DNA of 64,000 bases from Sulfurovum sp. Its GTDB lineage: Bacteria; Campylobacterota; Campylobacteria; Campylobacterales; Sulfurovaceae. Made by a program: the position numbers and the translations under genes. Positions 1 through 64,000 of the stretch are shown one piece after another (the stretch's first letter is position 1; every line of letters begins with the position of its first letter). The stretch spans positions 62,001-126,000 of the forward strand of contig JAUZSE010000011.1 of assembly GCA_030949725.1 (NCBI GenBank). Direction: 5' to 3'. The notes beneath the pieces are model-generated. The model did no database searches, had not been told where the DNA came from, and saw only the letters and a list, made by a program, of their open reading frames with translations.

Positions 1-1132
1 TTGAAAAGAAATCATTCATATTATCAAAATAGCCATGCCCGGCATAGATAAACTTATTGTCATAGCCATTTTGGGCAAATATTCTTCCAAAAGAGTCTAA
101 TGTATCGTTAATAGGTCTTTTGACGATACTTCTTCCTGCTGTAGGAGGAACAGATAGAATGACAGCTTCCATACCCCTTACTGTTCTTGTTCCTGTTGCA
201 AATAGATTATTGAAAAATAGAGATTTTTGGGTAAGCTTATCAAGGTTTGGTGTTAATCCTTTTTTATTGCCGTAAATACCCATGTATTCGGCACTCAAGC
301 TTTCAACCATTATGAAAATTACATTTCTTTTCTTGTCTTGTTTGGGATTAGTAAAACTTTTTGAAGTAATATCATCAAAGTTTTCTAGTTTTTTTAAATT
401 CTCAAATACTTCTTTTTTGGAGAGACTTTTATAAAACTCATTATATTCAAGTTCATTATGCCTAAACGCAGAAAAGAGTGAATATGTGCCATTTTTTGCT
501 AATTCATTATTGAAAATATTATGAGAAATCTCTGTATACCCCTGCTTATCAAATAGATTAAACAACACAATAGGTATGAGTAACAATATCCCAGAAACTT
601 TCAATCTATAGGTATAAGTTGTATTGTCCTCTTTTGTAAAAAAATAGTTTTTAAAATAAATAATAATAAATATACTTACTATAGCTATACCACTAAGGAT
701 ATAGGGAAGAGGGTAAGATTCTCTGATATTTCTAATGACTTCATGGGTATATACAAGGTAATCCACAGCGATAAAGTTAAATCTTTTTCCAAATTCTTCC
801 CAAAAAAAGTACTCACTGATACCATTAAATATCATACTAAAAAATATCATTATAGCTATTATGAATAATATAATTTTATGTAATCTTGTATTATATACTT
901 TTGTAGGTATGATAAAAAGGTATATTATTAGGGGGATAAAATAATAAAAAACCGTAATAACATCATAAAGTAAACCTACAGAAAACATTTGTAAGAGTGT
1001 TATCGCCTGTAATTCCACCTCATTAATCTCTAAAGACATCAATACTATTCTTGTAATGAAATTAATAATTAAAAAACTAATAATTAATGAGTACAAAAAA
1101 CTATATCTATTGTTTTTGATGAGTTTGAGCAT
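1..1132 (-). CDS. LTA synthase/phosphoglycerol transferase-like membrane sulfatase (partial)
   Basis: The reading frame opens at an ATG at 1132 behind AAGGATAG and runs off the left edge, so only about 377 N-terminal residues are visible. The first 230 or so residues hold several hydrophobic membrane segments. The soluble sulfatase-fold domain follows, with the motif NVIFIMVESLSAEYMG (metal-binding and nucleophile region of alkaline-phosphatase-like enzymes) and GTRTVRGMEA, where the Thr is the likely nucleophile by analogy with LtaS. The family transfers phosphoglycerol-type groups to envelope polymers or glycans from the outer face of the inner membrane. The exact substrate cannot be told. 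It lies downstream of selO on the same strand with a short gap. Confidence 0.8.
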   Translation of the reverse strand, partial: MLKLIKNNRYSFLYSLIISFLIINFITRIVLMSLEINEVELQAITLLQMFSVGLLYDVITVFYYFIPLIIYLFIIPTKVYNTRLHKIILFIIAIMIFFSMIFNGISEYFFWEEFGKRFNFIAVDYLVYTHEVIRNIRESYPLPYILSGIAIVSIFIIIYFKNYFFTKEDNTTYTYRLKVSGILLLIPIVLFNLFDKQGYTEISHNIFNNELAKNGTYSLFSAFRHNELEYNEFYKSLSKKEVFENLKKLENFDDITSKSFTNPKQDKKRNVIFIMVESLSAEYMGIYGNKKGLTPNLDKLTQKSLFFNNLFATGTRTVRGMEAVILSVPPTAGRSIVKRPINDTLDSFGRIFAQNGYDNKFIYAGHGYFDNMNDFFS

Positions 1133-1171
1133 ATTTATCTATCCTTTTTTTGCAGACAGTATATCATACTA

Positions 1172-2710
1172 CTACGAAGAACAACTAAGTTGCACATTAT
1201 TAGTCTTCATAGGTGCAGGTTTACATAAATATTCTAATTCTGGATGCTCATCAAAAGGTGCTAGTGCTACAATGAGAAGCTCATTGACCATAGAAAAGTC
1301 ATCTTGTTCGGCTTTTACTATGGCTTCTTGAAGTATATGGTTTTTGAGTATATATTTTGGGTTTATTTTTAGCATCTTTTGCTGACGGACATCTTCACTC
1401 AACGTCTCTTTTTTTAAGCGTTGGCTATAGCTATCTAGCCATTTATCTAAAGGTTCTCTATTGACACAAGAGGCTAAGATATTGGATTTATTTTTATCTA
1501 CGCTAAAACGAGAGAGTTTTCTAAAAAAAAGTGTGTAATCTATGGTTGAACTTCCCAATGCTCTCATCATAGATTCTAAAAGTTCTTTGTCTTCATCTTC
1601 TTTTCTATAGAGTCCCATTTTATCATAAAGTAAGGTTTGGTATACTTTTGTATACGTACTCCAAAAAGTATCGGTAAGTATTTCTTCACTCAGGTCATAC
1701 TCTATAAGTGGGGAGAGTACACGTGCCAACATATCCAAATTCCAACGGGCAGCGATGGGTTGATTCTTGAAACTATACAGACCTTGTTTGTCGGTTTCAT
1801 TGCATACATTGTGTGGGTTATAATCATCCAAAAATGCAAAAGGTCCGTAGTCTATGGTTCTACCATCTATAGACATATTGTCCGTATTCATGACCCCATG
1901 GTTAAAGCCTACACTTTGCCATTTGGCTATGGTGATTGCTGTATTTTTGACTATCTGCGTATACATATTTAAGTACATATCTTCCGAATTTTTAAGAGAT
2001 GGAAAACTCTCGTCTATCACATAATCAGCAAGATCTTTGAGTTTGTCATGTTCTCCTGAAGCATAAAAGTATTCAAAAGTCCCAAAACGAACCCAAGTAG
2101 GAGATAAGCGTAATACTATAGCACCTTTCTCAGGTTTTTCACGTCTCACATCTGTATAACTTCCTATGAGTGCCAAAGCACGAGAGGTCGCAATGCCCAG
2201 ACCATACATAGCCTCAGATATAAGGTACTCACGTAATGATGAACGAAGTACAGCTCTACCATCACCAAGACGAGAGTAGGAAGTGAGTCCCGCACCTTTG
2301 AGTTGTAAGTTCTGTCCCTGTACTTTGCCTAGGTTTATCACCCGTCCATCGCCCAATAGTCCTGTAAATTCACCAAACTGATGCCCACCATAACACATAG
2401 CAAAAGTCTCAGACCCCTCTAATTTTGTTTCTCCATTGACAATACTAAGAAGTGCTTCATCCAAAGCCAAATCCTCATCCACACCCAAGAGATTTGCAGC
2501 ACTTTGTGAAGAGGAAATGAGGAAAGGTTTATCTAGTGGGGTGGGCGCTACTTTTTGGTAAAAAGTAGGTGCTAGATCTAAGTAGGGTGTTGTGAGTTTT
2601 AAGTTTGAAAATTTCATACTTCGTTTTATCAAGTTAATCTTTAAAGTTTGCTTTTTATTAGATAAGCTAGATAAAGGGTTGTAAGTAGAAATATGTTGTA
2701 CTATTGCCAC
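1172..2710 (-). CDS. selO: Protein adenylyltransferase SelO (YdiU/UPF0061 family)
   Basis: This is a full-length SelO pseudokinase-type AMPylator, which transfers AMP to protein Ser/Thr/Tyr and is linked to redox stress in other bacteria. Visible motifs are GDGRAVLRSSLREYL in the nucleotide-binding part, HGVMNTDN and DYGPFAFLDDY in the metal/catalytic part. The C-terminus ends in CSS, the position where eukaryotic SelO carries selenocysteine. The frame can begin at GTG 2710 (GAGGGG eight bases upstream, inside the pdxJ end) or at ATG 2617, residue 32. The shorter form fits the usual family N-terminus better (KLTTPYLDLAPTFY shortly after the start). It directly follows pdxJ and probably shares its transcript. 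Confidence 0.88.
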   Translation of the reverse strand: MAIVQHISTYNPLSSLSNKKQTLKINLIKRSMKFSNLKLTTPYLDLAPTFYQKVAPTPLDKPFLISSSQSAANLLGVDEDLALDEALLSIVNGETKLEGSETFAMCYGGHQFGEFTGLLGDGRVINLGKVQGQNLQLKGAGLTSYSRLGDGRAVLRSSLREYLISEAMYGLGIATSRALALIGSYTDVRREKPEKGAIVLRLSPTWVRFGTFEYFYASGEHDKLKDLADYVIDESFPSLKNSEDMYLNMYTQIVKNTAITIAKWQSVGFNHGVMNTDNMSIDGRTIDYGPFAFLDDYNPHNVCNETDKQGLYSFKNQPIAARWNLDMLARVLSPLIEYDLSEEILTDTFWSTYTKVYQTLLYDKMGLYRKEDEDKELLESMMRALGSSTIDYTLFFRKLSRFSVDKNKSNILASCVNREPLDKWLDSYSQRLKKETLSEDVRQQKMLKINPKYILKNHILQEAIVKAEQDDFSMVNELLIVALAPFDEHPELEYLCKPAPMKTNNVQLSCSS

Positions 2711-2714
2711 GTTT

Positions 2715-3497
2715 TCAGCCCCTCAACAATTCCTTCATATCCACAATAGCCTGTTCAAGACCCGTGTACACAGAACGAGCAATGATACTTTGACCGATAT
2801 TAAGTTCCTCTATACTCTTTATGTTGGCTATCTCTTTTACATTTTGCATATTTAAGCCATGACCTGCTGCTACACGTAGGTTAAGTTTCTTGGCTTCAGT
2901 AGCAAGTAAACGTAAGTTACTAAGTTCATCTTTTAACATTTGTTGGAGGACTTTGCGTGGGAAATCAAGTGCTTTTATGCTGTGGTGTGTTTTGGGGAGA
3001 TTTGTGTAGAGCATGGCATAAATATTGGCATATTTACCCGTATGAAACTCTATCCATTCTACACCTAAATCTACAGAAGCTTTGACTGCCTCAAGGCTAG
3101 GGTCTATAAAGAGTGAAACTTCTATCTCTTCATTTTGCAATCTCTGTATAGCTTCTTTGAGTTTGGGTTGTTCGCCTATGACTGCTAAACCACCTTCGGT
3201 TGTCACTTCTTCTCTTTTTTCAGGAACTAGGGTGACGCGATGGGGTCTGAAATCGCAGGCGATGTCTATCATCTCAGCCGAGATTGCACACTCAAGATTA
3301 ACAGGAAGAGACGAGAGTGCGATGATATGTTTTGCATCCATGTCTTGCATATGCCGTCTGTCTTCACGCAGATGTATGGTTATTTGATCTGCTCCTGCAC
3401 GCTTACAGATACTCAAGGCATCCAAAGGATCGGGATCTGCAACTTTACGTGCCTCTCTAAGTACTGCGATGTGGTCTATGTTTACACCTAATAACAT
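2715..3497 (-). CDS. pdxJ: Pyridoxine 5'-phosphate synthase PdxJ
   Basis: PdxJ condenses 3-amino-2-oxopropyl phosphate (from PdxA) with 1-deoxy-D-xylulose 5-phosphate to give pyridoxine 5'-phosphate. The 260-residue length is normal for the Campylobacterota version. Signature stretches include NIDHIAVLREAR at residues 6-17, HLREDRRHM at 42-50 (active-site His and phosphate contacts), ECAISAEM, EFHTGKYA and AAGHGLN near residue 212. The ATG lies one base after the stop of the upstream small membrane gene, and selO starts within five bases of its end, so these three genes form a tight set. pdxA, usually next to pdxJ in this phylum, is not seen here. Confidence 0.96.
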   Translation of the reverse strand: MLLGVNIDHIAVLREARKVADPDPLDALSICKRAGADQITIHLREDRRHMQDMDAKHIIALSSLPVNLECAISAEMIDIACDFRPHRVTLVPEKREEVTTEGGLAVIGEQPKLKEAIQRLQNEEIEVSLFIDPSLEAVKASVDLGVEWIEFHTGKYANIYAMLYTNLPKTHHSIKALDFPRKVLQQMLKDELSNLRLLATEAKKLNLRVAAGHGLNMQNVKEIANIKSIEELNIGQSIIARSVYTGLEQAIVDMKELLRG

Positions 3498-3498
3498 G

Positions 3499-3858
3499 CT
3501 AATTTTCCTTATTTGAAGAAGTTTCTACTGCTTTTCTTTTTTTGTAGCTTCGCTTTACAGGTTTATGCTCTTGTATGATTGTTTTTGTCTTTTTTAAAGA
3601 AAGATTATAAAACCATATAATCCCTAAAATAAGTACTGCTCCTATAAGAAAATGGTAAATCACAATCCCAGCCACGATACCATATATGAAATTTAAAAGA
3701 TGCTGTTTTTCTAACTTTTCATCAAGGGTCATAAAAGATTCATCTTTTTTAAAAATAGAAATGGCATTAGAGAAGAAATTGCCTGTCATTTCAAGAAGAC
3801 TGGAGCCTTTTTCTTTGATGCTTTGTAGTGAAAAGTTATTTTTTTCTGTTTGATTCAT
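3499..3858 (-). CDS. Small membrane protein of unknown function
   Basis: I do not recognise this 119-residue protein. It has a charged, Ser/Lys-rich N-terminal half (about residues 1-55), then a hydrophobic span at about residues 55-87 that may form one long or two short membrane helices, and a very basic Lys/Arg tail (KRSYKKRK). It is the first gene of the set with pdxJ and selO, with its stop one base before the pdxJ ATG. A role in membrane association is all that can be inferred. Confidence 0.6.
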   Translation of the reverse strand: MNQTEKNNFSLQSIKEKGSSLLEMTGNFFSNAISIFKKDESFMTLDEKLEKQHLLNFIYGIVAGIVIYHFLIGAVLILGIIWFYNLSLKKTKTIIQEHKPVKRSYKKRKAVETSSNKEN

Positions 3859-3923
3859 AGGTACTCTTTTTTTGTATATATGTCATTATAGCATAGGTGG
3901 ATAAATCCAACCATAACTAACAT

Positions 3924-3934
3924 TATGATAAAAT
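3924..3934 (+). promoter_or_regulatory. Likely -10 promoter element of argG
   Basis: TATGATAAAAT lies 30 bases before the argG ATG at 3964 and 66 bases from the divergent small membrane gene. The GATAAAAT form recurs before two other genes in this window (19838-19847 and 47766-47775), matching the strong -10 / weak -35 habit of Campylobacterota sigma-70 promoters. No clear -35 box is seen. Confidence 0.45.
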
Positions 3935-3963
3935 CTTGTCAATATTATAACAAAGGCTACGGT

Positions 3964-5218
3964 ATGGCAAAAAGAAAGATCAAAAAAGCAGTATTGGCTT
4001 ATTCTGGTGGGTTAGATACGAGTATAATTTTAAAATGGCTTCAAGATGAGTATGAGTGTGAAGTGGTGACTTTTACTGCGGATCTAGGTCAGGGTGAAGA
4101 GGTAGAACCTGCACGTGTAAAAGCACTGGCTATGGGGATCAAAGAAGAGAATATCTTTATATTGGATCTCAAAGAAGAGTTTGTAAAAGACTTTGTTTTC
4201 CCTATGTTTAGAGCCAATGCTATTTATGAGGGAGAGTATTTATTGGGTACTTCTATAGCACGTCCACTCATAGCAAAAAAGCAGATAGAGATTGCACATC
4301 AAACAGGTGCTGACGCAGTAAGTCATGGTGCTACTGGTAAAGGGAATGATCAAGTACGTTTTGAGCTTGGGTATCTTGCTCTTGATCCAGATATCGCTGT
4401 GATCGCACCGTGGAGAGAATGGGACTTAAATTCTCGTACAAAACTTCTTGATTATGCAAAAGAGCATGGCATAGATATTGACAACAAAGGTCAAGCCAAA
4501 CCATATTCTATGGATGCCAATCTCTTACATATCTCATATGAGGGTGAACATTTGGAAAACCCTTATGCAGAACCTGAAGAAGCTATGTGGTTGTGGTCTG
4601 TGAGTCCTGAAGAATGCACCAGATAAAGCGGAGTATATTACCCTCTCTTTCATCAAGGGTGACCCCGTAGCTATCAACGGTGAAGAGATGAGTCCAGCGA
4701 CGATTCTTACTCAACTAAACGCTTATGGTAATAAGCATGGCATAGGGCGTATTGATATTGTAGAAAACCGTATGGTGGGGATGAAAGCCCGTGGTTGTTA
4801 TGAGACTCCAGGTGGAACTATCATGCTTAAAGCACATAGAGCTATAGAGTCTATCACTTTAGACCGTGAAGAAGCACATATGAAAGATGAGCTTATGCCT
4901 AAGTATGCAAAACTCATTTATAACGGTTTATGGTGGTCTCCAGAACGTCGCATGTTACAAGCTGCCATTGATGCAACACAAGATCAAGTACAAGGTGATG
5001 TAAAACTGAAACTCTACAAAGGCTCTGTTACAGTAGTAGGTAGAAAATCAGACAGAACACTCTACTCTGAAGAACACTCAACATTTGAAGCAGATGATGT
5101 CTATGATCAAAAAGATGCTGAAGGGTTCATTCGTTTGAATGCATTGCGTTTTATGATCGAAGGCAAAAAGCAGCCTGAACGTATAGCTACACTTATCGGG
5201 AAGGTAGAAGAAGACTAA
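3964..5218 (+). pseudogene. argG: Argininosuccinate synthase ArgG, single-base frameshift
   Basis: ArgG joins citrulline and aspartate using ATP in arginine synthesis. The start is the ATG at 3964 ([20 protein letters not shown], with the ATP-binding SGGLDTS). The first frame ends at 4626; the second resumes as [17 protein letters not shown] and runs to 5218. Deleting one T at about 4615 (GAA-T-GCACCA) joins them into a 417-residue protein of normal family length with all usual blocks, including [13 protein letters not shown] and [14 protein letters not shown]. There is no other damage, so a sequencing error is more likely than a dead gene. Confidence 0.92.
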
Positions 5219-5228
5219 GGTCTTAGCT

Positions 5229-5263
5229 ACTCACAACATCAACAGTATGTAAATGTTGTGAGT
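5229..5263. terminator. Bidirectional hairpin between argG and the nitrate reductase gene
   Basis: An 11-bp perfect inverted repeat, ACTCACAACAT at 5229-5239 and ATGTTGTGAGT at 5253-5263, sits between two convergent genes. An outer GTCTTAG (5220-5226)/CTAAGAC (5269-5275) pair could extend the stem. There is no clear U-tract on either side, so the position argues for a terminator more than the sequence does. Confidence 0.55.
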
Positions 5264-5268
5264 GTCAT

Positions 5269-7578
5269 CTAAGACGCATCGGAAGTTTTAACTTTCTCCT
5301 CTACAAATACTTTTTCATCATAAACTTTTATGCCTTCGAGATACCCAGCTATTTCTATCTCTTCATAGACGATACCCTCAGGTACAGCTTCAGAGTGTAG
5401 TTGAACGGCACATTGTTTGTAGTTGGGTTCAAAAGATTTGGGATCAAACTCTGGGATGGTGATATTGTTGATAAGTTGCTCATTATAATGAAAAGGTACA
5501 AAGACATTTCCCTCACGTACAGTTTCAGATATTTTGACTATCACATCTTCCACACGACCACGTGTCCCTGAAAGTGCTATACGATCCCCAGATTTTACTT
5601 GGAGTTTTAAGGCATCTTTAGGACTTAAGTCTACCCATGCTTCAGGAGCTAAGAGTATCAAGTATACCTATGGTGCCTGTTTTGGTTCTGGTGTGAAACT
5701 GTTCTACGGTTCTTCCTGTATTTAAAATGATGGGAAGACCTGCACATGCCATTTCGGTGAGAGGTTTCCAGTCAACAGGAAGTAGGTTGGCTTTTCCATT
5801 TGCAGTTTTGCATGGCATATCGGGGGAGTAGAGACGTTTGGTGCCTTCAGGTGATTTTTCATTACAAGGCCACTGTATGCCTCCTAGTTGTTCTATCTTT
5901 TCATAAGACATTTCAGAGTAGTCACAAAGTTGCCCCTTGCTCACACGTTTAATCTCATCAAATACATCTCTAGGTGTTTTAAAATCTTTAAAGAGTAATG
6001 CGTGCTTGTCTTCAAAGTATTCAGAAAATTCTAAAACGATGTCAAGATCTGCTTTGGAATCACCCAAGGGTTCTACTGCTTTTTTCGCATAGTTACAACG
6101 TCTCTCAGAGTTGGTATAACAGCCTTCTTTCTCAGACCATGTGGCAGCTGCAAAGACTACGTCTGCTACTTGTGCCGTGTCGGACATAAAAGAGTCTTGA
6201 ACGACTAATATATCTAACTTTTTGAGGGCTTCACGTAAAGCATTTTGGTCAGGAAAAGAAACAAGAGGGTTGGTAGCAACCACCCATAAAGCTTTGATCT
6301 CACCTCTATTGATGGCATCTATAATTTGTGGATAAGCATAGCCCCTTTTGTTTGGTACTAAATCCACAGGGACATTAACAATGTCTGCAAAAGCTTGTCT
6401 GTCAGAGTCAGATGCATAATTTCTATACCCAGGGATGGAAGAGGTAAATCCAAACTCTCTTGTCCCCATAGCATTACACTGACCCGTGATAGACATAGGA
6501 GAAGCACCCTCACGACCTATGTTCCCAGTGATGAGTGCAAGGTTACAGATGGCAGAGACGGTATCCGTACCAATGCTACTTTGGTTGACTCCCATCGTCC
6601 ATGCAGACATTACTGCGTCTGCTTGTGCGTATATTTTAGCTAGGTTATAGAGTTCTTTTACGTCTATACCTGTGATTTCTGCTACAACTTGTGGAGGATA
6701 GTTAGCTAAAATGTGTTTTTTGAACGCCATAGAACCATTGGTGCGTTCCTTTGATAAACTTCTCATCTTCCCATCCTTGTTGAAAAATGATGTAACAAAG
6801 ACCATTGATCAAGTGCCAAATCTGAACGAGGTTTTAGTGGTACAAATATGTCTGCCATTTGTGCAGTCTTAGACTTGCGTGGGTCTATTACTATGATCTT
6901 TGGGGTCTTAGGGTTCTTAGCGATATGCAGTTTTAAGATAGGGTGATTGTCGGCTATATTTGCACCTATAAGCATGATGACATCTGCTTTTTCAAAGTCT
7001 TCATAACATCCTGTAGGACCATCCGATCCAAAGGTCTGTTTGTAACCCATAACAGCAGAGGACATACACAGTGTAGTATTCCCATCAAAGTTGTTCGTTT
7101 CAAGTCCCAATTGTACAAATTTACCCAAAGCATAAAAATCTTCAGTCAGGAGTTGCCCTGTAGAGATGACTGCTACTGCACCTTTACCATGTGCTTCTTG
7201 TATGCGTTTAAATTCATCTGATGTATGTTTAAAAGTCTCTTCCCAAGTACTAGGAGTGAGTTCACCGTTTTTACGTATGAGAGGTGCTTCTACACGAGAA
7301 TCTGCATATATCATGGTATGTTCACTCAAACCTTTAGGGCAGAGTGTCCCAAAGTTGACAGAGTGCAAAGGATCCCCTTTAGAGTAAACAGCCTTACCAG
7401 CCTTCACCCCAATGTACATCCCACACCCCACACCACAGTAACCACAAGTAGTACGCACCCATTTGTCAGGTGCTTTGTCTTTGGCTACTTTTCCAAAGAT
7501 AGGGTCATCTACCAATGCGTATTTGTCTTCTTTGATGTCGAAGCCTAAAAAGGCTTTTGTTTTTTGTATTAAACTCAT
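5269..7578 (-). pseudogene. Assimilatory-type molybdopterin nitrate reductase catalytic subunit, three single-base frameshifts
   Basis: This is a Nas/NarB-type bis-MGD enzyme that reduces nitrate to nitrite. Near the N-terminus it has the 4Fe-4S motif TTCGYCGVGCGM followed by GTLCPKG, then TTLCMSSAVMGYKQTFGSDGP, GQCNAMGTREFGF and, near the C-terminus, NTGRTVEQFHTRTKTG. There is no twin-arginine signal, so the enzyme should be cytoplasmic. The gene breaks into three frames; removing one base at about 6810, one at about 6749 and one at about 5657 joins them (LALINGLCYIIFQQ, FIKERTNGSMAFKK, GILDLLAPEAW) into about 768 residues, normal for the family. It is the last gene after the nitrite reductase and the DmsBC-like gene. 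AAGGAAT precedes the ATG at 7578. Confidence 0.88.
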
Positions 7579-7592
7579 TTTGTTATTCCTTT

Positions 7593-9200
7593 CTAGTGTC
7601 TCTGATTCCCAGCAAAGAAATTCCCTGCCAAACCTAAAGGTACAACGGTTCTATAGAACAGATAACGTCCTACTAGTTCACTTACAAATGCACCAATCGT
7701 AGCAATAACCAATGTCGCAATAGCCAATCCAACAAGCCCACTAGCAGTAAATAAGATAGCTAAGAGAGGTAATCCTAAAGCAAACAATGCCAAAGAATAT
7801 ACTCTAAACTTCTTTAGAGTAGCAAAATGTTCCTCAAGCAGGATACGGCTTCTGTTGTACTGGTAATAAAGTGGTTCTTCTTTGTCTAAGTGTTTGTAAA
7901 ACATCATTTCTTCATAAATGACCAGAGCTTGTCCCATACCTGCTAAGAGTGTGATAGCCAAAAGTACCATCACGCCTTGTGTACCATTGACGATGAGTAG
8001 GGCGGTAGCGATGAGTAAAAAGCCTACATAACTTGTGCCAAAGAATTTTTTGTTTGTGCTTACTCTGTCCCATGAGGGTCTAGCTCTGATACGGTATATC
8101 ATCGCTTGGGCGTAGATACCGAAGATCCCTATGGCTAAAGTAATAGATTCAACCAAAAGTAATACAAAACCACTTACTTCTAAGAAGTATAGTAGTACTA
8201 CCAAAGAATCTAATCCTGTAAATGCCCCAAGAGCAATGGCTTCACGGCTTAGCCATGAAGTACGCCAATTCCTCATAGCCGTGAGTGCCATGATAGGACG
8301 ACCAAGATGCAAGGCAGAAAGTGGCAAGCCAATGGCAGAAGGCAAAAAGGCTAACAGTGCCATAGTTATGGTAGGTTCAGGTAAGTTAAATCCTAAACTA
8401 AAAAGTAATTGCCCTAAAAATAGAGCTATAAATGCCCCTAAACTCACTTGTGTAAGTACTGTCATAAACACTAGAGGCAGTTCAGAATGTGCAGGTTTCA
8501 AGAGGTGTTCATCTGCCACACGTATCTCTTCTCCCTCTTTGAGTTCTGGTAGGGTGTAACGTGTGGTGGGTTTACAAATTTCTGTATCTGGCAAATGTGG
8601 TGCTACACCTTCTTTTTCCATATCAGTTTCTAGCCAGTCCTTGACATTAAAGACTTCTATTTCTATGGCATTGGATGGACAAGCTTGTACACAAGCAGGA
8701 CTTTGCCCCATCTCTAGTTTATCAGCACACATATGACACTTGGTTACGATGCCTCTATCAGCGTTAAAGGACGGTACTTCATAGGGGCAGTTCCATGTAC
8801 AGTATTGACAGCCGATACAGCTAGGATCATCATGCCAGACGATACCATTGTCAAACTTGACATAAGATTCTGTAGGACAGCCTATGAGACATTCGGGTTC
8901 TATACAGTGGTTACAGCTCATGGAGTTGAAAAGTTGTAAGGTATCTGGAAATTCACCCATTTCCATCTCTCCGACTCGTCTCCATTTGATGTCATCATGG
9001 TTTGCATTTTGTTCGTTGCATGCTACTTCACAACAATGACACCCTACACAAGCCGTAGCATCAAAATGAAAACGATACTGTTCACCTTCACCAAGGTCTG
9101 GGAGGTCTATACTGTAGTTACCACATTGCATACCCGTGTTTGTTTTGTGGTTTATGAAATCTGCTAGAGGAGTGTCTTTCGTGAGTGCTTCTACTGGCAT
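7593..9200 (-). CDS. Fused DmsB-like four-cluster ferredoxin and DmsC-like membrane anchor
   Basis: One 535-residue protein joins two usually separate subunits. Residues about 45-200 carry four 4Fe-4S cysteine groups of the DmsB/NrfC type: CVGCHCCEVACN, CNHCIEPECLIGC, CIGCQYCTWNCPYEVP and CHMCADKLE...CVQACP. Residues about 240-530 form some eight hydrophobic helices of the DmsC type, with HLGRP and the RNWRTSWLSRE block. DmsC proteins take electrons from quinol. Its place between nitrite reductase and nitrate reductase suggests it feeds quinol electrons to one or both; that is an inference. Its ATG overlaps the stop of the nitrite reductase gene (TAATG), so translation is probably coupled. 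Confidence 0.85.
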   Translation of the reverse strand: MPVEALTKDTPLADFINHKTNTGMQCGNYSIDLPDLGEGEQYRFHFDATACVGCHCCEVACNEQNANHDDIKWRRVGEMEMGEFPDTLQLFNSMSCNHCIEPECLIGCPTESYVKFDNGIVWHDDPSCIGCQYCTWNCPYEVPSFNADRGIVTKCHMCADKLEMGQSPACVQACPSNAIEIEVFNVKDWLETDMEKEGVAPHLPDTEICKPTTRYTLPELKEGEEIRVADEHLLKPAHSELPLVFMTVLTQVSLGAFIALFLGQLLFSLGFNLPEPTITMALLAFLPSAIGLPLSALHLGRPIMALTAMRNWRTSWLSREAIALGAFTGLDSLVVLLYFLEVSGFVLLLVESITLAIGIFGIYAQAMIYRIRARPSWDRVSTNKKFFGTSYVGFLLIATALLIVNGTQGVMVLLAITLLAGMGQALVIYEEMMFYKHLDKEEPLYYQYNRSRILLEEHFATLKKFRVYSLALFALGLPLLAILFTASGLVGLAIATLVIATIGAFVSELVGRYLFYRTVVPLGLAGNFFAGNQRH

Positions 9201-11119
9201 TACACTTCCTTTAATGCTACAAGTAATTCAGAAAAAACGGCTGCTCTTTCTTTTTTGATCTCATGGGTCATCATGTAAATAATCTCAGAAAGTTTAGCGG
9301 GTACTTTTGGGTTAAGTTTGGAGACTTCGTCCCTTTTTATGGTTCGGGGTCTTACTTTGGTGGCTTCAAGTCCGATGACAGACTCAAAACGTTTTTCACC
9401 TGTAAGTAACTTAAAGAGTTTGATTCCAAAACCAAAAAGTTCATACTCTTCACGCTTAGAACTTTTAGGCTCTGCTTCAAGTTCAAAGGCTACATCTAAG
9501 TTCAGTTTGTCATTGAGTATATAGTTTATCTTGGTGAAAAATGCCAAAGCTTGAAAACTATAGTTTTGTGATAAAAATCTATCATCAAATGCTTCATAAG
9601 TCTCTGCTCTATGTTTTTGTGCAGCGTAAGTCTTAAGCAGATATTTTACATGGTGTTTTGCTTCGCTAATAGGTAGCGCTTTGTGTAGTGTGTGTGCTTC
9701 TATTGCTCTACGTGTTATTTTCCCACCTAGGTAAATGTGTACACCATCTACACGATTACCCTCGCTGTCTTTAGCCTTACATCCCTCAAATCCAATGTCT
9801 GCTATGCCATGTACTCCACATCCTTTAGGACATGCAGACCAGTTCATACGTACATTTGCATTTTCTATGGCGACTTCTGAACTTAAAAAGTGTGCCATAT
9901 CAATGGCATCAGGTTTGTTTGGGATGACACCAAAACTACAAGTAGCCGTACCTGCACAGGCTATCATGTCGTTAAAATATAGGTTGTTAAATTTTGCGTA
10001 TTTTTTAATGAGTTCTGCTGATTCAAAGTTGGAGAGTGATTCTTTTGGAAGATTCACTATATAGATATTTTGGTCATACGTTAGTCTCACATCTCCTGTA
10101 CCGAATTCTTTTGCGGTTTGGGCAGTCGCGATCATATCTGTTCCTGTAAAGATACCAGAAGGTACGATGATCTTGTAGTTAAACTTATTGTTACGTCCCA
10201 GTACTTTGTTTGAACCTAGTGCTATGGATTGAGACTGTACCATACTTATACCAGCTGTTGTGAACATAGTATCAGCTTCTTCTTTTACTGCGTCGACGAA
10301 GTTGTCTATACCCACATCATTTATGAGGAAGACCAAACGGTTTTTGTTTCTGTTGTCACGGTATCCATAATTTTTAAAGACAGTAAGTAGTGACTTGAAA
10401 AAGAGTGGTACTTCTTCTATGGTTACAAAAGTATTGGCATCTTGTGATTGTACTCCTACTCTTGCCCCTAAGTACACGTTAAATCCAAAAACACCTTCTT
10501 TTTGAGCCAAGACAAAACAGCAGTCGTGTCCAAAAATGTTACAAGAGTTAGAGAGTGAACCTAAAATTCCTGTATTAAATTTACGAGGAAGTACAGAGAT
10601 CCATTCAGGATTTTCACCAAATAGTGTCTGAAGTTCTTCGATGATAGGCATCGTTTCAATGATGTTATCATAGGCAATGCCATCAAGTGGATCAGCAACA
10701 ATACCACGAGGGTTATCTACACCTGTTTGAAAAGTGGAAAGTCCCACTTCTTTTAATTCTGACAATACCTTGGCAATGTCTGCTATCTCTAAGTAGCGAA
10801 GTTCAATTTGCATACGGGTGGTGATGTCTATGTAGTCATTAGCATACTTTTTAGCCACCTCACCAATGCGCAACGCTTGTGCATAGTTCAGTTGTCCAGC
10901 AGGTATGCGTACACGAAGCATAAAGTCTTCACCCTTGTCAAAAAGACCAAAACATTTTAAGAAGTATGCAGAATCTTCTTTGGCTAAACCTTCATAACCT
11001 GCTGCAGCGATCTCTTTAAGCTTAGCATATACATCCATAGGCATCTTGAGTGCTTTGGTTGTTTCTACTTTATTTACTTTTTTGCTTCTTGCTTCTAGGG
11101 CTTTTGCTAAAATAGTCAT
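9200..11119 (-). CDS. Siroheme/4Fe-4S nitrite reductase (NirA-like) with C-terminal extension
   Basis: The protein matches ferredoxin-type nitrite/sulfite reductases, which reduce nitrite to ammonium with six electrons. Both duplicated halves of the fold are visible. The cluster/siroheme ligands are ACAGTATCSFG and NWSACPKGCGVHG at about residues 400-450, and the siroheme-binding DITTRMQIELR lies near residue 100. At 639 residues it is longer than usual for NirA (about 510-560). The extra part after about residue 500 has no cysteine motif I recognise. Sulfite reductase is the alternative, but the nitrate reductase and NarK neighbours favour nitrite. It heads a three-gene operon, divergent from narK across a very AT-rich 237-base gap. 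Confidence 0.87.
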   Translation of the reverse strand: MTILAKALEARSKKVNKVETTKALKMPMDVYAKLKEIAAAGYEGLAKEDSAYFLKCFGLFDKGEDFMLRVRIPAGQLNYAQALRIGEVAKKYANDYIDITTRMQIELRYLEIADIAKVLSELKEVGLSTFQTGVDNPRGIVADPLDGIAYDNIIETMPIIEELQTLFGENPEWISVLPRKFNTGILGSLSNSCNIFGHDCCFVLAQKEGVFGFNVYLGARVGVQSQDANTFVTIEEVPLFFKSLLTVFKNYGYRDNRNKNRLVFLINDVGIDNFVDAVKEEADTMFTTAGISMVQSQSIALGSNKVLGRNNKFNYKIIVPSGIFTGTDMIATAQTAKEFGTGDVRLTYDQNIYIVNLPKESLSNFESAELIKKYAKFNNLYFNDMIACAGTATCSFGVIPNKPDAIDMAHFLSSEVAIENANVRMNWSACPKGCGVHGIADIGFEGCKAKDSEGNRVDGVHIYLGGKITRRAIEAHTLHKALPISEAKHHVKYLLKTYAAQKHRAETYEAFDDRFLSQNYSFQALAFFTKINYILNDKLNLDVAFELEAEPKSSKREEYELFGFGIKLFKLLTGEKRFESVIGLEATKVRPRTIKRDEVSKLNPKVPAKLSEIIYMMTHEIKKERAAVFSELLVALKEV

Positions 11120-11356
11120 ATTTATTTACTCTCTTTTATATCGTCAGTATTAATTGTATTTATTATATCTTACTAATGTTATAAAAGAATTATTTAACTG
11201 CCTATATTTTAATCATTGTAATAACTTATTTTTGAATATAACTCATATATATGCTTTCTGTACAGACTATTTGATGATTAAAATTTATACAACTAATATT
11301 AATTATGTGTATAAAAATATTGTATACTTCTCTCACATCAACTTAAAGGATAAAAA

Positions 11357-12640
11357 ATGGCAGGATTTAAAGCACTAAAAGGACAGGGGCATACGCCAAC
11401 ACTGTTTATGGCTTTTTTGTATTTCGATATGAGTTTTATGGTGTGGACTATGTTAGGTCCACTTTCTACTGAAATAGGTGAGGCATTGGCTGCTACGGGT
11501 CATATGATGACATCAGGAGAGAAAGCAACTTTACTTTCACTTCCTATCCTTTCTGGAGCATTATTAAGGATCTCTACTTGGTTTTGGCGTTGATAAACTA
11601 GGTGCTAAAGTAACAGCACTACTCTCACAAGCAGTGGTTATAGCCGCACTTTTAACCGCATACTTTATGGGTGACTCTATTACCTATAATGCACTTCTCA
11701 TCGTGGCACTTGGTCTAGGATTTGCAGGGGCTTCTTTTGCCGTGGCACTTCCTCAAGCAGGGCAGTGGTATCCACCAAAGCTTACAAGGTGTGGTTTTGG
11801 GTATCGCAGGGGCAGGTAACATCGGTGTTGTGATTGACTTCTTGTTCGCACCCAAAGATCGCTGAGTTATGGGGATGGGAAACAGTATTTTTAGTGGGTG
11901 CGGTGATGGCAATTGTCGTATTTATAGCTTACGCATTCATCGCAAAAGATGCACCAGAGTCCGTCTATAAAGCAAGACCTAAAAAACTTTCAGACTACGG
12001 TAAACTTTTGAAAGATAAAGATACATGGTGGTTCTCACTCTTTTATGCCATCTCATTTGGTGGATTTGTAGGGTTTGCAGGATATATGAAAGTCTACTTG
12101 ATGAATACTTATTCTGTGGATATGGCTGCATTTGGATTAGATGTATTTGATGAGTCAAATGTAAAAGTGATCGCAGGATATTTTGGAGCATTGACAATTT
12201 TTGCAGGGGCAGTACTTAGACCTTTTGGAGGAGCACTGGCAGACAAAGTAGGGGGTATAAAGTCACTTTATATTTTCTTTACTGTGGTGGCATCATTGGC
12301 ATTTTTAAATGCTTTTGTGACCTTACCTTTTTGGTTGGCGATTATCGTACTTTTCCTTATCATGGCAAATCTAGGTATGGCTAACGGTGCAGTATTCCAA
12401 CTTGTCCCTCAAAGATTTGGCAAAGACATCGGTATCATGACAGGACTTGTAGGAGCAGCTGGTGGTATTGGGGGAACGCTTCTTATCCAAACGCTAGGTT
12501 GGTCAAAAGGTGCATTTGATGGTTACGGAGCAGGGTTCATGATATTTGCAGTAGTCGTCCTTGTAGCCATTGCAGGTATTTCATTTGTGAAGACTAGATG
12601 GAGAACGACATGGGGAGTGAATACTGGAGGGATGATTTAA
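11357..12640 (+). pseudogene. narK: NarK-type nitrate/nitrite transporter (MFS), three single-base frameshifts
   Basis: The start at ATG 11357 follows AAAGGATAAAAA. The protein begins MAGFKALKGQGHTPTLFMAF and shows the NarK features FMVWTMLGPL, GFAGASFAVALPQAGQWYPP, GIAGAGNIGVV and LVGAAGGIGG. The reading frame breaks three times. Removing A at 11576, C at about 11782 and G at about 11857 restores RISLGFGVDKLGAKVT, YPPKLQGVVLGIAG and FLFAPKIAELWGWE, giving about 426 residues with twelve expected membrane helices. It probably imports nitrate for the divergent reductase operon. The otherwise perfect frame suggests sequencing error. Confidence 0.88.
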
Positions 12641-12669
12641 GGATTTTTATTTAATTGGGTTGCTATACT

Positions 12670-13535
12670 TTAAAGCAACCCATAAAAATCCCTCGGAGCA
12701 TCCACTTCAAAAACCAATTGTTTATGATTTTTTGGATGAATGGTACTCAGTCGTAAAGCATGAAGTCCCATTTTAGCACCTTTGGTGCCATAACGTTCAT
12801 CACCAACAATACCATGGCCTAGCCAAGACATATGTGCGCGTATTTGGTGTTGTCTACCCGTTTCTATACGTACTTCTAAAAGTGATCTACCGTTTTTACT
12901 CTCTTTGAGTTCATAATGCGTGATAGCAGATTTAGCTTGGGGATGTTTTCCTACATGCATGCGGTATTCGTTCTCATCAAGTCTCAAAGGTTCTGTGATC
13001 GTTCCTTTGCTTTCCTTTGGTATACCCTCAACGATGGCAAGGTAGGTTTTCTCAGAAACACCCCACTTATCCATGACACCTTCACGTACTTCTTTGGAAG
13101 TGGCAAAGAGCAATACACCTGATGTGTCTCGGTCAAGTCTATGCACCAGTACAGAGTTTCACAAGATTCTCTGCACGAGATAGTTGCTTTCTTAGCAAAG
13201 CCAAAGCGTGTAGTTTTGTTTCTTGGGTGGTTCCTACGGATAAGAGTCCTGAAGGTTTATTGATGGCTATGAGATCTTTGTCCTGATACAGTATTTCAAG
13301 GCTGTTGAGTGTTCTTGAAGAAAGCTTTTTTGAAAATGTACCAGGTACGCCATCTACTTCTACTACATCTCCTGCCTCTATGATAAAATCATGTTTGGTT
13401 GTAGCTACACCGTTTACCGTTATACTAGCATTTTGTAGGCGTTGTTTGACCTTTTTTTTTAGACCAGCCTGAAAGTGCTGTAAATAAAAATGCTAAGAGC
13501 TTTGTACGTTGTTGTATTTGAAATTTTTCTGCCAT
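12670..13535 (-). pseudogene. RluA-family 23S rRNA/tRNA pseudouridine synthase, two single-base frameshifts
   Basis: The ATG at 13535 follows AAAGGG. An N-terminal S4 RNA-binding domain (KVKQRLQNASITVNG) precedes the catalytic domain, with the RluA signature HRLDRDTSGVLLFA (catalytic Asp in RLD), GRQHQIRAHM and GLHALRL. Two insertions break the frame: an extra A in the nine-base run (13452-13460 on the top strand) and one base at about 13156-13160. Removing both gives 287 residues, normal for the family. The modified position cannot be told. It follows the phospholipase-like gene by two bases, so it was in the same operon before the IS4-family insertion. Confidence 0.85.
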
Positions 13536-13537
13536 AA

Positions 13538-13808
13538 TTATTGACCCTTTATTTTAACTATTTGTTGTTTTTTTGCTTCTGCGTATGCTTTTTCATATCT
13601 TTCAACCCAAAGATTATAAGTGCGTTGTATTTTTTGTGCATATGCAAAATATTTGTGTGCACAGGCATTTGCTCCTGTAGCGACCCAAAAGCTTTTCATA
13701 CCACAAAAAATATTTTTTATACCCATATAGGTAATGCTGTCTTTTGTAGATATATTATTGCATGCATCGACCATTTCAATTATAAATTTAGAATTACATT
13801 CTTCAACA
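13538..13808 (-). pseudogene. C-terminal fragment of a phospholipase-A2-like gene, cut off by the IS4-family element
   Basis: Reading from the IS edge, the frame gives VEECNSKFIIEMVDACNN and continues to a stop at 13538 (about 88 residues). This is the natural continuation of the fragment at 15248-15982, which ends near CNRHDQCYYTEGTTIKES. Secreted prokaryotic PLA2-like proteins show a His-Asp catalytic helix followed by a second helix that begins with Cys. The fragment can also open at an internal ATG as a 78-residue frame, but on its own it lacks a signal peptide and the catalytic His-Asp pair. Confidence 0.75.
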
Positions 13809-15247
13809 CCTTAGCCAAAAATAAAAACAAAATATAAGCCAAAGCCATGAGACAACTACTATAATTTTAAACCAAAAAAAACATAAAGTTATCCCATGAC
13901 AGAAATTATAACACTCTTAAGATGTATCGCACCTATAATTGTAAAAAACAAGCATAAACAACTACAAATCATCATCCAAGCCTTGCTCTCAATGCGAGGA
14001 CGGATTACTATGTTAGGATTAAGTAGATGGAGTGAAAAAGGAGGGAGTTATCGAACTATCACACGCTTCTTTCATTCAAAGATAAATTGGGAAGAAATCA
14101 ATTGGATGTTTATCAAAACGCATTTAACAAAAAAGGGTTCAGTCTATCTTTTGGGTGGAGATGAAGTAGTAGTAAGCAAAAGTGGGAAGCATACTTATGG
14201 GATAGATAGGTTTTATTCTTCTATCCAAAACCAAGTGATACAAAGTTTGGCATTTCTCAATCTTTCCTTGATAAGTGTAGAAACAAGAAAAGCTTATCCA
14301 CTAAGTACACAACAAATAGTTCGAGAGAAAAAAGAAGGTTGTATCAAAGACAAAAGTGTAAAGAAGAGTAAGAAAAAGAAGCATGGTAAAGTTGGAAGAC
14401 CTGTAGGCAGTGGGAATCAAGATAAAAAGATATTGAACTTTCTCCCTATCTTAAATTTGTCCAGGAGTCCGTAAATAAGGCACTTAAACGGATTGACAAG
14501 CATATTGATATTGTTTATTTTGTCTTTGATGGAGCATTTGGAAATAATCCTGCTGTACAAATGGTGAGGCAATGTGGATTACATATCATTTCTAAACTTC
14601 AAAAAACTCTGCACTGCTATTTCCTTATAGTGGAGAGTATGCAGGAAGAGGATCTCCTAGGAAATATGGAGATGCTATTGACTATGATAATCTTCCAGAA
14701 CCCTATCTAAAATCAGATACCATAGACGAAGATAAGAATATCCAAACAAGAATTTATCAAATGGAAATGCTACATCGTAAGTTTGCAGATAGGCTTAATA
14801 TTGTGATTATAGAAAAGATAAATCTAAGCACAGGAAAAATTGCTCATGTAAATCTCTTCTCTACAGATTTGACATTGGACTATGAAAAAATTATTGATTA
14901 CTATTCACTTCGTTTTCAGATTGAATTTGTCTTCCGAGATGCCAAACAATATTGGGGAATGGAAGATTTTATGAACACCAAGGAAACACCTATCCATAAT
15001 TGGGCAAATCTCTCTACTTTTATGGTCAATTTCTCTCATGGATTACGCCAAAATTCTGATATGAATGAGATGAGTATTCTTGACCTTAAAGCCCACTATC
15101 ACGGGATTAAATACGTCAAAGAAGTATTTAAATTACTTCCGCATTTAGCTAACGCGTATTTAATTCAGACGGTATCGCTTAAGATTGCCAATTTAGGGGC
15201 TATTCACTCTACTGAGAGGGTGGGTTAGTGGGGTTTTTTGGCTAAGG
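13809..15247 (+). mobile_element. IS4-family insertion sequence (degenerate)
   Basis: The element is bounded by 13-bp perfect inverted repeats, CCTTAGCCAAAAA at 13809-13821 and its complement at 15235-15247, and is about 1.44 kb long. It contains one IS4-type transposase gene with two frame breaks. It splits a phospholipase-A2-like gene. I could not find a clear target-site duplication in the flanks, so the exact outer bases are uncertain by a few positions. No second copy is in this window. Confidence 0.8.
13896..15228 (+). pseudogene. IS4-family DDE transposase, two frame breaks
   Basis: The three catalytic regions are visible: GGDEVVVSKSGKHTYGIDRF (first Asp), VYFVFDGAFGNNPAVQM (second Asp), and the Y-R-E-K signature YSLRFQIEFVFRDAKQYW near the C-terminus. 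The frame breaks at about 14430 (after DKKI, before ELSPYLKFVQ) and at about 14610 in an A run (before NSALLFPYSG). Both need one added base, unlike the inserted bases in nearby host genes. The repaired protein would be about 444 residues. As given, the element cannot make an active transposase from a single frame. Confidence 0.82.
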
Positions 15248-15982
15248 TATTGATTCTTTGATTGTCGTTCCTTCTGTATAATAACATTGATCATGTCTAT
15301 TACATACCTTTTTAAGCCATTTAGCATTATTTAAAATGTCATTAGATTGATCATAGAGGTCTTGCAGTCCTTCTGCACTACATCCATCTGGTTTAGAGGC
15401 ATAAGGGTAAAGTGCAGAAGGAAAGTTCTCATTTTTTGGTAATACTATACCATTTTTAGTCACACCTATTGACATGGGATCACATTCACTTAAATCTAAA
15501 AAAGGTGCGGCAGGCTCTTTAGCTATATCATACTCAAAATGATCAGGAGTACAAGCTTTATTTTTCCATAGACGTTCACTAATACGAGCGATGTCTTGCA
15601 TATAATAGTACGCTGTAGTTAGTGCTACATTATAAGAATCATTCATTAAGGTTTTAGGTACCTTTTCGACTTGATTACCAAATCTTACTTTTTCTCTGTT
15701 CTGCATCACATCTTTCACTGCTCGCATCATTTCATCGGGTATGAATATGTCTACTGAATATAGCATCATGTCGTTAAACCAAGTTCCCCTGTATTCAGAC
15801 AATTTTCGTTCAAGTTTTTCATACCTTGTTTCAGAGTGTTTTCTCTTTTTAGGCAAGGGTATTTTAAGTGTTTGGTTTACCTCACATATAAGACTTTTAT
15901 TTTGTAACCCAGATAAATCATAGGCATAAAGATTCAAAGACGTTGTAAAAAAAAGTACGACCAATAATTTTAATAGTTTCAT
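15248..15982 (-). pseudogene. N-terminal part of a secreted phospholipase-A2-like protein, interrupted by the IS
   Basis: The protein starts with a signal peptide (MKLLKLLVVLFFTTSLNLYA). Near the break it shows DGCSAEGLQDLYD and VCNRHDQCYY, which resembles the Cys-x2-His-Asp-x-Cys-Tyr calcium/catalytic region of PLA2 enzymes. The frame runs into the IS and stops four codons after KES. Together with the 13538-13808 fragment it would be roughly 330 residues. If the assignment is right, the product would act on phospholipids outside the cytoplasm. The first ~180 residues match nothing I recognise. It follows the Suv3-like helicase by nine bases. Confidence 0.72.
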
Positions 15983-15991
15983 TTTATTCCT

Positions 15992-18811
15992 TTATCTTCG
16001 TCCATGACTGCGAGATCCACCACGACTATAAGACCTTGAACCTCTTTTGTTTTGACCATGACATTTATCACAGATAGAAAATCTATAAGAAAAATCAAGT
16101 ACTTTTCCACATTTTCTACACGCTTTAGTAAAAAGTCCTTGCCGAAGAGAATTTTCTATATACTGATTGAGTCTTACTCTGGTTTTAATGGCTAGTTGTG
16201 TATCTTGGAAAATCTCTGGAAACTTAAAACTAAGCCATAAATAGAGCGATATTTCACGCACACGGTCTTCAGCGTTGAGTAACATATCGTTCGTCTGTGC
16301 AAAAGCAGGGAGATCACGAGGAGGGATGTAGAGTACTTGTCCTCCTGCTTCTATCTGCTTGATGTAACGGTGAAAAACAGATTCTATATAGGGAGAAGAT
16401 ATACTTGCAGGCGCACAGGAGAGGAAAAAACGCGTTTTTAAGTCCAGTGTATATTCACTTACGATGATAGCTATCTCTAACATAGAGTCAATATTGGCTG
16501 CAATAAAAGGACCTTCAAACTCCATATTGTCAGCAAAAAATGCCAAGATATCCAAAATATTATCGGTTTCTAGTATCTCACCTATGAGCATCACATGTTC
16601 TAAACTTGCCATAACGGACACGGGGAGTTCTATGTCGGGAAGAGGGGCATAAAATGCTTTGCCGATGTTTTCCAGAGCATTCTCTTCTAACGCACCTACA
16701 TAGCCTTTTTCTTCAAAACCATAACGTCCTGCACGTCCAGATATTTGTGATACTTCCGTAGGTAAGAGTTGACGACGGCGTAAACCATCAAACTTATTGT
16801 CTTTTGCAAAGAGCAGGGTCTTTATAGGAAGGTTCAGTCCCATGGCTATGGCATCGGTGGAGACGAGTATTTGGCTTTCACCTTCTCTAAAACGTCTGGC
16901 TTCTTCCCGTCTTACTTCAGGAGAAAGGTTTCCATAGACTACTGAGACCTCATATTTTTGAGAGAGTTGTTGTTTGAGTGACAATACATCACGTCTTGAA
17001 AAAGCTACGATGGCAGTTTGAGGTTCTATATTTTTCATAGGCGTAGCATGGCTCATCATGGAGAGTGCATTTTTACGTTCAAAATGAATGATTTCTAAGG
17101 GTTCACCCAGATACTCACACAACTCTACTACCGCAGGTAATGCATTAACAGACCCCGTCAAAATCACTGTTTTAGCAGGCACACCCATCAGTGCATTTGC
17201 CCATGCCCAGCCTCTGTCACGATCAGAGATCATTTGTATCTCATCTATAACACAGACATCTACATCCACGGCAGCATTCATCATCTCTATCGTGGAAGAG
17301 ATATGTGTGGATTCTTCATCTATAATCTCTTCTTCACCTGTGATCAGTGAAACGCCAATACCTTTACTTTTGAGGTTTTCATATCCTTCTAAAGCGAGTA
17401 AACGCAAGGGTGCAAGATAATATCCCGTACTTGCCTCTTCAAGTTGTTTGAGTGCTGTATAGGTCTTGCCTGAATTGGTGGGACCCACATGAAAAATGAT
17501 CTTACGTTTGAGTGCGCGTGCAAGAGGAAAAAGGTTTTTAAAATCCCGTATGGTTTTTGCCAGTAACTCTTCACGTTTTTGTTTGGCAAGTAAAGGTTTG
17601 ATATACTCACCAAAATGAAAGAGTATCCGTCTTTTACTTTTGTCTTTGAATTTTAATGTGCTAGATGATCTAATCTGAGGTTCTACAAAACGTACGATGA
17701 ACTCATGCAGTGTTTCTTCTGAAATCTCCAGCTTTTCACTGTCTGCTTGCAACTCTTCTAGTACATCATCTATGGCGACCTTAAAGTGTGCCAAAAGGTT
17801 ATCATTTACCCTGTTGATGTCTTCTTTGACTGGCGGTTCTTGACCTCTCCAAATGAGGTTGTAAAAGAAAGGTTTTTCATACGATACCGTGGTCTTATAA
17901 TACACAAGCGTACCAAAAAGATCATGGTTTTTCTCTTTCTCTATAATAATGTGATCCGTACTTTCAAAGATTTCATACTTGTCGCTAATATTCACCAATA
18001 TCTTTTCTACTATCTCAAAAGGTATTGGGGCATGATAAAGTACAGTTTCAGGAGGCATTATTTTGAGTGTTTGGCTTATCTCATTTTCTGCAAAGTAGGG
18101 GTGTTCTATCTCTATTACTTGTGTGAGAAAATGGTTGAGTTCAAGAGATTTATTAGCTGTAGCTTCTTCTTTTATTACGGTGAGTTTAAGTAATAATTCT
18201 GTGTCATTAAGTTCCCAAAGATCATCCATACCCAATGATTCAGTTTTACATAAAAGTAACTTATTGAAGTCAAAACTTTTTAATCTAAAGGTAAAACTGT
18301 GGTAAAACTCCATTTCATTGTTGGTGTTAAACTGTACATCAAGTGATTTTTCAAGAGAAGAAAGCTTTGATTTGATACGTAGATAACCCAGTTTAGAGAG
18401 TACTTTTTCTTCTGTTATTTTTGCACTTTTAACATCTATAAATGCTTCTAATACAAGGTTTTCTTCATGTTTACTATATTTCGTATCCTCTAAAAGTTGA
18501 AGGATCTTTTCTACTTTGTCTAAAGGGCGTTTTTCTCTAGTAGTCGTATGATGTATAGATTTATAAGGTTCCACAAGATAAGAGACTATCATTTCACGCG
18601 TTCCTGCCCCTTCTTCTGACCATACTCGACGTAAAGCACGCACCATATCTGCATGCTCATGTGAGGGTAGTTGAAGTTCAAGAATCATTATGAGTTCTAT
18701 TAGCTTATCATCACTTACTGTGTTGATGCCCTCATCAAAAGGCAGACCATCAAAGTAGTTACGTATTTTGTTGTTGAGTTTTATAAGGTATTTTTTCTTT
18801 TTTTTTGCCAT
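15992..18811 (-). CDS. Suv3-like superfamily 2 RNA helicase
   Basis: A 939-residue protein (ATG at 18811; a GTG six bases upstream is also possible). The N-terminal ~400 residues are poorly conserved. The helicase core follows: Walker A GPTNSGKT near residue 442, APLRLLALEGYE, DEIQM (motif II, the Suv3 form of DEAD) near residue 522, TGSVNA, and the C-terminal lobe with VSTDAIAMGLNLP and QISGRAGRYG. The tail has a CxxC...CxxC zinc-ribbon-like group (CRKCGK, CDKCHG) and an RGG-like SRSYSRGGSRSHGRR end typical of RNA binding. Mitochondrial Suv3 unwinds RNA for PNPase-type degradation. The role here is inferred to be RNA turnover. Confidence 0.85.
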   Translation of the reverse strand: MAKKKKKYLIKLNNKIRNYFDGLPFDEGINTVSDDKLIELIMILELQLPSHEHADMVRALRRVWSEEGAGTREMIVSYLVEPYKSIHHTTTREKRPLDKVEKILQLLEDTKYSKHEENLVLEAFIDVKSAKITEEKVLSKLGYLRIKSKLSSLEKSLDVQFNTNNEMEFYHSFTFRLKSFDFNKLLLCKTESLGMDDLWELNDTELLLKLTVIKEEATANKSLELNHFLTQVIEIEHPYFAENEISQTLKIMPPETVLYHAPIPFEIVEKILVNISDKYEIFESTDHIIIEKEKNHDLFGTLVYYKTTVSYEKPFFYNLIWRGQEPPVKEDINRVNDNLLAHFKVAIDDVLEELQADSEKLEISEETLHEFIVRFVEPQIRSSSTLKFKDKSKRRILFHFGEYIKPLLAKQKREELLAKTIRDFKNLFPLARALKRKIIFHVGPTNSGKTYTALKQLEEASTGYYLAPLRLLALEGYENLKSKGIGVSLITGEEEIIDEESTHISSTIEMMNAAVDVDVCVIDEIQMISDRDRGWAWANALMGVPAKTVILTGSVNALPAVVELCEYLGEPLEIIHFERKNALSMMSHATPMKNIEPQTAIVAFSRRDVLSLKQQLSQKYEVSVVYGNLSPEVRREEARRFREGESQILVSTDAIAMGLNLPIKTLLFAKDNKFDGLRRRQLLPTEVSQISGRAGRYGFEEKGYVGALEENALENIGKAFYAPLPDIELPVSVMASLEHVMLIGEILETDNILDILAFFADNMEFEGPFIAANIDSMLEIAIIVSEYTLDLKTRFFLSCAPASISSPYIESVFHRYIKQIEAGGQVLYIPPRDLPAFAQTNDMLLNAEDRVREISLYLWLSFKFPEIFQDTQLAIKTRVRLNQYIENSLRQGLFTKACRKCGKVLDFSYRFSICDKCHGQNKRGSRSYSRGGSRSHGRR

Positions 18812-18866
18812 GATCACTTAATTTTATTTTATTTTCACTAAGTATAGCAGGAAAATACATCTCTTA

Positions 18867-19196
18867 CTATAGCTCAAGTGTCAATATATCTACCAACTCC
18901 ACACCATCACACTCTTTTTTGATACGTTTATGCTTACGTGCATCTTCTTCGCAAAGCTCCAAAATGTCGGCAAAGTCATTTTTATTTACAGTAAATTCAA
19001 ACACTTCTTTGTCTGTTTTTATCAAGACATCGGTTTCTTCTTTAGTGCTAAGTACCAAATTTCTCAAACCTTTGGCAAACTCACTCTTAATGGCTTTTTC
19101 AACTTTTTCATTACTCAATAACGCTGCAAGACTTATCTCTTTGCTTACATCATTTTTACACATTACCGTGTAACTTACTTTTATCATACCATCCAC
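18867..19196 (-). CDS. Hypothetical 109-residue protein
   Basis: I do not recognise this protein. It is soluble, acidic and lysine-rich, with alternating charged helical stretches and no signal peptide or cysteine motif. GTG at 19196 is supported as start by AGGAGG five bases upstream; an ATG nine bases later is the alternative. It lies 55 bases upstream of the Suv3-like helicase on the same strand. Confidence 0.6.
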   Translation of the reverse strand: MDGMIKVSYTVMCKNDVSKEISLAALLSNEKVEKAIKSEFAKGLRNLVLSTKEETDVLIKTDKEVFEFTVNKNDFADILELCEEDARKHKRIKKECDGVELVDILTLEL

Positions 19197-19327
19197 CTTA
19201 ACCTCCTGATTTGTATTATTAACATTATAATATATTTTAGATGTTTATTAATATAATATGTCAAATTGTCATATTATACTATTTTTTACGGTTAAAAGTT
19301 GAGAGATAGGGTAGGTTACTTGCATAG

Positions 19328-19468
19328 TACGCCAATGGTGCCATATTTGATGGTTCTAAAGGTTATACATCATTGGATAAAGAGAAAAGGGCTACAAATG
19401 GTCAAAGAATGACGATAAATAGCAAAGGTGAGCTAATAGAATATGGACTTCAAGCCAACAGTCGATAG
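19328..19468 (+). pseudogene. Short coding remnant without a start
   Basis: A 46-residue open stretch (YANGAIFDGSKG..., ending GELIEYGLQANSR) lies in a gene-free region directly after an in-frame TAG and has no start codon at its head. Its amino-acid composition looks protein-like rather than random. It is probably the tail of a lost gene; I cannot name the family. Confidence 0.3.
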
Positions 19469-19530
19469 ATACATCTGAGATTTAGGCTTTGGTTGAGAAT
19501 ATTCGTGTGCCTTCATATACAGGTACACGG

Positions 19531-19741
19531 ATAGATAATTAAAAATATATAATTATCTATAACAAAACTACATAGCTTGAAGCTTAATAAAGCTAAAATT
19601 AGAATGTAGTTATCTTCTCATACTGTCCAGTTGTTTTATGGTATACAGTAGTCCCTTTAAGGGATCAGGGTCTACTGTTGTTTAACAGTGCATGGGGTCT
19701 ATGGGAAGCTAGCTTACGATCTTCCTATTCTTGCTTCCCAT
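19531..19741 (+). other. Gene-free structured region with several hairpins, possible small RNA
   Basis: Between 19197 and 19871 I see no intact gene. This part holds four inverted repeats in a row: a perfect 10-bp ATAGATAATT pair (19531-19540/19551-19560), an 8-bp AACTACAT pair (19566-19573/19604-19611), an 11-bp ACAGTAGTCCC pair with one mismatch (19645-19655/19668-19678), and a perfect 9-bp ATGGGAAGC pair (19701-19709/19733-19741). It does not match tmRNA, RNase P or SRP RNA signatures that I know. The strand is a guess. Confidence 0.35.
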
Positions 19742-19837
19742 TCTTGATATTTTATCCTTTGGTTAACATAATATAAATTCTATCAAAAAAGTATATAGGG
19801 TAAAAATCGAATTTCTAAATTTTATTTTATGCGATAC

Positions 19838-19847
19838 ATGATAAAAT
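19838..19847 (+). promoter_or_regulatory. Likely -10 promoter element of the cyclotransferase-like gene
   Basis: ATGATAAAAT lies 24 bases before the ATG at 19872 and matches the same GATAAAAT core seen before argG and ychF. No -35 box is clear. Confidence 0.4.
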
Positions 19848-19871
19848 CCTTTTGAAAAATAAAGGTTTATT

Positions 19872-20219
19872 ATGGAAACACTATTTGTTTACGGCACACT
19901 TATGCAAAACTGTCCTAACGGGCATGTATTAGAAAATATTGTGGGCAAGTTCATTCCCGCTACAGTGAGAGGTGAACTTATCGCGGCTGGTTGGTCTGCT
20001 TCTATGGGCTACCCAGGCATCAAACTTGACCCGCAAGGTGATACGATACATGGCTTTCTCTTTTATTCTCACAATTTAGATGATCATTGGGAAAACTTAG
20101 ATGAATTTGAAGGTGAAGAATTTGTGCGTACGGCTGTTTGTGTTGAACGCTACGATGAAATGGATGTTGATACTTATATCTATGCACTTAAAGACAATAA
20201 AGAAGAATTGGAAGAATAA
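19872..20219 (+). CDS. Gamma-glutamylcyclotransferase-fold protein (AIG2/YtfP-like)
   Basis: The 115-residue protein starts METLFVYGTLMQN, where FVYGTL is the substrate-binding loop of the GGCT fold, and has LDEFEGEEFVR, the conserved acidic region expected to hold the catalytic Glu. Members act on gamma-glutamyl amine compounds or have unknown substrates; the true reaction is not known for small bacterial members like this. AAAGG precedes the ATG. The gene after it overlaps its context closely (four bases apart) and is likely co-transcribed. Confidence 0.8.
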   Translation: METLFVYGTLMQNCPNGHVLENIVGKFIPATVRGELIAAGWSASMGYPGIKLDPQGDTIHGFLFYSHNLDDHWENLDEFEGEEFVRTAVCVERYDEMDVDTYIYALKDNKEELEE

Positions 20220-20223
20220 AAAT

Positions 20224-20565
20224 ATGTATCAAAAGAAAAAAGAACGTCTCTATATCTCTGACTTACTCGATAATCCAGCCGTACCCTACCCCTCTTACTA
20301 TGTACTCTCAACCTCTATGCATAAAAATGAGATGCTTCAATCTTCCATCATAGCTTTACATAATTTTGATTTTAGCTATTATGAAACAGCAAAGACCTAT
20401 GATGATATCTTTGCTATGTTACATTCTGGAACTTTTCCTATCTATAAAGAAAAATATATCGTGGGATACTTTGGAAATAAAATGATGTATCTGGAATCTA
20501 ATGGATGGAAGGGAATGCCCTCTACCGAGGACATTTTCAAAATGGAGAACTGGCTTGTATGCTAA
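20224..20565 (+). CDS. Hypothetical 113-residue protein
   Basis: I do not recognise this soluble protein. It is rich in Tyr, Met and Lys and has no signal peptide or metal motif. The frame is open further upstream inside the cyclotransferase-like gene, but ATG 20224 is chosen because it comes four bases after that gene's stop and has GAAGAA-like spacing. The layout suggests a two-gene transcript. Confidence 0.55.
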   Translation: MYQKKKERLYISDLLDNPAVPYPSYYVLSTSMHKNEMLQSSIIALHNFDFSYYETAKTYDDIFAMLHSGTFPIYKEKYIVGYFGNKMMYLESNGWKGMPSTEDIFKMENWLVC

Positions 20566-20747
20566 AATATAGTATAAGTTAAACAAAATATAATTATAAG
20601 TTTAATGTTTAAGAAGATTTTTATCTTATTAGGTTATACTTCACTCATATCTTAGGTGTGGCAGTATTTTTATTCTTCTTCCTTTTAAAAAACATTAATG
20701 ATCTTTTTGTCATGCCTAAGATACTTCAAATTCTTATCAATATTTCA

Positions 20748-21209
20748 TCATCTAGTATATCTATTACCTGTGTTATTTCTATTACTTCTGCTATTTCTAC
20801 TTCTATTACCTCTATTATTACTGTTGCTTCTATGGCTTTTGTCATTGCGATAGTTACGTCTGTTATTGTATTGTTTTTTATTGTTGTAGTGACCATGCTG
20901 ACCAACTTGAGCTTTATACCTACGTCCATTAGAGTATCTATATCCATGGTTATAATAGTGTCCATTTCTATATCTACGACCACGATAATGATAGTATCCA
21001 CCGCTATAATGTCCACCGTATAGGTATCGTCCTGCATTATAATAATAGGGTTGATTATAATAATGTGGATAACTATAGGAAGAAGCAACAATCGCACCTA
21101 CCCCAACTCCTGCAACCAATGCCTGTTCTTGTGGGGTACAAGCATTGAAAAACAATGCTGAAGAGAGAACGGCTATTGAACTTAAACGTTTAAATTTTTT
21201 TCTTATCAT
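20748..21209 (-). CDS. Tyr/Gly/Arg/Asn-rich lipoprotein
   Basis: The N-terminus is a lipoprotein signal with lipobox FFNAC (Cys near residue 24). After a short Ala/Val/Gly segment the rest is low complexity: Tyr/His/Gly-rich in the middle, then an Asn/Arg/Ser-rich repeat-like tail. Such proteins are usually attached to the outer or inner membrane facing the periplasm. No enzyme function is suggested. The opposite-strand open frame here (Ile/Ser/Thr-rich) is a mirror of this low-complexity sequence. Confidence 0.7.
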   Translation of the reverse strand: MIRKKFKRLSSIAVLSSALFFNACTPQEQALVAGVGVGAIVASSYSYPHYYNQPYYYNAGRYLYGGHYSGGYYHYRGRRYRNGHYYNHGYRYSNGRRYKAQVGQHGHYNNKKQYNNRRNYRNDKSHRSNSNNRGNRSRNSRSNRNNTGNRYTR

Positions 21210-21270
21210 AGTGGCTATCCTTTTCGTTGTTATTTGTATACTACATTAAAAATGTGAAGAAATTGTGCAT

Positions 21271-22338
21271 TTAATATTTTCCACCTCTAAGTATATCAAG
21301 TACATTGGTTGCATAACAACCTTTAGGTAAGACAAATGAAAGCTCATAATGGGCTTTTTCTTCTACATAATTTTTGGTAATTTCTGTCACTTGTATCCAC
21401 GCATAACGTCTTGCACCATTTAGATTGATTTCTTCTACATAAGATGCTTCAATGAGTCCTGCTGTACTTTCAGACAGTTTTGTTTTTTTGCCAGGAAGCA
21501 ATCCTGCCGGTGCGATGTCTTTACTTTCAAAACGTTTGGCTTCTTCTTCCAAGTTTTCAACATTAAACAGTCGTCCATAAGGATAATGCATCATCACATC
21601 ACCCTCTACGAGTTTAAAAAATTTGGTTGGGACTTTAGTACCTTTAAGTGAACCCTCGGGTAACTTCATCACCTGCTCTGTTTCTCTTTCTGAAAATTTT
21701 TCGAGTAATAAGTTTAACTCCATACGTTTTGAGAGCCAATTGTTAAAAAGGTAAGATTGGTAAGACCCCATCAAAAATTCTTTGGTTTTACGGTCACGCA
21801 TTTTGAGTGTACCTTCAAGGAGTTTCTTGCCATCTACCCAGTTGTTTCCATCTGTTCCAAAACGTTGATTTCCAAAGTAGTTTGGTATACCATTGTTTTT
21901 TATCCACTTGAGTACTGAGTCCAGTTTGTCTTTTTGCACACCAAGCACTTTTTTAAGGCGAATATTAAAACGGTTACCTTTTAGGTGTCCTACGCGTATC
22001 TTATTGTTATGACGTATGGTCGAAAGTATCTTTATCTTGTCATGTGTGAAGGCTTTGATCTTTTCTTCATGTATCGCCATCACCGAGATGTACTGCAAAG
22101 TCATGGCATGCTTGTCTTTGAGTCCTGCATACCCCATGTCACGACGACGAATACCCACATGGTTAGAAATGGCATCTAACATTTCCCATGTAGTCATATC
22201 TTTTTTACGGACATGTAATACTAGATGTTCACCCTCTCCTGTAAATTCATAGAGAGGTATCTCTTCCACAGTAAAATCTCTAGCAGAGGAATTAAAATGA
22301 AAATCATTTTTGACGTTTAAAGGGTAAATTGGGTTCAT
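21271..22338 (-). CDS. truD: tRNA pseudouridine(13) synthase TruD
   Basis: TruD makes pseudouridine at position 13 of tRNA(Glu). The 355-residue protein has the family motif GYAGLKDKHAMT near residue 75, which contains the catalytic Asp, and the NYFGNQRFG block near residue 155. The insertion domain typical for TruD is present, and the length is normal. It lies between a lipoprotein gene and thiL, all on the minus strand, with gaps of about 60-80 bases. Confidence 0.94.
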   Translation of the reverse strand: MNPIYPLNVKNDFHFNSSARDFTVEEIPLYEFTGEGEHLVLHVRKKDMTTWEMLDAISNHVGIRRRDMGYAGLKDKHAMTLQYISVMAIHEEKIKAFTHDKIKILSTIRHNNKIRVGHLKGNRFNIRLKKVLGVQKDKLDSVLKWIKNNGIPNYFGNQRFGTDGNNWVDGKKLLEGTLKMRDRKTKEFLMGSYQSYLFNNWLSKRMELNLLLEKFSERETEQVMKLPEGSLKGTKVPTKFFKLVEGDVMMHYPYGRLFNVENLEEEAKRFESKDIAPAGLLPGKKTKLSESTAGLIEASYVEEINLNGARRYAWIQVTEITKNYVEEKAHYELSFVLPKGCYATNVLDILRGGKY

Positions 22339-22419
22339 AGGTATCTTTCTGTGTTTTATTACTTGTATTTTATCTGTTAAAACTGAAAGCGTATCATTTT
22401 AAGATTTTTTAAAAGGTTA

Positions 22420-23253
22420 TCAATTAGAAAAATGATGACTATCACATCTGAATCTCTCATCATTTTTAGCCACTTTTGCAAATACAGTCAACGGTGTATT
22501 TGTCGCTTCTGCAACTTCCATTACCTCGCTGTAATTTTCAGGGGCAAAAGAAACAAGCATTTCATACTCTTCACCGCTAAGCCCTACGCCATCAGTTATA
22601 ATTTCAAGAATATCAAATCCATATTTATTAATATCTAACATTTTGTTTGTATCACAGTAGAGTCCGTCAGAGATGTCCATGCCTGTACGTAAATAACTTC
22701 TTGCTTTGGCTATGAACTCTACGCGTAAAGTGGGATTGTAAAAGCGTGAATTATCGGCTATTTTCTCACCTCTAAACAGTGCATCTAGGTCTTGTTTGCT
22801 CTCACCTAATTTTCCAGTGTATGCCAAGAAATCACCCTCTTTTAGACCAGTGCGTAAAAGTGGATTTTTACTTTTAGAAATGATGGTAATACTAAGATGT
22901 AATTTATCGCCACCTATGGTATCGCCACCTATGATCTCACAACCGTACTCATTGGCAGTTGCTTCAAGACTGAGTGTCAGTTCGTCTATGTCTGCTTCTG
23001 TAAGATCTTTGGGTAAAGAGACCGTAACGAGTGCATATTTAGGTTGGGCATTCATCGCTATAGCATCTGAAAGGTTTATAAGCATAGCTTTTCGCCCTAT
23101 TTGGGCTATGCTCATCCAATCACGTTTAAAATGCACATCTTCAAAGAATGCATCCATACTGTAAAGTGTATCTCCGATGACAGCTGCATCATCACCTATG
23201 TGTTTTGAGGTTAGTTTGTTGATCAAGTAGTGTTCTTTATCTTGAATGGGCAT
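22420..23253 (-). CDS. thiL: Thiamine-monophosphate kinase ThiL
   Basis: ThiL phosphorylates thiamine monophosphate to thiamine diphosphate. Visible features are HIGDDAAVIG near residue 20 (Mg/ATP-binding), the Asp-rich SMDAFFEDVHF, NLSDAIAMNAQPKYALVTVS, GGDTIGGD, and MDISDGLYCD near residue 195. The length of 277 is at the short end of the family but is usual for Campylobacterota. The ATG follows AGGAG by a good spacing. Confidence 0.93.
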   Translation of the reverse strand: MPIQDKEHYLINKLTSKHIGDDAAVIGDTLYSMDAFFEDVHFKRDWMSIAQIGRKAMLINLSDAIAMNAQPKYALVTVSLPKDLTEADIDELTLSLEATANEYGCEIIGGDTIGGDKLHLSITIISKSKNPLLRTGLKEGDFLAYTGKLGESKQDLDALFRGEKIADNSRFYNPTLRVEFIAKARSYLRTGMDISDGLYCDTNKMLDINKYGFDILEIITDGVGLSGEEYEMLVSFAPENYSEVMEVAEATNTPLTVFAKVAKNDERFRCDSHHFSN

Positions 23254-23389
23254 CGTTATTCTCCTGGCATTTCTATATTTGGCAAAATTGTAACATAGTT
23301 AAAGTGTTTTTGCTTTAGTAAGAGTTAGATAGTTTCATTTATAGCTCCATAAGCTATACTAAGAAGAATATTTATACGAGGAAATACCT

Positions 23390-24460
23390 ATGCCAAACAA
23401 ACTTGAGATAAAAGCATTCTTTTTTAATGCAAAAACAGATTACCTACCTTATTATAAAAACTTCAATATCACGATGGAAGATAAAGCCACAGTTAAAGAT
23501 TTGCTTATGGAAATACAAGCGGCAAATGAAAATTTCTCTTTCCCTAGGCAAAAGCTTATTATGAAGATTAATGGACTGGTTGTAGAAGCCAAACAATCCA
23601 TAGCTTCACTTGTCAAAAAATTTGGGACAACCCTACAGATAGACCCCGTAAAGGCTTACCGTTCAAATGATGGGCTAAGAATGAACGATAAAGACTTTAT
23701 GGTATCGTATGCTCTTTTAGCACCGTATGCAAGTGATGCTGATTTAAAATACTATAAAACACTTTATGCTTTACATTATGCATCTGAAACAGAAAACTTT
23801 GACCATGCCTACATTGGTGATGCCATACTGATTCTTGCACATAAGATGATAGAAGAAGGTTCGGAGCATACAGAAGAAATCTTGGAAGCAATCACTTCTA
23901 CACACTCAAGTTTGATGGATTGTGAATATGAAAACAATCTTTTTAATGCCCAAGACCATACAGAGACGATCAATGCACTCAAAGCCATGGCAAATCCAGA
24001 GCCTGAACCATCGCTCTGTTCTCAGCTTATAGCTAAATTTTTCAAAAAAGAGCAAGAAGAAACAGAAGCCCCTACTCCTATAGTAAGAAAGCGTATTATT
24101 ATAGAAAACCTTAGAGAGAAACAAGTGGCACACTATGCAGGTTTGGCTTCACATGATGAAATGCATGCATTAATCGCTAAAATGGGCATGAAAGAAATTC
24201 ATTTCTCAAGAGCACATAAACTTTCAGGTCTTGCAATACTTGATGATAACAAAGATCTTGCACTTAAAAAAGCAGGTGCAACGCTTTTAGATGCTTATGA
24301 TTCAGGTGCAGAAGTACTTGTGGTTGAAGATGTGGATGTCCTTGATATGTTTATAGAAAACTTTTCTTCTATAGAAAAAATTATAGGTAGAAAGATAATA
24401 GGCTTAGAGCTTATGCCAACTGAAGATTTTATGGCTCAGGTTTCTACTGTAGCAGGCTAG
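23390..24460 (+). CDS. Cysteine-less SdhB/SdhE mimic upstream of sdhABE
   Basis: Residues 1-170 align along their length with the SdhB encoded 2 kb downstream: IKAFFFNAKTDYLPYYK against IKAWRFNAETDYLPYTK, then KINGLVVEAKQ against KVNGKAVLACK, and a later AYIGDAILILAH against AFLGPAALNAAY. All cysteines that bind the 2Fe-2S and 4Fe-4S clusters are gone. Residues about 245-356 resemble the second half of SdhE (LLDAYDSGAEVLVVED against LLDAIDNNADLMVTPC), again without the CCG cysteines. The whole protein has just two Cys. It may correspond to what databases call a DUF5644 protein, which I cannot check. A role in assembling or regulating the SdhABE complex is inferred. AGGAAA precedes the ATG. 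Confidence 0.75.
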   Translation: MPNKLEIKAFFFNAKTDYLPYYKNFNITMEDKATVKDLLMEIQAANENFSFPRQKLIMKINGLVVEAKQSIASLVKKFGTTLQIDPVKAYRSNDGLRMNDKDFMVSYALLAPYASDADLKYYKTLYALHYASETENFDHAYIGDAILILAHKMIEEGSEHTEEILEAITSTHSSLMDCEYENNLFNAQDHTETINALKAMANPEPEPSLCSQLIAKFFKKEQEETEAPTPIVRKRIIIENLREKQVAHYAGLASHDEMHALIAKMGMKEIHFSRAHKLSGLAILDDNKDLALKKAGATLLDAYDSGAEVLVVEDVDVLDMFIENFSSIEKIIGRKIIGLELMPTEDFMAQVSTVAG

Positions 24461-24627
24461 TTTCAAATTTTTCGAGTAAATACACTGTCTCTTCTTTAAG
24501 GGGGGACTCTGCGTAACACTTCACACCTCTTACATAAAAACCTTATATAATTTTTCGTGATATTAAACTACAATACGCTAATATAAAAACATTATGCAAA
24601 AGTAATTTTAAAAAAGGATAAACTTCT

Positions 24628-26358
24628 ATGAGCAAAAACTCAGATATTAAAATCTACGAATACGATGCTGTTATCGTTGGTTCTGGACTAGCAGGTTTGG
24701 CAGCTGCCAAAGAACTAACTGAAGCTGGTAAACGAACAGCCGTTATAACCAAACTACACCCACTCCGTTCACATTCAGGTGCCGCACAAGGGGGGATTAA
24801 TGCTGCTCTTGGCAAAGAAGACTCTACGGAACTTCACGAGTTTGACACAGTCAAAGGTTCAGACTACCTTGCAGATCAAGACTGTGTAGAGCTTATGTGT
24901 ACCAAAGCACCTGAGACTATCAGATGGGCTGAACGTATGGGTGCTGTATTTTCACGTGATGATAAAGGTGATATTGCTATACGTCCTTTTGGTGGACAGT
25001 CACAACCTCGTGCCTGTTATGCAAAAGACAGAACAGGCTTAACATTACTTCAAACTATCTATGAACAAGCAGACCGTGCAGGTATAGAAGTGTATGATGA
25101 ATGGTATGCGAGTGATATCATCTATGACGATGGAAAAGTATCTGGTGTGGTTGCTTATAACATTAGAGATTCTGAAGTGGCTATCTTTAATGCAAAAGCA
25201 ACGATGTTTGCAACAGGTGGAAACGGTAGACTCTTTAGATTTAACTCAAATGCCCATGCAAATACAGGCGATGCTCTTTCTATCGTCGCACGTAAAGGTC
25301 TTCCTCTTGAAGATATGGAGTTTGTACAATTTCATCCATCTGGTTTGGGTGGTTCTGGTGTACTTATCTCTGAAGCTGCACGTGGTGAGGGAGGTAGACT
25401 CTTTAACTCTATCGGTGAAAGATTTATGACTAAGTATGCACCCAATGCCATGGAGCTTGCATCACGTGATGTTGTGAGCCGTGCCATTATGGAAGAAGTA
25501 CGTCAAGGACGTGGTGTGGGTAAAGATGGTCAGTCAGTACTGCTTGACCTCACACACCTAGACCCTCAAATCATCCTTACTCGGCTTCCTGAACTTCGCG
25601 AACTAGCCATTGCTTTCCAAGGGCAAGATATGCTGAAAGTTGCCATACACATATCTGCTACAGCACACTACTCTATGGGTGGTATACCTACCAACATTAA
25701 CTGTCAAGTACAAAAAAATGCTGAGGGTGATACCGTAGAAGGTTTTTATGCTGCGGGTGAATGTGCCTGTGTTTCTGTGCATGGTGCCAACCGTCTAGGA
25801 GCAAACTCAGTACTTGAAGCGATGTTATTTGGTAGACATGCAGGTGAAAATATGATAAAAGCACTTGACGATGGTCTTAGCTTACGTAAAGCAACACTCG
25901 CGGATGCAGACCAATGTATAGATGAAATGACTAGCATTAAAACATCTAATGGGAATGAAACCGTTCCTAAACTTAGAGATGAACTACAGATTGGTATGAC
26001 TGCCAATGCTGGTGTCTTTAGAACCAAAGAATCTTTAGACATACAGTTAGCACTTGTTGATGATGTATTGGCACGATTTAAACATATCCGTATCGATGAC
26101 AAATCCAAAACATTTAATACAGACTTACAAGAAGCCATAGAACTTGGGCATATGATAGAATCCGCCAAAGTTGTGGTTGTGGGTGCACTTACACGTGAAG
26201 AAAGCCGAGGTGGTCATTTCCGTGAAGATTTCCCGACTAGAGATGATGAAAAGTTTATGAAGCATACTTATGCAACGATGGATAAAGACTACAATGTAGA
26301 TATATCGTGGGGTAAAGTAACACCTGGTAAATTTGAGCCGATGGAAAGAAAATATTAA
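24628..26358 (+). CDS. sdhA: Succinate dehydrogenase/fumarate reductase flavoprotein subunit
   Basis: The subunit interconverts succinate and fumarate on a covalent FAD. The Rossmann motif [16 protein letters not shown] is at residues 15-30, [14 protein letters not shown] holds the His that binds FAD, and [17 protein letters not shown] and [10 protein letters not shown] form the dicarboxylate site. At 576 residues the length is normal. There is no twin-arginine signal, so this complex should face the cytoplasm, unlike the exported methylmenaquinol:fumarate reductase of some relatives. AAGGAT lies before the ATG. It leads the sdhA-sdhB-sdhE operon. Confidence 0.94.
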
Positions 26359-26378
26359 AAAGTATTTAGGAGGACAAT

Positions 26379-27407
26379 ATGAGTGAAGTAGAAACCGTAG
26401 AACAGAGTACAACACAAGAAAGTCGTACTAGAACAGTCACCATAAAAGCATGGAGATTTAACGCAGAGACAGACTACCTCCCTTACACCAAAGGGTATAC
26501 GATGGAAGTAAGTAAAGATGAGCTAATCCTTGATCTTATGAACCGTATCAAATGGGAACATGATGGAAGTTTTTCTTATAGACGTTCATGTAGACATGGT
26601 ATCTGTGGTGCCTGTGCCATTAAGGTAAATGGAAAAGCTGTATTAGCCTGTAAACAAAACGCTATTGAATTACTAGATATGTTTGACAATGACATTACTT
26701 TAGAGCCAAGTAGCAAAAAACGTGCGGTTAAAGATATGATCATTGATAAGTCAGACTTTTGGGAAAAACATGCAGCAGTCAAGCCTTATGTCGTTACTGA
26801 CGTAGAAGCACGTCCAGAGCATGAGAGTAAACAAAGCATAGCAGAGTTTAACAACTTCCTAGACTCTGACCTTTGTATACAGTGTGGTGCTTGTCACTAC
26901 TCCTGTCCTGCACTTGAAGTCAACGATGCATTTCTTGGACCAGCAGCACTCAATGCTGCTTATAGATTTACCGTAGACACTAGAGATGAAGTTGGAGATG
27001 AAAGACTTGAAATCACAGCCAAAATGGGCTCGGGTGTTTGGGACTGTGTAAAATGTTTTGAATGTGCTGAAGCATGTCCAAAAGAGATAGACCCTATCGG
27101 AAAAATTGGTAAACTTCATAACCTACAATTTGTTCGTGGCATAGCAGAAAGTAATGTAGCCACACGTCACGCAGAAGGTTTTTTACGTGGTATGAAGAAA
27201 ACAGGCTACTTAGATGAAGCCGATATCGTAACATACTCTGAAGGATATTTAGGCGTATACAAACACTTAGGCACAGCACTAAAAATGATGAAGACTGGTA
27301 AAATTCACTGGCATTCAGGTATTCCATTTATAGACTCTATCCCTAAGATAAAAAATCTTGATGAAGTGCAAAAACTCATCGAAATTTCACAAACAAATAA
27401 ACTGTAA
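26379..27407 (+). CDS. sdhB: Succinate dehydrogenase/fumarate reductase iron-sulfur subunit
   Basis: The 342-residue subunit passes electrons between SdhA and the membrane-side subunit. The 2Fe-2S motif is RRSCRHGICGACAIKVNGKA plus a later Cys; two further groups are CIQCGACHYSCP and CVKCFECAEACP. The third group has the C-x2-C-x2-C-x3-C spacing of a 4Fe-4S cluster, as in SdhABE-type enzymes, not the usual 3Fe-4S spacing. AGGAGG precedes the ATG, and sdhE begins ten bases after the stop. Confidence 0.94.
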   Translation: MSEVETVEQSTTQESRTRTVTIKAWRFNAETDYLPYTKGYTMEVSKDELILDLMNRIKWEHDGSFSYRRSCRHGICGACAIKVNGKAVLACKQNAIELLDMFDNDITLEPSSKKRAVKDMIIDKSDFWEKHAAVKPYVVTDVEARPEHESKQSIAEFNNFLDSDLCIQCGACHYSCPALEVNDAFLGPAALNAAYRFTVDTRDEVGDERLEITAKMGSGVWDCVKCFECAEACPKEIDPIGKIGKLHNLQFVRGIAESNVATRHAEGFLRGMKKTGYLDEADIVTYSEGYLGVYKHLGTALKMMKTGKIHWHSGIPFIDSIPKIKNLDEVQKLIEISQTNKL

Positions 27408-27417
27408 GGAGAAAAAG

Positions 27418-28308
27418 ATGAGCGAACAACTACATTATGCATTATTTACAGGGTGTACTGCAAAGCAGTCTACACCTGAACTTTTATCATCTACACTTGC
27501 AGTAGCTGATAAATTAGGTATCAAAATCACTATACTTGAAGAGGCTTCATGTTGTGGAGCATCTCACTTACAAGATTTTGATGAATTTCTAGCACACGTA
27601 CTCAACGCACGCAATATCTGTTATGCAGAAAAGTTAGGACTTACGATGATTACCATCTGTAATACCTGTCAACTCAACTCTGCTATGACAAAACATGCCC
27701 TAGACAAAGACCCAGAACTTAAAGCTAGAGTCAATGAAAAGTTAAAAGAAGTTGGACTTGAGTACAAAGGTACTTCTGAGATAAAACATTTCCTTTATAC
27801 ACTTATAGATGAATATGGGCTAGAAAATGTGAAAGAAAAAGTAACAGTACCTCTTTCTCACCTAAACATAGCACCATTTTATGGATGTCACAACATCAGA
27901 CCTTCTGAGTTACATCAAGATGCCAATGGACGTGAAAATTCATACAATCCAAACTCACTAGACCGTCTTATAACGGCACTTGAAGGTAATCCAGTAGACT
28001 ATGAGAGTAAAAACAAATGTTGTGGTTTTCACGTGGAACTACAAGCAAACCATACTTCTGAAGTACTTTCAGGAAATGCCCTGCTTGACGCTATAGACAA
28101 CAACGCAGACCTTATGGTCACACCATGCCCACTTTGTCACCTCAAAATGGACACGTATCAAGATAGCATCGGTAAAGTCATGGGACGTGATGTAGAACTA
28201 CCTGTTTTACACATGCCACAAATGGTTGCACTTGCATTAGGATGTACAGAAAAAGAGATAGGACTGAACTTCCACGTTCAAAAAGCCAAACATCTTTATA
28301 CTGCATAA
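27418..28308 (+). CDS. sdhE: SdhE-type CCG-domain subunit of succinate/fumarate oxidoreductase
   Basis: This subunit replaces the classical membrane anchors SdhC/D in non-classical (type E) complexes. It has two CCG domains of the HdrB type: SCCGASH near residue 46 with CNTCQLN near 81, and GCHNIRP...KCCGFHVEL with PCPLCHLKMD near residue 240. In known members these bind an unusual iron-sulfur cluster and contact quinone. ATG 27418 is chosen because AAGGAG lies just before it; the frame is open further upstream inside sdhB. Confidence 0.92.
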   Translation: MSEQLHYALFTGCTAKQSTPELLSSTLAVADKLGIKITILEEASCCGASHLQDFDEFLAHVLNARNICYAEKLGLTMITICNTCQLNSAMTKHALDKDPELKARVNEKLKEVGLEYKGTSEIKHFLYTLIDEYGLENVKEKVTVPLSHLNIAPFYGCHNIRPSELHQDANGRENSYNPNSLDRLITALEGNPVDYESKNKCCGFHVELQANHTSEVLSGNALLDAIDNNADLMVTPCPLCHLKMDTYQDSIGKVMGRDVELPVLHMPQMVALALGCTEKEIGLNFHVQKAKHLYTA

Positions 28309-28345
28309 TTTTTACTAGTTAATACTAAATTTAAAGGACAACGTT

Positions 28346-29030
28346 ATGAAAAAAATAATCTTTCTCATTGTAGCATCGCTAATGATAAGTTCAAATGCTT
28401 TTGCCCAAGAGACACCTACACCTTTTCAAGCTGTTCATCCAGATAAAGCAATCATCCTTCAAGAAGGTGAAGCTAAAATGTTTTGTCCAAAATGCACAAA
28501 AGAACTTGCCATGTCATATAAAACAAACCATGCTTCCAATTTAAATGGAAAGGTTAAGCAATATTGTTCTATCCATTGTTTAGCTAAAACTATGGTAGAT
28601 GGCAAAAAAGTTACAGGAATTAAAGTTGTAGATAATATAAATTTAAAATTCATAAGTGTCATCAACTCATGGTATGTGATGGGGAGTGATAAAGCAGCTA
28701 CTAAAGGGTGCCATTAGTAAATATGCATTTGGTCATAAAAATGCCGCTGAAAAATTCGCAAAAGAATTTGGTGGAAAAGTGATGACCTATTATGCTGTGA
28801 TGGATGTAGTCAAAAAATCTTTGGCTAAAGAAACAGAAATGATACATAAGAAACAGGCAATGATGGCTCAAAAAGGTGAAATGATGTATATAAACATGTG
28901 TACCCCGTTTGATGATACATTCAGTAGTATTGCTGAAGCTAAAACATATTTGCTAACGCAAAAACCTTGTGGTGCACTCAAAGGCAAACAACTTCAAGCC
29001 ATTGGTATTTACTTAAACTTACGTAAGTAA
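28346..29030 (+). pseudogene. NosL-like periplasmic protein, single-base frameshift
   Basis: A signal peptide (MKKIIFLIVASLMISSNAFA) is followed by FCPKCTKELAMSYKTNH with a CxxC metal-binding pair, then CSIHCLAK, and a domain with KYAFGHKNAAEKFAKEFGGKVM that matches NosL-like copper-binding proteins. The frame breaks at about 28709; removing one T (GGG-T-GCC) joins KAATKG to AISKYAFGH and gives 227 residues. NosL delivers copper to nitrous oxide reductase, but no nos genes are in the window. Its function here, perhaps another copper protein, is unclear. It follows sdhE by 37 bases. Confidence 0.72.
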
Positions 29031-29037
29031 GACGAAG

Positions 29038-29176
29038 ATGACACAGTTTTTTTTAACGCTCTTTTTACTTTTAGGGGTCGCCTATTCCGAAGGTCTCTCA
29101 CCTTCCAAATATACCAGCCCCTAAAATGGAGATGGTGAGTTTATTGTCTGTCATTTTTCAACCTTTGTTAAATTGA
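29038..29176 (+). pseudogene. Short secreted-peptide ORF, possibly frameshifted
   Basis: ATG 29038 begins a signal-like peptide (MTQFFLTLFLLLGVAYSEG) that stops after 28 residues. Allowing one extra base near 29105 it continues as NIPAPKMEMVSLLSVIF to a stop at 29176. It lies seven bases after the NosL-like gene. I do not know its family, and it may be only a remnant. Confidence 0.3.
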
Positions 29177-29195
29177 GTAAATAATAAAACCTTAT

Positions 29196-30539
29196 TTACT
29201 TTTTACTATGTGTAAGCGAAAATATCCAAGCCCCTAAAGTAAGTAAAAGATACAATCCACCGATAAAATAGAGCTGTTCTATCTGTGTGGTGGCTTCATA
29301 ATAGATGATAAGTATTATTCCTATAGCTAACCCAATCATCGCACCAATAGTTAAGCAAAGAGAAGAGTTTGTTTTTTTATAAATGGTGAAGTTTGCAAAT
29401 GCCATCAAGAAAGAGACCAACAAAAAAGTAACGCTACCAAATTCTAAAATAACTTTTAAGTTACCTGCTAAAATAAGACAAAAGGCTAAAATAGCCATAC
29501 TAATAATGGCGTATATGGGAATATTATTTTTTCTTTTGGCTAGAAATTTAGGAAAATAACCATCTTCTGCTATGACGCTAACTTGTCTTGATGAGCCAAA
29601 TAATGTGCCACTAATAGCAGAGCTTGTAGCCAATAAAGCTCCCATAATCACCAAGTCTGTTCCCCAATGTCCTAGAACTTTATTGGCTCCTGCTGCTAAA
29701 GCATACTCTTGATTTTGAACAATATCTTCAAAAGGAATGGCTAAAATTGCACCCAAAGAGAGGATTACATAAATTAAGATGGCTAAGAACATCGCAGAAT
29801 ATATGGCTTTTGGAATATTTTTTTCTGGGTTTTCCATCTCATTGACGGCATTAATAACCAATTGAAAGCCCTCAAAGGCAACAAAAGTTAATGAAGCAAC
29901 AATTAAAATCGAAATAATATGTATATCATCATTATTCTCTAAAAGTATGGGAAGACTTGTATTTGAATGGCTCATTAGTACAAAGGCAATAATGGTTAAA
30001 ATAATCAGTTTGGTATAAACCATAAGGTCTTCGATTTTACCCATTCCTTTAACACTCCAAAGATTAATAAGTGTAAAAAGAAGAATAATAGCACCTGCAA
30101 CAGCTTTTCGTATCCACTCGTCATCGGCAAAAGGAAAACTACTAATGGCATAAGAAGCAAAGGTATAAGCATAGAGAGCCAAGGTACTAATGTAGCCAAA
30201 AATAACTCCCCATCCAATGAGTGAAGCCCAAAAAGGAGAGTTTGGAAAGGTTCTCTTAAAAAAGGAGTAAGTTGCTCCTTCATCTTTGTAATAAACCCCC
30301 AGTTTTATGTAAGAGTAGGCAGCCATTATTGCCAATAGACCTCCTAATATAAAAGCCAATGGCGTATAGACCCCAATCATGGAAACGGAGATACCTAAAA
30401 CAGTAAATATTCCCCCACCTATCATGCCACCAAGAGCAATGGCTATGAGTTCAGGAAGTCCAAGTTGTTTTGGATGTTTTATTTGAATCATTTTATCTTT
30501 AAAATTGTCTAACATTAACTTCACTTCTTCTCTCACCAT
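29196..30539 (-). CDS. APC-family amino acid permease
   Basis: The 447-residue protein has the APC core: ALGGMIGGGIFTVLG in helix 1 (the substrate-binding GGGIF loop), then eleven or more further hydrophobic helices, with FVAFEGFQLVINAVNEMENPEKNIPKA in the helix 6-7 region. These carriers exchange or import amino acids or polyamines with protons or ions. The substrate cannot be read from the sequence. The start may be ATG 30539 or the internal Met nine residues later. It stands convergent with the NosL-like gene. Confidence 0.85.
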   Translation of the reverse strand: MVREEVKLMLDNFKDKMIQIKHPKQLGLPELIAIALGGMIGGGIFTVLGISVSMIGVYTPLAFILGGLLAIMAAYSYIKLGVYYKDEGATYSFFKRTFPNSPFWASLIGWGVIFGYISTLALYAYTFASYAISSFPFADDEWIRKAVAGAIILLFTLINLWSVKGMGKIEDLMVYTKLIILTIIAFVLMSHSNTSLPILLENNDDIHIISILIVASLTFVAFEGFQLVINAVNEMENPEKNIPKAIYSAMFLAILIYVILSLGAILAIPFEDIVQNQEYALAAGANKVLGHWGTDLVIMGALLATSSAISGTLFGSSRQVSVIAEDGYFPKFLAKRKNNIPIYAIISMAILAFCLILAGNLKVILEFGSVTFLLVSFLMAFANFTIYKKTNSSLCLTIGAMIGLAIGIILIIYYEATTQIEQLYFIGGLYLLLTLGAWIFSLTHSKK

Positions 30540-30590
30540 GCATGATTTTTTCCTTAAATCAGAATTATTTTTTATATTATACCTATAGTT

Positions 30591-30728
30591 TTAAATTTCT
30601 TTCATTCTACTGCTCAAAATAAAACCCAACAACAGCCCAATGGTCAGCAGATAAATCACTGTATAACTCCCTATAAATGTGAATATGACTCCACCTAGTA
30701 TGGGGGAATCACTAAAATGGTTCACCAT
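30591..30728 (-). CDS. Tiny membrane protein at the end of the cyd operon
   Basis: A 45-residue frame beginning MVNHFSDSPILGGVIFTF is one hydrophobic helix pair with a short basic end (SSRMKEI). It overlaps the end of the CydX-like gene by 17 bases. It resembles the small partner proteins that follow cydB in many operons, but I cannot assign a family. Confidence 0.4.
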   Translation of the reverse strand: MVNHFSDSPILGGVIFTFIGSYTVIYLLTIGLLLGFILSSRMKEI

Positions 30729-30852
30729 TTTTCTTTTCTAAATTATCTTCCAGATGCTCTATATTGAGTAGTACAAACTTGTAAGAGATAAAGATTACAA
30801 TAGGCCATGAGGCATACCATAGTAAAGCAGATGTATAATTGATAGTTTCCAT
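30712..30852 (-). CDS. CydX-like small membrane protein
   Basis: A 46-residue frame (METINYTSALLWYASWPIV...) with one membrane helix that contains the WYASW motif, like the WYFAW of CydX, and ends in an acidic-basic tail. CydX is a small subunit that stabilises cytochrome bd oxidase. It begins 17 bases after the cydB stop, behind AAAAGG. As cydA and cydB are broken here, it may have lost its partner. Confidence 0.5.
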   Translation of the reverse strand: METINYTSALLWYASWPIVIFISYKFVLLNIEHLEDNLEKKNGEPF

Positions 30853-31206
30853 AATTTTTCCTTTTATTTTAATAGTGGTGATGGTCGGATTCGATTTCTT
30901 CAGAGGTAATAGGTTCTCTGTCCATTACTTTCCATACCAGATAAATATACCCTAGTACAAACGGTACCATAAGCGAAACATAACTCATCACCGTGAGTGT
31001 GTAGTGAGTCCCTGAACTGTTTTCTATCGTAAGAGAACTAGCAATGTCACTAAGTGATGGATAAATGGTCGTTTGATTGAAACCAAGAAGGCTTAGTAGA
31101 CTTACAACTGTCAGCACAGTACCTACACCAGAAAACCAAATACCTTTTTTAGATGCCTTAAACAAAGTAATATAAAAGGCATACAGGAGCAAAAATACTC
31201 CACTAA

Positions 31207-32483
31207 GGACAACAAGATAAACAAACCCAAAATAAGCTAAAATACTATTTATGAAAAAGTACCCAAAAGAAATAGAAGAGCAAATGCTAAATCTATATAA
31301 AAGTTTATCAGAGAAAGACAGAAGACGCTACGCAGGAATAGAAGCAACCAAATTAAGTCATGGAGGGATAAGCTATATATGCGAAATCTTTGAATGTGAC
31401 TATAGTGGTGTGTCAAGAGGACAAAAAGAGTTAAGAACAGAATTAGATAAAGATAATAAAAGACAAAGAGAAGAGGGAGGAGGAAGAAAGTCTATATTGC
31501 TCACAAGAGAAGGCTTAGACGAAGCATTCCTAGAGGTTATCGCAGAGAGTACAGCAGGTTCACCGATGGATGAGACGATAAAGTGGACAAATTTATCACG
31601 GAAAGAGCTACAAACTAGATTGTCAGAGAAAGGTTTTGTAGTTGATGTGGATATAGTGAAACAACTCTTAAAAAACATCATTTTCGTAAGCGACAAGCAT
31701 TTAAAACACTTTCAGGAAAAGTAGATGTTGCAAATAGAGATGAGCAATTTAAAAATATTGAAAAACTAAAAGAAGAATATAAGAAAGAGGGGAATCCTGT
31801 TTTGAGTATGGATGTAAAAAAAGAGTTTTTAGGAAATTTATACCGAGAAGGTAAACTGTATACTCAAGAGATAATTAAAGTTAAAGACCATGATTTTCCT
31901 TCTTACGCAGAGGGAAAAATTGTCCCCTATGGGCTGTATGATATAAACCTAAATATTGGTTATATTACCATAGGGACAAGTGCTGATACCAGTGAATTTG
32001 CTTGTGAATCTATCAAAAATTGGTGGTTAAATTATGGATATATTGAATATCAAGGACATGATAAACTGCTACTACTGTGCGATGGTGGGGCAGTAATAGC
32101 TCTCGTCACTATATTTTTAAAGAAGATTTACAGAAGTTATCAGAGGAATTACAAATTGAAATTCGTATTGCTCATTATCCTCCTTATACATCAAAGTATA
32201 ATCCTATAGAACATCGCCTATTCCCTCATATCACAAGAGCTTTACAAGGAGTCATTTTTACAAGTGTAGAGTTAGTAAATACCCTTATTGCACAAACTAA
32301 AACGACTACAGGATTGAAAGTTTTTAGTTCTATTCTTGATAAGGTATTTCATACAAAAAGAAAATATGCAGAGGGCTTTAAAGAGAATATGAAAATTATC
32401 TTTGATATACATTTACCACTTTGGAATTATGTTGCTATTCCTAAAAAAGTACTAGTAATTTGGTTTTATTTATGTTTTAGTCC
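31207..32483 (+). mobile_element. ISAzo13-family insertion sequence, copy 1 (in cydB)
   Basis: The 1277-base element begins GGACAACAAGATAAAC and ends with the complement of GGACTAAAACATAAAT, an imperfect inverted repeat (12 of 16). It is flanked by a 3-bp direct repeat TAA (31204-31206 and 32484-32486). The same left end appears at 58420 and 63145, each after TAA, which fixes the boundary. It is inserted antisense to cydB. A -10-like TAAAATACT lies just before the transposase ATG, with no Shine-Dalgarno sequence. Confidence 0.9.
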
Positions 32484-32493
32484 TAAGCAGTGA
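31251..32493 (+). pseudogene. ISAzo13-family DDE transposase, copy 1: frameshift heptamer plus one lost G
   Basis: The first frame (157 residues) ends at 31724. At 31670-31676 A_AAA_AAC lies in phase (third base of a codon first), and a -1 step there leads to HHFRKRQAFKTLSGKVD and the catalytic half: SMDVKKEFLGN (first Asp), HDFPSYAEGKIVPYGLYD, DTSEFACESIKNWW, and HYPPYTSKYNPIEHRLFPHI (Glu). This copy reads well across SMDVKKEFLGN but has four Gs where copy 2 has five in DGGGSNSSRH, so the frame is lost at about 32085. An extra A near the end also removes the normal stop and the frame runs out of the IS to 32493. Confidence 0.82.
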
Positions 32494-33201
32494 TATGAGG
32501 AGTATAGGTGTATCTATAAGGTTGTGTAAAAACTTATAACTTACTATTTCAAAGCCTTCCTTACTGTAAGCTATCCCACTCATAAGAAGTAGTAAGACGG
32601 TAACGATAAGAAAAAAACCTACAAAGAGTAGTGCATCATATTTAAGTTGTTTACGTGCTCTTTGCACGATAAGTGCTTCGTTAATGTTGTTAATAAAATA
32701 TAGACTTGCCTGTGCACGAGCAAGAAAAAAGATAGTCACACCAAAAGCAACATTAAAAGGGTTGAGAATAGCTTCAAGTCCATAAGTATGGTTTGTCCAA
32801 GAAGAAAGGTTCATGTCATTTTTGATGAAGTTTCCACCCGTATAAAAAGTTGCTAAGGCTATACCAATAAGAATGATACCTACCGAACCATTGATATATA
32901 AAAAGGTTTCGTAAGTTTTTTGTCCAAAAAAAAGTTATTGGGTTTTTTACGATACTCATAAGAGACTGCCTGAATGATAAAACAAAAAAGTATCGCCATC
33001 CAAACATAGTATGCTCCAGCAAAACTCACGGCATACAGTAAAGGAAATGCTGCAAAAAGAGCACCCCCAATTTGGCTAAAGTATTGAGCAATGTCTGTCC
33101 ACCTTGAACAAACATCAAAAAGACAAAAAAATGCACCTAACAAGGTGACAATAAACCACCAGTACTGTTGTAGTGTCAAAAGTGATAAAGATTCAAACAT
33201 A

Positions 33202-34146
33202 TTAGTGTCCCTCCATTCCATTTTTAATTTGTGTGGTCATGATACGTATTTCTGCGATAAGTAGTCCTGTAAATATAATAGAAAATAGCCAAAATGTAGT
33301 TTGTACAGCAGTGGTACTTATCTGTGAAGTAGCCATACCCACAGGTAACATTTCAAAAATAGCCCATGGCTGTCTACCTACTTCTGCAACTATCCAACCC
33401 ATTTCTCCTGCTATATATCCTAAGGGGATAGAAAATACTGCTGCTCTAAGGAGTAACTTTTTCTTCTCTAATTTACCAACCATAGTAAAATATAGGATAA
33501 AGAAAAAGAGTATTAAAAACCATGTGCCTAAACCAACCATAATATGAAAACTATAAAAAGTCAATGCTACAGGAGGAATGATGTCTTTCGCGTCTTTTAA
33601 ATAGCCGTACCCAAAATACTTCTCATTGGCTCTAAAATCAGCCAATGCTTTTTCTGCTTCTGCTGTATTGCCTTCTTTTTTGGCTTTTTTATAGGCTTTA
33701 AGTGCTGCTATGGCTACTTTTCCTTTTTCCATCTTATTACTCGCAGATTCTATGTTATGACGATCCATATCTCCATAGACTAGCTCATTGATACCTGGTA
33801 CAAAAGCATCAGGATCATGAAAACCTAAAATAGAGAGTGCTTGTGGAATTTCGATACTCCAAAAGAACTCATCTTGGTCATCACCTATCTCTTTATGGTG
33901 GTTTAATTGCCCAATGGCAACAATACCTGCACGTTCATGTCCATGATAAAGTCCTTCCATCGCGGCTAGTTTGCTGGGTTGTGTAAGTGCAACTTGATGT
34001 GCTGCCTCATCTCCTGTAAAAATGAGGAATATTGAGGTAATCAGTCCAAAGGTAGCTCCCACTACGATGCTCTTTTTTGCTTTAACAATGTCTTTGTTTT
34101 TAAGAAGATACCAAGCACTAATCCCTACTACAAACAGTGACCCCAT
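33202..34146 (-). pseudogene. cydA: Cytochrome bd oxidase subunit I, N-terminal third missing
   Basis: The open frame encodes 314 residues of CydA from about helix 5 on: GISAWYLLKNKD at the start, AAMEGLYHGHERAG (Q-loop region) and GWIVAEVGRQPWAIFEMLP near the end. The first ~190 residues, which hold the His ligands for heme b595 and other essential parts, are absent. Upstream sequence runs straight into the DUF4492 gene, whose stop overlaps the apparent ATG (TAATG). A deletion has fused the two. Bd oxidase reduces oxygen with quinol; this copy cannot. Confidence 0.85.
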
Positions 34147-34316
34147 TACAAAACCACTTTTAAAAAGTTTGGAAAAAAAAAGATTTTTATAATGACAAAA
34201 AAAAGCACAAATTTGATACCAATAATTGCCCAGAGGCGTTTACCTAATTTCATATTTTTAAAACCATCCAGATAAAACTGGAAGATTTTTTTAATACTAC
34301 TAAGAACCGCTAACAT
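34146..34316 (-). CDS. DUF4492-type small membrane protein, probably 3'-truncated
   Basis: A 56-residue protein, MLAVLSSIKKIFQFYLDGFKNM, with one membrane helix and the FFFPNFL end typical of the small DUF4492 proteins found directly before cydA in Campylobacterota and Bacteroidota. Its last residues (KVVL) come from cydA sequence in a different frame, so the deletion that removed the start of cydA also replaced its tail. Function in the family is unknown, presumed linked to cytochrome bd. Confidence 0.65.
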   Translation of the reverse strand: MLAVLSSIKKIFQFYLDGFKNMKLGKRLWAIIGIKFVLFFVIIKIFFFPNFLKVVL

Positions 34317-34354
34317 CTAAATATCTTCTTTGAGTCAAATATTTTTCTACATTT

Positions 34355-34525
34355 TTATTCATGATTGTTCTTTCTTGGTATAAACTTTCCACAACCTTTT
34401 TCTGCTGTACCACCAAAACTTTTTACCTCTCTGGCTGCCCCATTTTCATAAATAACGGTTCTTTCACACTTTGGTGCATCAACACATACACTATTTGAAC
34501 ATCCTATATCTTCTGCTACTGCCAT
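34355..34525 (-). CDS. 56-residue cysteine-containing small protein
   Basis: ATG 34525 follows AAGGATATAAA. The product has four Cys (DIGCSNSVCVDAPKCER and later KGCGKF), spaced as if to bind a metal or cluster, and is otherwise small and soluble. It lies between a DUF134 regulator and the DUF4492-cydA genes on the same strand. I do not recognise a family with certainty. Confidence 0.5.
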   Translation of the reverse strand: MAVAEDIGCSNSVCVDAPKCERTVIYENGAAREVKSFGGTAEKGCGKFIPRKNNHE

Positions 34526-34543
34526 TTTATATCCTTTTATTAT

Positions 34544-34831
34544 TTAGTCTTGAATCATAACGATGGCTTTACCATGAAGTAAAGCATCTGAAATTTTTTT
34601 GCGAGCTTGTTGGATGACTCTCGAAAAAGTTGTACGAGAAATACCCATTTTGTCTGCACATTCTTGTTGATAGAGTCCTTCATAGTCACTTAAGCGTATC
34701 GCTTCCATTTCATCAAAGTCTAGTTCTATTTTTTCAAGATCTTTACCTCGAATACCACAGGGTTTAAAACAAACCATTCTGTGATCTGCTTCTATATGAC
34801 GTATGATCTTTCTTCTTCCAAGTTGCTGCAT
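34544..34831 (-). CDS. DUF134/UPF0251 helix-turn-helix DNA-binding protein
   Basis: The 95-residue protein starts MQQLGRRKIIRHIE and has FKPCGIRGKDLE with a conserved Cys, ELDFDEMEAIRLSDYEGLYQQECADKMGISRTTFSRVI (sigma-70 region 4-like HTH, about residues 36-75) and a short tail. Such proteins sit next to iron-sulfur or redox genes in many anaerobes and may sense metal or redox state. Here it heads the small Cys-protein and cyd genes, so it may regulate them. Confidence 0.8.
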   Translation of the reverse strand: MQQLGRRKIIRHIEADHRMVCFKPCGIRGKDLEKIELDFDEMEAIRLSDYEGLYQQECADKMGISRTTFSRVIQQARKKISDALLHGKAIVMIQD

Positions 34832-34928
34832 AGCAAGTCCAATCTAATTTATATTTGCATATATGTTCATAAGTAGTTTAATTATTATAGCTTTTAACTA
34901 TAATTATAATAATATATAATTATGTATG

Positions 34929-34990
34929 GTGTAGATTGGGCGTGATATAGAAAAGAATGCGATCATTGTTATAATTTTTGGAATCTACAC
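34929..34990. repeat. Spaced inverted repeat between DUF134 and glnK
   Basis: GTGTAGATT at 34929-34937 and AATCTACAC at 34982-34990 form a perfect 9-bp inverted repeat 44 bases apart. The outer bases TGTAT and ATGTACA nearly extend it. The 270-base gap between the two genes holds no coding frame. It could be a long hairpin or a small element remnant. Confidence 0.35.
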
Positions 34991-35072
34991 TATGTACAGA
35001 GGTCTTGACTTCATAAAAAACCCAGAAAAGTTTGTATTAAATTGTTGTAAATATGAGAGAAGATGACGCTAT

Positions 35073-35094
35073 AAAAAATGGGCTTTGCCCATTT
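35073..35094 (-). terminator. Rho-independent terminator of the amtB-glnK operon
   Basis: On the minus strand AAATGGGC-AAA-GCCCATTT is followed by a run of T then ATAGC. It begins about ten bases after the glnK stop at 35105, as expected for the end of this operon. Confidence 0.8.
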
Positions 35095-35104
35095 CTCGTC
35101 CTAT

Positions 35105-35458
<354 letters not shown>

Positions 35459-35483
35459 TTATAAAATAGTGGGTAACAAATGC

Positions 35484-36791
35484 TTATGCATTTGTTACAG
35501 TTTCACCGTGAATATTTTCATCAAGACCATTGTGCTCAGTCTCTTCATCCACTCTTGCGCCACCAGTAAGAGCTGATGCGATATAGTAAACAATCACTGT
35601 ACCAACCAGTGTCCATGTACCAACAATAGCTACGGATTCAAGTTGAACCATAAATTGTCCCATTCTGTCTCCAGATTCTTTAAGTGGACCATCCCATAAT
35701 AAGGCTTGGTCATTCAATGCAAAGAATGCCGTGGCAAGTGCACCCCAAAGACCCGCTAGGAAGTGGATACCAAATGCATCAAGTGAATCATCATAACCAA
35801 ATATCTTCTTAAGTTTGATCACACCAAAGAATGCGATGACTGATCCTACGATACCTATTGCAAACGCACCACCAACACCAACAAATCCAGCAGCTGGTGT
35901 GATGGCAACTAGACCAGCGATGATACCTGACGCAATCCCAAGAAGTGTTGGTTTCTTAAAGATGAACCACTCCAGTAGCATCCATGTCACTGCGGCTGCA
36001 GAAGTTGCTATGGTTGTAGTCATGACAGCAAGACCAGCGATAGCATTTGCACCAAATGCAGATCCACCATTAAATCCGTACCAACCGAACCATAGTAAAG
36101 CAGCACCTACAGCAGTAAATAAAATACTGTAAGGTTTCATAGCAGTTTTTGGATAACCAGATCTTCTACCAATAAGGATAGCAAGAACAAGACCTGCAAG
36201 ACCACCATTCATATGTACAACAGTACCACCAGCAAAGTCAAGTGCACCTGCATCAAACAAGTATGCACCTTCTCCACCCCATACCATATGTGTTATTGGA
36301 GCATAGACTAAAAGCCCCCATAAAACAACGATAACCATCCAAGTAGAAAACTTCATACGTCCTATAACAGAACCTGAAGCAATCGCTACTGTAATCGCAG
36401 CAAATGTACCTTGGAATGCTATAAATACAAACATTGGGTAAGTACCAGAAAGGTCTGTCCACTTAATACCATCTAGCATGACGTTACCAAATCCACCAAA
36501 TACATTTTGAAGCATAGCGCTTTCGTTTGTACCAAATGCAATAGAATACCCTGCAATAATCCATACTAAAAATGCAACTACAAATGCACCCATAACCATA
36601 GCATAGGTGTTAAGTACGTTTTTAGATCTTGTCATACCACCATAAAAAAGTGCTAAACCTGCTGGTGTCATAAGTAATACCAATGCTGTTGATATCATCA
36701 TCCACGCTGTATCTCCAGAGTCTAATTTATCTTCTGCAAAAGCAAAGATAGGCAAGAACAATGCCATAAGAACTGAAAGTTTTAATTTCAT
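35484..36791 (-). CDS. amtB: Ammonium transporter AmtB
   Basis: The 435-residue channel protein begins with a cleavable signal peptide (MKLKLSVLMALFLPIFAFA) and has the Amt signatures ALFYGGMTRSKNVLNT and DFAGGTVVHMNGGLAGL, including the first pore His, then a second His near FGIHFLAGLWG. Eleven membrane helices are expected. It imports ammonium and is paired with GlnK directly downstream. With the nitrate assimilation block at 5-12.6 kb it gives the cell two nitrogen sources. Confidence 0.95.
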   Translation of the reverse strand: MKLKLSVLMALFLPIFAFAEDKLDSGDTAWMMISTALVLLMTPAGLALFYGGMTRSKNVLNTYAMVMGAFVVAFLVWIIAGYSIAFGTNESAMLQNVFGGFGNVMLDGIKWTDLSGTYPMFVFIAFQGTFAAITVAIASGSVIGRMKFSTWMVIVVLWGLLVYAPITHMVWGGEGAYLFDAGALDFAGGTVVHMNGGLAGLVLAILIGRRSGYPKTAMKPYSILFTAVGAALLWFGWYGFNGGSAFGANAIAGLAVMTTTIATSAAAVTWMLLEWFIFKKPTLLGIASGIIAGLVAITPAAGFVGVGGAFAIGIVGSVIAFFGVIKLKKIFGYDDSLDAFGIHFLAGLWGALATAFFALNDQALLWDGPLKESGDRMGQFMVQLESVAIVGTWTLVGTVIVYYIASALTGGARVDEETEHNGLDENIHGETVTNA

Positions 36792-36859
36792 ACTAATTCC
36801 TTTAAAATTAATTTTACAGGATTATATTAGCATCAATTGATAGGTTTTATAATACTTAG

Positions 36860-36878
36860 TTGATTAATTTTTAATCAA
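36860..36878. promoter_or_regulatory. Palindrome upstream of amtB
   Basis: TTGATTAA-TTT-TTAATCAA, a perfect 8-bp palindrome with a 3-base centre, lies 69 bases before the amtB ATG, just beyond the end of the PAS-protein gene. It could be an operator or an intercistronic hairpin. The half-site spacing does not fit FNR. Confidence 0.4.
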
Positions 36879-36888
36879 TAGCTACTAT

Positions 36889-37590
36889 CTATTGAATGAG
36901 AGGAATCTCAAGTTTGATTGCATATTCTTGCAAGAGGCATTTGATATGACTGTGGGTTGCAAATGCACTAATCTCATGGTCAGTATCGGCATAACGTCCA
37001 TTGGCTTGTATACAAAGTTGTACAATAGATTCTTTTTTATCATCAATAATAACCTGTTGACCAATAAGCAGTTTGAGTGAAATGTCTATGGAGTCAGATG
37101 ATCTAAAGGCATCAAGGGTTTTTCTAAGAAGTTTAGAAAAGTTATTTTGGTCTATTTTAAATGGCGGTAAGTCCTGATCGGTTAAAAGTGTGAGGGGGTT
37201 AGAGTTTTTTGTTCTAAAAAGTGCTATGTTTGCTTCAAGCAAAATATTTATATCTGTGGTTATAAAAGTATTGGTTTCAAGTTTATGTGTGTGTTTTATA
37301 CGCGGGGCATTGTAGAGACGTAGTGAAATTTGTTCTTCATTTTCATATCCTACTGTAATAGCATGAAACATAAAAGAATCGTAACCCAGTGACAAAGAGG
37401 TGGTTTTGTATCCAAAATTTTGAGGTGCATAAGAGATAGCAATGTCATAAAGCTCTTTTTTTGCAACATAACCAAAGAGTATTTCAGCAGCATTATTTAA
37501 ATAAAGTATTTTTTCTTGATTGTTAAAGAGAATGAAGGGATTGTTATCCCACTCTACAAAAGATTCAAAATTAATCAATGTTGTGTTCAT
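36889..37590 (-). CDS. PAS-domain protein with a degenerate histidine-kinase-like C-terminus
   Basis: The 233-residue protein opens with a PAS-like fold (NPFILFNNQEKILYLNNAAEILFGY, about residues 16-40). Its C-terminal half (KIDQNNFSKLLRKTLDAFRSSDSIDISLKL) resembles the start of a kinase ATPase domain, but I see no phospho-accepting His box and no N or G boxes. It overlaps the NtrC-like gene before it by 20 bases and precedes amtB. The position matches the NtrB of other bacteria, so it may sense nitrogen state without kinase activity. That is an inference. Confidence 0.6.
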   Translation of the reverse strand: MNTTLINFESFVEWDNNPFILFNNQEKILYLNNAAEILFGYVAKKELYDIAISYAPQNFGYKTTSLSLGYDSFMFHAITVGYENEEQISLRLYNAPRIKHTHKLETNTFITTDINILLEANIALFRTKNSNPLTLLTDQDLPPFKIDQNNFSKLLRKTLDAFRSSDSIDISLKLLIGQQVIIDDKKESIVQLCIQANGRYADTDHEISAFATHSHIKCLLQEYAIKLEIPLIQ

Positions 37591-38306
37591 GTATTTTCTT
37601 CCTCAACGTATTTCTATTGATGCCTAAAACCTGAGAGAGCTGCAGTTGTGATCCAAATTTTTTGAGACCTGCTTTTATAAGTGGTTTTTCATACAAAGCA
37701 AGATATTCTCTATATCCATCTTTACCCTCTAAATGTTTTAACAAATAGGCATATAATACAGACTCTATCTCTTTATCATTCATCGAATACTGCATAAGAT
37801 AAAGGTAGACTGATTTTTTCAAACTTTCAGTATTGCTTGTTAGGTTGGTCGGAATCTGATCGGAGTGTATATCACTCTTGTCTATCATCAAAGTGCGAAG
37901 TGCTTCTTTAATAAATAGCTCTTTAATATAGTCTATATCATCAGGTCTTTCTTGTAGGGGTGGCATAGTATAGATAAAAGCAAATAGTTCATCTATGAGT
38001 TGTGCATTCCCCATATAATTTGCAGTAGCAATAATGCGTTTATTCCCAAAATTTAGAAGCACTTTGATTGGAAAGCTTTTCAAAGTCTGTAATAATAAGC
38101 TCATCATGATTTTCAAGTGCAGCGATAACTTCTTCTTGATTTTCTCCTGAAACTAATTCTGTGTCTGGAAATAAATAACGAGCAAGAGACTTTTTCCCCG
38201 TATGTGCTTCTCCGATAATGATTGAGGAAACAAAAAGTGTTTTTGTCAGGTTAAAACTTTTCATAATATGTTGTATCTTTTCTGATGTGGTAAAAAATGT
38301 TTCCAT
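37571..38306 (-). pseudogene. Reduced NtrC-like regulator with Fis-type HTH, single-base frameshift
   Basis: The N-terminal frame (METFFTTSEKIQHIMKSF) has GEAHTGKKSLARYL, a Walker-A-like loop of the sigma-54 activator AAA+ domain, and LIITDFEKLS in the Walker B position. One extra base at about 38067 breaks the frame; repair gives EKLSIKVLLNFGNKRIIATAN, where RIIATAN matches the sensor region. The last 40 residues (KKFGSQLQLSQVLGINRNTLRKKI) form a Fis-like HTH. No receiver domain and no GAFTGA loop (needed to contact sigma-54) are seen. At 244 residues it is far shorter than NtrC. It heads the PAS/amtB/glnK operon. Confidence 0.7.
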
Positions 38307-38405
38307 AAGTCTCTTTTATTGTGATTAATAATTAATCATAACATAGATTTCTGAAATTTTAATATTTAAGTATACCGCTTATGTTAAAATAAGTCTCTGA
38401 TATAA

Positions 38406-39307
38406 GAAAGGAATTTCATCAAAGCATCATTTCAAAGATTTCACAAACATTTTTCTTATTTGGAAATAGAACAGACAGTTGAGTATTTTTCTATACTCGG
38501 TGGAATAGAAGAAAATATAGAATTGGACTATTTTGATGATATTTTTCTATGGTAGAGTCTCATTTTGTAAAAGACTTTACAAAGTTTCAAGCTTTAGTCT
38601 CTCCCTCTTATCTTTTAGAAAGTCCTTATAGGCAAATACTTATAGCAGTAGCCAGAGGTGACGGAAAGCTTTATTCTGTACTTAGAAAAGCAAAACTAAG
38701 TGAGAGTATTGGTGAACAAATCATTCAAGAGTTGGTCTCTTTAAATGTATTAAAGATAGAACGTTCAAGAGAATCACCCTTACGCACCCATCCCAAATAC
38801 AAACTCAAAAAAGAGCAACGCTCCTACCGTATACAAGACAAACTTCGTTTTGTACAACCCTTTATGCGTTTTTGGTTTGGTTTTGTCAGTTATTATAGAA
38901 AAGATTTGCTCTTAGGCAAAGGGGATGCTTTTTTAGAAAATTTTGAGAAACATTATGAACGTTTACGTTCTTTGGTTTACGAACAACTTTGTGATGCACT
39001 CTTAGTCCAAGAGTATGAGAAGAAAAGTCCTATCATTAGCTCAGGGTCTTATTGGAATGTCTATTCTGAGTTTGATATCTTAGCCTTTACTAAAAACAAA
39101 AGGCTTATTTTAGGTGAGTGTAAATATAAAGAGAGAAAAGTTTGTAAAAATGAACTTACAAAACTTAAGCTCAAAGCAAAAGAATCCGACATAAAAGTAG
39201 ATGTGTATGCACTTTTTTCAAAAAGTGGATTTTCAAATGAACTTTTACAGCAAAAAAGTGATACCTTACTTTTGTTTGACTTAAATGATTTGAAAGTACT
39301 GTTGTAG
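38406..39307 (+). pseudogene. DUF234-type protein, frameshifted, start unclear
   Basis: The main frame from ATG 38549 (MVESHFVKDFTKFQALVSP) encodes 252 residues with a winged-helix-like part and a C-terminal domain with SEFDILAFTKNKRLILGECKYKE, an Asp/Glu-Lys nuclease-like pattern of the DUF234 region that follows archaeal-type ATPases. A second frame from 38406 gives ASFQRFHKHFSYLEIEQTVE and meets the first near 38548 if one T is added. No standard start codon heads that part, and no P-loop is present. It stands divergent from the NtrC-like operon. Confidence 0.55.
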
Positions 39308-39319
39308 GGTGTATTAAGA

Positions 39320-39687
39320 CTATAAATCTATAGCATATTTTTTCAATGTGTCTAAATCTATCAGTTCAAGCATTTTTAAGTGTGTGGCATGTATAAATAT
39401 CTGTGGTGCCATACCATTTAAATGTGCTTGCACAAAAGAATGTCCACCCAAACACCAACTCTCCCCTGCTTTGACTCCTGCAAACCCATAGTGTGGCATA
39501 GGCGTAGAAAGGTCATTGCCTACTTTTTTGAATACTCCAAAAACTCTTTCGTCGCATAAATACATACGGCATGTACTGCCGGGTTATCTTTTCCTGTGTT
39601 ACAAGAGCCATCTCTATGAAAACCAGTTAATGGCTTCAAAGAACATGACTCCAAAGTTTCACCCAAAACGTTTAATGATTCATCCAT
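39320..39687 (-). pseudogene. DUF2237 family protein, single-base frameshift
   Basis: ATG 39687 starts MDESLNVLGETLESCSLKPLTGFHRDGSCNTG, the typical DUF2237 head, and the end has GNDLSTPMPHYGFAGVKAGESWCLG and a C-terminal HATHLKMLELID. The two parts are joined if one A is added in the run near 39530 (EYSKKVGND), giving 122 residues, the usual length. The family has conserved Cys and His but no known function. Confidence 0.8.
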
Positions 39688-39817
39688 AATAATCCTTAGT
39701 CATATTTTAGAAAGTATAGCTAAAAAGCACTGATTACTTGACTTATATCAACTACACTTTTTATAATTTTAATTATACTACACCCTCATTACAAAACATC
39801 TAACATAAAGGATACAC

Positions 39818-40189
39818 ATGCAATTTTCAAATAGCTCAACTAAACAACCACTTACCTCATCATTTTATACAGATTTAAACTTTTCTGATGACTCCGTTGT
39901 CATCACGCCTATGCTAGATTCTGATTTTGGTAAAGAAATACGTATTGCCTTTCAAACAGGTCAAGTGATGAACGAGCATAAAACAAAATTTCCTATCACG
40001 GTGATGACGCTTAAAGGCTGTATAGAGTTTTCGGTGGGTGGAGAAATGTTTGTCTTAAATGAAGGAAACATTATCGCCCTTGAAGGCAATGTCATCCATG
40101 AACTTAAAGCCACTCAACAATCCGTCGTAAGGCTTTCACTGCATAAGGGTGATACAGTAGAGAGGGTCAAGAGTGTCTTGGCTCTTTAA
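39818..40189 (+). CDS. Cupin-domain protein
   Basis: The 123-residue protein has the two-motif cupin barrel: GQVMNEHKTKFPITVMTLKGCIEF (motif 1, with one clear His) and EGNIIALEGNVIHELKA (motif 2, with one His). The full set of metal ligands is not complete, so it may bind a metal weakly or bind a small ligand. TTATACT upstream is a possible -10, and AAAGGA precedes the ATG. It is convergent with the PPOX-family gene. Confidence 0.75.
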   Translation: MQFSNSSTKQPLTSSFYTDLNFSDDSVVITPMLDSDFGKEIRIAFQTGQVMNEHKTKFPITVMTLKGCIEFSVGGEMFVLNEGNIIALEGNVIHELKATQQSVVRLSLHKGDTVERVKSVLAL

Positions 40190-40198
40190 ACCCAATCT

Positions 40199-40750
40199 TT
40201 AAACACTTTTGTCAAGTATTTTAGTATCTACGCCATCCAAAGTAAGTGTATTGTTCTCAGCCCAGTACGCTTCTATTCCCTCTTGACCCTTTTTCTCTGC
40301 CCACTTTTTAAGTGTCTCTCGTTCGCCTTTATACTCATACTTGGGTACACCATAGCCACATGAGGTCAAGACTAACTCTACTTTCATTTCAAAAAACTGT
40401 CTGGTTCCTGCTTGAGGTTCAAAATGTGCAGATAGTTCATCCCATCTTGCATCTTTTTGGTGTATGACTGTGGCATGTCCATAAAGTTTGAGTATCAAAG
40501 GGGCTTTATCATAAGAGTTAAACATGATGGTCATACGTCCATTTTCCTGTACGTGTGCAGACGTTTCATTGCCTGAGCCAGTGAAGTTAAGCCATACCAC
40601 TGTGTTTTCATCTATGATTTTAAAGGTATCCATCCCTTTAGGCGAAACATTTATAAACCCATCTGCCCCTGCGCTTCCTATCACATACATCTTTTGAGCT
40701 TCCATAAATGTCTCATGTGCTTCGTTTATACTGTCAAATTTTACGGCCAT
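40199..40750 (-). CDS. Pyridoxamine 5'-phosphate oxidase-like FMN-binding protein
   Basis: The 183-residue protein has the split-barrel pattern MYVIGSAGADGFINVSPKG followed by VVWLNFTGSGNETSAHV and GRMTIMF, as in FMN- or F420-type PPOX-family reductases. It is not a true PdxH, as the PLP-site residues at the C-terminus are missing. The substrate is unknown. It lies 11 bases after the dsbD end context on the same strand, so the two may be transcribed together. Confidence 0.8.
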   Translation of the reverse strand: MAVKFDSINEAHETFMEAQKMYVIGSAGADGFINVSPKGMDTFKIIDENTVVWLNFTGSGNETSAHVQENGRMTIMFNSYDKAPLILKLYGHATVIHQKDARWDELSAHFEPQAGTRQFFEMKVELVLTSCGYGVPKYEYKGERETLKKWAEKKGQEGIEAYWAENNTLTLDGVDTKILDKSV

Positions 40751-40761
40751 TTTTTCTCCTC

Positions 40762-42129
40762 TTATTCTGCAATCATATCAAGCATGTCATAAAAATCACT
40801 GGCATCTTGATAGCCATAAAACATATTATCTTTCAGCTCTTCACCTTCAGAGTCAAGGAAGACAAAACCTGGAGGTCCAAAGACTTGAAATTTCTTTTTG
40901 ATTTCTTCTATTTTCATATTTGATTTATCAGTCATATCTATACCCAGTGCCACATAATCATCTCTTAGCTTTTGTTGTACACGAGCATCTTTAAATGTTG
41001 ATTCTTTTAAGCGTTTACAAACAGGACATTGATCATGATGGAAGAAAAGAACCATAGTTTTCCCATCTAGCATTGCATCTAGTTTTTTCAACTCATACTC
41101 TGCTAGGGTACCTATCTCTTCAAAAGGAAACTCTTCTGAATGTTTAGCCTCACTACCTCCCACTACGGTTAGAGAAGTTTTAGGTAAAGGATGATAAACG
41201 TCCGTTTCACCATACCCTGCTCCTACAAGCAATATCGTTCCCCAAATGAGTAATACGGTGGCAAAGGCTTTTTGAAGTTTCTCCCACCCTTTACTTTTAA
41301 GACTAAGTCTTTGCGTTGCACCTAGATAGATGCTGATACTCACCGCATAAACACCCCAAAGTAAAAGCGTATTGACCAGCTCTAATGTTGAGAATATCAT
41401 AATCGCAACACCCAAGAGCAATACACCAAAGAAATACTTCACTTTATCCATCCACATACCAGCCTTAGGGATAAGATACCCTGCACCAAAGCCTAATAGT
41501 ATCAATGGAACACCCATACCTATAGCCAAAAAGAACATAGTTAAAGCACCCAATGTTACATCAGAGGTTGAAATCGCTACGGATAAAAAGGAGATAAGCA
41601 CAGGAGAAACACAGGCACCCAATATAAGTGCAGAGATCATGCCTAGCACAAATACCATACCAATGTTTCCACCTTTGATACCCCCAGATCCTGCATTGAT
41701 CCTAGACTGTATAAATGACGGCAGTTGGATGGTGAAAAGCCCAAACATTGCCAGTGCCATAAATACAAATACTATCGTCATAGCACCTATCGCCCATACA
41801 TTTTGGAAATATGACTGCAACTGCTCACCTGTAGCCCCTGCTAACGCACCCATAAGGGCATAGGTTACAGCTGTTCCCATAACATAAGAGACAGCCAGCA
41901 TCACTGCCTTAGTCTTAGTCACATCTTCACCCTGCCCTGCAATGATACTAGAAACTATAGGAACCATAGGAAGCACGCAAGGGGTAAATGTCAAGAGTAT
42001 CCCTGCGACAAAAGCCCCCAAGATGATACTCACCGTACTTTGGGTTGTCACATCTCCTGCAAGAAGAAATGTACTAAAAATAACAAATAACAATACTATA
42101 AAAAGAGGTTTTTGATGTTGTGTTCGCAT
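40762..42129 (-). CDS. dsbD: Thiol:disulfide interchange protein DsbD (without N-terminal alpha domain)
   Basis: DsbD carries reducing power from cytoplasmic thioredoxin to the periplasm. After a signal-like head (MRTQHQKPLFIVLLFVIFST) comes the eight-helix beta domain, with the reactive Cys in LLTFTPCVLPMVP and LGACVSPVLI. A C-terminal thioredoxin-like domain has FFHHDQCPVCKRLKE (CxxC) near residue 380. The N-terminal alpha domain of E. coli DsbD is absent. ATG 42129 is preferred over the longer frame because AAGGA lies six bases upstream. Its likely use is cytochrome c or copper-protein maturation. Confidence 0.87.
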   Translation of the reverse strand: MRTQHQKPLFIVLLFVIFSTFLLAGDVTTQSTVSIILGAFVAGILLTFTPCVLPMVPIVSSIIAGQGEDVTKTKAVMLAVSYVMGTAVTYALMGALAGATGEQLQSYFQNVWAIGAMTIVFVFMALAMFGLFTIQLPSFIQSRINAGSGGIKGGNIGMVFVLGMISALILGACVSPVLISFLSVAISTSDVTLGALTMFFLAIGMGVPLILLGFGAGYLIPKAGMWMDKVKYFFGVLLLGVAIMIFSTLELVNTLLLWGVYAVSISIYLGATQRLSLKSKGWEKLQKAFATVLLIWGTILLVGAGYGETDVYHPLPKTSLTVVGGSEAKHSEEFPFEEIGTLAEYELKKLDAMLDGKTMVLFFHHDQCPVCKRLKESTFKDARVQQKLRDDYVALGIDMTDKSNMKIEEIKKKFQVFGPPGFVFLDSEGEELKDNMFYGYQDASDFYDMLDMIAE

Positions 42130-42239
42130 GATTTTCCTTATGATTACAAATATGAATATCATTCTACACTATTAATTCTGTACTCTATGTGTACTGCACA
42201 AATACTTAGCTACAATGCACACCACACAAAGGAATTGAA

Positions 42240-43085
42240 ATGACACGAGAACGTGAAGGCGAAACACTTATGATAGGACTAAGTATTTTGGAAGCTTGGT
42301 TTCCCATCCTCTCCATTGTAGCCATGTCTTATATTGGGGCTATGCATACGTATATGTATATGTATAGCCTAGTGATTGCATTCTTTTTTTATATGGCTAT
42401 CATGTACAAACGTGACCGATTTAAAGAGCTTAAAAATAAAGCTGCCTACAAAGACCTACTACTTACTACCTTTTGGATTACTTTCATTTTTACGCTTGTT
42501 TTCATAGGATTACAATACACCACAGCAGGAAATATGGCAGTCATTATCTTCTTGCAAGTACTCTTTTCCTATCTTTATTTTAATGTTTTTGGCAAGGAAA
42601 AGATGGAAACTATTCATCTGATAGGTGCAATTATCATGGGTATGGGTGCCTTGGTCATCTTGTTTCCAGCCAATTTCGCATTCAACAAAGGTGACTGGCT
42701 CATCCTCATCGCAGCAGCAGCCGCACCCATAGTCAACCTCTACCAAAAACGCGCACGTGTATACTGTTCTGCTGAGACGATACTAGGCTTTAGAACCGTA
42801 GTTGGTTTTCCTTTTGTAGCACTGTTAGCCTTACCTTACTTATTTCTCATAGCCACACTTATTTACGTAATTTCAAAAATCATGTGGATAGAAGCCCTTA
42901 CCCGTATTAGCATCACAAAGCTCTCTGCTATGTTAGCACTACTTCCCGTGTTTACACTCTTCTTTGCCTACCTCTACTTAGATGAAACCCCTGAATTTCG
43001 TCAAATAATGGGTATTATCCCTGTACTTGTGGGTGGGTATTTGATAACAAAGCCTCTTAGTATTGAAAAAGTTTTTCTTGACTAA
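42240..43085 (+). CDS. EamA/DMT-family transporter
   Basis: The 281-residue integral membrane protein has two repeats of the DMT fold, with FIGLQYTTAGNMAVIIFLQVLFSY in the first and SKIMWIEALTRISITKLSAMLALLPVF in the second. Nine or ten helices are visible; the link between VALLALPYLF and LIATLIYVIS looks short, as if part of a helix pair were missing. DMT carriers export or import metabolites such as amino acids. TACAAT upstream and AAAGGA mark the start. It is followed by bioA 49 bases on, so it might carry a biotin-related compound, which is speculation. Confidence 0.75.
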   Translation: MTREREGETLMIGLSILEAWFPILSIVAMSYIGAMHTYMYMYSLVIAFFFYMAIMYKRDRFKELKNKAAYKDLLLTTFWITFIFTLVFIGLQYTTAGNMAVIIFLQVLFSYLYFNVFGKEKMETIHLIGAIIMGMGALVILFPANFAFNKGDWLILIAAAAAPIVNLYQKRARVYCSAETILGFRTVVGFPFVALLALPYLFLIATLIYVISKIMWIEALTRISITKLSAMLALLPVFTLFFAYLYLDETPEFRQIMGIIPVLVGGYLITKPLSIEKVFLD

Positions 43086-43134
43086 AAAGAGTCATTCTGA
43101 TACTATCTCTTTATAATATATGAGGAGTAAAAAG

Positions 43135-44427
43135 ATGATCAAAAAAACCACAATGCTTGAATTTGACAAAAAACACATTTGGCATCCTTATTCAAGTATG
43201 CAAGAACCCTCAGATATGCAACTTGTAACATCAGCTTCTGGGGTGTACTTAGAACTTGAGAATGGAGATAAGCTCATAGATGGTATGTCCTCATGGTGGT
43301 CGACTATTCATGGCTATAATGTTCCCCAACTAAATCATGCTATCACCCATCAGCTTCAAAACATGTCGCATGTCATGTTTGGGGGTATCACACATAAACC
43401 TGCTATAGACCTAGCCAAAAAATTACTCGAAATGACAGATGACTCTTTAGACTATGTGTTCTTTTGCGACTCTGGTTCAGTGAGTGTAGAAGTGGCTATG
43501 AAGATGGCTTTGCAGTTTCATCAAAGCCAAGGCGATACACAAAAAACAAAATTTCTAGCACTTGAAAAAGGCTACCATGGCGATACCATGGGTGCGATGA
43601 GCGTATGTGACCCTGTGACAGGAATGCATGGTATATTTAACGACGTACTTCATAAAAACCTTTTTGCACCTAGTCCTACATGTCAGTATGATGCAAAGTG
43701 GGATGACAGTTACATCTCTGCTTTTAGAGAGTTGGTTGAAGAAAATCATAAGCAAATAGCCGCTGTGATACTCGAACCTATCGTACAAGGTGCTGGTGGT
43801 ATGAACATTTATTCTCCAGAGTATTTGAAACAAGTCAAACATCTTTGTGACAGGTATGACTTACTGCTTATATTTGATGAAATAGCCACGGGCTTTGGGC
43901 GTACTGGAAAACTATTTGCTTATGAACATGCAAATGTCATACCCGACATACTCTGTGTGGGAAAAGCCATCACTGGTGGATACATGTCTCTAGCTGCCAC
44001 TTTAACCAACCAAAAAGTAGTCAAAGGCGTAGAGAGTAATGGCAATGTACTTATGCATGGTCCTACATTTATGGCAAATCCTTTGGCATGTTGCGTTGCA
44101 AACGCCTCGCTTGAACTACTTACCTCATCTCCTTGGCAAGAACGTGTTTTAAACATACAAGATATACTAAAAGAGCAACTCTCTAAATGTCAAGCTTTAG
44201 CCATAGTCAAAGATGTGCGTGTACTGGGTGCTATCGGTGTAGTAGAATTAAACCAACATGTAGATTTGGCTTGGATGAGTAAAGCATTTGTAAATGAAGG
44301 AGTTTGGATAAGACCTTTTTTAAACCTTGTGTATATCATGCCACCCTTTATCATCACAAAAGCAGAATTGACCACACTCACTTTGGCTGTTTACACTGTT
44401 ATCTTGAAATTTGAAGAGATACAGTAA
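43135..44427 (+). CDS. bioA: Adenosylmethionine-8-amino-7-oxononanoate aminotransferase BioA
   Basis: BioA transfers the amino group of S-adenosylmethionine to KAPA to make DAPA in biotin synthesis. Class III PLP aminotransferase motifs are clear: HIWHPYSSMQ near the start (BioA-specific), GMSSWWSTIHGY, FCDSGSVSVEVAMKMA, LLIFDEIATGFGRTG (PLP Asp) and CVGKAITGGYM (PLP-binding Lys). The product has 430 residues. ATG 43135 is preferred over the ATG 15 bases upstream because AGGAG lies between them at the proper spacing. Confidence 0.93.
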   Translation: MIKKTTMLEFDKKHIWHPYSSMQEPSDMQLVTSASGVYLELENGDKLIDGMSSWWSTIHGYNVPQLNHAITHQLQNMSHVMFGGITHKPAIDLAKKLLEMTDDSLDYVFFCDSGSVSVEVAMKMALQFHQSQGDTQKTKFLALEKGYHGDTMGAMSVCDPVTGMHGIFNDVLHKNLFAPSPTCQYDAKWDDSYISAFRELVEENHKQIAAVILEPIVQGAGGMNIYSPEYLKQVKHLCDRYDLLLIFDEIATGFGRTGKLFAYEHANVIPDILCVGKAITGGYMSLAATLTNQKVVKGVESNGNVLMHGPTFMANPLACCVANASLELLTSSPWQERVLNIQDILKEQLSKCQALAIVKDVRVLGAIGVVELNQHVDLAWMSKAFVNEGVWIRPFLNLVYIMPPFIITKAELTTLTLAVYTVILKFEEIQ

Positions 44428-44488
44428 AAATCAAACCAAAACAAAGCCTGCATGCATTAAAATGTAACATTACAAAGGGTATAACACT

Positions 44489-45574
44489 ATGAATAAAGAT
44501 TTAAACGCTATCCAAGCAGATAGACCAGACATAATCACCACAGAGATTGAAGCCATACGCTTCTACCGTAAAATGGATACTACAGCAACAGTCAACGAAA
44601 TGATTGCAGGGAAATATGTCCTTGTCGAAGAGTTTTACAGTAATGGGTTACAGGTTCTCAATGAACTAAGAAAAAACCTATTGCTTAAACATCAGGACAA
44701 AAGTTTTCAAGGACAACGTGATTATCGTGCTGCTTTTAGAAAAGCTTCACATAGATTACTACTCAAAGTAAAAGACAATAAACTCACCGTTAAAAAAGCA
44801 CCTGACAGTGGTTGGCTAACCGTCTTATACCCTGATGTATCTGAGTTTTATGTACCCTTCCCTCAAATGCAAGGCATGAACAGTTCATGGCAGTGGTATG
44901 AGAAGGGACTAGAGATTAAAACTTTAGACTTAACACTTAAGCCTTACTATGGTACTTATTTCCCTACACGGTTTGACCATTTGAAGTTATTTGACAAGTG
45001 GTTGAAAAAGTATGAAGGTTCAAAAGAAAATGCCATCGACATCGGTGTAGGCTCTGGTATCTTAACTTTTCAACTCATCCAAAATGGTTTTAAAAACATC
45101 TTTGCAACAGATACAAATAAAAATGCCATCATCGGTGTAGCTGAAGAAAGTAAAAGATTGGGTTTTGAAGACAAGATCACTCTAAATCATGCCGATTTGT
45201 TTGAAAATTGTGATGTCAAAGCGGATCTCATTGTCTTTAACCCTCCTTGGTTACTTGCCAAACATGCTTTAGAAGAAGGCATAGATAAAGCGATGTATTA
45301 TGAAGAAGACCTCTTTCCTAGATTTTTTGAACAAGCACTAGATCACCTCACGCCTGAGGGAAAAGTAGTACTGATATTTTCAAACCTAGCCCGTGTTGTT
45401 GATAAAGAAAGCACACACCCCATCATAGAAGAGCTACAGAAACATAAACGTTTTAGAAAAGAGTTGCACCTCACAAGAGAGGTAAGAGCATCCTCAAGAA
45501 GAACAAAACGTAGAGATTCTAGGGACAATGAAAAAGTTGAGTTGTGGGTTTTGGTACCTAAAGTGAAGAACTAA
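44489..45574 (+). CDS. Class I SAM-dependent methyltransferase with NPPW motif
   Basis: The 361-residue protein has an N-terminal part of about 165 residues with no family I know, then a Rossmann methyltransferase domain with AIDIGVGSGILTF (motif I), FATDTNKNAI (motif II) and IVFNPPWLLAK (motif IV). The NPPW form is used by N-methyltransferases that act on amides or bases, such as PrmC or RsmC relatives. The C-terminus is basic (REVRASSRRTKRR), which may bind nucleic acid or ribosomes. AAAGGGTATAACACT precedes the ATG. Confidence 0.78.
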   Translation: MNKDLNAIQADRPDIITTEIEAIRFYRKMDTTATVNEMIAGKYVLVEEFYSNGLQVLNELRKNLLLKHQDKSFQGQRDYRAAFRKASHRLLLKVKDNKLTVKKAPDSGWLTVLYPDVSEFYVPFPQMQGMNSSWQWYEKGLEIKTLDLTLKPYYGTYFPTRFDHLKLFDKWLKKYEGSKENAIDIGVGSGILTFQLIQNGFKNIFATDTNKNAIIGVAEESKRLGFEDKITLNHADLFENCDVKADLIVFNPPWLLAKHALEEGIDKAMYYEEDLFPRFFEQALDHLTPEGKVVLIFSNLARVVDKESTHPIIEELQKHKRFRKELHLTREVRASSRRTKRRDSRDNEKVELWVLVPKVKN

Positions 45575-45580
45575 GATATA

Positions 45581-46622
45581 ATGGATAATTTTATTTTAAA
45601 TGAGATTTCTATGTCTATAGGCAATACCTATATCCTAGAAAAATTAATAAAAAGTCTAGAAACCCCTATGGACATTGATGGTCAGACCTTGGTTACTACA
45701 GTAAGCATCGGGATTAGTATCTATCCCGATGATTCACTCATAGCCAATGACCTTTTGAAAAATGCTGATATAGCCATGTATAAGGCTAAAGATTTGGGAC
45801 GCAATAACTATCAATTTTATACAGAAGACATGACGCACAAAGCTTTGTCACGTATGGAATTGGAAATAAACTTACGTAGTGCTATTGAAAATGAGGATTT
45901 TACTCTGTATTATCAACCACAATTTAAAGTAAATACATTTGGAAATACCTTTATAGGAATGGAAGCCTTAATACGATGGGATCATACAAGTAAAGGTTTT
46001 ATTTCTCCTAATACATTTATACCTATTGCAGAAGATACAGGACTGATTGTTCCTTTAGGTCGATGGATCACCAGAGAAGGCATGATGCCAAATGGTTCAG
46101 TGGTATAAAAAAGGCTTAAACCCTGGTGTTCTTTCAGTCAATTTTTCTATGCTACAACTTCAAGAAAATAATTTTGTATATTATTTTACAACATTATTGG
46201 CAGAAACTGAGTGTAAAGCACAATGGATTACCATAGAAATTACAGAAAGTCAGATGATGAAAAATCCTGAACTGACCATAGTAGCACTGAAAGAACTACA
46301 TACTTTAGGCATAAAAATTGCCATCGATGATTTTGGAACAGGGTACTCTTCTCTTTCTTATCTTAAGCGTCTTCCTATAGATATAGTGAAAATAGATAAA
46401 TCGTTTATAGAGAATCTTTCTGAAGACGAAGAAGACCTAGCTATTACTCAAGCCATTATAGCACTTGCTAAAAGTTTAAACTTAAGAGTACTTGCAGAAG
46501 GTGTTGAAACCCTCGAACAAAAAAATATTTTAATAAAAAATGGCTGTAAATATATTCAAGGACATTACTATTCTAAACCAGTACCAGCCAAAAGAATAGA
46601 AAAATTACTTATGAAATCGTAA
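45581..46622 (+). pseudogene. GGDEF-EAL protein, N-terminally truncated, single-base frameshift
   Basis: The frame begins late in a GGDEF domain: VTTVSIGISIYPDDSLIAND and NADIAMYKAKDLGRNNY are present, but the GGDEF loop and everything before it are missing. A full EAL phosphodiesterase domain follows with MEALIRW (EAL), NFSMLQLQ, EITESQMM, AIDDFGTGYSSLSYLK and LAEGVETLEQ, so c-di-GMP hydrolysis residues are intact. One extra C at 46088-46089 breaks the frame at REGMMQMVQWYKKG. The gene starts seven bases after the methyltransferase, so its 5' part seems to have been lost. Confidence 0.78.
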
Positions 46623-46677
46623 AAGAAGTATATTTTTTGTAAAATATGCCTAAGAATCCTATACAAAAAGAGTGTCA

Positions 46678-47694
46678 ATGTCAATAATTTTACTACAAAC
46701 TGCTTCACAAAATCTAAGCGATGTACTTCGTGATATTTTTTCCCACGATGAAGATACCATGTCATTGGTCATTTACGATCTAAACTCTCCTCTTTCTATA
46801 CTACTTACAGAGGCATATCGTATAGCCTTACCCCATGGAGTCTTTATCAATTTCCATGATGCGAACAAAGACGATATCATGTCACAGATGGAAGCACTTG
46901 AAAGTGGTGATTTTGTGGCACTTATCCAGTCTACAAGTTTTCGTTTGTCTGCTTTTCGTATACGTATTGAACTCTTTAAAAAAAGCATAAAGGTAGTCGA
47001 ACACCCTCACCTAGAGAGAATGCCTAGAGACTTTGAAGTGCAAAACTATGTGAACGCTCTTGCTTACGATAAACAGTATTATCATCACATGGGACATACG
47101 CTAAAAGGCATGATAAACACTGCCTCACGTGCGGTTGTACATAGTGGAGGTGAAACGCTCATCTATCCTGGTACTTTTGAAGATGCAAAACTCAACATTG
47201 GTGACTACAGGGAAATGAAAAACATAGGGGGTCAGTTCCCCATTGGAGAGGTATTTACAGAACTAAAAGAGTTGACATCTTTAAATGGCAAAACAAGAGT
47301 CATGGCATTTGGTGACATACACTACAATGTAAACATCCCAAAACAGTCCATCACTATAGTCATTGAAAATGGTCAACTTGTCAAAACAGAAAATACCACA
47401 GAAGAATTTGAAGCAGTATTGGATCTCATAAGAGAAGAAGAAGGTGTCATCTGGGTACGCGAATTAGGACTTGGACTAAACCGTGCATTGAGTAAAGAGA
47501 ATTTTGTTTCAGACATGGGTACTTTTGAACGCATGTGTGGTTTACACCTATCTCTGGGTGCAAAACATGGCATCTATGGCAAAGAAGGTTTTGGAAGAAA
47601 CAGCGGTAGATTTCACATAGATGTGATGATAGATACAGACTCTTTAACTATAGATGATAGAGTGGTTTTTGATGGGGAGAATTGGGTGGTTTGA
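46678..47694 (+). CDS. Aminopeptidase T (M29)-like protein
   Basis: The C-terminal two thirds resemble the M29 metallopeptidase fold, with GGQFPIGEVFTELKEL (metal-ligand Glu region), RELGLGLNRALSKENFVSDMGTFERMCGLHLSLGAKHG and GRFHIDVMID, where Glu, His and Asp ligands would lie. The N-terminal third is not recognised. ATG 46678 is chosen since AAAAAGAG precedes it; a GTG lies two codons upstream. The substrate is unknown. It is a common lone gene in Campylobacterota. Confidence 0.7.
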   Translation: MSIILLQTASQNLSDVLRDIFSHDEDTMSLVIYDLNSPLSILLTEAYRIALPHGVFINFHDANKDDIMSQMEALESGDFVALIQSTSFRLSAFRIRIELFKKSIKVVEHPHLERMPRDFEVQNYVNALAYDKQYYHHMGHTLKGMINTASRAVVHSGGETLIYPGTFEDAKLNIGDYREMKNIGGQFPIGEVFTELKELTSLNGKTRVMAFGDIHYNVNIPKQSITIVIENGQLVKTENTTEEFEAVLDLIREEEGVIWVRELGLGLNRALSKENFVSDMGTFERMCGLHLSLGAKHGIYGKEGFGRNSGRFHIDVMIDTDSLTIDDRVVFDGENWVV

Positions 47695-47765
47695 AACCAT
47701 GAATATAGTTGTCATTCCTATATTTCAGGAGCATTATATTATTTTATGTAGATTACACCAACATT

Positions 47766-47775
47766 TAGATAAAAT
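47766..47775 (+). promoter_or_regulatory. Likely -10 promoter element of ychF
   Basis: TAGATAAAAT ends 27 bases before the ychF ATG at 47803 and shares the GATAAAAT core found before argG and the cyclotransferase-like gene. Confidence 0.45.
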
Positions 47776-47802
47776 CACGTTAATAAACACTCAAGGAATA
47801 TT

Positions 47803-48906
47803 ATGGGATTAGGCATCGGACTTGTTGGACTACCAAATGTAGGAAAATCTACGACTTTTAACGCACTTACAAAAGCACAAAATGCAGAGAGTGCCAACTA
47901 TCCATTTTGTACCATTGAACCAAATAAAGCAGTAGTACCCGTACCAGACAAAAGACTGGATGAGCTAGCACGCATAGTCAAACCTGAAAAAGTACAATAC
48001 TCCACACTTGACTTTGTAGATATTGCAGGTCTTGTAGCAGGTGCGAGTAAAGGTGAAGGACTAGGCAATAAATTTCTGGGAAACATCCGTGAGACTGAAG
48101 TCATCTTACACATAGTACGATGTTTTGCAGATGACAATATCGTGCATACTGAAGGTTCTATAGATCCTATCCGTGATGTTGAGATCATCGAGCAGGAATT
48201 ACTTTTTGCAGATATAGATGCGTTACTTAAACGTATAGATATGCTCAAGAAAAAAGCCAAAGGCAATGACAAAGATGCCAAAGAACAACTAGAAGTTGCT
48301 GAAGCACTGCTTTTGCACATCGAAGATGGTGCACCTGTTTCTACTTTTGGGGACAAAGAGAGTGATGGTTTTCTTGCGATGAACAAAGACTTACGTCTAC
48401 TTACCGCTAAACCCATCATCTATGGAGCAAATGTCGATGAAGATGGTCTTGAAGAAGACAGTGACTATGTGAAGAGGCTTAAAGCGTATGCACAAGAGAG
48501 AGACTCAGAAGTGATTAAGCTTTGTGCCAAAGTTGAAGAAGACATGGTAGACTTTGAAGATGATGAAAGAGATGAAATGCTTGCAGACCTTGGTGTCACA
48601 GAGTCTGGACTCGAACAGATCATTCATAAAGGATTTGATAAACTAGGTCTACAGTCTTACTTTACCGCAGGTGTAAAAGAAGTACGTGCTTGGACTATAA
48701 GACAAGGCACAACAGCACCTAAAGCAGCAGCAGTCATACATAATGACTTTGAAAAAGGCTTTATCCGTGCCGAAGTTATCAGTTATGCAGATTTTGTTGA
48801 ATTTGGTGGAGATGTAGGTGCAAAAGAAGCAGGTAAAAATAGACTTGAAGGCAAAGAGTACATCGTACAAGATGGCGATGTCATGCACTTTCGTTTTAAT
48901 GTATAA
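47803..48906 (+). CDS. ychF: Redox-regulated ATPase/GTPase YchF
   Basis: YchF is an Obg-related P-loop NTPase that binds ribosomes and prefers ATP. The 367-residue protein has GLPNVGKSTTFNALT (G1), NYPFCTIEPN (G2), DIAGLVAGASKGEGLGNKFL (G3), then a coiled-coil insertion and the C-terminal TGS-like domain ending DGDVMHFRFNV. The G4 position reads ANVDED, the non-GTP-specific form of this family. AAGGAATATT precedes the ATG. Confidence 0.95.
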   Translation: MGLGIGLVGLPNVGKSTTFNALTKAQNAESANYPFCTIEPNKAVVPVPDKRLDELARIVKPEKVQYSTLDFVDIAGLVAGASKGEGLGNKFLGNIRETEVILHIVRCFADDNIVHTEGSIDPIRDVEIIEQELLFADIDALLKRIDMLKKKAKGNDKDAKEQLEVAEALLLHIEDGAPVSTFGDKESDGFLAMNKDLRLLTAKPIIYGANVDEDGLEEDSDYVKRLKAYAQERDSEVIKLCAKVEEDMVDFEDDERDEMLADLGVTESGLEQIIHKGFDKLGLQSYFTAGVKEVRAWTIRQGTTAPKAAAVIHNDFEKGFIRAEVISYADFVEFGGDVGAKEAGKNRLEGKEYIVQDGDVMHFRFNV

Positions 48907-48919
48907 ACTAAGGGAAAAT

Positions 48920-49381
48920 ATGACAAAAATCTTCTTAATCACTTTATTGGCACTATTTTTTACAGCGTGTGATACTAAAAAAGGTGCTTTTATTAACACG
49001 GTTGAAAGTCAAAATGACCATGCCACGTCTGTGAAAAAACTTGAAAACCTCATTAAGGAAAAAGGTTTAACACATTTTTCTACTATAGACCATAAGGCAA
49101 ATGCTGATGCCGTACAGATGAACTTGAAACCAGAAACGCTTGTGGTTTTTGGTAATCCCAAAATGGGTACAGTACTTATGAACTGTAATCCTTCCATAGG
49201 ACTAGACTTGCCACTACGTATACTTATTAGCACTGATTATGAAGGTTTAACCACTATTTTATACACCAATCCAGAATATTGGTCGCTTAAACACAACATT
49301 ATAGATAAAAATTGCCTAGCCATACTAAACAAAGCAAAGATTGCACTTGCAAATCTTGCAGAAGAAACAGGGAAAAAATAA
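48920..49381 (+). CDS. DUF302 lipoprotein
   Basis: A lipoprotein signal (MTKIFLITLLALFFTACD, lipobox FTAC) is followed by a DUF302 domain with FGNPKMGTVLMNCNPSIGLDLPLRIL. The domain is small and stress-linked in some bacteria, but its role is unknown. ATG 48920 is chosen behind AGGGAAAAT, 13 bases after the ychF stop. The frame opens further upstream inside ychF, but only this start gives the signal peptide. Confidence 0.8.
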   Translation: MTKIFLITLLALFFTACDTKKGAFINTVESQNDHATSVKKLENLIKEKGLTHFSTIDHKANADAVQMNLKPETLVVFGNPKMGTVLMNCNPSIGLDLPLRILISTDYEGLTTILYTNPEYWSLKHNIIDKNCLAILNKAKIALANLAEETGKK

Positions 49382-49874
49382 ATGCTCATCTCAACAAATG
49401 AAATACTCTACCGTATACAAAAAGCCCTGCATCTCAAGCTAGCTGACATACTTTGAAGCCTATACACTTGTAAACTACCCTATGGAACCTACGCATCTCG
49501 AAGCACTTCTTCAACGTCGTAATGATGATGATTTTATGCTTTGTTCTTATGAAGAACTCGGTACTTTTCTCGATGGATTGGTGACACTAAAAAGAGGTCC
49601 TTCCCCTAAAAAAAGTACTGAAACTAGTGAAAAAGTAGTAGACCTCACCAACAACCTCATACTTAAAAAACTCCGTATAGCCTTGAAACTCAAAGAGGCA
49701 GAGGTAGAAATCATTTTTGGTCTTGCTGAGGTAGAACTTTCCAAACAACAACTCGCATCCCTCTTTCGTAAAGAAGGTCACAAAAACTTTAAAGCATGTT
49801 CAGATGAATTACTCATGGCATTTTTAGATGGCTTAGATGAGTTTTACTTTATTGGTGGAGATATGGAAGAGTAA
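49382..49874 (+). pseudogene. DUF1456 (YehS-like) protein, single-base frameshift
   Basis: ATG 49382 directly follows the stop of the DUF302 gene. The first frame (MLISTNEILYRIQKALHLKL) ends after 24 residues; with one T removed from 49452-49454 it runs on as ADILEAYTLVNYPMEPTHLE. Two copies of the DUF1456 repeat are visible, each with FLDGL near its end. The repaired length of 163 residues is normal. The function of the family is unknown. Confidence 0.78.
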
Positions 49875-50135
49875 ATGAAGCATGTAGACTTTTTGAAAGC
49901 ATTAAAAAACTTAAAAAGTCATCTGCTAACACAGCCAAATAAACAAAAAATACTTAGCCTACCAAAACAAGACACATCCCATAAAGTTTACTGCACCTGC
50001 GAAGACGCCAATGGTGAGAATAAATATCTCTACACTTCACAAAAAGAAATAGAGTATCTCCTTGCAAGTAAACATATCTCTTTATACTCCTACCCCTGCC
50101 CTTATGAAAAAGGCTGGCATTTGACGAAGGGTTAA
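49875..50135 (+). CDS. Hypothetical 86-residue protein
   Basis: A small basic protein with a CTCEDANGENKYLYTSQKEIEYLL segment. It follows the DUF1456 gene with no gap (TAAATG). Its last bases overlap the end of convergent xthA by four bases. I do not recognise the family. Confidence 0.5.
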   Translation: MKHVDFLKALKNLKSHLLTQPNKQKILSLPKQDTSHKVYCTCEDANGENKYLYTSQKEIEYLLASKHISLYSYPCPYEKGWHLTKG

Positions 50136-50902
50136 ACCTCCAACACCAACTTCACAGGGCAGTGGTCAGATCCCAAAACTTGATCAAGTATCTCAGCATC
50201 TACGATCTTATCTTTTAAGTCATCAGAGACATAAAAGTAGTCAATTCTCCATCCTACATTGTTTCCTCTTGCTCCTGATCTATATGACCACCAGCTATAA
50301 CGCTCTTCTTCGTCTCCGTGGACATGCCTAAAGGTGTCTATGAAACCATTGGAGAGTAATTTATCTTGCCATTCTCGCTCCATAGGTAAGAAGCCTGAGG
50401 TTTTTTCATTGGCTTTGGGGCGTGCAAGGTCTATGGCGTGGTGTGCTGTATTGACATCCCCACAAATGATGATAGATTTACCCTGCTTACGTAAGTCAAG
50501 GATATGATCTAAGAAACGTTCATAAAATGCCATTTTGTACACCAGACGTTCTTCATTGCGTTGTCCATTTGGAAAATATACGTTGAAGTAAGCAATATTG
50601 TCAAAATGATACTCGTTGATGCGTCCTTCATCCAAGATGTCCACATGGTCACAAGAACTTGCTTCACCTTTCATGTCCGTATAGAGTGCCACACCTGATT
50701 GACCTTTTTTGGAGGAAGAGTTGATGCTTTGAAATTTGTAATTTCGCTCAAAGATGCTTTCAGGAATCTGATCTGCTTCTGCTTTGATTTCTTGTAGTCC
50801 TAAAAAATCTACCCCTTCTTCATCTATCCATTTGAGTGCGCCTTTTTTGTCTACAGCTCTAATGCCGTTTACATTCCACGATATAAAAGTAAGTTTTGCC
50901 AT
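50132..50902 (-). CDS. xthA: Exodeoxyribonuclease III
   Basis: XthA is an AP endonuclease and 3'-5' exonuclease of base excision repair. The 256-residue protein has the family motifs SWNVNGIRA at the start, FLGLQEIKAE (metal Glu), NVYFPNG, CGDVNTAHHAIDL and SDHCPVKLVL at the end (catalytic His). ATG 50902 has AGGA at the proper distance, so the longer frame reaching 51016 is rejected. It is divergent from a methyltransferase gene. Confidence 0.95.
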   Translation of the reverse strand: MAKLTFISWNVNGIRAVDKKGALKWIDEEGVDFLGLQEIKAEADQIPESIFERNYKFQSINSSSKKGQSGVALYTDMKGEASSCDHVDILDEGRINEYHFDNIAYFNVYFPNGQRNEERLVYKMAFYERFLDHILDLRKQGKSIIICGDVNTAHHAIDLARPKANEKTSGFLPMEREWQDKLLSNGFIDTFRHVHGDEEERYSWWSYRSGARGNNVGWRIDYFYVSDDLKDKIVDAEILDQVLGSDHCPVKLVLEV

Positions 50903-50969
50903 AATATTCATCCTAAATCTTATTAGTTTTGCTAGAATAATAACGAAAAACCCTATAAAAAGGCTAAAA

Positions 50970-51527
50970 ATGGCACTTGCAGATAAAAAACGTTGGAATG
51001 AAAAATACCAAAACAATCAAATACCCAATAAACCTATCAAATTCATCAAAGAGTATGCAACACTTTCTACAGGTAAACAAGCACTAGATATAGCCTGTGG
51101 ATTAGGTAGGCACAGTAAATACTTAGTATCCTTAGGTTTTGAAGTAGATGCCTTAGATGTTTCATCTGTTGCCATAGAAGGGCTTCAAAATATAGCCAAT
51201 ATAGATGCTAAAGAAGTAGATTTTGATACCTATACCCTTCCTAAAGAACGCTATGACCTCATAGTTTGTACTTATTTTTTAGAACGAAAACTGTTTCCTC
51301 AAATGATAGAAGCACTCAAGCCAAGTGGACGCATACTGTTAGAGACATTTTTGCATGATGAAAACAATGAACGCACACCTTCCAACCCTGCTTTTCGTCT
51401 AAATAAAGGTGAACTTGAAGCATATTTTGGGAAGCAGTGTACACTTTTACATTTAGTAGAATTTTCGGCTGTTGACTACAAAGGTTTTAAAACGATGAAA
51501 ACTTCTATGGTCGCTAGAAAACTATAA
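50970..51527 (+). CDS. TehB-like SAM-dependent methyltransferase
   Basis: The 185-residue protein begins MALADKKRWNEKYQNN and has the motif I ALDIACGLGRHSKYL, motif II VDALDVSSVAI and YDLIVCTYFLERKLFPQM in the region of motif IV, a pattern shared with TehB/tellurite-resistance-like methyltransferases. Substrates of these are mostly unknown. The start is the ATG 67 bases from xthA, behind AAAAAGG. Confidence 0.82.
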   Translation: MALADKKRWNEKYQNNQIPNKPIKFIKEYATLSTGKQALDIACGLGRHSKYLVSLGFEVDALDVSSVAIEGLQNIANIDAKEVDFDTYTLPKERYDLIVCTYFLERKLFPQMIEALKPSGRILLETFLHDENNERTPSNPAFRLNKGELEAYFGKQCTLLHLVEFSAVDYKGFKTMKTSMVARKL

Positions 51528-51639
51528 TGCATAATATGAAACCTGAACCAGTTCAAGATCACGATTCTGAAGGGTTATTGTTACTCACCCAAGAGTCAAG
51601 ATGAAGTTTATACGGTTCAAGAATTTTTGTGATTTGATA

Positions 51640-52344
51640 TTATATAATCAATGAAGAAATACATCCAATAAGTCCGCCAAATACACCGCCCCACACTACC
51701 AACCAACCCAAATGTAATTTAATGAGTTCTTGAACCAATTCTTTGACCATACGTGGTGTAAGCTCATCTAAACGCTTTGTGATAAGTGCTTCTACTGAAT
51801 CTATCATATCTTTTGAGAGTACAGAACTTTGTATATGATGGTCAAGTTGTGCTTTAAATGCTGAAGAAGAAACTATGGAACTTACCGCTGATTTTAGCTT
51901 CTTTGCAAAAGGTTCACGTAAACCTTCTAGGGCTTCTTCCCCTCCAAACATACCTATGGCAGCACCAAATTTAGACTCCATGACTGTTTTTGACAAAGCA
52001 TCAAAGGCAGGAGAAAAATCTGCACCTTCTACCAAAGGTTTGAGATCTATCTTCTGTTCTTCTTTGGCAAAAAAATCACCTAACTGATCTTTCGTAAAAA
52101 ACTGTTTCATAATCATAGCTCTTATGGACTCTTTAAAAGTCTCAAAGTTTTTCTCTATGACTCCAGAACCATAAAGAAAAGGCACACGCTCAAAAAGCAT
52201 GTGGATGGCAAGTTGATTGGTGATCGCACCAGAAAAAGCAAAAAGCCCCGTAAAAAGTACCATTTGAGTATATGCCTCAGGCACTATAAAGGATACGCCT
52301 ATAAGCAGCAAGGAAAGAAGATCGGTAATAAATGATTTAGACAT
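51640..52344 (-). CDS. DUF445 membrane protein
   Basis: The 234-residue protein has a hydrophobic N-terminal pair of helices with FSGAITNQLAIHMLFERVPFLYGSG, the conserved DUF445 motif, then a soluble helical stretch and a C-terminal membrane helix (LGWLVVWGGVFGGLIG). Its function is unknown. It lies seven bases from the HAD gene and is likely part of that operon. Confidence 0.8.
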   Translation of the reverse strand: MSKSFITDLLSLLLIGVSFIVPEAYTQMVLFTGLFAFSGAITNQLAIHMLFERVPFLYGSGVIEKNFETFKESIRAMIMKQFFTKDQLGDFFAKEEQKIDLKPLVEGADFSPAFDALSKTVMESKFGAAIGMFGGEEALEGLREPFAKKLKSAVSSIVSSSAFKAQLDHHIQSSVLSKDMIDSVEALITKRLDELTPRMVKELVQELIKLHLGWLVVWGGVFGGLIGCISSLII

Positions 52345-52350
52345 ATATTT

Positions 52351-52980
52351 TTATCCTAAATGATGTAGCAAGATATTTTTCAAGGCTTCCACAGACCTCA
52401 CCGCATCATCGTGATCTGTAAAACCCCAATCTACCATAATATAGTCCATTTTTGCTTCTTTGGCTGCTAGCTCATCTCGTGGGCCATCCCCGATAAAGAG
52501 TGTCTCTTTTTCAGTGAAATTCAATTCATCTAAAAGTTTAAAAAGCATGTCGGGGTGTGGTTTACCTTGCAAGACATCATCATAACAGGCTATGCCATCA
52601 AAAAGTTCTAAGATTTCCAAATGTGTGAGTGATTCAAGTGTAGAGCCTCTGTAGGCATTGGTTGCTACGGCAAGGGCATAGCCCTTATCTTTAAGCGTAA
52701 TTAACAACGTTTTGATGCCTTCATAAAGTACCAATTCATTTTCATGATTTTTCGTATAATACTCTGAAAACCATTTTTCATGGTCTGCGTCAAAGGCTTT
52801 CGCATGGTAGAAATGTTGTGAAGGATTAATGGTATGGTCATTTACACGTTTCAAAATGTACTCTTGCTCCATCGCTTCAAACCCAAGATTTTTACGCACA
52901 TAGTTAATGGCATTGGCTATGGTCAACGAAGAGTTGACTAAAGTACCGTCCATATCGAAAATAATTAGTTTTTTATCCAC
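52351..52980 (-). CDS. HAD-superfamily phosphatase, phosphoglycolate phosphatase-like
   Basis: The 209-residue protein has the HAD motifs: FDMDGTLVNS (nucleophile Asp) near residue 8, AVATNAYRG (motif II), LQGKPHPDMLFKL (motif III) and FIGDGPRDELAA (motif IV). The cap is helical as in Gph/YjjG relatives. The substrate is probably phosphoglycolate or another small phosphate ester. GTG 52980 overlaps the stop of the gene upstream (TAGTG), so translation is coupled. Confidence 0.85.
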   Translation of the reverse strand: MDKKLIIFDMDGTLVNSSLTIANAINYVRKNLGFEAMEQEYILKRVNDHTINPSQHFYHAKAFDADHEKWFSEYYTKNHENELVLYEGIKTLLITLKDKGYALAVATNAYRGSTLESLTHLEILELFDGIACYDDVLQGKPHPDMLFKLLDELNFTEKETLFIGDGPRDELAAKEAKMDYIMVDWGFTDHDDAVRSVEALKNILLHHLG

Positions 52981-53903
52981 TATTTATTCTTTTTTGTATT
53001 TTGTTCAGTCGGATTATTGAACTTAATATAGACAGACAAACTTATCAACAACAAAGCAACACCAGCTATCAAGAATACTGCATATTTGAGTTGCGCAGGG
53101 TCAGTGAGTGCAAACTTAAAGACAAGCATCAAAGCTTCTATAGAGAGGGCTATGACAATGGAACCTAAAAAACGTATCATCGTTTGGTGTCCACCACCTG
53201 CATCATCTTTCTTCTCTTTACCTAACACTTCTTCTTCAAATATGGCTTTTACCAAGTCAAAAATAGCCAAAGAGAGGGTTAAAAGAATAGTTGCTTTGAA
53301 CATTTCATTGATATTGATCGCACCGAGGTCTAAACCAAAATGTAAAAATGCACTTGCACCCTTCACAAACAGAAGTAAAGAAACCAATGCCAAAGCTACA
53401 GAAAAAGAGGTATACGCTATTTTGGTCAATAGCCCAAAGTATGAGTCAATAGAACTAGGATGTACCATACGCAAGATGTTTCCCATAGATATATCTACAC
53501 AAATAATACAAAGAAGATTGTCCTCTTCATCATAGATAGGGAATGAAGAAGTAACCACCATCGTGTTACTTACATCTGATGGATAAGGTTCTGTTAGGGT
53601 ACATCTATGTTCTTTAATCGTCTTATAATAATATGCTCTATCTGCTCTATTTGAACCTTTGCCCAATCCTTTTAGTTTTTTATTTTTAGATATATTTTCT
53701 ATCATCTGCACACCATTTGCATCTAAGGCATAAATGGCTTCTGCTTTTTCGATGCTGTCATTGAGCCCTTCAAGCTTTGAAAGTACAGTCTGAATGTTAC
53801 CATTTTTGATAGTGTCAGTGATATTTCGTCCTATGATATAACATAAATAAGCTCTTGCTTTTGCACGTATCTGTGCATATTCCTGCATTTCTTTAATTCG
53901 CAT
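52980..53903 (-). CDS. PDC/Cache-type sensory domain protein with membrane helices
   Basis: Residues about 1-160 resemble a Cache/PDC sensor: a helix, then IYALDANGVQMIENISKN, ADRAYYYKTI and SNTMVVTSSFPIYDEEDNLLCIICVDIS. Four to five membrane helices follow (about residues 165-295), with a cytoplasmic Lys-rich loop. No output domain (kinase, GGDEF, MCP) is present, and there is no N-terminal membrane helix before the sensor. It may work with another protein. It overlaps the HAD gene by one base. Confidence 0.65.
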   Translation of the reverse strand: MRIKEMQEYAQIRAKARAYLCYIIGRNITDTIKNGNIQTVLSKLEGLNDSIEKAEAIYALDANGVQMIENISKNKKLKGLGKGSNRADRAYYYKTIKEHRCTLTEPYPSDVSNTMVVTSSFPIYDEEDNLLCIICVDISMGNILRMVHPSSIDSYFGLLTKIAYTSFSVALALVSLLLFVKGASAFLHFGLDLGAININEMFKATILLTLSLAIFDLVKAIFEEEVLGKEKKDDAGGGHQTMIRFLGSIVIALSIEALMLVFKFALTDPAQLKYAVFLIAGVALLLISLSVYIKFNNPTEQNTKKNK

Positions 53904-53943
53904 GGTTCATCCTTTTTTTAATAATTTTTTATAGTTTCTAGGG

Positions 53944-54759
53944 TTAAAGTATTTTGCCTAAAACATCTGCAAAACTTACTTTTTGGTTGATAGAGACTTC
54001 TGGGAAGATACTCCCTTTTTCTGAAAAAGTTAAAATCGTTGATCCCATCTCAAACCAGCCAAAAAGTGCTCCCCTTTCTAATATAAGGTTTTCATAAGTG
54101 TAATGTACAGGTTCACGTATCTCTGAGTTTGTACGTATATTCTCTTCAAACGTCACTGCCATTTTTCCCACATTTAATGCACCTACAAGTACCAACACTT
54201 GCACGCTTCCTTTTTCATCTTCACACTCTATAATGACCCTTTCATTTTCTATAAAAAGGTTATGCTTATTTCTTAAAAGTGGGAAATTCACGGGGTAAAG
54301 TTTTCCAGGAATATGCGTAAGGCTCAATATCTTGAGTGTCATAGGCATATGATAGCGGTGATAGTCTTTAGGCGAAAGATAAAAGTTTATAAACTCCCCT
54401 CCTTCTATTTTAGCTGCTAATCCTGTATGCTGTGTTCCAAAAAGTGTGTCAATATCATACGACATCCCTTTGATTTGATAGGCTTTCCCCTCAACGATCT
54501 TTCCTGCATCAGTGATGAGTGCATCCACACCTGAGATAAGTGCATCACTATCTTCGGGTAATGCTCTAGGTGTTTCAAATGCTCTTGTGAAAAGTTTGTT
54601 GAGTGTTGGGTAAGCAGAGGGCTTCTTAAATTCAGACATATCTAAACCCATAAGCTTGACATACGAAACATTGACAATACGTTGAACTATCGAAGGAAAA
54701 GCATAAGAGGCAAATTTGCCAAAACCGCTAGAGAGTATGGATGTATAATGTTTTTTCAT
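53944..54759 (-). CDS. psd: Phosphatidylserine decarboxylase proenzyme
   Basis: Psd makes phosphatidylethanolamine from phosphatidylserine. The 271-residue protein has the YHRYHMP region, NKHNLFIENERVI, and the self-cleavage motif FEMGSTILTF near the C-terminus, where cleavage between Gly and Ser makes the pyruvoyl group. It starts behind an AGGAGT box and is divergent from the exonuclease gene 83 bases away. Confidence 0.93.
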   Translation of the reverse strand: MKKHYTSILSSGFGKFASYAFPSIVQRIVNVSYVKLMGLDMSEFKKPSAYPTLNKLFTRAFETPRALPEDSDALISGVDALITDAGKIVEGKAYQIKGMSYDIDTLFGTQHTGLAAKIEGGEFINFYLSPKDYHRYHMPMTLKILSLTHIPGKLYPVNFPLLRNKHNLFIENERVIIECEDEKGSVQVLVLVGALNVGKMAVTFEENIRTNSEIREPVHYTYENLILERGALFGWFEMGSTILTFSEKGSIFPEVSINQKVSFADVLGKIL

Positions 54760-54842
54760 ATAAAAACACTCCTAAAGTTAAAATTATGTGTATTATATCA
54801 GAAATAGGTTATTATTTTCTCACTACTACAGGAGATGAAGAG

Positions 54843-55580
54843 ATGGCGAAATATATACTTTTTGATACAGAGACAACAGGTACAAGTGAAAATGACCGCA
54901 TTATACAAGTGGGTGCTATGATCGTGCATGGCAGGGATGAGATAGAAGTCATAGATGAACTCTGTTCTACAGAAGTACCCATAAGCATTGAAGCTATGGC
55001 AATACATAACATTACGCCTGATGTCATAGAAAACCAACCTCCCTACGCTGAGTTGAATTTCACAAAAAAGTTAGACGAGTACAACAGTATAGAGAATTAC
55101 CTTATCGCCCATAACATTTCTTTTGATTTAACCATGATACAAAAAGAAGGTTTTCAAAATAACTATACACTCATAGATACCCTACGTTGTGCCAAACACC
55201 TCATAGACGAAATGCCTTCGCATGCACTCCAATACTTACGTTATGCTTTAGAACTTTACAAAATAGAAGGTGCGGAAGCATCCAAGCTAGGAGTGACTAT
55301 TAAAGCACATGATGCCATAGGCGATGTTTTGGTCATGAAACTTTTACTCTCCCTACTTGTCAAACGTATCCAAGAAAAATTTGCAGGGGTAAACCCTATG
55401 AAAAAACTAGCAGAACTCACTCAAACCCCTGTACTTCTCAAAACCTTTAAGTTTGGTAAATACAAAGACAGAGACATAGCAGAGATAGTCAATGCAGACA
55501 AAGGCTACATCAACTGGATGACAAAGAACATGGATTTAGATGAAGACATGTTATTTACCCTAAACCATTATGCAAAATAA
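54843..55580 (+). CDS. DnaQ-like 3'-5' exonuclease
   Basis: The 245-residue protein has the DEDDh exonuclease motifs: FDTETTGTSENDRIIQVGA (Exo I), AHNISFDLTMI (Exo II) and AHDAIGDVLVM (Exo III). A C-terminal segment (FKFGKYKDRDIAEIV...INWMTKNM) matches the small domain found in exonuclease X and similar proteins. ATG 54843 has GGAGATGAAGAG upstream; the longer frame is rejected. It ends two bases from convergent glnS. Confidence 0.85.
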   Translation: MAKYILFDTETTGTSENDRIIQVGAMIVHGRDEIEVIDELCSTEVPISIEAMAIHNITPDVIENQPPYAELNFTKKLDEYNSIENYLIAHNISFDLTMIQKEGFQNNYTLIDTLRCAKHLIDEMPSHALQYLRYALELYKIEGAEASKLGVTIKAHDAIGDVLVMKLLLSLLVKRIQEKFAGVNPMKKLAELTQTPVLLKTFKFGKYKDRDIAEIVNADKGYINWMTKNMDLDEDMLFTLNHYAK

Positions 55581-55581
55581 T

Positions 55582-57858
55582 TTATTTTAACTTTTCGTTC
55601 ACAAGGGTATTGACCACTTTAGGATTTGCTTTTCCTCCTGTGGCTTTGAGTACTTGTCCGACAAAGAAACCCAAAAGTTTTGTATTCCCTGCTCTAAACT
55701 TCGCCACATTGTCTGGATTTTTCTCCATTACCTCATCAATAATAGGTGCAATTTTACTAGGATCACTTATCTGTACAAGTCCCTTATCTTCTACTATCTG
55801 TGTTGGATTTTCTCCAGTTTTTACCATCTCTTCAAATACTTGTTTGGCAATTTTACTAGAAATAATTTCATTTTCAACCATCTTTGTCAATGCACCTATT
55901 TGTATTGGATTAAATTTTAAGGCATCTAGTGATTTTTCTTTTAATTCTCTAGCTACTTCATTGCTTACCATATTGGCTAAACCCACTGGATTTGGACTAG
56001 GTTCAGATAAATTTAGAGATTCATAATAAAAGTTTGAAAGTGTCTCATCACGTGCTAGGGTATTTGCCACTTCGCTGTTTAGTCCAAGCTCTGTAGTATA
56101 CTTATCATAAAGTTTTTGCTGTACTTCACTCATAGGTACAACCTCGCCATCTATTTGCACTTTCTTTTCTTGAGATTTAGATGTACTTTCCTTAGCTTTT
56201 TTCTTTTCTTTTTTGTTCCAAGAGTCTTTCAACCCAACTATTTTGTTAAACACTGGCTTTTCATCTGTATAATCAATAGGATCAGCATAAAAATACCCTT
56301 GTCTTTCAAACTGGAATCTCACATCAGGTTTGTCTGTGATAACAGCAGGTTCAATAAGCGCATTTTTGATTACTTTGAGTGAGTCAGGGTTGATATCTTC
56401 TACACCTTCAGGTGCTTCTTCTTTAAAGAGTCTATCATAGAGTCTCACTTCAACACGTTTAGCCGTCTTAGCCTCTACCCATTGTATAGCACTTTTTACT
56501 TTAATACCACTCGTATCTAAACCACTCTTAGATTCGGGATGATACACTGCTTTTATTTCAACTATCTTGCCATCGGCATCTTTAATCACTTCTTTGAAAG
56601 TGATGATATACGCATGTTTAAGTCTTACTGCTTGTTTAGGGGTAAGACGAAAATAATCTTTTGGAGGATTTTCCATAAAATCATCACGCTCTATATAAAT
56701 CTCCTTAGAAAAAGGTAAGATACGAGAACCCTCTTTAGGTACATCATCAGGATAATAAGAAGCGTCTAGCTCTTCGGATCCTTCATAATTTCCTATAGTT
56801 ACTTTGAGTGGGTCAAGCACACACATCACACGAGGTACTTTTGTATTGAGATCATCTCTTATAGAAAATTCAAGCTGTGCCACATCTACCATAGAGTTTG
56901 CTTTTGCTATCCCTATACCATCACAAAAGCTTAAGATAGATTCTGGGGTATATCCTCTTCTTTTATATCCAGCAATAGTAGGCAAACGAGGATCATCCCA
57001 ACCGCTTACCTGTCCACCATCCACCAACTCCAAAAGCTTTCTTTTACTCATCACTGTATAGTTTATACCCAGTCGAGCAAACTCATGTTGGTAAGGACGT
57101 GGTAAGGTTAAGCCAAGTGTATCAAGCACCCAGTTATAAATGTCACGGTTGTTTTCAAATTCTAAAGTACAAATAGAATGCGACACCCCTTCGATGTAAT
57201 CAGACAAACCATGTGCAAAATCATACATAGGATAAATACACCAAGCATCCCCTGCTCTAAAGTGATGTGCATGTCTAATGCGGTACAAAAGTGGGTCTCT
57301 CATTTTCATATTGGCAGCAGTCATATCTATCTTCGCTCTTAGTACATGTTCCCCATCTTTAAATTCGCCATTTTTCATCTTCTCAAAAAGATCTAGATTT
57401 TCTTCAATCGAACGCTCAGCATATTTGCTACGTCTTCCAGCTTCTTTAACCGTCCCACGAAGCTCACGCATCTCTTCTTCGTCTGTACTATCAACGTATG
57501 CTTTACCCATTTTGATAAGCTCTACCGCATAATCATATATCTTAGGAAAATAATCAGAAGTAAAACGTACATTCCCTTCCCACTCAAACCCAAGCCATTC
57601 TATAGCATCTTTAAGTGCTTCAACATACTTAGTATCTTCTGTTGTGGGGTTGGTGTCATCCATTCTAAGGTTACAGTGACCCGCATAGTCATCTGCGATA
57701 CCAAAGTTGATACAGATAGATTTAGCATGTCCTATATGTGGAAAGCCATTAGGCTCTGGAGGAAACCTTGTCACTACTTCTGCATATTTACTTGATTTTA
57801 AATCCTGCTCAACTATGGTACGTAAAAAATCTTTGCTGTCACTACTGCTTTTGCTCAT
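55582..57858 (-). CDS. glnS: Glutamine--tRNA ligase fused to a YqeY/GatB-tail domain
   Basis: A 758-residue protein with a class I GlnRS core: PPEPNGFPHIGHAKS (HIGH box) near residue 36, DDTNPTTED, YPMYDFAHGLSDYIEG (tRNA/active-site region) and VMSKRK (KMSKS box). The anticodon-binding beta barrels follow to about residue 570. The C-terminus (about 600-758) is a YqeY-like domain, with GALTKMVENEIISSK and LLGFFVGQVLKATGGKANP, which improves tRNA(Gln) binding in Deinococcus. ATG 57858 is favoured behind AAGG. Confidence 0.9.
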   Translation of the reverse strand: MSKSSSDSKDFLRTIVEQDLKSSKYAEVVTRFPPEPNGFPHIGHAKSICINFGIADDYAGHCNLRMDDTNPTTEDTKYVEALKDAIEWLGFEWEGNVRFTSDYFPKIYDYAVELIKMGKAYVDSTDEEEMRELRGTVKEAGRRSKYAERSIEENLDLFEKMKNGEFKDGEHVLRAKIDMTAANMKMRDPLLYRIRHAHHFRAGDAWCIYPMYDFAHGLSDYIEGVSHSICTLEFENNRDIYNWVLDTLGLTLPRPYQHEFARLGINYTVMSKRKLLELVDGGQVSGWDDPRLPTIAGYKRRGYTPESILSFCDGIGIAKANSMVDVAQLEFSIRDDLNTKVPRVMCVLDPLKVTIGNYEGSEELDASYYPDDVPKEGSRILPFSKEIYIERDDFMENPPKDYFRLTPKQAVRLKHAYIITFKEVIKDADGKIVEIKAVYHPESKSGLDTSGIKVKSAIQWVEAKTAKRVEVRLYDRLFKEEAPEGVEDINPDSLKVIKNALIEPAVITDKPDVRFQFERQGYFYADPIDYTDEKPVFNKIVGLKDSWNKKEKKKAKESTSKSQEKKVQIDGEVVPMSEVQQKLYDKYTTELGLNSEVANTLARDETLSNFYYESLNLSEPSPNPVGLANMVSNEVARELKEKSLDALKFNPIQIGALTKMVENEIISSKIAKQVFEEMVKTGENPTQIVEDKGLVQISDPSKIAPIIDEVMEKNPDNVAKFRAGNTKLLGFFVGQVLKATGGKANPKVVNTLVNEKLK

Positions 57859-58419
57859 TATGTTCAACCTTATATTATATGTTGTATTTTATCCAATTAG
57901 AGCTTATCGCATCTTAGATTATGAGAAGTAAGCATGTCACCCCTACAACCACCGACCAAGCAACACATTCACCACAGTTTCAGTTCGTAAAATTCTTGCT
58001 CCTAAACTCACAGATGTGCAACCGTGTTGGCAAAGTAAATTCACTTCATAGTCTATCCAACCACCTTCTGCTCCGATACAGAGTACCTTTGGCATAGTGT
58101 TTGTATCAAGATAGGTTTTCCAAGACTGTGAGGCATAAGGATGAGCAATCACGGCATCACCCAATAGGGCAGAAAATTCGTCCTCAACAAAGGGCTTAAA
58201 ACGTTTTTTAAACTCAACAACTAACGGCACTGTATCTATGGCTTGTTGTAAGCCTTCAAAAACAAACTCATCTATACGGTTGAGTAGTGGGCTTTGCCAA
58301 TAACTTTTTTCAGATCGGTAACTATTGACAATAATAAGTTTATTGACACCAAGAGATGTCATATCCATAATCAATCTACGTAAGACTTTTGGACGTGGCA
58401 AAGCAAGAACAACAGTTAA

Positions 58420-59708
58420 GGACAACAAGATAAACAAACCCAAAATAAGCTAAAATACTATTTATGAAAAAGTACCCAAAAGAAATAGAAGAGCAAATGC
58501 TAAATCTATATAAAAGTTTATCAGAGAAAGACAGAAGACGCTACGCAGGAATAGAAGCAACCAAATTAAGTCATGGAGGGATAAGCTATATATGCGAAAT
58601 CTTTGAATGTGACTATAGTGGTGTGTCAAGAGGACAAAAAGAGTTAAGAACAGAATTAGATAAAGATAATAAAAGACAAAGAGAAGAGGGAGGAGGAAGA
58701 AAGTCTATATTGCTCACAAGAGAAGGCTTAGACGAAGCATTCCTAGAGGTTATCGCAGAGAGTACAGCAGGTTCACCGATGGATGAGACGATAAAGTGGA
58801 CAAATTTATCACGGAAAGAGCTACAAACTAGATTGTCAGAGAAAGGTTTTGTAGTTGATGTGGATATAGTGAAACAACTCTTAAAAAACATCATTTTCGT
58901 AAGCGACAAGCATTTAAAACACTTTCAGGAAAAGTAGATGTTGCAAATAGAGATGAGCAATTTAAAAATATTGAAAAACTAAAAGAAGAATATAAGAAAG
59001 AGGGGAATCCTGTTTTGAGTATGGATGTAAAAAAAAGAGTTTTTAGGAAATTTATACCGAGAAGGTAAACTGTATACTCAAGAGATAATTAAAGTTAAAG
59101 ACCATGATTTTCCTTCTTACGCAGAGGGAAAAATTGTCCCCCATGGGCTGTATGATATAAACCTAAATATTGGTTATATTACCATAGGGACAAGTGCTGA
59201 TACCAGTGAATTTGCTTGTGAATCTATCAAAAATTGGTGGTTAAATTATGGATATATTGAATATCAAGGACATGATAAACTGCTACTACTGTGCGATGGT
59301 GGGGGCAGTAATAGCTCTCGTCACTATATTTTTAAAGAAGATTTACAGAAGTTATCAGAGGAATTACAAATTGAAATTCGTATTGCTCATTATCCTCCTT
59401 ATACATCAAAGTATAATCCTATAGAACATCGCCTATTCCCTCATATCACAAGAGCTTTACAAGGAGTCATTTTTACAAGTGTAGAGTTAGTAAATACCCT
59501 TATTACACAAACTAAAACGACTACAGGATTGAAAGTTTTTAGTTCTATTCTTGATAAGGTATTTCATACAAAAAGAAAATATGCAGAGGTCTTTAAAGAG
59601 AATATGAAAATTATCTTTGATATACATTTACCACTTTGGAATTATGTTGCTATTCCTAAAAAGTACTAGTAATTTGGTTTTATTTATGTTTTAGTCCTGT
59701 TTTAGTCC
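58420..59708 (+). mobile_element. ISAzo13-family insertion sequence, copy 2 (in rsmE)
   Basis: The element is nearly identical to copy 1 and in the same orientation. TAA lies on both sides (58417-58419 and 59709-59711). Its right end carries the terminal 11 bases TGTTTTAGTCC twice in tandem, while copy 1 has them once, so it is 1289 bases instead of 1277. The transposase frame has one extra A after ATGGATGTA (eight against seven in copy 1). Confidence 0.9.
58464..59669 (+). pseudogene. ISAzo13-family DDE transposase, copy 2
   Basis: The first 157 residues match copy 1 exactly, with the A_AAA_AAC heptamer at 58883-58889. The second half has the intact DGGGSNSSRHYIFKEDLQKL but one extra A at about 59030 (VKKRVFRKFIPRR stop instead of VKKEFLGNLY). 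Allowing the -1 shift and removing that A gives about 401 residues ending at TAG 59669, normal for the family. An eight-A run could also allow transcript slippage that restores the frame. Confidence 0.82.
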
Positions 59709-60020
59709 TAAATCAAGTTTGTCTGGTGGTTTTCTATCCAAGTTAATATCTCTAAGAAGTATTTCATGATGATTTATTTTTTCAATAGTAGCCTTGCCTA
59801 TGTTGCCACCTATTTCACCAATAGTCAAACTATCGCCTATTTTAGATTTGAGTATCTCTTTGATATGTGTTACTTGATTTTCATCACGAATACTTTTGGA
59901 ATTTTTGGCTAATAAAATACAGTTCAAATCCTATTTCTCCTCATCAATAGTGTTTAATTTTTAATCACTAGAGTAAAAAATATTTGCTGTTGTAGGGAGA
60001 CAACACCCTACGGAAAATAT

Positions 60021-61616
60021 TTATTTTCCGTACTGCTCTATAAATGTTTCATAATCACCCTCAAAGTCGATCATAGTACCATCTTCATTAAGTTTTATGA
60101 TACGATTTGCAAAAGCATCGATGAGTTCTCTATCGTGAGAGACACAGATTACTCCGCCTTTGTAGTTGTGTAGTGCCTCACCAAGGGCGATAATGGCTTC
60201 AAGGTCAAGGTGGTTGTTTGGCTCATCCATCACAAGAAAGTTTGAAGCGTCCATCATAATCTTAGAAAGCATTACACGGTGCTTTTCTCCACCAGAACAA
60301 GCATCTATCTTTTTCTTCTGTTCTTCCCCAGAGAAAAGCATACGCCCCAATGTTTTTCTTATGTCATCAATGTGCCATTTAGGGTCAAAACCCTGTATCC
60401 ATTGTGGTAATTCATCGTCACCTACTACAAGATCTGTAGTATTTTGTGGGAAATAACTAAAAGTAATGGTCTGTCCCCATTTCATAGTTCCTGAGTCTTG
60501 TTTTATCTCTTCCATAAGAATTTTAAGTAAGGTTGTTTTTCCTACACCATTGGCACCAATAAGCGCAATCTTATCGCCTTCTTTGACCTTAATGTTGATA
60601 TTTTCTAAAACACTATTTTCATCATAGCTTTTAGATACATCTTCTACATCAAGTACTTCATTTCCGATGTCTCTGTGTGTTTTAAACATGATAGAAGGGT
60701 CACGTCTTGAAGAAAGTTTAATCGCCTGAACATCAAGTTTGTCAAGTTGTTTTTGACGTGATGTTGCCTGTTTGGCTTTAGAAGCATTGGCTGAGAACCT
60801 TCTTATAAACCCTTCAAGCTCTTCTTTTTCTTTGAGTGCTTTACCTCTATCTGTCTCCGCCTGTTTGGCTATGAGGTTTGCAGCGATATACCATTCATCA
60901 TAATTTCCTCTAAATTCACGTATATTCTGAAAGTCAAGATCAAGTATGTGGGTCACAACACCATTGACAAAGTGTCTATCGTGAGAGATAACCATCAAAG
61001 TACCCTCATGACGTTTCAATTCATTTTCAAGCCATGAGATGGTTTCCATATCGAGGTTGTTTGTAGGCTCATCAAGCAAAAGAACATCGGGCTTCAGAAA
61101 CAGTACTTGGGCAAGTAAGATTTTAAATTTATCACCACCTGTCAAGGAAGACATGAGGTCAGTTTGTTGTGAGGTAGGGAAACCTAAAGAAGTCAACAAC
61201 TTTTCTATCTTAACATCAGACTCATAGGTAGGATCTTCATCTGCACAGATCATTTCTAGTTCTCCTAGACGAGCATTGACTGCATCATCTTCAAAGTCAC
61301 CTTCCATATAAAGTTTTTCTTTCTCTTTTTGTGCATCAAAAAGCTTTTTGTTTCCATAGAGTACTGCGTCAGAAAGTGTATAGTCTTCAAAAGCATACTG
61401 GTTTTGAGAAAGCATTCCGAGTTTAAGTCCTGGTTGAAGTTGTACTTCTCCATCACTCTGTTCAAGCTCTCTTGCAAGTATTTTCATAAATGTAGACTTC
61501 CCTGCACCGTTGGCACCTATAAGTCCGTAACGTTTACCTACATCTAAAGTCATATTGATTTTATCGAAAAGTACTCTCTTTCCGTATCTTTGTGTTAAAT
61601 TTACTGTACTAAGCAA
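60021..61616 (-). CDS. ABC-F family ATPase (YbiT-like)
   Basis: The 531-residue protein has two nucleotide-binding domains: Walker A GANGAGKST near residue 34 and GANGVGKTT near residue 353, ABC signatures SSLTGGDK and DACSGGEKHR, and Walker B LLLDEPTNNLD and LVMDEPNNHLD. The linker between them (about residues 240-320) is charged and helical. No membrane part exists. ABC-F proteins act on the ribosome in translation. The start is a TTG with AAGGAT seven bases upstream. Confidence 0.9.
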   Translation of the reverse strand: MLSTVNLTQRYGKRVLFDKINMTLDVGKRYGLIGANGAGKSTFMKILARELEQSDGEVQLQPGLKLGMLSQNQYAFEDYTLSDAVLYGNKKLFDAQKEKEKLYMEGDFEDDAVNARLGELEMICADEDPTYESDVKIEKLLTSLGFPTSQQTDLMSSLTGGDKFKILLAQVLFLKPDVLLLDEPTNNLDMETISWLENELKRHEGTLMVISHDRHFVNGVVTHILDLDFQNIREFRGNYDEWYIAANLIAKQAETDRGKALKEKEELEGFIRRFSANASKAKQATSRQKQLDKLDVQAIKLSSRRDPSIMFKTHRDIGNEVLDVEDVSKSYDENSVLENINIKVKEGDKIALIGANGVGKTTLLKILMEEIKQDSGTMKWGQTITFSYFPQNTTDLVVGDDELPQWIQGFDPKWHIDDIRKTLGRMLFSGEEQKKKIDACSGGEKHRVMLSKIMMDASNFLVMDEPNNHLDLEAIIALGEALHNYKGGVICVSHDRELIDAFANRIIKLNEDGTMIDFEGDYETFIEQYGK

Positions 61617-61706
61617 GTGTAATCCTTCTATCTATAATTATATCTGCGATTTTACCCAAATAACGCCATAGATTTCTTGAATTTACACCTCTACAACTAG
61701 AAAAAA

Positions 61707-62453
61707 TTAATCAACGATAATTCTAGCATCTATAGGCTGAATAGGTCTATTGTTATTGCCATGGACGACAGTATGAAATTTGGCTACTTGTTCTTTTGAG
61801 ATAGTTAGCGTCTCTTTGAACACAAACCATCTAACCCCTTCTGTACATGGAGGCGTTGTCAATGAACCATTAAAACGATAATAATGTTTGTCTTTTGGAA
61901 GTAAGGCATTGGCTATTTTAGGCAATTCCAATACTTTAATCTCTCCTGCTTTTGTGGGCATAGTATTCCAAAATTTTGCCAATTCTTTATTTTCTTCACC
62001 TTCTTCAAACATGATGGCAAGTACCGCGATATTTCCATCTTTATCTAAATTAACAAAATGCCCCTCAAGTGGGAAAGCTTTTCCTTCTATATGATTCTCG
62101 CTAGGTGCATGAAAGTGAAATTGTTTAAGTTCAAAGGTTATATCATCTATCACGACTGTACCGCCTTTAGCCATATTGACTTGAACAGTATGTCCATTGT
62201 CTACTATAAAGTTAGAGGAACTTGTATAATAGGGAGACAGTGCTGCAAGATTTCCATGTATAGAATGTGTGATATTGATAGGTGATTGATTGAGTCCTGT
62301 ACCACATTCTCTATATTTTTCAGAAAGTTTCCCCCATGCATCAGGTGTGACGTGACCTGTATATCCCCAATGGATGTCTTTGTTTTTATCTGCTGTATTA
62401 TTTGCTAGTAACATCATAGTCGATGCCAAAAGTACCGATGTAATTTTCTTCAT
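61707..62453 (-). CDS. Periplasmic alpha-type carbonic anhydrase
   Basis: The 248-residue protein has a signal peptide (MKKITSVLLASTMMLLA) and the alpha-CA motifs: QSPINI, KQFHFHAPSENHIEGKAFPLEGHFVN, which holds three zinc His residues, and SLTTPPCTEGVRWFV near the C-terminus. Two Cys (one in YRECGTG, one in PPCTEG) could form the usual disulfide. The enzyme interconverts CO2 and bicarbonate in the periplasm, useful for an autotroph. Confidence 0.93.
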   Translation of the reverse strand: MKKITSVLLASTMMLLANNTADKNKDIHWGYTGHVTPDAWGKLSEKYRECGTGLNQSPINITHSIHGNLAALSPYYTSSSNFIVDNGHTVQVNMAKGGTVVIDDITFELKQFHFHAPSENHIEGKAFPLEGHFVNLDKDGNIAVLAIMFEEGEENKELAKFWNTMPTKAGEIKVLELPKIANALLPKDKHYYRFNGSLTTPPCTEGVRWFVFKETLTISKEQVAKFHTVVHGNNNRPIQPIDARIIVD

Positions 62454-62558
62454 AAGTAATCCTTTATATATTAATAAGTAAGTATAATATTAATTAAATT
62501 AAAAAGACGAAAAAATAGCTTAAATAATAGAAAAATATTGAAATCAAAGGATTATAAA

Positions 62559-62929
62559 ATGATAGATCTTAAAAAACCCATAAAAATAACCGTATTAACC
62601 TTGGCACTAAGCTTGACAAGCCTATATTCAGAAAGCACGCATGGACATGGTCATGCACATCATGATAATCCTTTTAAACATGAAGTGAGTAAAAAAACGA
62701 TTGAAAAGGCAGCTATAAAAGAAGTGCAAAGTTTAGTGGCAAAAAAGAAGATACCCCAAAGCTGGAAACATGTCCCCATTTCAAAGATAGGTAAAACACA
62801 CTATGGCGATACAGATGACTGGGTAGTCGGTTTTGATAATATGAAAATAAAAAATAAAAAAGACAAATGCTTTATATATTTGTAAGTGTAGGTGGTGAGA
62901 TAAGAGGTGCTAATTATACGGGTAACTAA
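62559..62929 (+). pseudogene. DUF6488-type periplasmic protein, single-base frameshift
   Basis: A signal peptide (MIDLKKPIKITVLTLALSLTS) is followed by a His-rich stretch (HGHGHAHHD) that may bind metal and by a domain with SWKHVPISKIGKTHYGDTDDWVVGF. The frame stops at 62885 but continues in the next frame as MLYIFVSVGGEIRGANYTGN to 62929 if one base is added near the A runs at 62855-62865. The length is then 123 residues. The family name is from memory and the function is unknown. ATG 62559 follows AAAGGATTATAAA. Confidence 0.62.
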
Positions 62930-62940
62930 ATCATTGAAGG

Positions 62941-62970
62941 ATATGTACTCATCTTTAGACGAGTACATAT
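62941..62970. terminator. Strong hairpin between two convergent genes
   Basis: ATATGTACTC at 62941-62950 and GAGTACATAT at 62961-62970 form a perfect 10-bp stem with a 10-base loop. It lies 11 bases after the end of the frameshifted gene on the plus strand and 27 bases from the stop of the fragment on the minus strand. There is no U-tract on either side. Confidence 0.5.
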
Positions 62971-62996
62971 AGCAAGATAAACTTAATTACTCCGTA

Positions 62997-63144
62997 AGTT
63001 CCTCAAGAATAGTCTTAACCATACCCTGAGTTTCTTGCACTGTTTTCACTGTTTCTTTATCTGTAATGTCAAGATCAGATATCCAGTTGTCTATGGAAGG
63101 ATACGCTATATGTGTTTCTTTTTCATCTTTTTTCTTGTAGATAA
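62997..63144 (-). pseudogene. C-terminal fragment of an unknown gene cut by ISAzo13-family copy 3
   Basis: Reading from the IS edge the frame gives LIYKKKDEKETHIAYPSIDNW and ends VKTILEELTE at 62997 (about 49 residues). It is acidic-basic and helical in its last part. The remainder should lie beyond the right edge of the window after the IS. I do not recognise the family. Confidence 0.5.
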
Positions 63145-64000
63145 GGACAACAAGATAAACAAACCCAAAATAAGCTAAAATACTATTTATGAAAAAGTAC
63201 CCAAAAGAAATAGAAGAGCAAATGCTAAATCTATATAAAAGTTTATCAGAGAAAGACAGAAGACGCTACGCAGGAATAGAAGCAACCAAATTAAGTCATG
63301 GAGGGATAAGCTATATATGCGAAATCTTTGAATGTGACTATAGTGGTGTGTCAAGAGGACAAAAAGAGTTAAGAACAGAATTAGATAAAGATAATAAAAG
63401 ACAAAGAGAAGAGGGAGGAGGAAGAAAGTCTATATTGCTCACAAGAGAAGGCTTAGACGAAGCATTCCTAGAGGTTATCGCAGAGAGTACAGCAGGTTCA
63501 CCGATGGATGAGACGATAAAGTGGACAAATTTATCACGGAAAGAGCTACAAACTAGATTGTCAGAGAAAGGTTTTGTAGTTGATGTGGATATAGTGAAAC
63601 AACTCTTAAAAAACATCATTTTCGTAAGCGACAAGCATTTAAAACACTTTCAGGAAAAGTAGATGTTGCAAATAGAGATGAGCAATTTAAAAATATTGAA
63701 AAACTAAAAGAAGAATATAAGAAAGAGGGGAATCCTGTTTTGAGTATGGATGTAAAAAAAAGAGTTTTTAGGAAATTTATACCGAGAAGGTAAACTGTAT
63801 ACTCAAGAGATAATTAAAGTTAAAGACCATGATTTTCCTTCTTACGCAGAGGGAAAAATTGTCCCCCATGGGCTGTATGATATAAACCTAAATATTGGTT
63901 ATATTACCATAGGGACAAGTGCTGATACCAGTGAATTTGCTTGTGAATCTATCAAAAATTGGTGGTTAAATTATGGATATATTGAATATCAAGGACATGA
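63145..64000 (+). mobile_element. ISAzo13-family insertion sequence, copy 3 (partial, runs off the window)
   Basis: The left end GGACAACAAGATAAAC comes right after TAA (63142-63144), as in copies 1 and 2. The visible 856 bases match copy 2, including the extra A after ATGGATGTA and CCCCCATGGG where copy 1 has CCCCTATGGG. Copies 2 and 3 therefore share a more recent parent than copy 1. Confidence 0.88.
63189..64000 (+). pseudogene. ISAzo13-family DDE transposase, copy 3 (partial)
   Basis: The first 157 codons are the same as in the other copies, with A_AAA_AAC at 63608-63614. The second half has the eight-A run near 63755 that breaks SMDVKKEFLGN, as in copy 2. The window ends before the DGGGSN region. 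Confidence 0.8.

Follow-up and report, generated by a model that had tools for sequence, protein, structure and literature searches.

A cluster-free SdhB/SdhE-like protein family of Campylobacterota with a probable origin at the sdhABE locus

Introduction

The closest described relative of the protein considered here is an uncharacterized Helicobacter pylori protein of known crystal structure (PDB entry 3KWL), which comprises a DUF5644 domain (PF18712) and an HdrB-like_C domain (PF22196). We infer that 3KWL is HP0468, because HP0468 is annotated as DUF5644 and has the right length in a gastric cancer genome-wide association study that noted it (PMC6090961). HP0468 was also noted in a comparison of flagellar sheaths (PMC9570263). 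Despite a shared name, the family SdhE/YgfY/SdhAF2 (PF03937) is unrelated to the SdhE subunit of SdhABE; the analogy that it may offer is that of a non-redox protein binding FrdA at the FrdB site (PMC5773532).

We analyzed a 64-kb stretch of DNA from a Sulfurovum genome (the window; completeness of the source genome, 70%). An open reading frame on its forward strand (23390 to 24460), open from ATG to stop, encodes a 356-amino-acid protein that homology searches and profiles identify as a cluster-free SdhB/SdhE-like fusion of the DUF5644 plus HdrB-like_C family. On the same strand, 167 bp downstream, begins sdhA (24628 to 26358), the flavoprotein gene of SdhABE (TIGR01812, 719 bits), followed by sdhB (26379 to 27407, forward) and sdhE (27418 to 28308, forward), which encode the iron-sulfur subunit and the HdrB-like subunit and which profile comparison identifies as the paralogues of the N and C halves, respectively. 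The upstream neighbor is the divergent gene thiL (22420 to 23253, reverse strand), which together with truD (21271 to 22338, reverse strand) forms the family's most conserved neighborhood. The sdhE open reading frame as listed (27358 to 28308) has a TTG start inside sdhB, and the ATG at 27418 is its likely start. Farther downstream, two overlapping open reading frames (28346 to 28717 and 28686 to 29030) look by eye like one NosL-like protein with a frameshift near 28700, possibly an assembly error.

Results

Profile data support the initial annotation's claim that the protein begins as SdhB and ends as the second half of SdhE. Residues ~3 to 205 are SdhB-like, and residues ~230 to 356 match the second half of SdhE. 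An N-half profile built from 61 family members aligned with SdhB 18 to 254 in hhalign at 99.87% (E = 7e-32), and the C-half profile aligned with SdhE at 99.8% (E = 6e-29). All cross controls (N half versus SdhE, C half versus SdhB, and both halves versus SdhA, TruD, and ThiL) stayed below 1%, and the maximum among 50 unrelated profile pairs was 0.9%. The annotation was to be abandoned if profile searches placed neither half in the SdhB or CCG families or if a predicted fold proved unrelated to both; the searches found both the SdhB and the SdhE/HdrB families. Within the protein's own genome, SdhB was the next best tblastn match (31% identity, E = 4e-9), and NCBIfam gave a weak FrdB match over residues 4 to 117 (E = 0.002).

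Taken alone, the window protein falls below the cut-off in all of its Pfam scores: 14.1 bits for DUF5644 (gathering cut-off, 25 bits) and 16.3 to 18.2 bits for HdrB-like_C (gathering cut-off, 33.4 bits). At the level of the family, 42 of 52 N halves match DUF5644 at an E value of ≤0.01 (best, 5e-48), and 50 of 51 C halves match HdrB-like_C at the same threshold. Searched against PDB sequences, the N-half profile ranked 3KWL first (8e-47), with SdhB/FrdB chains following from 2.7e-7 onward (E. coli FrdB, 3.5e-7), and the C-half profile retrieved 3KWL (1e-45) and HdrB (7e-18). Given these family-level matches, including that of the family profile to 3KWL, the window protein is, as judged from sequence, a divergent relative of DUF5644. 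Both of its halves match 3KWL and neither has conserved cysteine ligands, as befits a member of that family. Homology to SdhB/FrdB is present, but the cysteine ligands for the [2Fe-2S], [4Fe-4S], and [3Fe-4S] clusters are not, and an SdhE/HdrB (CCG) protein proper would have two CCG motifs with cysteine ligands, of which the first domain is absent here and the cysteines of the second are not conserved. We place very high confidence in the identity and family membership of the window protein. It differs from 3KWL in that the latter has a full-length SdhE-like half and is not encoded next to sdhABE, whereas the window protein lacks the first CCG domain; the copy in an H. pylori-type genome matches 3KWL over residues 1 to 495 (E = 1e-246).

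An AlphaFold2 model from an alignment of the window protein with two relatives reached a pLDDT of 37. When SdhB from the window was added to the alignment, the pLDDT was 46.5, usable only over residues ~1 to 90; over that stretch the best structural match was 3KWL (85 residues; Z = 11.2; rmsd, 2.2), and SdhB/FrdB chains ranked below it. The SdhB row biases the model, and the match is therefore a consistency check only.

The protein was also described at the outset as stripped of every cluster cysteine, and the ligand table bears this out. Relative to SdhB, its N half (23390 to 24031) has a beta-grasp ferredoxin-like domain that lacks the [2Fe-2S] loop, followed by a helical domain that lacks the 4Fe-4S/3Fe-4S ligands, an assignment drawn from hhalign, the PDB profile search, and the ligand table; all 12 cysteine columns are changed or deleted, and the C-terminal part of SdhB is missing. 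A linker and the C half (24032 to 24457) align, by hhalign, the 3KWL and HdrB profile matches, and the ligand table, with the second CCG/HdrB-like domain of SdhE without its cysteine ligands. Only two cysteines occur in the window protein, at positions 178 and 210, and none of the 12 cysteines of SdhB or the 10 of SdhE is kept as a conserved cysteine in the family. The [2Fe-2S] loop is deleted family-wide, and the remaining SdhB cysteine columns are occupied by other residues; C178 falls in one former ligand column, in which cysteine is not conserved and histidine is commonest. No cysteine ligand is conserved in the SdhE half, where one column has cysteine in 14 of 62 members. No cluster could form in the usual way, so electron transfer by these proteins is, judging from their sequences, very unlikely.

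What the family has conserved is largely inherited. Eighteen positions of the N half are conserved at ≥75%, 14 of them with the same residue as SdhB, and the C half retains D304, D/E308, and R334 of SdhE. Since most of the conserved positions are shared with SdhB and SdhE, the scaffold (fold and contacts) appears to have been kept; a new catalytic set is not apparent. Between the window gene and an 86% identical relative, dN/dS is 0.11, and other family pairs range from 0.09 to 0.26, values that indicate a working protein under purifying selection. Terminal branches are several-fold longer than those of SdhB, and by these measures the family protein is less constrained than its parents SdhB and SdhE.

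The window gene is not the isolated local case that it was first taken to be, even though its place beside sdhABE here is as described: its family is phylum-wide, named in Pfam, and represented by the solved structure 3KWL. Members occur in about 190 of 298 surveyed Campylobacterota genomes, which carry the family codes f1 to f13 (the window belongs to f1) and were sorted by hand on E value and family. With the N-half profile, members reach E values down to 1e-78 and true SdhB proteins lie at about 1e-20 to 1e-37; the ranges touch at a few rows (e.g., G244 and G236), which were assigned by family code and, for G236, also by a further search. A scan of genome contigs recovered one close relative only. 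The Campylobacter jejuni members we take to be Cj1459 and Cj1460; literature searches for these two names found nothing. We set aside a link to the flagellar sheath on considering which Campylobacterota families are unsheathed: the protein family is common outside Helicobacter, and the sheath pattern therefore looks like lineage-specific loss within that genus.

Several architectures span the family. The two-gene form consists of an SdhB-like protein of ~212 to 255 amino acids and an adjacent SdhE-like protein of ~267 to 281 (f10, f13, and part of f2 and f3). The full-length fusion of ~500 amino acids is the H. pylori type (part of f2), and a shortened fusion of ~340 to 410 amino acids without the first CCG domain is found in f1 (including the window), f3, f5, f6, f7, and f8. 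A split form with a short C part occurs as one type in two f3 genomes (G162 and G011) and again in G222. Where the genes are split, the gap between them is −4 to +17 bp. Fusion has apparently occurred at least twice: in one case (the H. pylori type) the C part is full-length, and in another it is shortened. At G087:C1:1318877-1319455 the C half lies in two pieces and is apparently decaying, a loss in progress.

The N-half and C-half trees both recover the family as one group (SH-aLRT, 100) among SdhABE-type SdhB/SdhE and apart from FrdB, with the proteins of the 8-methylmenaquinol type (MFR) in a separate group. Its branch is long, and support for its exact branch point within the SdhB/SdhE radiation is weak; in the C-half tree the rows of shortened members are half-filled. 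Synteny complements the trees. Genomes that lack the gene mostly have sdhABE divergent from thiL(-truD), in f7 with a GGDEF gene interposed. In the window's genus, in G134 (f6), and in f5, the gene stands directly before sdhA and, on contigs that reach far enough, adjoins thiL-truD; f7 and f8 have it as a neighbor of sdhABE in another gene order; and in f3, f10, and some others sdhABE is missing from the thiL locus, where the gene or pair sits beside thiL-truD. Overall, thiL or truD lies within 4.5 kb at 38 of 61 family loci. A desulfoferrodoxin gene comes after sdhABE in some genomes and, in f10, after the pair, an arrangement consistent with sdhABE having been deleted from the interval between pair and desulfoferrodoxin. 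In the f7 genomes concerned (loci L098, L099, L100, L101, and L131), a gene for a protein of ~400 amino acids lies between sdhA and thiL; that of L098, the one tested, encodes a GGDEF (diguanylate cyclase) protein.

This series of loci with and without sdhABE suggests that the copy is ancient and local, and an origin of the family at the sdhABE locus is, from trees and gene order, very probable. A duplication of sdhB-sdhE at the thiL-truD/sdhABE locus would have given rise to a cluster-free pair, and sdhABE would later have been lost there in several lineages that kept the pair. The initial annotation, which had two subunits copied, fused, and kept beside the parent operon, was thus probably right about the place of copying; the adjacent gene pair presumably came first and the fusion later. 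The survey of sdhABE adjacency that it had proposed qualifies the rest, since the gene lies beside sdhABE in five families (f1, f5, f6 [G134], f7, and f8), a minority arrangement, and persists where the sdhABE of this locus is gone.

Discussion

The function that we tentatively favor is that of a non-redox SdhB:SdhE-like scaffold independent of succinate dehydrogenase and fumarate reductase. The N and C parts stay adjacent and have fused apparently at least twice, from which we infer that they may retain the mutual binding of SdhB and SdhE. Together they would form a soluble scaffold that binds another protein, transfers no electrons, and has a function no longer tied to succinate dehydrogenase or fumarate reductase. 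Translationally coupled neighbors differ by lineage, none of the four tested matches Pfam, and no common partner emerged. In several f3 genomes (L062, L056, L057, and L088), the family gene overlaps by 4 bp the next gene, which encodes a conserved ~127-amino-acid protein without a Pfam match; an rsmD-like gene and then flgI-like flagellar genes come after it. In f6 (L040 to L046 and L048), the family gene has a murA-like gene on one side and, at −1 to 14 bp on the other, a gene for a small HNH-like protein whose N terminus carries a membrane segment.

Phyletic data carry this preference. Many genomes with SdhABE or FrdCAB have no family member, and one genome, G174 (L132; an f10 draft of 1.5 Mb in 110 contigs), has an intact pair and, above cut-off, no SdhA/FrdA and no SdhB/FrdB (dhsB); together, these observations favor a scaffold with another partner. 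The only flavoprotein match of G174, at 290 bits, is probably L-aspartate oxidase, and, this being a single draft genome, the absence of SdhA/FrdA could reflect one operon falling into an assembly gap. Because SdhA/FrdA is nearly universal in the survey, its co-occurrence with the family is uninformative. Independence is also favored by the H. pylori-type genomes, in which the member occurs alongside FrdCAB and not beside SdhABE; these are missing from the FrdA listing because an insertion splits the FrdA match. On the other side, the position of the gene beside sdhABE in the five families named above would also follow from a functional link. The SdhA-tied roles first proposed (assembly scaffold, placeholder, or subunit) are possible but weakened.

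Foremost among the alternatives, though unlikely on the sequence record, is a placeholder or assembly factor whose SdhB-like half would dock on the SdhB site of SdhA/FrdA, holding or shielding it until SdhB docks or aiding covalent FAD attachment. The homology of the N half to SdhB and the adjacency to sdhABE in five families speak for it, as does the distribution of the known flavinylation factor Sdh5/YgfY (PF03937), found in none of 29 Campylobacterota genomes tested (E. coli and Caulobacter controls were positive). The E. coli flavinylation factor, which binds FrdA at the FrdB surface, offers a precedent (PMC5773532). Against it, many genomes with SdhABE or FrdCAB, including ones without PF03937, lack the family, G174 has a member without SdhA/FrdA, and the family evolves much faster than SdhB. 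The loop that the family has deleted also speaks against it, for in SdhB this loop carries the [2Fe-2S] cluster next to the flavoprotein. Phyletic evidence against strict dependence on SdhA/FrdA thus appears to weaken the case for a complex II assembly factor.

Two further readings are improbable. A regulatory or structural SdhABE subunit, replacing SdhB/SdhE in some complexes and rendering them inactive, would suit the paralogy with both proteins and the position on the same strand before sdhA, but the family is present where the SdhABE beside thiL was lost, and most lineages have the gene away from sdhABE. An enzyme or small-molecule binder that uses the old quinone or disulfide site of the SdhE half, to which some former ligand columns now occupied by acidic or polar residues might point, is no better placed, for there is no new conserved catalytic set and shortened members have lost the whole first CCG domain. 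A decaying sdhB-sdhE pseudogene, as the loss of all clusters and the degraded copy in G087 might imply, is extremely improbable and is ruled out by the selection estimate for the family as a whole, with open frames in nearly all of the ~190 genomes and near-invariant residues.

Put most broadly, and a shade more tentatively than the SDH-independent non-redox scaffold itself, the family may be a Campylobacterota-specific non-redox mimic of complex II: a cluster-free SdhB:SdhE heterodimer, serving independently as scaffold or placeholder, that in several lineages (Helicobacter among them) would have outlived the enzyme from which it came. Through these data, a Campylobacterota family that is listed as unknown in Pfam, and for which a crystal structure dates from 2010, gains an origin and a first structural rationale. 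The data provide a clear case of redox subunits kept by selection after losing every redox center, and they may matter for H. pylori, whose putative member is HP0468.
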